This document shows, one piece after another, positions 1-11,201 of a stretch of 11,201 nt of DNA. Origin of the DNA: Candidatus Poribacteria bacterium (lineage in GTDB: Bacteria; Abyssobacteria; SURF-5); NCBI GenBank assembly GCA_016215705.1, contig JACRIR010000029.1:1-11201 (forward strand), given 5' to 3'. The translations under genes were made by a program, and so were the position numbers. A model generated the notes under the pieces. The model saw only the letters and a program-made list of their open reading frames with translations, did not search any database and was not told the DNA's origin. Position 1 is the first letter of the stretch. Every line of letters starts with the position of its first letter.

Positions 1-140
1 AGCCGGTTGTCATTCTGAGCGAGCCGGTTGTCATTCTGAGCGAAGCCGGTTGTCATTCTGAGTGAGCCGGTTGTCATTCTGAGCGAAGCGAAGAATCTCT
101 GTCTACGCGTCGCTCCGTCGTTTCGCTCCTCAGAATGACA
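1..140. repeat. Tandemly expanded TCATTCTGAGCGAAGC repeat with inverted partner
   Basis: A 21-22 base unit beginning AGCCGGTTGTCATTCTGAG occurs four times in tandem (starts near 1, 22, 44 and 65). Only the last copy continues into the longer form ending AAGAATCTCT (to 100). A reverse-complement copy of the core, CTCAGAATGACA, lies at 129-140, so 65-140 can fold into a long hairpin. The core TCATTCTGAGCGAAGCGAAG is a repeat I recognise from many bacterial genomes. The tandem expansion of only its left half is local to this site. Confidence 0.85.
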
Positions 141-182
141 ATCCTGACAGCACTGCGAAGCGCAATTTCATTCGGACAATAG
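129..182. repeat. Left copy of a long inverted repeat (partner 845-898)
   Basis: The stretch starting CCTCAGAATGACAATCCTGA and running on through CGCAATTTCATTCGG is found again as its reverse complement at 845-898, with only a few mismatches. The shared segment of about 54 bases extends well beyond the TCATTCTGAG core, so the two copies share a common larger element. Confidence 0.8.
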
Positions 183-693
183 GCCGTGTAGCTGCAATTT
201 CATTCGCAGCTACAGTAACGCGCTGCTCGACTCTACGCTACGCAGATAACAACACGAATACGACCCGAATGCTCGTTTTTCCCCTGCGCCAGAAAATGGC
301 TCTCTAGCACGACCATTCTCTAATTCAGCACCACAATACTCAGCCAACCAAATCCTCTTCTGACTATTAACGAGCAACAATTGAAAGCTCGATTTTTTCT
401 TGCTGGGAGCAGCGTTTTTCAGGAAGACCTTTGCCACTTTTGCGGGGACGCAGCATGCTGCGCCCTTATTGACAAGTACTTTGCCCTCCCGGTCATTATG
501 CCGGAGAGCACGGTCTTATGAAGAAAGCGTCTTCATTCTACCGCAAAACGTTCATCCCGCGTTTGTTCAAATTTGTCTGAATTTGCTTATAATATACCCT
601 AAGACCGGAAATTTGTCAATTTCTGGGGGAACAGAGAAGTGTGGCACAAGAGGTGATCGTGGAGTGAGGTCTTCTTATGCAGTGAGTTTTTCT
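183..693. other. Gene-free stretch
   Basis: I find no gene here that I can support. Two open frames exist (minus 210-437 and plus 400-822), but neither has a good ribosome binding site or recognisable motifs. A palindrome around GACGCAGCATGCTGCG lies at 446-462. Near 588-593 there is a TATAAT box with weak upstream -35 candidates, followed by the small dyad GAAATT-TGTC-AATTTC (608-623). No downstream gene explains this promoter-like site. Confidence 0.5.
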
Positions 694-723
694 TGTGGGG
701 GCACGGCGCGCCGTGCCCCCACA
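694..723. repeat. 30-bp perfect palindrome
   Basis: The half-site TGTGGGGGCACGGCG is followed immediately by its exact reverse complement, giving a 30-base palindrome with no loop and GGCGCGCC at its centre. The GGGGCACGGCGCGCCGTGCC core resembles a dispersed palindrome I recognise from other environmental genomes. It lacks a T-run, so it is not a standard intrinsic terminator. Confidence 0.85.
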
Positions 724-751
724 GAGACAAATGTGTTCGAAACGGCCGTTC

Positions 752-1141
752 TTGTAGGACGCAGCATGCTCAGCCGCTTGGGTCTAAGCAACCGCGCAGG
801 CGCTCAAAGCCGCTATTTGTAGGGGGTCTGGACTTGACGGCGTGTTGACCGAATGAAATTGCGCCTCATAGTGCTGTCAGGATTGTCATTCTGAGGAGCG
901 AAGCGACGAAGAATCTCTCGTTTTCCTGCAAATTTGCGACCTATAGACAGAGATTCTTCGCTCGGGCCTGCGGCCCTTCGCTCAGAATGACAAACGGCTA
1001 TTGCCATTTGGGCAACACGCCGTTGAGCTTGTAGGTACAGACGGATGCCTCCGAAGGAGCGTCCCGCCTCGGCGGGACTGCGCCCCTGCGAGAACCGACG
1101 AAGCAAAGTTGACAGAGCACTGGCGTGCTGCGTCCATACAA
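752..1141. repeat. Composite element bounded by inverted TTGTAGGACGCAGCATGC ends
   Basis: The left end TTGTAGGACGCAGCATGC (752-769) reappears as an inverted copy at 1123-1141, with one inserted base and one substitution. Between them lie the right copy of the 54-base inverted repeat (845-898) and a complete TCATTCTGAG element (883-993). No transposase frame is visible inside. The arrangement looks like a non-autonomous element or one repeat inserted into another. Confidence 0.55.
883..993. repeat. TTGTCATTCTGAG palindromic element
   Basis: TTGTCATTCTGAG at 883-895 is matched by CTCAGAATGACAA at 981-993. Inside, GAAGAATCTCT (908-918) is matched by AGAGATTCTTC (949-959). The whole 111 bases can therefore fold as one interrupted hairpin. 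Related copies lie at 65-140 and 5801-5829. Confidence 0.8.
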
Positions 1142-1258
1142 ATGGAAGAGTAGACGCCGAAGAACCGCTCATTAGCAAGAAAGCGATTATTTGCTTATTA
1201 TTGTGTAAGGTCAAGCAGCCAACCCGGCAGCACGAGACTATGTTCGAGACGATGGCCC

Positions 1259-1299
1259 TTACTCGTGGACACGATGTGATATGGTGTCCCCGAATAAAC
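1259..1299. repeat. Degenerate REP palindrome (GGGGACACxATG family)
   Basis: The right arm ATGGTGTCCCCGAATAAA is preserved, and the left arm is a decayed match reading CGTGGACACGATG. It belongs to the same family as the copies at 1903-1945 and 3086-3126. Its position shows that the in-frame extension upstream of the adenosyltransferase start is repeat, not coding sequence. Confidence 0.7.
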
Positions 1300-1320
1300 A
1301 GATGTTTCTCAAGAGTGAAA

Positions 1321-1326
1321 GAAGGA
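1321..1326 (+). promoter_or_regulatory. Ribosome binding site setting the adenosyltransferase start
   Basis: GAAGGA lies 9 bases before the GTG at 1336. This spacing, together with the onset of family similarity at MKITTKKGDTG, decides the start in favour of 1336 over the upstream ATG codons. Confidence 0.65.
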
Positions 1327-1335
1327 ATTCCCATA

Positions 1336-1893
1336 GTGAAGATAACCACCAAAAAGGGAGACACCGGGCGAACCAGCTTGCTCGACAAGCGGAAGCGCGT
1401 GTCGAAAACCGATGTCAGAAAAGAGATTAACGGAACGCTCGATGAAGTTAATTCGGTCCTTGGCCTTGCGCGCGCAACGTGCGACATCGAGCGAATCAAT
1501 AGGTTAATTCTCAGAGTGCAGGAAGAGATTTTCATGATTGGCTCGGAGGTAGCTGCCTCACCCGATAATATCGAAAAAGTGGAACGGCGGGTCGAGGCGC
1601 GACATGTGAGACGACTCGAAAAAGGCATGGACAGTATCGAGAAGCGGATGCCGATGCCGGAGAACTTCGTCGTAGCGGGAGCGACGCAGGTTTCGGCCAT
1701 GCTTGATATGGCGCGAACGTTTACACGCAGGGCCGAGCGTAAGGCGGTTGAAGGAAGAGAAGGGGAGAAAATCAGGAGCCCTCAGCTTATGAAATACCTG
1801 AACCGGCTCTCGGACTATCTTTTTACGCTTGCGAGATATTATGAGTTTCTGAAAATGGGAAAGGCCGAATGGCCCGCGCCGAGGAAGTGGTAA
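1336..1893 (+). CDS. pduO: PduO-type cob(I)alamin adenosyltransferase
   Basis: This enzyme transfers the adenosyl group of ATP to cob(I)alamin to make adenosylcobalamin, the coenzyme of B12-dependent mutases and dehydratases. From the GTG at 1336 it is 185 residues, the usual size for the family. The N-terminal ATP-binding motif TKKGDTGRTSLL is at 5-16. DEVNSVLGLAR is at 36-46. The signature ARTFTRRAER is at 126-135 and YLNRLSDYLFTLAR at 154-167. Many relatives have PGG and LHxAR before the arginine signature; here the sequence reads VAGAT and LDMAR, so it is a divergent but apparently complete member. The frame stays open upstream to 1045, but that part includes a REP repeat and has no family similarity. 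The gene is on the PDH strand, 104 bases before pdhA, with a REP palindrome between; a functional link to PDH is not obvious. Confidence 0.9.
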   Translation: MKITTKKGDTGRTSLLDKRKRVSKTDVRKEINGTLDEVNSVLGLARATCDIERINRLILRVQEEIFMIGSEVAASPDNIEKVERRVEARHVRRLEKGMDSIEKRMPMPENFVVAGATQVSAMLDMARTFTRRAERKAVEGREGEKIRSPQLMKYLNRLSDYLFTLARYYEFLKMGKAEWPAPRKW

Positions 1894-1902
1894 ACAGTGT
1901 GC

Positions 1903-1945
1903 GCTTATTCGGGGACACGATGCGGCATCGTGTCCCCGAATAAGC
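1903..1945. repeat. Perfect REP palindrome between adenosyltransferase and pdhA
   Basis: Two perfectly complementary 21-base arms (1903-1923 and 1925-1945), with core ATTCGGGGACACGATG, are separated by one base. A decayed extra copy of the right arm, GCATCGCGTCGCCGAATGAG, follows at 1954-1973. It lies 9 bases after the adenosyltransferase stop, where REP hairpins often stabilise the upstream message or reduce read-through. No T-run follows, so it is not a classic terminator. Confidence 0.88.
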
Positions 1946-1997
1946 TCCGTGTCGCATCGCGTCGCCGAATGAGCGCGCGCAATCATGGAGAAAACAT

Positions 1998-3125
1998 ATG
2001 CCGAACATCTTTGACGAATATCATCCGCTGACAGGAAAGATCTTCCGAATCCTGGATGAGAATGGGGTGCTTCATGAAGAACACGCCCCCAAATTTTCCC
2101 TCGAGGAATTAAGAGGTTTCTATCGTTGGATCATATTCTCGCGTGTCGCTGACCAGAAAGCGCTTAACCTTCAGCGGCAAGGCCGCATGGGCACGTACGC
2201 GCCGGTGCTGGGTCAAGAAGGGATACAAATAGGGGCTGCAAGCGCAATGCAGCCGCAAGACTGGCTGTTCCCGAGCTACCGCGAGCTTGCGGCAAGCATG
2301 ATTCGCGGCTTGCCGCTGGCGAATATATATCTTTACTGGATGGGCAATGAAGAAGGCAGCCGGATTCCCGAGGGGGTAAACATCTTCCCGATTTCCGTGC
2401 CTGTGGGAACACATCCGCTGCATGCGGTGGGCGCAGCGTGGGCATCAAAGCTAAGGCGAGAGAAAATCGTAGTGGTCTGTTTCTTTGGCGACGGCGCCAC
2501 GTCGGAAGGCGATTTTCATGAAGCCCTTAATTTCGCGGGTGTCTTTAAGACCCCCAATGTCTTCATTTGCCAGAACAACCAATATGCAATATCGGTCCCG
2601 TTTTCGCGGCAAAGCAGTTCGCCGACGATTGCTCAAAAGGCAATCGCGTATGGGTTTGACGGCATCCGTGTGGACGGCAACGACATTTTTGCCTCGTACG
2701 TCGCGTCGAAGGCGGCTATTGACAAAGCCCGCTCGGGCGGCGGGCCGACGTTCATCGAGGCCGTGACTTTCAGGCTTGGAGCGCACACAACAGCGGACGA
2801 TCCGCGCCGCTACCGGACCGACGCCGAAGTCGAGGAATGGCGTAAGCGCGAGCCACTCGTCCGCTTCGAGAAATACTTGAGGGAAAAGCGTATCATCGAT
2901 GACGGTTTTGCCGCACAGGTGAAAAGCGAAGCGGAAAGAGCTGTCGAGGAGACGGTGACGCAAGTCGAGGCGGTTCCATCGCACACCCCGAACGATGTTT
3001 TCGCGTATATGTTCAGCGAGATGCCTCAAAATCTGAAGGAGCAACTTGCGCTCTTGAACGAATCGCTCTCCGTTAAGAGGGAGATCCTATTCGGCGACAC
3101 CATGCGACATGGTGTCCCCGAATAG
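1998..3125 (+). CDS. pdhA: Pyruvate dehydrogenase E1 component, alpha subunit
   Basis: The alpha subunit of the thiamine-diphosphate-dependent E1 decarboxylates pyruvate and passes the acetyl group to the lipoyl arm of E2. The protein has 375 residues; the ATG lies 7 bases after GGAG (1987-1990). The thiamine diphosphate motif begins at GDG 164-166 and closes at QNN 192-194. The loop GAHTTADDPRRYR at 261-273 matches the acetyl-transferring, Bacillus-like PDH type better than acetoin dehydrogenase, though a branched-chain oxoacid enzyme cannot be excluded from sequence alone. The C-terminal motif MPQNLKEQL (342-350) lies near where relatives end. The last 12 residues, including FGDTMRHGVPE, and the stop codon are encoded by a REP palindrome and have no counterpart in the family. 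pdhB follows after 58 bases, so the two subunits are very likely co-transcribed. Confidence 0.95.
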   Translation: MPNIFDEYHPLTGKIFRILDENGVLHEEHAPKFSLEELRGFYRWIIFSRVADQKALNLQRQGRMGTYAPVLGQEGIQIGAASAMQPQDWLFPSYRELAASMIRGLPLANIYLYWMGNEEGSRIPEGVNIFPISVPVGTHPLHAVGAAWASKLRREKIVVVCFFGDGATSEGDFHEALNFAGVFKTPNVFICQNNQYAISVPFSRQSSSPTIAQKAIAYGFDGIRVDGNDIFASYVASKAAIDKARSGGGPTFIEAVTFRLGAHTTADDPRRYRTDAEVEEWRKREPLVRFEKYLREKRIIDDGFAAQVKSEAERAVEETVTQVEAVPSHTPNDVFAYMFSEMPQNLKEQLALLNESLSVKREILFGDTMRHGVPE

Positions 3126-3126
3126 G
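3086..3126. repeat. REP palindrome overlapping the 3' end of pdhA
   Basis: Arms of 19 bases (3086-3104 and 3108-3126), with one mismatch, are separated by CGA. This is the same family as 1903-1945. Because it lies in frame at the end of pdhA, it is translated and provides the TAG stop at 3123-3125. Confidence 0.88.
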
Positions 3127-3170
3127 CAGCCATTTGCGCCGAACAGGATTTTGATTATTTGCCATGAGGA

Positions 3171-3176
3171 AGGGGG
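3171..3176 (+). promoter_or_regulatory. Ribosome binding site setting the pdhB start
   Basis: AGGGGG lies 7 bases before the GTG at 3184 and is part of a longer purine run from 3167. The frame is open further upstream, but that part begins inside the REP palindrome. The GTG at 3184 gives the family's usual N-terminus. Confidence 0.7.
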
Positions 3177-3183
3177 AAGAATA

Positions 3184-4161
3184 GTGGCCGAACTGAATTT
3201 GGTCGAGGCCGTAAATGCGGCCATGCGTGAAGAAATGGAGCGCGACTCGCGCGTGATGATTCTGGGCGAAGACGTTGGGCGCGCCGGCGGAGTTTTCAGG
3301 GCGACTGAAGGTTTGCAAAAGCTATTCGGCGAAGATCGCGTCGTCGACACGCCGCTTTCGGAATCGGGAATCGTGGGTACGGCAATCGGGCTGGCGGCTT
3401 TCGGCATGAGGCCCATCGCGGAAATTCAGTTCATGGGCTTCATCTATCCCGCATTCGACCAGATCATCTCGCATGCAGGCCGCATGCGCAACCGGACCCG
3501 CGGCCGGTTCTCCGTCCCCCTTGTAGTGCGCACACCGTATGGCGGCGGCATTCATGCGCCCGAACACCATTCGGAGAGCACCGAAGCCATCTTTGCGCAC
3601 ACGCCGGGCATCAAGGTCGTCATCCCGTCAAATCCGTACGACGCGAAGGGTCTGCTGATAGCGGCCATTCGCGATCCCGACCCTGTCATATTTCTTGAGC
3701 CTGCGCGAATATACCGCTCGATCAAAGGAGAGGTTCCGGAGGGCGACTACACTGTCCCCATCGGGAAAGCAACTGTCGCGCGCGAAGGCGAAAGCGTGAC
3801 GCTGATCGCGTGGGGCGCAATGCTGCACGTCGCTCTTGAAGCAATCGAGGCGCTCACCGATGAAGGAATCGATGTCGAGTTGATAGACTTGAGGACGATT
3901 TCTCCGCTTGATAGTGATACAATTATCGAGTCGGTCAAGAAGACGGGCAGAGTCGTCGTTGTGCATGAGGCCCCGAAGACCTGCGGCCTCGGCGCAGAAA
4001 TAATTGCCCTCATTAATGAGAAAGCGTTTTTGAACCTGTCGGCGCCTCCTGGCCGCGTGACCGGCTTCGATACCATCATTCCGCTCCCCAAAGGCGAGCA
4101 TCTTTACTTGCCGACGCCGGAGCGAATCATCTCAGCCGTCAGGCAAGTAATGGAATATTAG
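3184..4161 (+). CDS. pdhB: Pyruvate dehydrogenase E1 component, beta subunit
   Basis: The beta subunit completes the E1 heterotetramer and contributes to the thiamine diphosphate site. From the GTG at 3184 it has 325 residues, the standard length. The start MAELNLVEAVNAAM leads into LGEDVGRAGGVFRATEGL, the conserved N-terminal motif. DTPLSESGIVGTAIGLAAFG, EIQFMGF and GIKVVIPSNPYDAKGLL follow in the expected order. The C-terminal transketolase domain includes LIDLRTISPLDSDTI. No frameshift or missing motif is visible. The gene is followed by a 344-base spacer rich in hairpins and repeats before pdhC, so pdhA-pdhB may be expressed at a different level from pdhC. Confidence 0.95.
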   Translation: MAELNLVEAVNAAMREEMERDSRVMILGEDVGRAGGVFRATEGLQKLFGEDRVVDTPLSESGIVGTAIGLAAFGMRPIAEIQFMGFIYPAFDQIISHAGRMRNRTRGRFSVPLVVRTPYGGGIHAPEHHSESTEAIFAHTPGIKVVIPSNPYDAKGLLIAAIRDPDPVIFLEPARIYRSIKGEVPEGDYTVPIGKATVAREGESVTLIAWGAMLHVALEAIEALTDEGIDVELIDLRTISPLDSDTIIESVKKTGRVVVVHEAPKTCGLGAEIIALINEKAFLNLSAPPGRVTGFDTIIPLPKGEHLYLPTPERIISAVRQVMEY

Positions 4162-4173
4162 GAAAGAAGTGCG

Positions 4174-4221
4174 AAGTGCCCCCCTCTTTCCCCCTCTGTT
4201 AAAAGGGGTGAAAGGGCACTT
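4174..4221. repeat. Long imperfect hairpin after pdhB
   Basis: AAGTGCCC (4174-4181) pairs with GGGCACTT (4214-4221). Inside, CTTTC and a C-run pair with GGGG and GAAAG. The apical loop contains TCTGTTAAAA. It begins 12 bases after the pdhB stop. No T-run follows, so it may be an attenuator or RNA-stabilising structure, or just a C-rich repeat of the CCCCCTTT family. Confidence 0.6.
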
Positions 4222-4227
4222 GAAATT

Positions 4228-4246
4228 CCCCCTTTGGCAAAGGGGG
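4228..4246. repeat. CCCCCTTT/AAAGGGGG palindrome
   Basis: CCCCCTTT (4228-4235) and AAAGGGGG (4239-4246) form a perfect 8-bp stem around GGC. It directly follows the larger hairpin. This palindrome resembles a dispersed CCCCCTTT...AAAGGGGG repeat seen in many genomes. Confidence 0.75.
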
Positions 4247-4270
4247 ATGAAGGGAGATTTGAAAAAAGTC

Positions 4271-4316
4271 CATCGGCGGTTCCTTTTGTTGTTTGTCTTA
4301 TTCGTTCCATTCGTAG
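4271..4316 (+). repeat. Compound repeat A-linker-B, short copy
   Basis: One unit of family A (ATCGGCGGTTCC) is followed by the linker TTTTGTTGTTTGTCTT and two 9-nt units of family B (ATTCGTTCC, ATTCGTAGC). The same order, with a nearly identical linker, recurs at 4370-4469, so the two are copies of one compound element. Confidence 0.75.
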
Positions 4317-4369
4317 CTTTGTTGAACTCTTGAAAGGATTACTGTTACAAAGACATGAGAGATGTGGTC

Positions 4370-4469
4370 ATCGGCGTTTATCGGCGTTCATCGGCGGTTC
4401 CCTTTATTGTTTGCTTTATTCGTGCTATTCGTTCCGCGCGCTTCGCGCGATTCGTGACATTCGTGATCC
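4370..4469 (+). repeat. Compound repeat A-linker-B, long copy with hairpin
   Basis: Three 10-nt family A units (4370-4399; ATCGGCGTTT, ATCGGCGTTC, ATCGGCGGTT) lead through a linker to family B units of 9 nt: 4418-4426, 4427-4435, 4450-4458 and 4459-4467. The hairpin GCGCGCTTCGCGCG (4436-4449) is inserted between the second and third B units. The element fills most of the spacer before pdhC. Confidence 0.8.
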
Positions 4470-4492
4470 AAGATTCTCTTCTTTTTCTTCTG

Positions 4493-4498
4493 AAAGGA
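4493..4498 (+). promoter_or_regulatory. Ribosome binding site of pdhC
   Basis: AAAGGA lies 7 bases before the ATG at 4506. An in-frame GTG at 4500 is too close to this site, so 4506 is preferred. Confidence 0.65.
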
Positions 4499-4505
4499 TG
4501 TGCTC

Positions 4506-5687
4506 ATGGCGCTTGAATTCAAGTTCCCCGACGTCGGCGAAGGAATCACTGAAGGTGAAATCGTGCTATGGCTTGTCGAAGAAGGCGAAAACGTGAAGCA
4601 GGATCAGCCGCTCGTACAAGTCGAGACCGATAAGGCGCTCGTCGAGATTCCTTCCCCTCGGCCGGGCGTGGTTCTCAAAATCATGTTCCACGAGGGCGAC
4701 ATCATCAAGGTCGGCGAAACACTCGTTGTCATAGGCGACGAAGGTGAAAAGCTCGAGGAGAAGGAAGAGAAAAAGGAATACGTCGGGATTGTTGGACACA
4801 TCGAGGAAACACCAGCGCCCAAAACGCGTCCGCGTCCTCAGGCGCTGGCTGTGCCCGCTGTTCGCAAGCTTGCAAAAGACCTCGGAGTGGACATCGCGAC
4901 GGTCAAGGGAACAGGCGACGGCGGGCGGATTACCGAAGAAGATGTCAGACGTCACGCCGAGCAGACTCAAGTGAAGGCGGTTGCGGATACATACGGCGAA
5001 GTCGAACGGATTCCATTGAGGAGCGTGCGCCGAAGTATTTCCCAAAAAATGGTGCGCTCGAAGTTCTCAATCCCGCATGTGACACATATGGACCTCGCGA
5101 ACGCGTCCGCCCTTGTGCGTCGCAAAACCGAACAGACTGAGCAGGCGCGCCGCAGGAATATCCACCTCACTTATCTGCCATATATAATGAAAGCCGTGGC
5201 GCTAAGCCTGAAGAAATTCCCCTATCTCAACTCCTCGCTCGATACCGAGAAGAACGAGATCATCCTTAAGAAATACGTCAACATCGGATTTGCCGTCGAG
5301 ACCGACGATGGGTTGCTCGTGCCGGTCGTAAAGAATGTGGACAAGAAGAATGTCTTCCAGTTGGCGGAAGAAACCCGGCGGCTGGCCGATTTGTGCCGCG
5401 CGCGAAAAGTGGACCTTGCTGACTTGAAAGGCGGCACATTCAGTATCACGAATATCGGCAGTCTCGGCGGAATCTATTCCACACCAATTATCAATCATCC
5501 CGAGGCTGCCAACCTCGGCCTCGGCAAGATTCGGCAGATGCCGTGGGTGATCGACGGCGAAATCGGCATCATTCACGGAGTGTATCTCTCGCTTTCGTTC
5601 GACCACCGTATCCTCGACGGCGCCGTCGCCGCCCGCTTCACGAACGAAGTCATCAACTACATCGAGCACCCGGAGACGATAACATAA
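4506..5687 (+). CDS. pdhC: Dihydrolipoamide acetyltransferase, E2 of pyruvate dehydrogenase
   Basis: E2 is the core of the complex. Its swinging lipoyl arm takes the acetyl group from E1 and transfers it to CoA. The protein has 393 residues. A single N-terminal lipoyl domain occupies about 1-80, with the lipoylated lysine K43 in VETDKALVEI. A charged and proline-containing linker follows to about 112. The peripheral subunit-binding domain is at about 114-150 (AVPAVRKLAKDLGVDIATVK, then GRITEEDV). The catalytic domain runs from about 165 to the end, with SFDHRILDGA holding the active-site His367 and Asp371. The lipoyl domain requires LplA or LipA/LipB activity from elsewhere. No E3 gene follows; the next gene is an unrelated hydrolase. 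Branched-chain or acetoin-type E2 cannot be fully excluded, but the E1 subunits favour pyruvate. Confidence 0.94.
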   Translation: MALEFKFPDVGEGITEGEIVLWLVEEGENVKQDQPLVQVETDKALVEIPSPRPGVVLKIMFHEGDIIKVGETLVVIGDEGEKLEEKEEKKEYVGIVGHIEETPAPKTRPRPQALAVPAVRKLAKDLGVDIATVKGTGDGGRITEEDVRRHAEQTQVKAVADTYGEVERIPLRSVRRSISQKMVRSKFSIPHVTHMDLANASALVRRKTEQTEQARRRNIHLTYLPYIMKAVALSLKKFPYLNSSLDTEKNEIILKKYVNIGFAVETDDGLLVPVVKNVDKKNVFQLAEETRRLADLCRARKVDLADLKGGTFSITNIGSLGGIYSTPIINHPEAANLGLGKIRQMPWVIDGEIGIIHGVYLSLSFDHRILDGAVAARFTNEVINYIEHPETIT

Positions 5688-5700
5688 ATAAGAAGCTTTT

Positions 5701-5752
5701 GGAACACGAATGCACACGAATCCGCGAAGCGCGGAAGGAATGGCGCGAATAA
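5701..5752 (-). repeat. Family B repeat with internal hairpin, reverse orientation
   Basis: Read on the minus strand this holds ATTCGCGCC, ATTCCTTCC, a GCGCTTCGCGG hairpin, then ATTCGTGTGC and ATTCGTGTTCC. The hairpin sits at the same place between B units as in 4418-4467, so the hairpin-bearing form is a distinct subtype. Confidence 0.75.
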
Positions 5753-5767
5753 GACGGTTTAACCACA

Positions 5768-5792
5768 ATAAACGCCGATGGACGCCGATTTC
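5768..5792 (-). repeat. Family A repeat, reverse orientation
   Basis: AATAAACGCCGATGGACGCC is the reverse complement of the 10-nt family A iteration (GGCGTCCATCGGCGTTTATT). It lies in the pdhC-hydrolase spacer next to the family B copy, again pairing A with B. Confidence 0.7.
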
Positions 5793-5800
5793 TTCTACAC

Positions 5801-5829
5801 GTCATTCTGAGCGAAGCGAAGAATCTCTC
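5801..5829 (+). repeat. TCATTCTGAGCGAAGC half element
   Basis: A copy of the left half only, GTCATTCTGAGCGAAGCGAA followed by GAATCTCT. No inverted partner is nearby. It matches 72-100. Confidence 0.8.
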
Positions 5830-5911
5830 TATACGCTGATTCAGAAAGAGCATGAGTTTCCACCACTAACAAGCTGACCACGCTCGAAACCCTTCTGTAT
5901 TACATCCCTGC

Positions 5912-5966
5912 AACCGCAAACTTTAAGCCGTAAACTGTGAACCTGCCTTCTTAGAACCGTGAACCC
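5912..5966. repeat. 7-nt iterated repeat (AACCGTG family H)
   Basis: Five consecutive 7-nt units (AACCGCA, AACTTTA, AGCCGTA, AACTGTG, AACCTGC) occupy 5912-5946. Another, AACCGTG, is at 5955-5961. Family H also appears as GTTTATG units at 7237-7271. It lies upstream of the hydrolase gene; no clear promoter could be chosen there. Confidence 0.65.
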
Positions 5967-6020
5967 AATTTCTTACAGTCCGGCGTATTTGCGTGACATA
6001 CTTGATAAGAATCAAAGTGA

Positions 6021-6026
6021 AGGAGG
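6021..6026 (+). promoter_or_regulatory. Strong ribosome binding site of the hydrolase gene
   Basis: AGGAGG lies 8 bases before the ATG at 6035. It excludes the in-frame upstream starts near 5993. Confidence 0.75.
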
Positions 6027-6034
6027 AACAAGTC

Positions 6035-6679
6035 ATGGTTAACCATAGAATTCGCGGTTTGCTGACACCGGAGAACTCTGCATTTCTTTTCATCGACCAC
6101 CAGCCGCAGATGTTCTTCGGGGTGCAGTCAATAGACAGACAATTGCTTATCAACAACGTAGTCGGCCTCGCCAAAGCGGCGAGAATCTTCAAGGCGCCTG
6201 TCGTCCTGACCACGATCGCGGCCGAGAGCTTCAGCGGTCCGATCCTTCCGCAGCTTCAAGAGGTTTTCCCCGGCCAAAGGCCAATCGACCGCAGCAACAT
6301 GAACGCATGGGAGGATGATGCTTTTGTTGCCGAGGTGAAAAAGACCGGTCGCAGGAAACTCATTGTGGCGGGTCTCTGGACGGAAGTCTGCGTCGCGTTC
6401 CCTGCCATTTCGGCGCTCGAGGCCGGTTATGAAGTCTACGTGGTCGCCGATGCGTGCGGAGACGTGAACCAAATGACTCATGATATGTCGATGCAGCGCG
6501 TGATACAGGCAGGGGCGGTTCCCGTCACATGGCTGCAAGTGCTTCTTGAATTTCAGCGCGACTGGGCTCGACAGGAAACATACGACGCCGTTCTCGATGT
6601 CGTGAAGGAACACGGAGGCGCTTACGGACAAGGCATTGTGTACGCGCACAGCATGCTAGGCGTTCATGCAGGCGGCTGA
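6035..6679 (+). CDS. YcaC-like cysteine hydrolase (isochorismatase superfamily)
   Basis: The protein has 214 residues and the fold signature of the isochorismatase-like cysteine hydrolases, closest in pattern to E. coli YcaC. The nucleophile is Cys119 in LWTEVCVAFPAISALEAGY. The catalytic aspartate is Asp21 in FLFIDHQPQM. The basic third member is probably Arg86 in PIDRSNMNAWEDD. The stretch VIQAGAVPVTWLQVLLEFQR (156-175) also follows the YcaC pattern. YcaC-group enzymes are soluble, form multimers, and have no agreed physiological substrate, so I assign only hydrolase chemistry. It has its own strong ribosome binding site and is separated from pdhC by a repeat-filled spacer of about 350 bases, so it is probably an independent unit. 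Confidence 0.9.
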   Translation: MVNHRIRGLLTPENSAFLFIDHQPQMFFGVQSIDRQLLINNVVGLAKAARIFKAPVVLTTIAAESFSGPILPQLQEVFPGQRPIDRSNMNAWEDDAFVAEVKKTGRRKLIVAGLWTEVCVAFPAISALEAGYEVYVVADACGDVNQMTHDMSMQRVIQAGAVPVTWLQVLLEFQRDWARQETYDAVLDVVKEHGGAYGQGIVYAHSMLGVHAGG

Positions 6680-6707
6680 CCGCACAATAAAAAAGCGATT
6701 CTTGATG

Positions 6708-6730
6708 ACCACGGAGAGCACGGAGAAGGA
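6708..6730 (-). repeat. Family D 9-nt iterated repeat, reverse orientation
   Basis: ACCACGGAG and AGCACGGAG are adjacent 9-nt units. On the minus strand they read CTCCGTGCT, CTCCGTGGT, the same family as 10389-10420. Confidence 0.75.
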
Positions 6731-6761
6731 GGGGAAAGTCTATTCCTGATTCTCTATTTGC

Positions 6762-6779
6762 GCCCTTTGTGCCTTGGGC
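6762..6779 (+). repeat. Family G 9-nt repeat
   Basis: GCCCTTTGT and GCCTTGGGC are two 9-nt units. A related copy (GCTCTTTGT, CCCTCGGGT) lies at 10841-10858. In both places a family D repeat lies within about 60 bases upstream. Confidence 0.6.
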
Positions 6780-6890
6780 GTGTGGCTCTTCTGGAATATC
6801 GTGACCGGTGGCGAAACATTTCCGACCATGGCGGTTCAGGATGATCTGTTTCTCCTCATAGTTGATCTGGCGGCTGACTGTGCTGGCCAT
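6780..6890 (-). pseudogene. Possible truncated gene remnant with Cys/His motif
   Basis: A minus-strand frame starting with ATG at 6890 reads MASTVSRQINYEEKQIIL, then RHGRKCFATGHDIPEEP, and then runs into the family G repeat at about 6780. After that point the sequence is repeat-derived. The spacing of arginines, Cys and Gly-His looks like the beginning of a zinc-binding or HNH-type domain, but the matching second half is absent. The ribosome binding site is weak. I treat it as a gene end cut off by repeat DNA; the family assignment is a guess. Confidence 0.3.
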
Positions 6891-7085
6891 GTGTCTCTTC
6901 TTTCTTTGTTGGCACGACTATGGCTCATCTTGTGTGGTTTAATTATTGCACCTTTCATTCCGTGAAATTGTGGTACGACATCCCGCAGTGCATCAAAATC
7001 CAAAATCCGGCTTTCCAATACGACAATCCGCCTTTCTCACCTCATCCATCGTCCCTCATTCATCCAAGAATGCCACACACAGACA

Positions 7086-7106
7086 CCTTGGACCTTTAAC
7101 CTTGGA
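7086..7106 (+). repeat. Family K 7-nt iterated repeat
   Basis: Three contiguous 7-nt units: CCTTGGA, CCTTTAA, CCTTGGA. This is the same iteration length as families C, H, I and J but a different core. Confidence 0.65.
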
Positions 7107-7236
7107 CAAATAATCACAATCTCGTGTTGGAAGAATACCATATACAGCCCAATCCGGTCAATTTTGTTTCAAAGAAATGACTGGTTCCGCCGCTCACTCT
7201 TCAAGGATCCGCGATGCGATTCACGAATAGAAGCGA

Positions 7237-7271
7237 GTTCATAGTTTCGGGTTTATGGTTTATGGTTGAGA
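7237..7271 (+). repeat. Family H 7-nt iterated repeat
   Basis: Five contiguous 7-nt units: GTTCATA, GTTTCGG, GTTTATG, GTTTATG and GTTGAGA. ACCACGAACCAAAAACC, which reads as the reverse of the same motif, follows at 7271-7287. Confidence 0.7.
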
Positions 7272-7296
7272 ACCACGAACCAAAAACCGATTCTAA

Positions 7297-7339
7297 GACG
7301 GGGAACATCCCCCGAAATATGGGAATGCCCTCCCACGTC
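7297..7339. repeat. Imperfect REP-like palindrome
   Basis: GACGGGGAACATCCC (7297-7311) pairs imperfectly with GGGAATGCCCTCCCACGTC (7321-7339). The GGGGAACAT...ATGCCC layout resembles REP palindromes but differs in sequence from the GGGGACACxATG family upstream. Confidence 0.5.
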
Positions 7340-7420
7340 CGTCTCTGCGAGGGAACGGGAAAGATTTTTCTTGACTTTGGTTTCCGGTTCTTAGAGATGA
7401 TCTCTGAGCTTTTGTTTTAT

Positions 7421-7636
7421 CTACTTCCGAGCTTTCATGGTTCTGAACAACAAACCGACCCATGTAAGTAAGAGCGTCAAAAGCCCGAAGCAGAATAGGG
7501 ACCTATTCCCGAGAGAATACGCCATGGCGGCAAATAGCATGATCCCAACAATTGACAAGAAAACGCCGACGCCAACTGCGACAGTCAACTCTCTCTTTTG
7601 GTGATGTTCTTCTCTTGACTCTTTATCAGCGTTCAT
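7421..7636 (-). CDS. Small two-helix membrane protein of unknown function
   Basis: Up to 71 residues with a charged N-terminus (MNADKESREEHHQKREL). Two hydrophobic segments follow at about 18-42 and 46-65, joined by GNR, and the protein ends in MKARK. The positive end suggests both termini are cytoplasmic. I recognise no family. The ATG and the first codons (MNADK) lie inside a family A repeat and have no ribosome binding site, so the real start may be internal, for example the TTG at 7588, giving about 55 residues. It lies 25 bases downstream of the antitoxin gene on the same strand and could be the last gene of that unit. Confidence 0.5.
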   Translation of the reverse strand: MNADKESREEHHQKRELTVAVGVGVFLSIVGIMLFAAMAYSLGNRSLFCFGLLTLLLTWVGLLFRTMKARK

Positions 7637-7657
7637 CGGCGTCCATCTGCGGTTCCA
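7627..7657 (+). repeat. Family A 10-nt iterated repeat
   Basis: ATCAGCGTTC, ATCGGCGTCC and ATCTGCGGTT follow one another at 10-nt spacing between the antitoxin and the small membrane protein gene. The repeat contains the annotated-looking ATG of the latter on the minus strand. Confidence 0.75.
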
Positions 7658-7661
7658 ATAG

Positions 7662-8782
7662 CTAACGGCCCCGCTTGATTTCCAGCTTACTCCTCAGGCC
7701 GTTGAGATGAGATTCCCTGAGCAGACCCTCATAATGGAGTCGACCGACAACGATACTTGGGGCAATCCCAACTGCGCGCGCGAATTCGATAACGTTCGCC
7801 TTGGTGAATGGCGGGCACGAAACAAATCCGCGGAATTCTCGCGGGGGGATGAGTGTGTCCGCCGCGAATTTGTCTGCTTCCAACTCTTCCGGGTTCATCG
7901 CCATCCCGTCTCTTTCCGCTTCAACAAATGCCTCTCTCTTGCCGTGGAGTAATATGTGTCCTATTCCATGAAAGAAGCTAAACCAGAAAGTGTCATCGTA
8001 CTTATGGCGAACGCTCAGTTGTATAAGAGCCTTGCCGGGCGACAGCCATCTCGTTGAGCTATGGGCATACATCCTCGGAAGAGACGGCACAAACACGAGC
8101 GCGACCCCCCGCTCGGCGCAAAGAGCGATCAACTTCTGCAAGAATTTCGGAGGAACCTCGCGCGTCAACTCGCGAAATAAATTCAAGCTCGCCTTCAGCC
8201 TCTTCTCGTCATAAGGGACTGTCCGGATTCTATGGGCTTCGATTTCCCCTTTTCGCAGCCACGCGGCCAAAGCCATTCGAGACGGCTCTTCTGCCAAGGT
8301 CCTCCCATATGCCGACTCGCGCTCACGGACCAAGCCGGAACCGGAATCTTGCGAGGGGAACGCATCGGCTAGTGACGATACGGAAAAAAATAGGATAAGT
8401 TCGCGAACCTGCTCGGTCTTTTTCTTGACGTTTCGCACCCAACCGAGTCTTGCCATTTCCGCATATGGAATATCTTTCAGCAGGAAGATCTGCTCCTGCA
8501 ATTCCCTCGCTTCCTGGAGACGGGCCTTGGTAAGTTGATAATCGTTTTCCAGATTCAACCACACATGGGCCGGAGTCCCGAGGACGTGCTCGAGCTGAAT
8601 AGCCGTGTCCGGAGTGATACTCTTCACTCCTTTGATTATCTCGTTTATGACTTGAACCGGCCGGCCCATGCGCCTCGCAAGCTCCGCTGCGTCATTCCCT
8701 TCGCCTCGATGGTCTCCTCAAGAGTCTCACCCGGCGGAATCGCAATATCCGGCAGGAGCATAGCTTCTTTTTTAGTTTTCAT
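7662..8782 (-). pseudogene. HigA-type antitoxin fused to ImmA/IrrE peptidase domain, frameshifted
   Basis: The reconstructed protein is about 373 residues. The first part begins at ATG 8782 and reads MLLPDIAIPPGETLEETIE, the usual start of HigA-type helix-turn-helix antitoxins, up to KGMTQ. One base is missing near 8687. The frame then resumes as AELARRMGRPVQVINEIIKG, which completes the helix-turn-helix and continues for 335 codons from ATG 8669. The C-terminal half is an ImmA/IrrE metallopeptidase-like domain. Its HExxH motif reads HGIGH (residues 234-238 of the 335-codon frame), losing the catalytic glutamate, while EELEADKFAADTLIPP with the third zinc ligand is kept. Such fusions bind operator DNA and their partner toxin. 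The start overlaps the toxin stop by 11 bases, implying translational coupling. A sequencing error at 8687 is possible. Confidence 0.75.
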
Positions 8783-9061
8783 AGTGCTTGCTCACTTCCT
8801 CGATGAGCGCCGTATTCTCATCCCTTAGTGTGAAAATCAGTCTCATGCCCTTCGAGAGTTTGACAACATGCTGTCCTTTACGGTCACCTTTGAGAAGATG
8901 GTAGTCAAGTTCCGGATATGTCCCAAGCTCATCGGCATGGCGGACTGAATATTGATCCGCCGAACATACTTGTGCGCCGCATCTGATCCCCATTTCTTGA
9001 CCGCCTTCTTGTGTTCAAGATAACATCTCTCCAGCGCCTTGCTTCTGAATACTATTATCAC
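8772..9061 (-). pseudogene. HigB/RelE-like toxin, frameshifted
   Basis: The reconstructed protein is about 96 residues. It begins VIIVFRSKALERCYLEHKKA (GTG at 9061) and continues through KKWGSDAAHKYVRRINI. The frame then shifts by one missing base between about 8939 and 8953. It resumes as HADELGTYPELDYHLLKGDR and ends RLIFTLRDENTALIEEV, SKHYEN. The order, including GDRKGQ, RLIF and the C-terminal His-Tyr, fits HigB-type ribosome-dependent mRNA interferases, as does the toxin-before-antitoxin gene order. Separately, the downstream frame could start at ATG 8993 but would lack the proper N-terminal helices. Either the toxin is dead or the assembly has an error here. Confidence 0.75.
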
Positions 9062-9082
9062 AAATGGCCGCCTTTTTGTCAA
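9054..9082 (-). promoter_or_regulatory. Consensus-like promoter overlapping the toxin start
   Basis: On the minus strand TTGACA (9077-9082) is followed after exactly 17 bases by GATAAT (9054-9059). This is close to the sigma-70 consensus. It sits over the only good start codon (9061), so a transcript from it would lack that start. A second candidate -10, TACAAT, just upstream would leave room for a leader with AAGG. Confidence 0.4.
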
Positions 9083-9204
9083 ATTGTATTCAATGAAGGG
9101 GTGAATGAATATATCCACCTGAGCCGAAGCCCCGCTTAACTTCCTCCCTTCACATTTCTCTCCTCCCCCTTCGAGACCCCCGCTCTCCTGCAAAGTCTCT
9201 CAAT

Positions 9205-9232
9205 CTCTGCGTCCCTCCGCGCCCCCCTGCGG
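9205..9232 (+). repeat. Family D 9-nt iterated repeat
   Basis: CTCTGCGTC, CCTCCGCGC and CCCCCTGCGG, three drifting units at 9-nt spacing. A family B array follows 17 bases later. Confidence 0.65.
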
Positions 9233-9249
9233 TTTGCTCAAGAGTTTGT

Positions 9250-9358
9250 ATTCGTGAGATTCGTTCCATTCGTGACATCCGTGATCCCGCTTCTTCTTTT
9301 CTTCCGTTCGTCTCTTCCGTTCGTCACGTTCGTAATTCATTCGTAATTCGTGTTCCAA
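9250..9358 (+). repeat. Family B 9-nt iterated array
   Basis: Four perfect-spacing units (ATTCGTGAG, ATTCGTTCC, ATTCGTGAC, ATCCGTGAT) occupy 9250-9285. A CT tract and looser TTCGT units follow to ATTCGTGTTCC near 9356. It is the longest family B site in the window. Confidence 0.75.
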
Positions 9359-9388
9359 AGACTTTCTCTTCTCCTTTTCTTCTTCTTA

Positions 9389-9418
9389 ATCCACGTGTAT
9401 CCGCGTGCATCTGCACGG
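9389..9418 (+). repeat. Family A 10-nt iterated repeat
   Basis: ATCCACGTGT, ATCCGCGTGC, ATCTGCACGG at exact 10-nt spacing. Confidence 0.75.
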
Positions 9419-9480
9419 CTGAGTCCCGCATTCCGTGGGGTCCAGCGCTTCGCAGGACTCCCTTGTTTCCATTTCTTTTC

Positions 9481-9506
9481 AATCCAAAATCCAAAATCCG
9501 CAATCG
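9481..9506 (+). repeat. Family C 7-nt iterated repeat
   Basis: AATCCAA, AATCCAA, AATCCGC and AATCGC follow one another at 7-nt spacing. Related copies are at 6997, 9691, 9781 and 10302. Confidence 0.75.
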
Positions 9507-9559
9507 CTTGTCCCCTTTTCCCCTGCGAAGCCCCTTCCCCTTTCGCCATGCTTGTCAGC

Positions 9560-9620
9560 GTCCGTCCTTGTCCACTGCGTCCATACCGTCCATGCAGTCC
9601 ATTACGTCCATGCAGTCCGC
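9560..9620 (+). repeat. Family E 9-nt array (GTCCATGCA)
   Basis: Five contiguous 9-nt units start at 9570 (GTCCACTGC, GTCCATACC, GTCCATGCA, GTCCATTAC, GTCCATGCA). A partial sixth (GTCCGC) and a looser unit at 9560 flank them. It is the most regular array in the region. Confidence 0.8.
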
Positions 9621-9690
9621 TTATCCGGAAATCACACCGAGCTATGCCTTCAAAAGTTCCTCGCGGGATTCCCTCTTCTTCTTCTCTTCC

Positions 9691-9704
9691 AATTCAAAAT
9701 CCAA
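9691..9704 (+). repeat. Family C 7-nt repeat, short copy
   Basis: AATTCAA and AATCCAA, followed by TTTCCCC. Confidence 0.5.
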
Positions 9705-9724
9705 TTTCCCCCCCCAGAGTCTTC

Positions 9725-9754
9725 ATCCGCGTTCATCGGCGGTTATCGGCGTTC
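9725..9754 (+). repeat. Family A 10-nt iterated repeat
   Basis: ATCCGCGTTC, ATCGGCGGTT and ATCGGCGTTC at exact 10-nt spacing. Here the GGCGGTT variant is second rather than last. Confidence 0.75.
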
Positions 9755-9895
9755 CCTGCAGTCTCTTCTTCTGCGATTCCAATCCAAAACATGCCCTCGA
9801 CTTTGATCGGGAATCTTCAATCGCTTGACCGCTGACCCTTCTCTTTCCCGATTGCCTTTCACATCTTGAGCTTTTCTTCCTTTTCTCTTCAACCA

Positions 9896-9916
9896 GAAAC
9901 TCGAAACGAGAAACTC
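9896..9916 (+). repeat. Family I 7-nt iterated repeat
   Basis: GAAACTC, GAAACGA, GAAACTC, three contiguous 7-nt units. Confidence 0.65.
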
Positions 9917-10023
9917 CGCCCTGCGCCGTTGCTTGACTTTGATTGAGTGAAAGTAGTATTTTGTAGCTGTCAGAGAGTGGTTCCATTCCTTTCGCAACGG
10001 CGCTTGCTAATATTCCGGTGACA

Positions 10024-10043
10024 TAATACCTATTGTAGTATTA
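10024..10043. promoter_or_regulatory. TAATAC/GTATTA dyad in an AT-rich patch
   Basis: TAATAC (10024-10029) and GTATTA (10038-10043) are exact inverted copies 8 bases apart, at the start of about 70 AT-rich bases (10020-10095) in otherwise C/T-rich DNA. It could be an operator or the site of a former promoter. No gene can be tied to it. Confidence 0.3.
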
Positions 10044-10196
10044 CAGAAACTATATTATATTAAAAGCATAAGGCAAATCTTTATTCTATAATCTGCCCAT
10101 CCGTGACCGCCCAAGCAATAAGAATGCCCTCGACCCTTGATAGCCACAGCGTGACACAGCCGCAAAACCCCTTCCTGCCTCAATCCTTCTTAGTGA

Positions 10197-10269
10197 CCTT
10201 GGCGACCTTCGTGGTGAATTCTCCCCTTTCGCCTCTTTTATCTGAATTCATCTCTGTTCATCTGTGGTT
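10197..10269 (+). repeat. Adjacent family D and family A repeats
   Basis: Family D units CCTTGGCGA and CCTTCGTGG (10197-10214) are followed by family A units ATCTGAATTC, ATCTCTGTTC, ATCTGTGGTT (10240-10269), the latter at 10-nt spacing. Confidence 0.7.
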
Positions 10270-10301
10270 AGTGAGCTGTTTCTTGTCCTTGTTTCTTGTT
10301 C

Positions 10302-10330
10302 AATCCAAAACCCGCAATCCAAAATCTTAT
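10302..10330 (+). repeat. Family C 7-nt iterated repeat
   Basis: AATCCAA, AACCCGC, AATCCAA and AATCTTA, contiguous at 7-nt spacing. Confidence 0.7.
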
Positions 10331-10349
10331 GCCCCTTTCGCCTTCACCT

Positions 10350-10379
10350 ATCCGCGTTTATCGGCGTTCATCGGCGGCT
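10350..10379 (+). repeat. Family A 10-nt iterated repeat
   Basis: ATCCGCGTTT, ATCGGCGTTC, ATCGGCGGCT, nearly identical to 4370-4399. Confidence 0.8.
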
Positions 10380-10388
10380 CCCTTCAAT

Positions 10389-10420
10389 CTCCGTGTTCTC
10401 CGCACCCTCCGTGGTGAAGG
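10389..10420 (+). repeat. Family D 9-nt iterated repeat
   Basis: CTCCGTGTT, CTCCGCACC and CTCCGTGGT, then GAAGG. It follows the preceding family A copy by 9 bases. Confidence 0.75.
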
Positions 10421-10446
10421 CTTTCTTGTTGGTTTGAAACTTCTTC

Positions 10447-10476
10447 ATCCGCGTACATCGACGCGTATCGGCGGCC
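10447..10476 (+). repeat. Family A 10-nt iterated repeat, diverged
   Basis: ATCCGCGTAC, ATCGACGCGT, ATCGGCGGCC at exact 10-nt spacing. Confidence 0.7.
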
Positions 10477-10519
10477 AGTATTCACCTCTTCTTCTCACCC
10501 CTGAATTGATATTTGTTTC

Positions 10520-10550
10520 ATTCGCAACCCATTCGTGCGATTCGTGTTCC
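10520..10550 (+). repeat. Family B 9-nt iterated repeat
   Basis: ATTCGCAAC, two extra bases, then ATTCGTGCG and ATTCGTGTTCC. Confidence 0.7.
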
Positions 10551-10582
10551 AAAGTTGGCCCTTTTTATTAACAAAAAGTTCG

Positions 10583-10627
10583 TTGACCGACATCCCCGCT
10601 ACCCGTACACTATAGGCTAGATGTCGG
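10583..10627 (+). promoter_or_regulatory. Promoter-like site with flanking dyad
   Basis: TTGACC (10583-10588) lies 17 bases before TACACT (10606-10611). CCGACATC (10587-10594) overlaps the -35 end, and its exact inverted copy GATGTCGG is at 10620-10627, where an operator would lie. AAAGGA and an ATG (10669) follow. The frame from that ATG is repeat-derived after about 38 codons, so the served gene is uncertain. Confidence 0.4.
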
Positions 10628-10784
10628 AGAAGAAAGCTTTTTGCCACGCTCATAAACGAAAGGAACATATGCTGACACAGAAAATGACCGGTGCAACGAC
10701 CCCCTTCAAATGCAATCCGACCGCAACACGGGCTGCTTCTCAGCATCGCCGAGTCACGTCTGCTCGTCGGCAAAAGGAGGAGTT

Positions 10785-10858
10785 CTCGGTGAACTCTGAG
10801 CCCTCGGTGGCCCAGGAGGATAGTCTTGCTTTTTCTTTGGGCTCTTTGTCCCTCGGGT
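10785..10858 (+). repeat. Family D then family G repeats
   Basis: CTCGGTGAA, CTCTGAGCC and CTCGGTGGC (10785-10811) are followed by GCTCTTTGT and CCCTCGGGT (10841-10858). D and G also occur near each other at 6708-6779. Confidence 0.65.
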
Positions 10859-10916
10859 CTCGAACCTCTTCGCGGTTCGCCTCTTCTTCTCCAACTCCAA
10901 ATGCCATTTGTCCCGC

Positions 10917-10945
10917 GTTTCGCGATTCGCGCCATTCGTGTTCCC
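10917..10945 (+). repeat. Family B 9-nt iterated repeat
   Basis: ATTCGCGCC and ATTCGTGTT (10925-10942), preceded by TTTCGCG and followed by CCC. Confidence 0.65.
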
Positions 10946-10999
10946 ACTCTCTCTTGGACCATTCCAGTCCAAAAATTTATGAAACAAAACACGTTTTCT

Positions 11000-11024
11000 C
11001 GCGTCACCGCGTCACCCGCGTCAC
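11000..11024 (+). repeat. Family F iterated repeat (CGCGTCAC)
   Basis: CGCGTCAC, CGCGTCAC and CCGCGTCAC. A second copy with 10-11 nt spacing lies at 11154-11183. Confidence 0.7.
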
Positions 11025-11105
11025 CAATCCCCACAAAGAGCGCCCAAAGTCGTTCACTCTTGGACTTCGAAACTTATTGCTGGTCAATTACTTGCGCATC
11101 CCCTT

Positions 11106-11125
11106 GCACCTTGCTCCTTGCTCCT
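11106..11125 (+). repeat. Family J 7-nt repeat (TTGCTCC)
   Basis: Two contiguous TTGCTCC units preceded by a diverged one (CACC) and followed by TTTCACC. Confidence 0.5.
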
Positions 11126-11153
11126 TTCACCTGCCCCGCCTTTATCGGGGCCT

Positions 11154-11183
11154 CGCGTCACCCACGCGTCACCTCGCGTCACC
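11154..11183 (+). repeat. Family F iterated repeat, second copy
   Basis: GCGTCAC occurs at 11155, 11166 and 11176, giving three units spaced 10-11 nt. It is preceded by the small hairpin CCCCGCCTTTATCGGGG (about 11134-11150). Confidence 0.7.
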
Positions 11184-11201
11184 GATTGTTGCGTTATTCA
11201 T

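Follow-up and report, generated by a model that had tools for sequence, protein, structure and literature searches.

Short-period tandem arrays with fixed cores and free spacers in the intergenic DNA of a Candidatus Poribacteria genome and of other phyla

The window analysed here, an 11,201-nt stretch of a Candidatus Poribacteria contig (JACRIR010000029.1), carries between positions 4,271 and 11,183 many short tandem arrays that differ in core sequence and resemble each other in build, which raises the question of whether they follow one plan and what process might underlie it. The original prediction held that unrelated families share a plan of cores iterated at 7, 9 or 10 nt, and a genome-wide lag test against shuffled sequence had been set beforehand as a way of refuting it. 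The 5.3 kb of intergenic window DNA contained four stretches in which 12 or more of 14 lagged positions agree at lag 7, one such stretch at lag 9 and two at lag 10, compared with 0.00-0.01 in shuffled DNA. In a sample of the parent genome (1.40 Mb from 101 loci), the 256 kb of intergenic DNA gave 144 tandem matches at lag 7, 43 at lag 8, 48 at lag 9, 36 at lag 10 and 96 at lag 14; dinucleotide shuffles gave about 12, a constant floor due to runs of N. Coding DNA from the same sample yielded mostly lags in multiples of 3, with a small count at lag 7. Among the 353 arrays of the sample, period 7 was the most frequent (156), followed by 9 (60), 8 (42) and 10 (41); the predicted periods were all recovered, and periods of 8 and 11 nt have to be added to them. 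In Herpetosiphon, the excess was confined to lags of 7 and 9 nt and multiples of these; lags 8 and 10-13 gave zero. The excess over shuffles rejects chance or base composition as the source of the arrays, which are real and far above chance throughout the parent genome and in other phyla, and the idea of one plan common to many cores was thus upheld.

Most of the predicted families could be located in the window; I, K and, within family H, the AACCGTG half are weak there (two copies or one). CACGAAT-type arrays (family B) were found on the minus strand at 4298-4315 (two units, ATTCGT at 4300/4309) and at 4416-4466, where the 9-nt units (ATTCGT at 4418/4427 and 4450/4459) are broken by CGCGCGCTTCGCGCG, and on the plus strand at 5703-5721, reading outward relative to the upstream gene. 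A CGCCGATGAA-type array (family A, minus strand) of three units with period 10 occupies 4368-4396 (ATCGGCG-type units at 4370/4380/4390), its last unit merging into GGTTCC, and a AACGCCGATGGACGCCGAT array with a 10-nt period lies on the plus strand at 5771-5789. An isochorismatase-domain gene is preceded by a GGTTYAY-type heptamer array (family H, minus strand, 5912-5966; AACCGTG/AACTGTG on the plus strand), read directly from the sequence and including a GGTT pair, and is directly followed at its 3' side by a 9-nt ACCACGGAGAGCACGGAG array (family D, plus strand, 6708-6727). Further downstream are a minus-strand GGATTTT heptamer array (family C, 6994-7008, AATCC at 6997/7004), two good copies of the TCCAAGG heptamer (family K, minus strand, 7086-7107), a small, hairpin-like pair of GGTTTAT-type heptamer arrays in inverted orientation (family H, 7250-7288, GTTTATG at 7251/7258) and a 10-nt CGCNGATGAA array (family A, minus strand, 7625-7651, ATCGGCG-type units at 7625/7635/7645).

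From 9205 to 11183, at least 13 arrays of about eight families form a run of roughly 2 kb with one shared orientation (outward strand minus), separated by pyrimidine-rich linkers. On the minus strand, this run includes a CACGAAT-type array of about four units (family B, 9250-9284, ATTCGT at 9250/9259/9268), degenerate ACGAAT/ACGAAC arrays (9300-9352), a 10-nt ATCCACGTGT/ATCCGCGTGC array (9389-9411), a GGATTTT heptamer array of three units, one with the variant spacer GC (family C, 9481-9499, AATCC at 9481/9488/9495), a 9-nt ATGGACNNN array of about five units (family E, 9570-9618, GTCCAT at 9579/9588/9597/9606) and a 10-nt CGCNGATGAA array (family A, 9722-9754, ATCGGCG-type units at 9725/9735/9745). 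Two exact copies of the GAAACTC heptamer (family I), 14 nt apart, lie at 9895-9917. The run continues on the minus strand with a 9-nt CACGAAG/CGCCAAG/CACTAAG array (10189-10213), a 10-nt CGCCGATGAA array (family A, 10349-10376, ATCGGCG-type units at 10350/10360/10370), CACGGAG units (10389-10417), a CACGAAT array (family B, 10531-10552, ATTCGT at 10531/10540), a CRCGAAT-type pair (10925-10942), a GGTGACGCG array of period 8-9 (11000-11025, CGCGTCAC at 11000/11008/11017), an AAGGNNN heptamer array (family J, 11102-11132, TTGCTCC-type units at 11102/11109/11116) and a GGTGACGCG array of period 10-11 (11151-11183, CGCGTCAC at 11154/11165/11175). Family D, to which the CACGGAG units belong, amounts to one clear unit pair (10389/10407) and the stretch at 6710-6725. 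The families did not prove to be fragments of one known element, and a known Rfam RNA family is rejected as their identity, since the window gave 0 matches to Rfam covariance models at gathering score.

Contrary to the prediction, the families are not all unrelated: those of 9-10 nt are dialects of a single consensus, C-R-C-N-R-A-K plus a spacer of 2-3 nt, and single arrays combining two such dialects exist. The sequences of the heptamer families vary widely. Each unit consists of a core of 4-5 nt in the 7-nt class or 7-8 nt in the 9-10-nt class, followed by a free 2-3-nt spacer. Since some core letters are preset by the search patterns, only the positions left free are informative. Among the 94 arrays of one Herpetosiphon genome, positions 4 and 5 of the core were about 95-100% fixed although the search pattern allowed either A or G, position 2 and both spacer bases varied, and the free, purine-rich spacers of neighbouring units were uncorrelated (kappa 0.01). 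Identical-array pairs in this genome numbered 24, against 17.4 (sd 4.4) expected under independent assortment. Units and spacers assort independently here, a result that speaks against both simple slippage and the copying of a master array. Across phyla, neighbouring spacers were likewise uncorrelated (kappa -0.01 and -0.17, n=75) and cores agreed, and in AAGG heptamers the three non-core positions lacked unit-to-unit agreement (kappa -0.16 to -0.03, n=71). The contrast between core and spacer is thus cleanly shown for the 9-nt class and the AAGG heptamers, unlike GGTTYAY and GTCGAAA heptamers, in which some spacer positions were correlated. With the core fixed and the spacer free, it is core and pitch that are kept, not the unit as a copied block. 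Slippage acts as well, since long arrays with identical spacers exist (loci L158, L159 and L170). The homogeneity of cores within arrays, much of which is genome dialect, was withdrawn as a sign of template iteration.

Orientation follows a rule. Adjacent arrays of different families lay on the same strand in 75 cases and on opposite strands in 20 (p 1e-8), and adjacent arrays of the same family faced each other (><) in 10 cases and diverged (<>) in 0. Relative to the nearest gene edge, taken from a home-made gene caller, GGATTTT arrays read outward in 26/30 cases, AAGGCGA in 42/51, GCGCAAAG in 24/29 and Herpetosiphon GAAG arrays in 25/27; start edges show the rule more strongly than stop edges, and the exceptions are long one-way runs. 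A rule of transcription direction, as for terminators or promoters, is rejected, since orientation tracks the nearest gene edge and arrays also occur in divergent spacers. AACCRTR arrays often sit just upstream of start codons. For 60 of 102 arms, a complementary arm lies within 300 nt downstream, compared with 15 upstream and 0 in shuffles. Many 9-nt arrays have an inverted partner with which they form hairpins of 26-28 bp (stems in the folds measured at least about 26 bp, with z of about -8 to -9), and nested inverted pairs were seen; many arrays are unpaired, among them those of the one-way run at 9205-11183. Tandem spacers gave no signal of strand-specific RNA pairing in a small sample (6 G.U-type and 7 A.C-type differences), leaving RNA-strand selection through G.U pairs without support.

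A pattern of AACC followed by three exact units of this consensus motif was present in 53 of 290 whole genomes; the reversed pattern gave one match. Hosts of the CRCNRAK-type motif include many bacterial phyla, some archaea and IMG/VR contigs, and 10 of the 33 sense arrays on virus contigs provide the TAA stop of the preceding gene (distance -2). At one orthologous spacer compared among five Herpetosiphon species, the edges were kept and inner modules and unit numbers differed, showing module turnover at this locus.

We tentatively favour, with a probability of about 0.4, the reading that the arrays are spacer elements, namely putative reader-site arrays with selected cores which are gained, lost and swapped as modules within spacers. 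Each core would be contacted by one subunit of a putative reader that recognizes its sequence on one strand; as pitches of 7 and 9 nt misfit the duplex DNA helix, the target would most likely be single-stranded RNA or DNA. Slippage would stretch arrays locally, and pairs in inverted orientation form long hairpins. A precedent for such reading is CspB, which binds single-stranded heptamers at a ratio of one protein to each heptamer (reviewed in PMC4679880). The predicted common process survives as an idea, while its helical-spacing version is unsupported, since 7 and 9 nt are not B-DNA helical repeats and Herpetosiphon gave zero at 8 and 10-13 nt, and its reverse-transcriptase-type copying version fares no better. 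Such copying, in the form of a telomerase- or retron-like enzyme that iterates a short template at DNA ends and adds free letters between rounds, would be expected to produce a fixed core with a free purine-rich spacer and outward polarity from both gene edges; however, the spacer of one unit is not a copy of that of its neighbour, RVT_1 is not enriched (8/19 array-rich genomes vs 80/271 others, p 0.30), leaving reverse transcriptase without association as the engine of the arrays, and inner modules are swapped rather than only ends extended. We know of no template RNA for array writing and regard this explanation as highly improbable.

Non-autonomous mobile hairpins resembling REP or MITE elements are a less remote alternative, albeit an unlikely one. 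Here AACC...GGTT-ended inverted pairs would be inserted into spacers, possibly into older hairpin loops, thereby generating nesting and outward polarity. The downstream complementary arms, the long stable stems, the nested pairs and the stop codons supplied in virus contigs are consistent with this, as is the presence of Y1_Tnp in 18/19 array-rich genomes vs 151/271 others (p 5e-4). On the other hand, Herpetosiphon G021, with 220 exact arms, has zero Y1_Tnp matches, so that the Y1 transposase is associated without being a requirement, copies are not near-identical even within one genome, many arrays lack a partner, including the window's 2 kb run, and no target-site duplication was noticed. 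Polymerase slippage, which would make the arrays ordinary long simple sequence repeats whose units then drift by mutation, can invoke the idea of Mrazek that 7 nt suits the grip of DNA polymerase on its template (cited in PMC4692102 and PMC4679880), and the known bacterial heptamer excess, the differing unit numbers of orthologous Herpetosiphon arrays, the long homogeneous arrays and the diversity of heptamer families all accord with it. However, slippage would copy spacer and core alike, whereas adjacent spacers are uncorrelated and cores fixed, and it leaves unexplained why one core recurs at dozens to hundreds of loci, why different families share an orientation and why inverted pairs occur; as a general account it seems quite unlikely. 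Returning to reader-site arrays, a broader proposal is that the 7-nt and 9-10-nt arrays constitute one widespread class of spacer elements, in which core and pitch are fixed, the spacer is free, polarity points outward, arrays pair in inverted orientation and each genome has its dialects, read by a putative single-strand binding system across bacteria and some archaea, which we consider doubtful as a whole. A layout found in about a fifth of sampled genomes, orientation-ruled and of fast turnover, is either a layer of regulation or a class of selfish spacer DNA that has been neglected. Since comparing core with spacer tells selection or reading from slippage by sequence alone, the old question of what causes heptamer over-representation in bacteria becomes directly testable.

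In the literature consulted, the 7-nt part is known piecemeal, while the joint layout, the orientation rule and the wide spread appear largely undescribed: we found no description joining heptamer repeats (STRR, TAACTGA, GGGAATC) with the paired Geobacter sites, and searches by unit sequence returned primers and eukaryote papers only, among the matches listed. REP/BIME elements with RAYT transposases are likewise interspersed, intergenic and arranged in inverted pairs, but the arms described here are tandem core arrays and, as the array-rich Herpetosiphon G021 illustrates, do not require Y1_Tnp in the same genome. Terminal inverted repeats, as in MITEs, are present in paired arrays only, and identical arrays within one genome, the mark of young MITE copies, are not clearly above independence. 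The short tandemly repeated repetitive (STRR) sequences of cyanobacteria are heptamers according to the Calothrix report, as cited in PMC4692102. They resemble the present arrays in being 7-nt, dispersed, intergenic and drifting, and STRR-like units are among the loci found here. As in STRR and long simple sequence repeats, short units (5-11 nt) stand in tandem in many intergenic copies; whole-unit copying is absent from the 9-nt class and AAGG heptamers and present in some long arrays. STRR have been described for a few heptamers in one group; to our knowledge, they lack a class of 9-10 nt as well as a core/spacer grammar, and neither an orientation rule nor pairing has been reported for them. 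The TAACTGA direct repeats of Beggiatoaceae form sets of 2-6 heptamers at numerous intergenic positions and, like the AACCRTR arrays here, often lie just upstream of start codons, but have one core, with related heptamers reported to be rare in that genome, and a translational role has been proposed (PMC4679880). The GGGAATC and GGGGAYT repeats of Xanthomonas and Nostoc share intergenic heptamers, mostly in four units, with a conserved core, variable positions and inverted cases, and were read as G-quadruplexes (PMC4692102); most cores here are not G-rich, and AATCCAA, CACGAAT, CGCAAAG and AAGGCGA lack a run of at least three G per unit. Classes 1-3 of putative global regulator binding sites in Geobacter metallireducens (PMC2700814) consist of tandem 7-9-nt units in opposite-strand pairs at variable distance, an arrangement also found here beside many unpaired arrays. 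Their authors call two of the classes evolutionarily related, regard the sites as unique to that genome and propose IHF/HU-type binding; the CACGGAG dialect described here fits their class 2 consensus, TCTCCGTSY.

Intergenic arrays, in which a fixed core recurs at a pitch of 7 or 9-10 nt with free spacer letters between the cores, are a real, widespread and orderly class. About ten cores form short arrays in the spacers of the window, at the positions given by the original prediction; families I (GAAACTC) and K (TCCAAGG) and half of family H (GGTTYAY) are weak there. Our sample from the parent genome, GCA_016215705.1, spans 1.40 Mb (100 contig stretches plus the window); genes were called by a purpose-written hexamer-based caller and periodicity was measured as lagged self-match. 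Intergenic DNA held 144 stretches at lag 7 versus about 12 in dinucleotide shuffles, a floor common to all lags that stems from runs of N; the intergenic counts at lags 8, 9, 10 and 14 were 43, 48, 36 and 96, and in coding DNA the lags were chiefly multiples of three. Explicit detection in this sample returned 353 arrays, including 156 of period 7, 60 of period 9, 42 of period 8 and 41 of period 10. Because of the clear lag excess over shuffles and these detected arrays, the idea that unlike cores share a common set of periods survives the autocorrelation check.

A single pattern, C-R-C-N-R-A-K plus two to three free letters, often opened by AACC, fits the 9-10-nt families CACGAAT, CACGGATTAA, CGCNGATGAA, CACGGAG and CGCAAAG, and two of its dialects are in some cases mixed within single arrays. 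The heptamers GGATTNN, AAGGNNN, GGTYYRY and GTCGAAR likewise combine a core with free letters, but no one consensus covers these four, and heptamer cores are highly diverse in other phyla, STRR-like ones among them. AACCCTA, the plant telomere heptamer, occurs within family H arrays at two sampled loci (L078:291 and L025:15691), probably by coincidence inside a GGTTTAN-type array. Palindromes GTAGGGGC...GCCCCTAC with differing cores (GCAATTCATTGC, GCGATGAATCGC, ACGGCGCGCCGT) are enriched in the spacers of genome G000, e.g. at L096 ~4830-4910. Heptamer over-representation reported in bacteria covers part of the class (PMC4692102, PMC4679880), with partial overlap for TAACTGA (PMC4679880) and GGGAATC repeats (PMC4692102), STRR (PMC4692102) and Geobacter paired sites (PMC2700814). 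No account joining these arrays as one class was found in a literature with thin coverage of subscription journals, which is a weak sign of novelty.

AACC followed by three CRCRRAG units, a strict form of the pattern, occurs in at least 117 stretches of genome contigs, chance matches in the collection being about 4 by our own estimate. Among the matches listed are cyanobacteria, Chloroflexi, Acidobacteria, Planctomycetes, Verrucomicrobia, Proteobacteria, Bacteroidota, Gemmatimonadetes, Spirochaetes and other bacteria, as well as archaea, e.g. Methanosarcinales. The CRCNRAK version was found in 53 of 290 whole genomes, which for the most part represent a family each; 19 had at least ten arrays, and the reversed pattern matched once; two Herpetosiphon genomes contained 220 and 258 stricter arms. 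With matched regions masked, the flanking spacers of matched loci gave 51 stretches at lag 7 versus 0.2 in shuffles, and Herpetosiphon spacers gave 32 at lag 7, 24 at lag 9 and zero at 8 and 10-13. Arrays are also present in putative viral contigs of IMG/VR, mostly single (132/157), with paired ones rarer; ten sense arrays there overlap the stop codon of the preceding gene, whose TAA draws on the first letters of AACC.

Arrays tend to read outward from the nearest gene edge (GGATTTT 26/30, AAGGCGA 42/51, GCGCAAAG 24/29), as they do in Herpetosiphon (25/27) and, in small numbers, in two relatives of the same family. A transcription rule was ruled out, since the preference is stronger at start edges than at stop edges. 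Neighbouring arrays of different families lie on the same strand in 75 cases versus opposite strands in 20, and opposite-strand neighbours of the same family face each other in 10 cases versus none diverging. In the window, the run at 9205-11183 comprises at least 13 arrays, every one on the minus strand, and the one small inverted pair lies at 7250-7288.

Fixed cores with free spacers are best predicted if the arrays are putative reader sites, which is why we tentatively prefer this account, at a probability of roughly 0.4. Among 94 arrays listed from Herpetosiphon genome G022, core positions 4 and 5 were ~95-100% fixed under a search pattern that permitted A or G at both, position 2 and both spacer letters were mixed, and spacers within an array were uncorrelated, as they are across phyla. 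Copying of a master array would carry the spacers too; identical arrays in the G022 set numbered 24 versus 17.4 (sd 4.4) under independent assortment, i.e. about equal. Core-letter agreement within arrays across phyla is partly genome dialect and not evidence of per-array copying. Simple slippage would likewise make spacers travel with cores; slippage accounts for other parts of the data and seems unlikely as the main explanation. At the single locus compared between Herpetosiphon species (flanking DNA 90-94% identical), the outermost modules of the spacer are kept, inner modules and unit number differ, and one species has a ~116 bp tandem triplication.

Mobile hairpins, also unlikely though less so than slippage, account for further parts of the data, and the two may act jointly. 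Across phyla, a complementary arm lies within 300 nt downstream for 60 of 102 arms versus 15 upstream and none in shuffles; three paired elements form long folded stems (z -8.2 to -9.2), and a stretch of the window in which both arrays lack a partner gave no comparable long-stem fold. Array-rich genomes more often carry Y1 transposase domains than the others do (18/19 vs 151/271, p 5e-4), a difference that genome size or habitat may explain; a DDE transposase family is more weakly associated (p 0.06), and reverse transcriptase showed no association in the same 19 versus 271 genomes (p 0.30). Y1 is not required for arrays, because Herpetosiphon genome G021 has no Y1 match. In a Bacteroidales contig (L200:5258-5800), paired CACAAAG/CACGAAG hairpins recur as a satellite, in which left arms are homogeneous, right arms are homogeneous, and left and right differ.

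Other repeats share the window. A palindromic REP-like sequence, TCGGGGACACGATGC/GCATCGTGTCCCCGA, lies at 1910-1938, 1284-1292 and 3112-3120, with 61 copies in the spacers of the parent-genome sample and no orientation bias among them. The CATTCTGAGCGAAGCGAAGAATCTC repeat (1-89, 887-989 and 5803-5830) has four copies of 21 nt in tandem at the left end and is scattered throughout the genome, in some cases as inverted pairs. Genes at 1240-6676 encode cobalamin adenosyltransferase, the 2-oxoacid dehydrogenase E1 alpha, E1 beta and E2 subunits and an isochorismatase-domain protein. Two genes on the minus strand at 7662-8993, one with an IrrE/Peptidase_M78-like domain and a shorter one without a Pfam match, have a layout that suggests a toxin-antitoxin-like pair.
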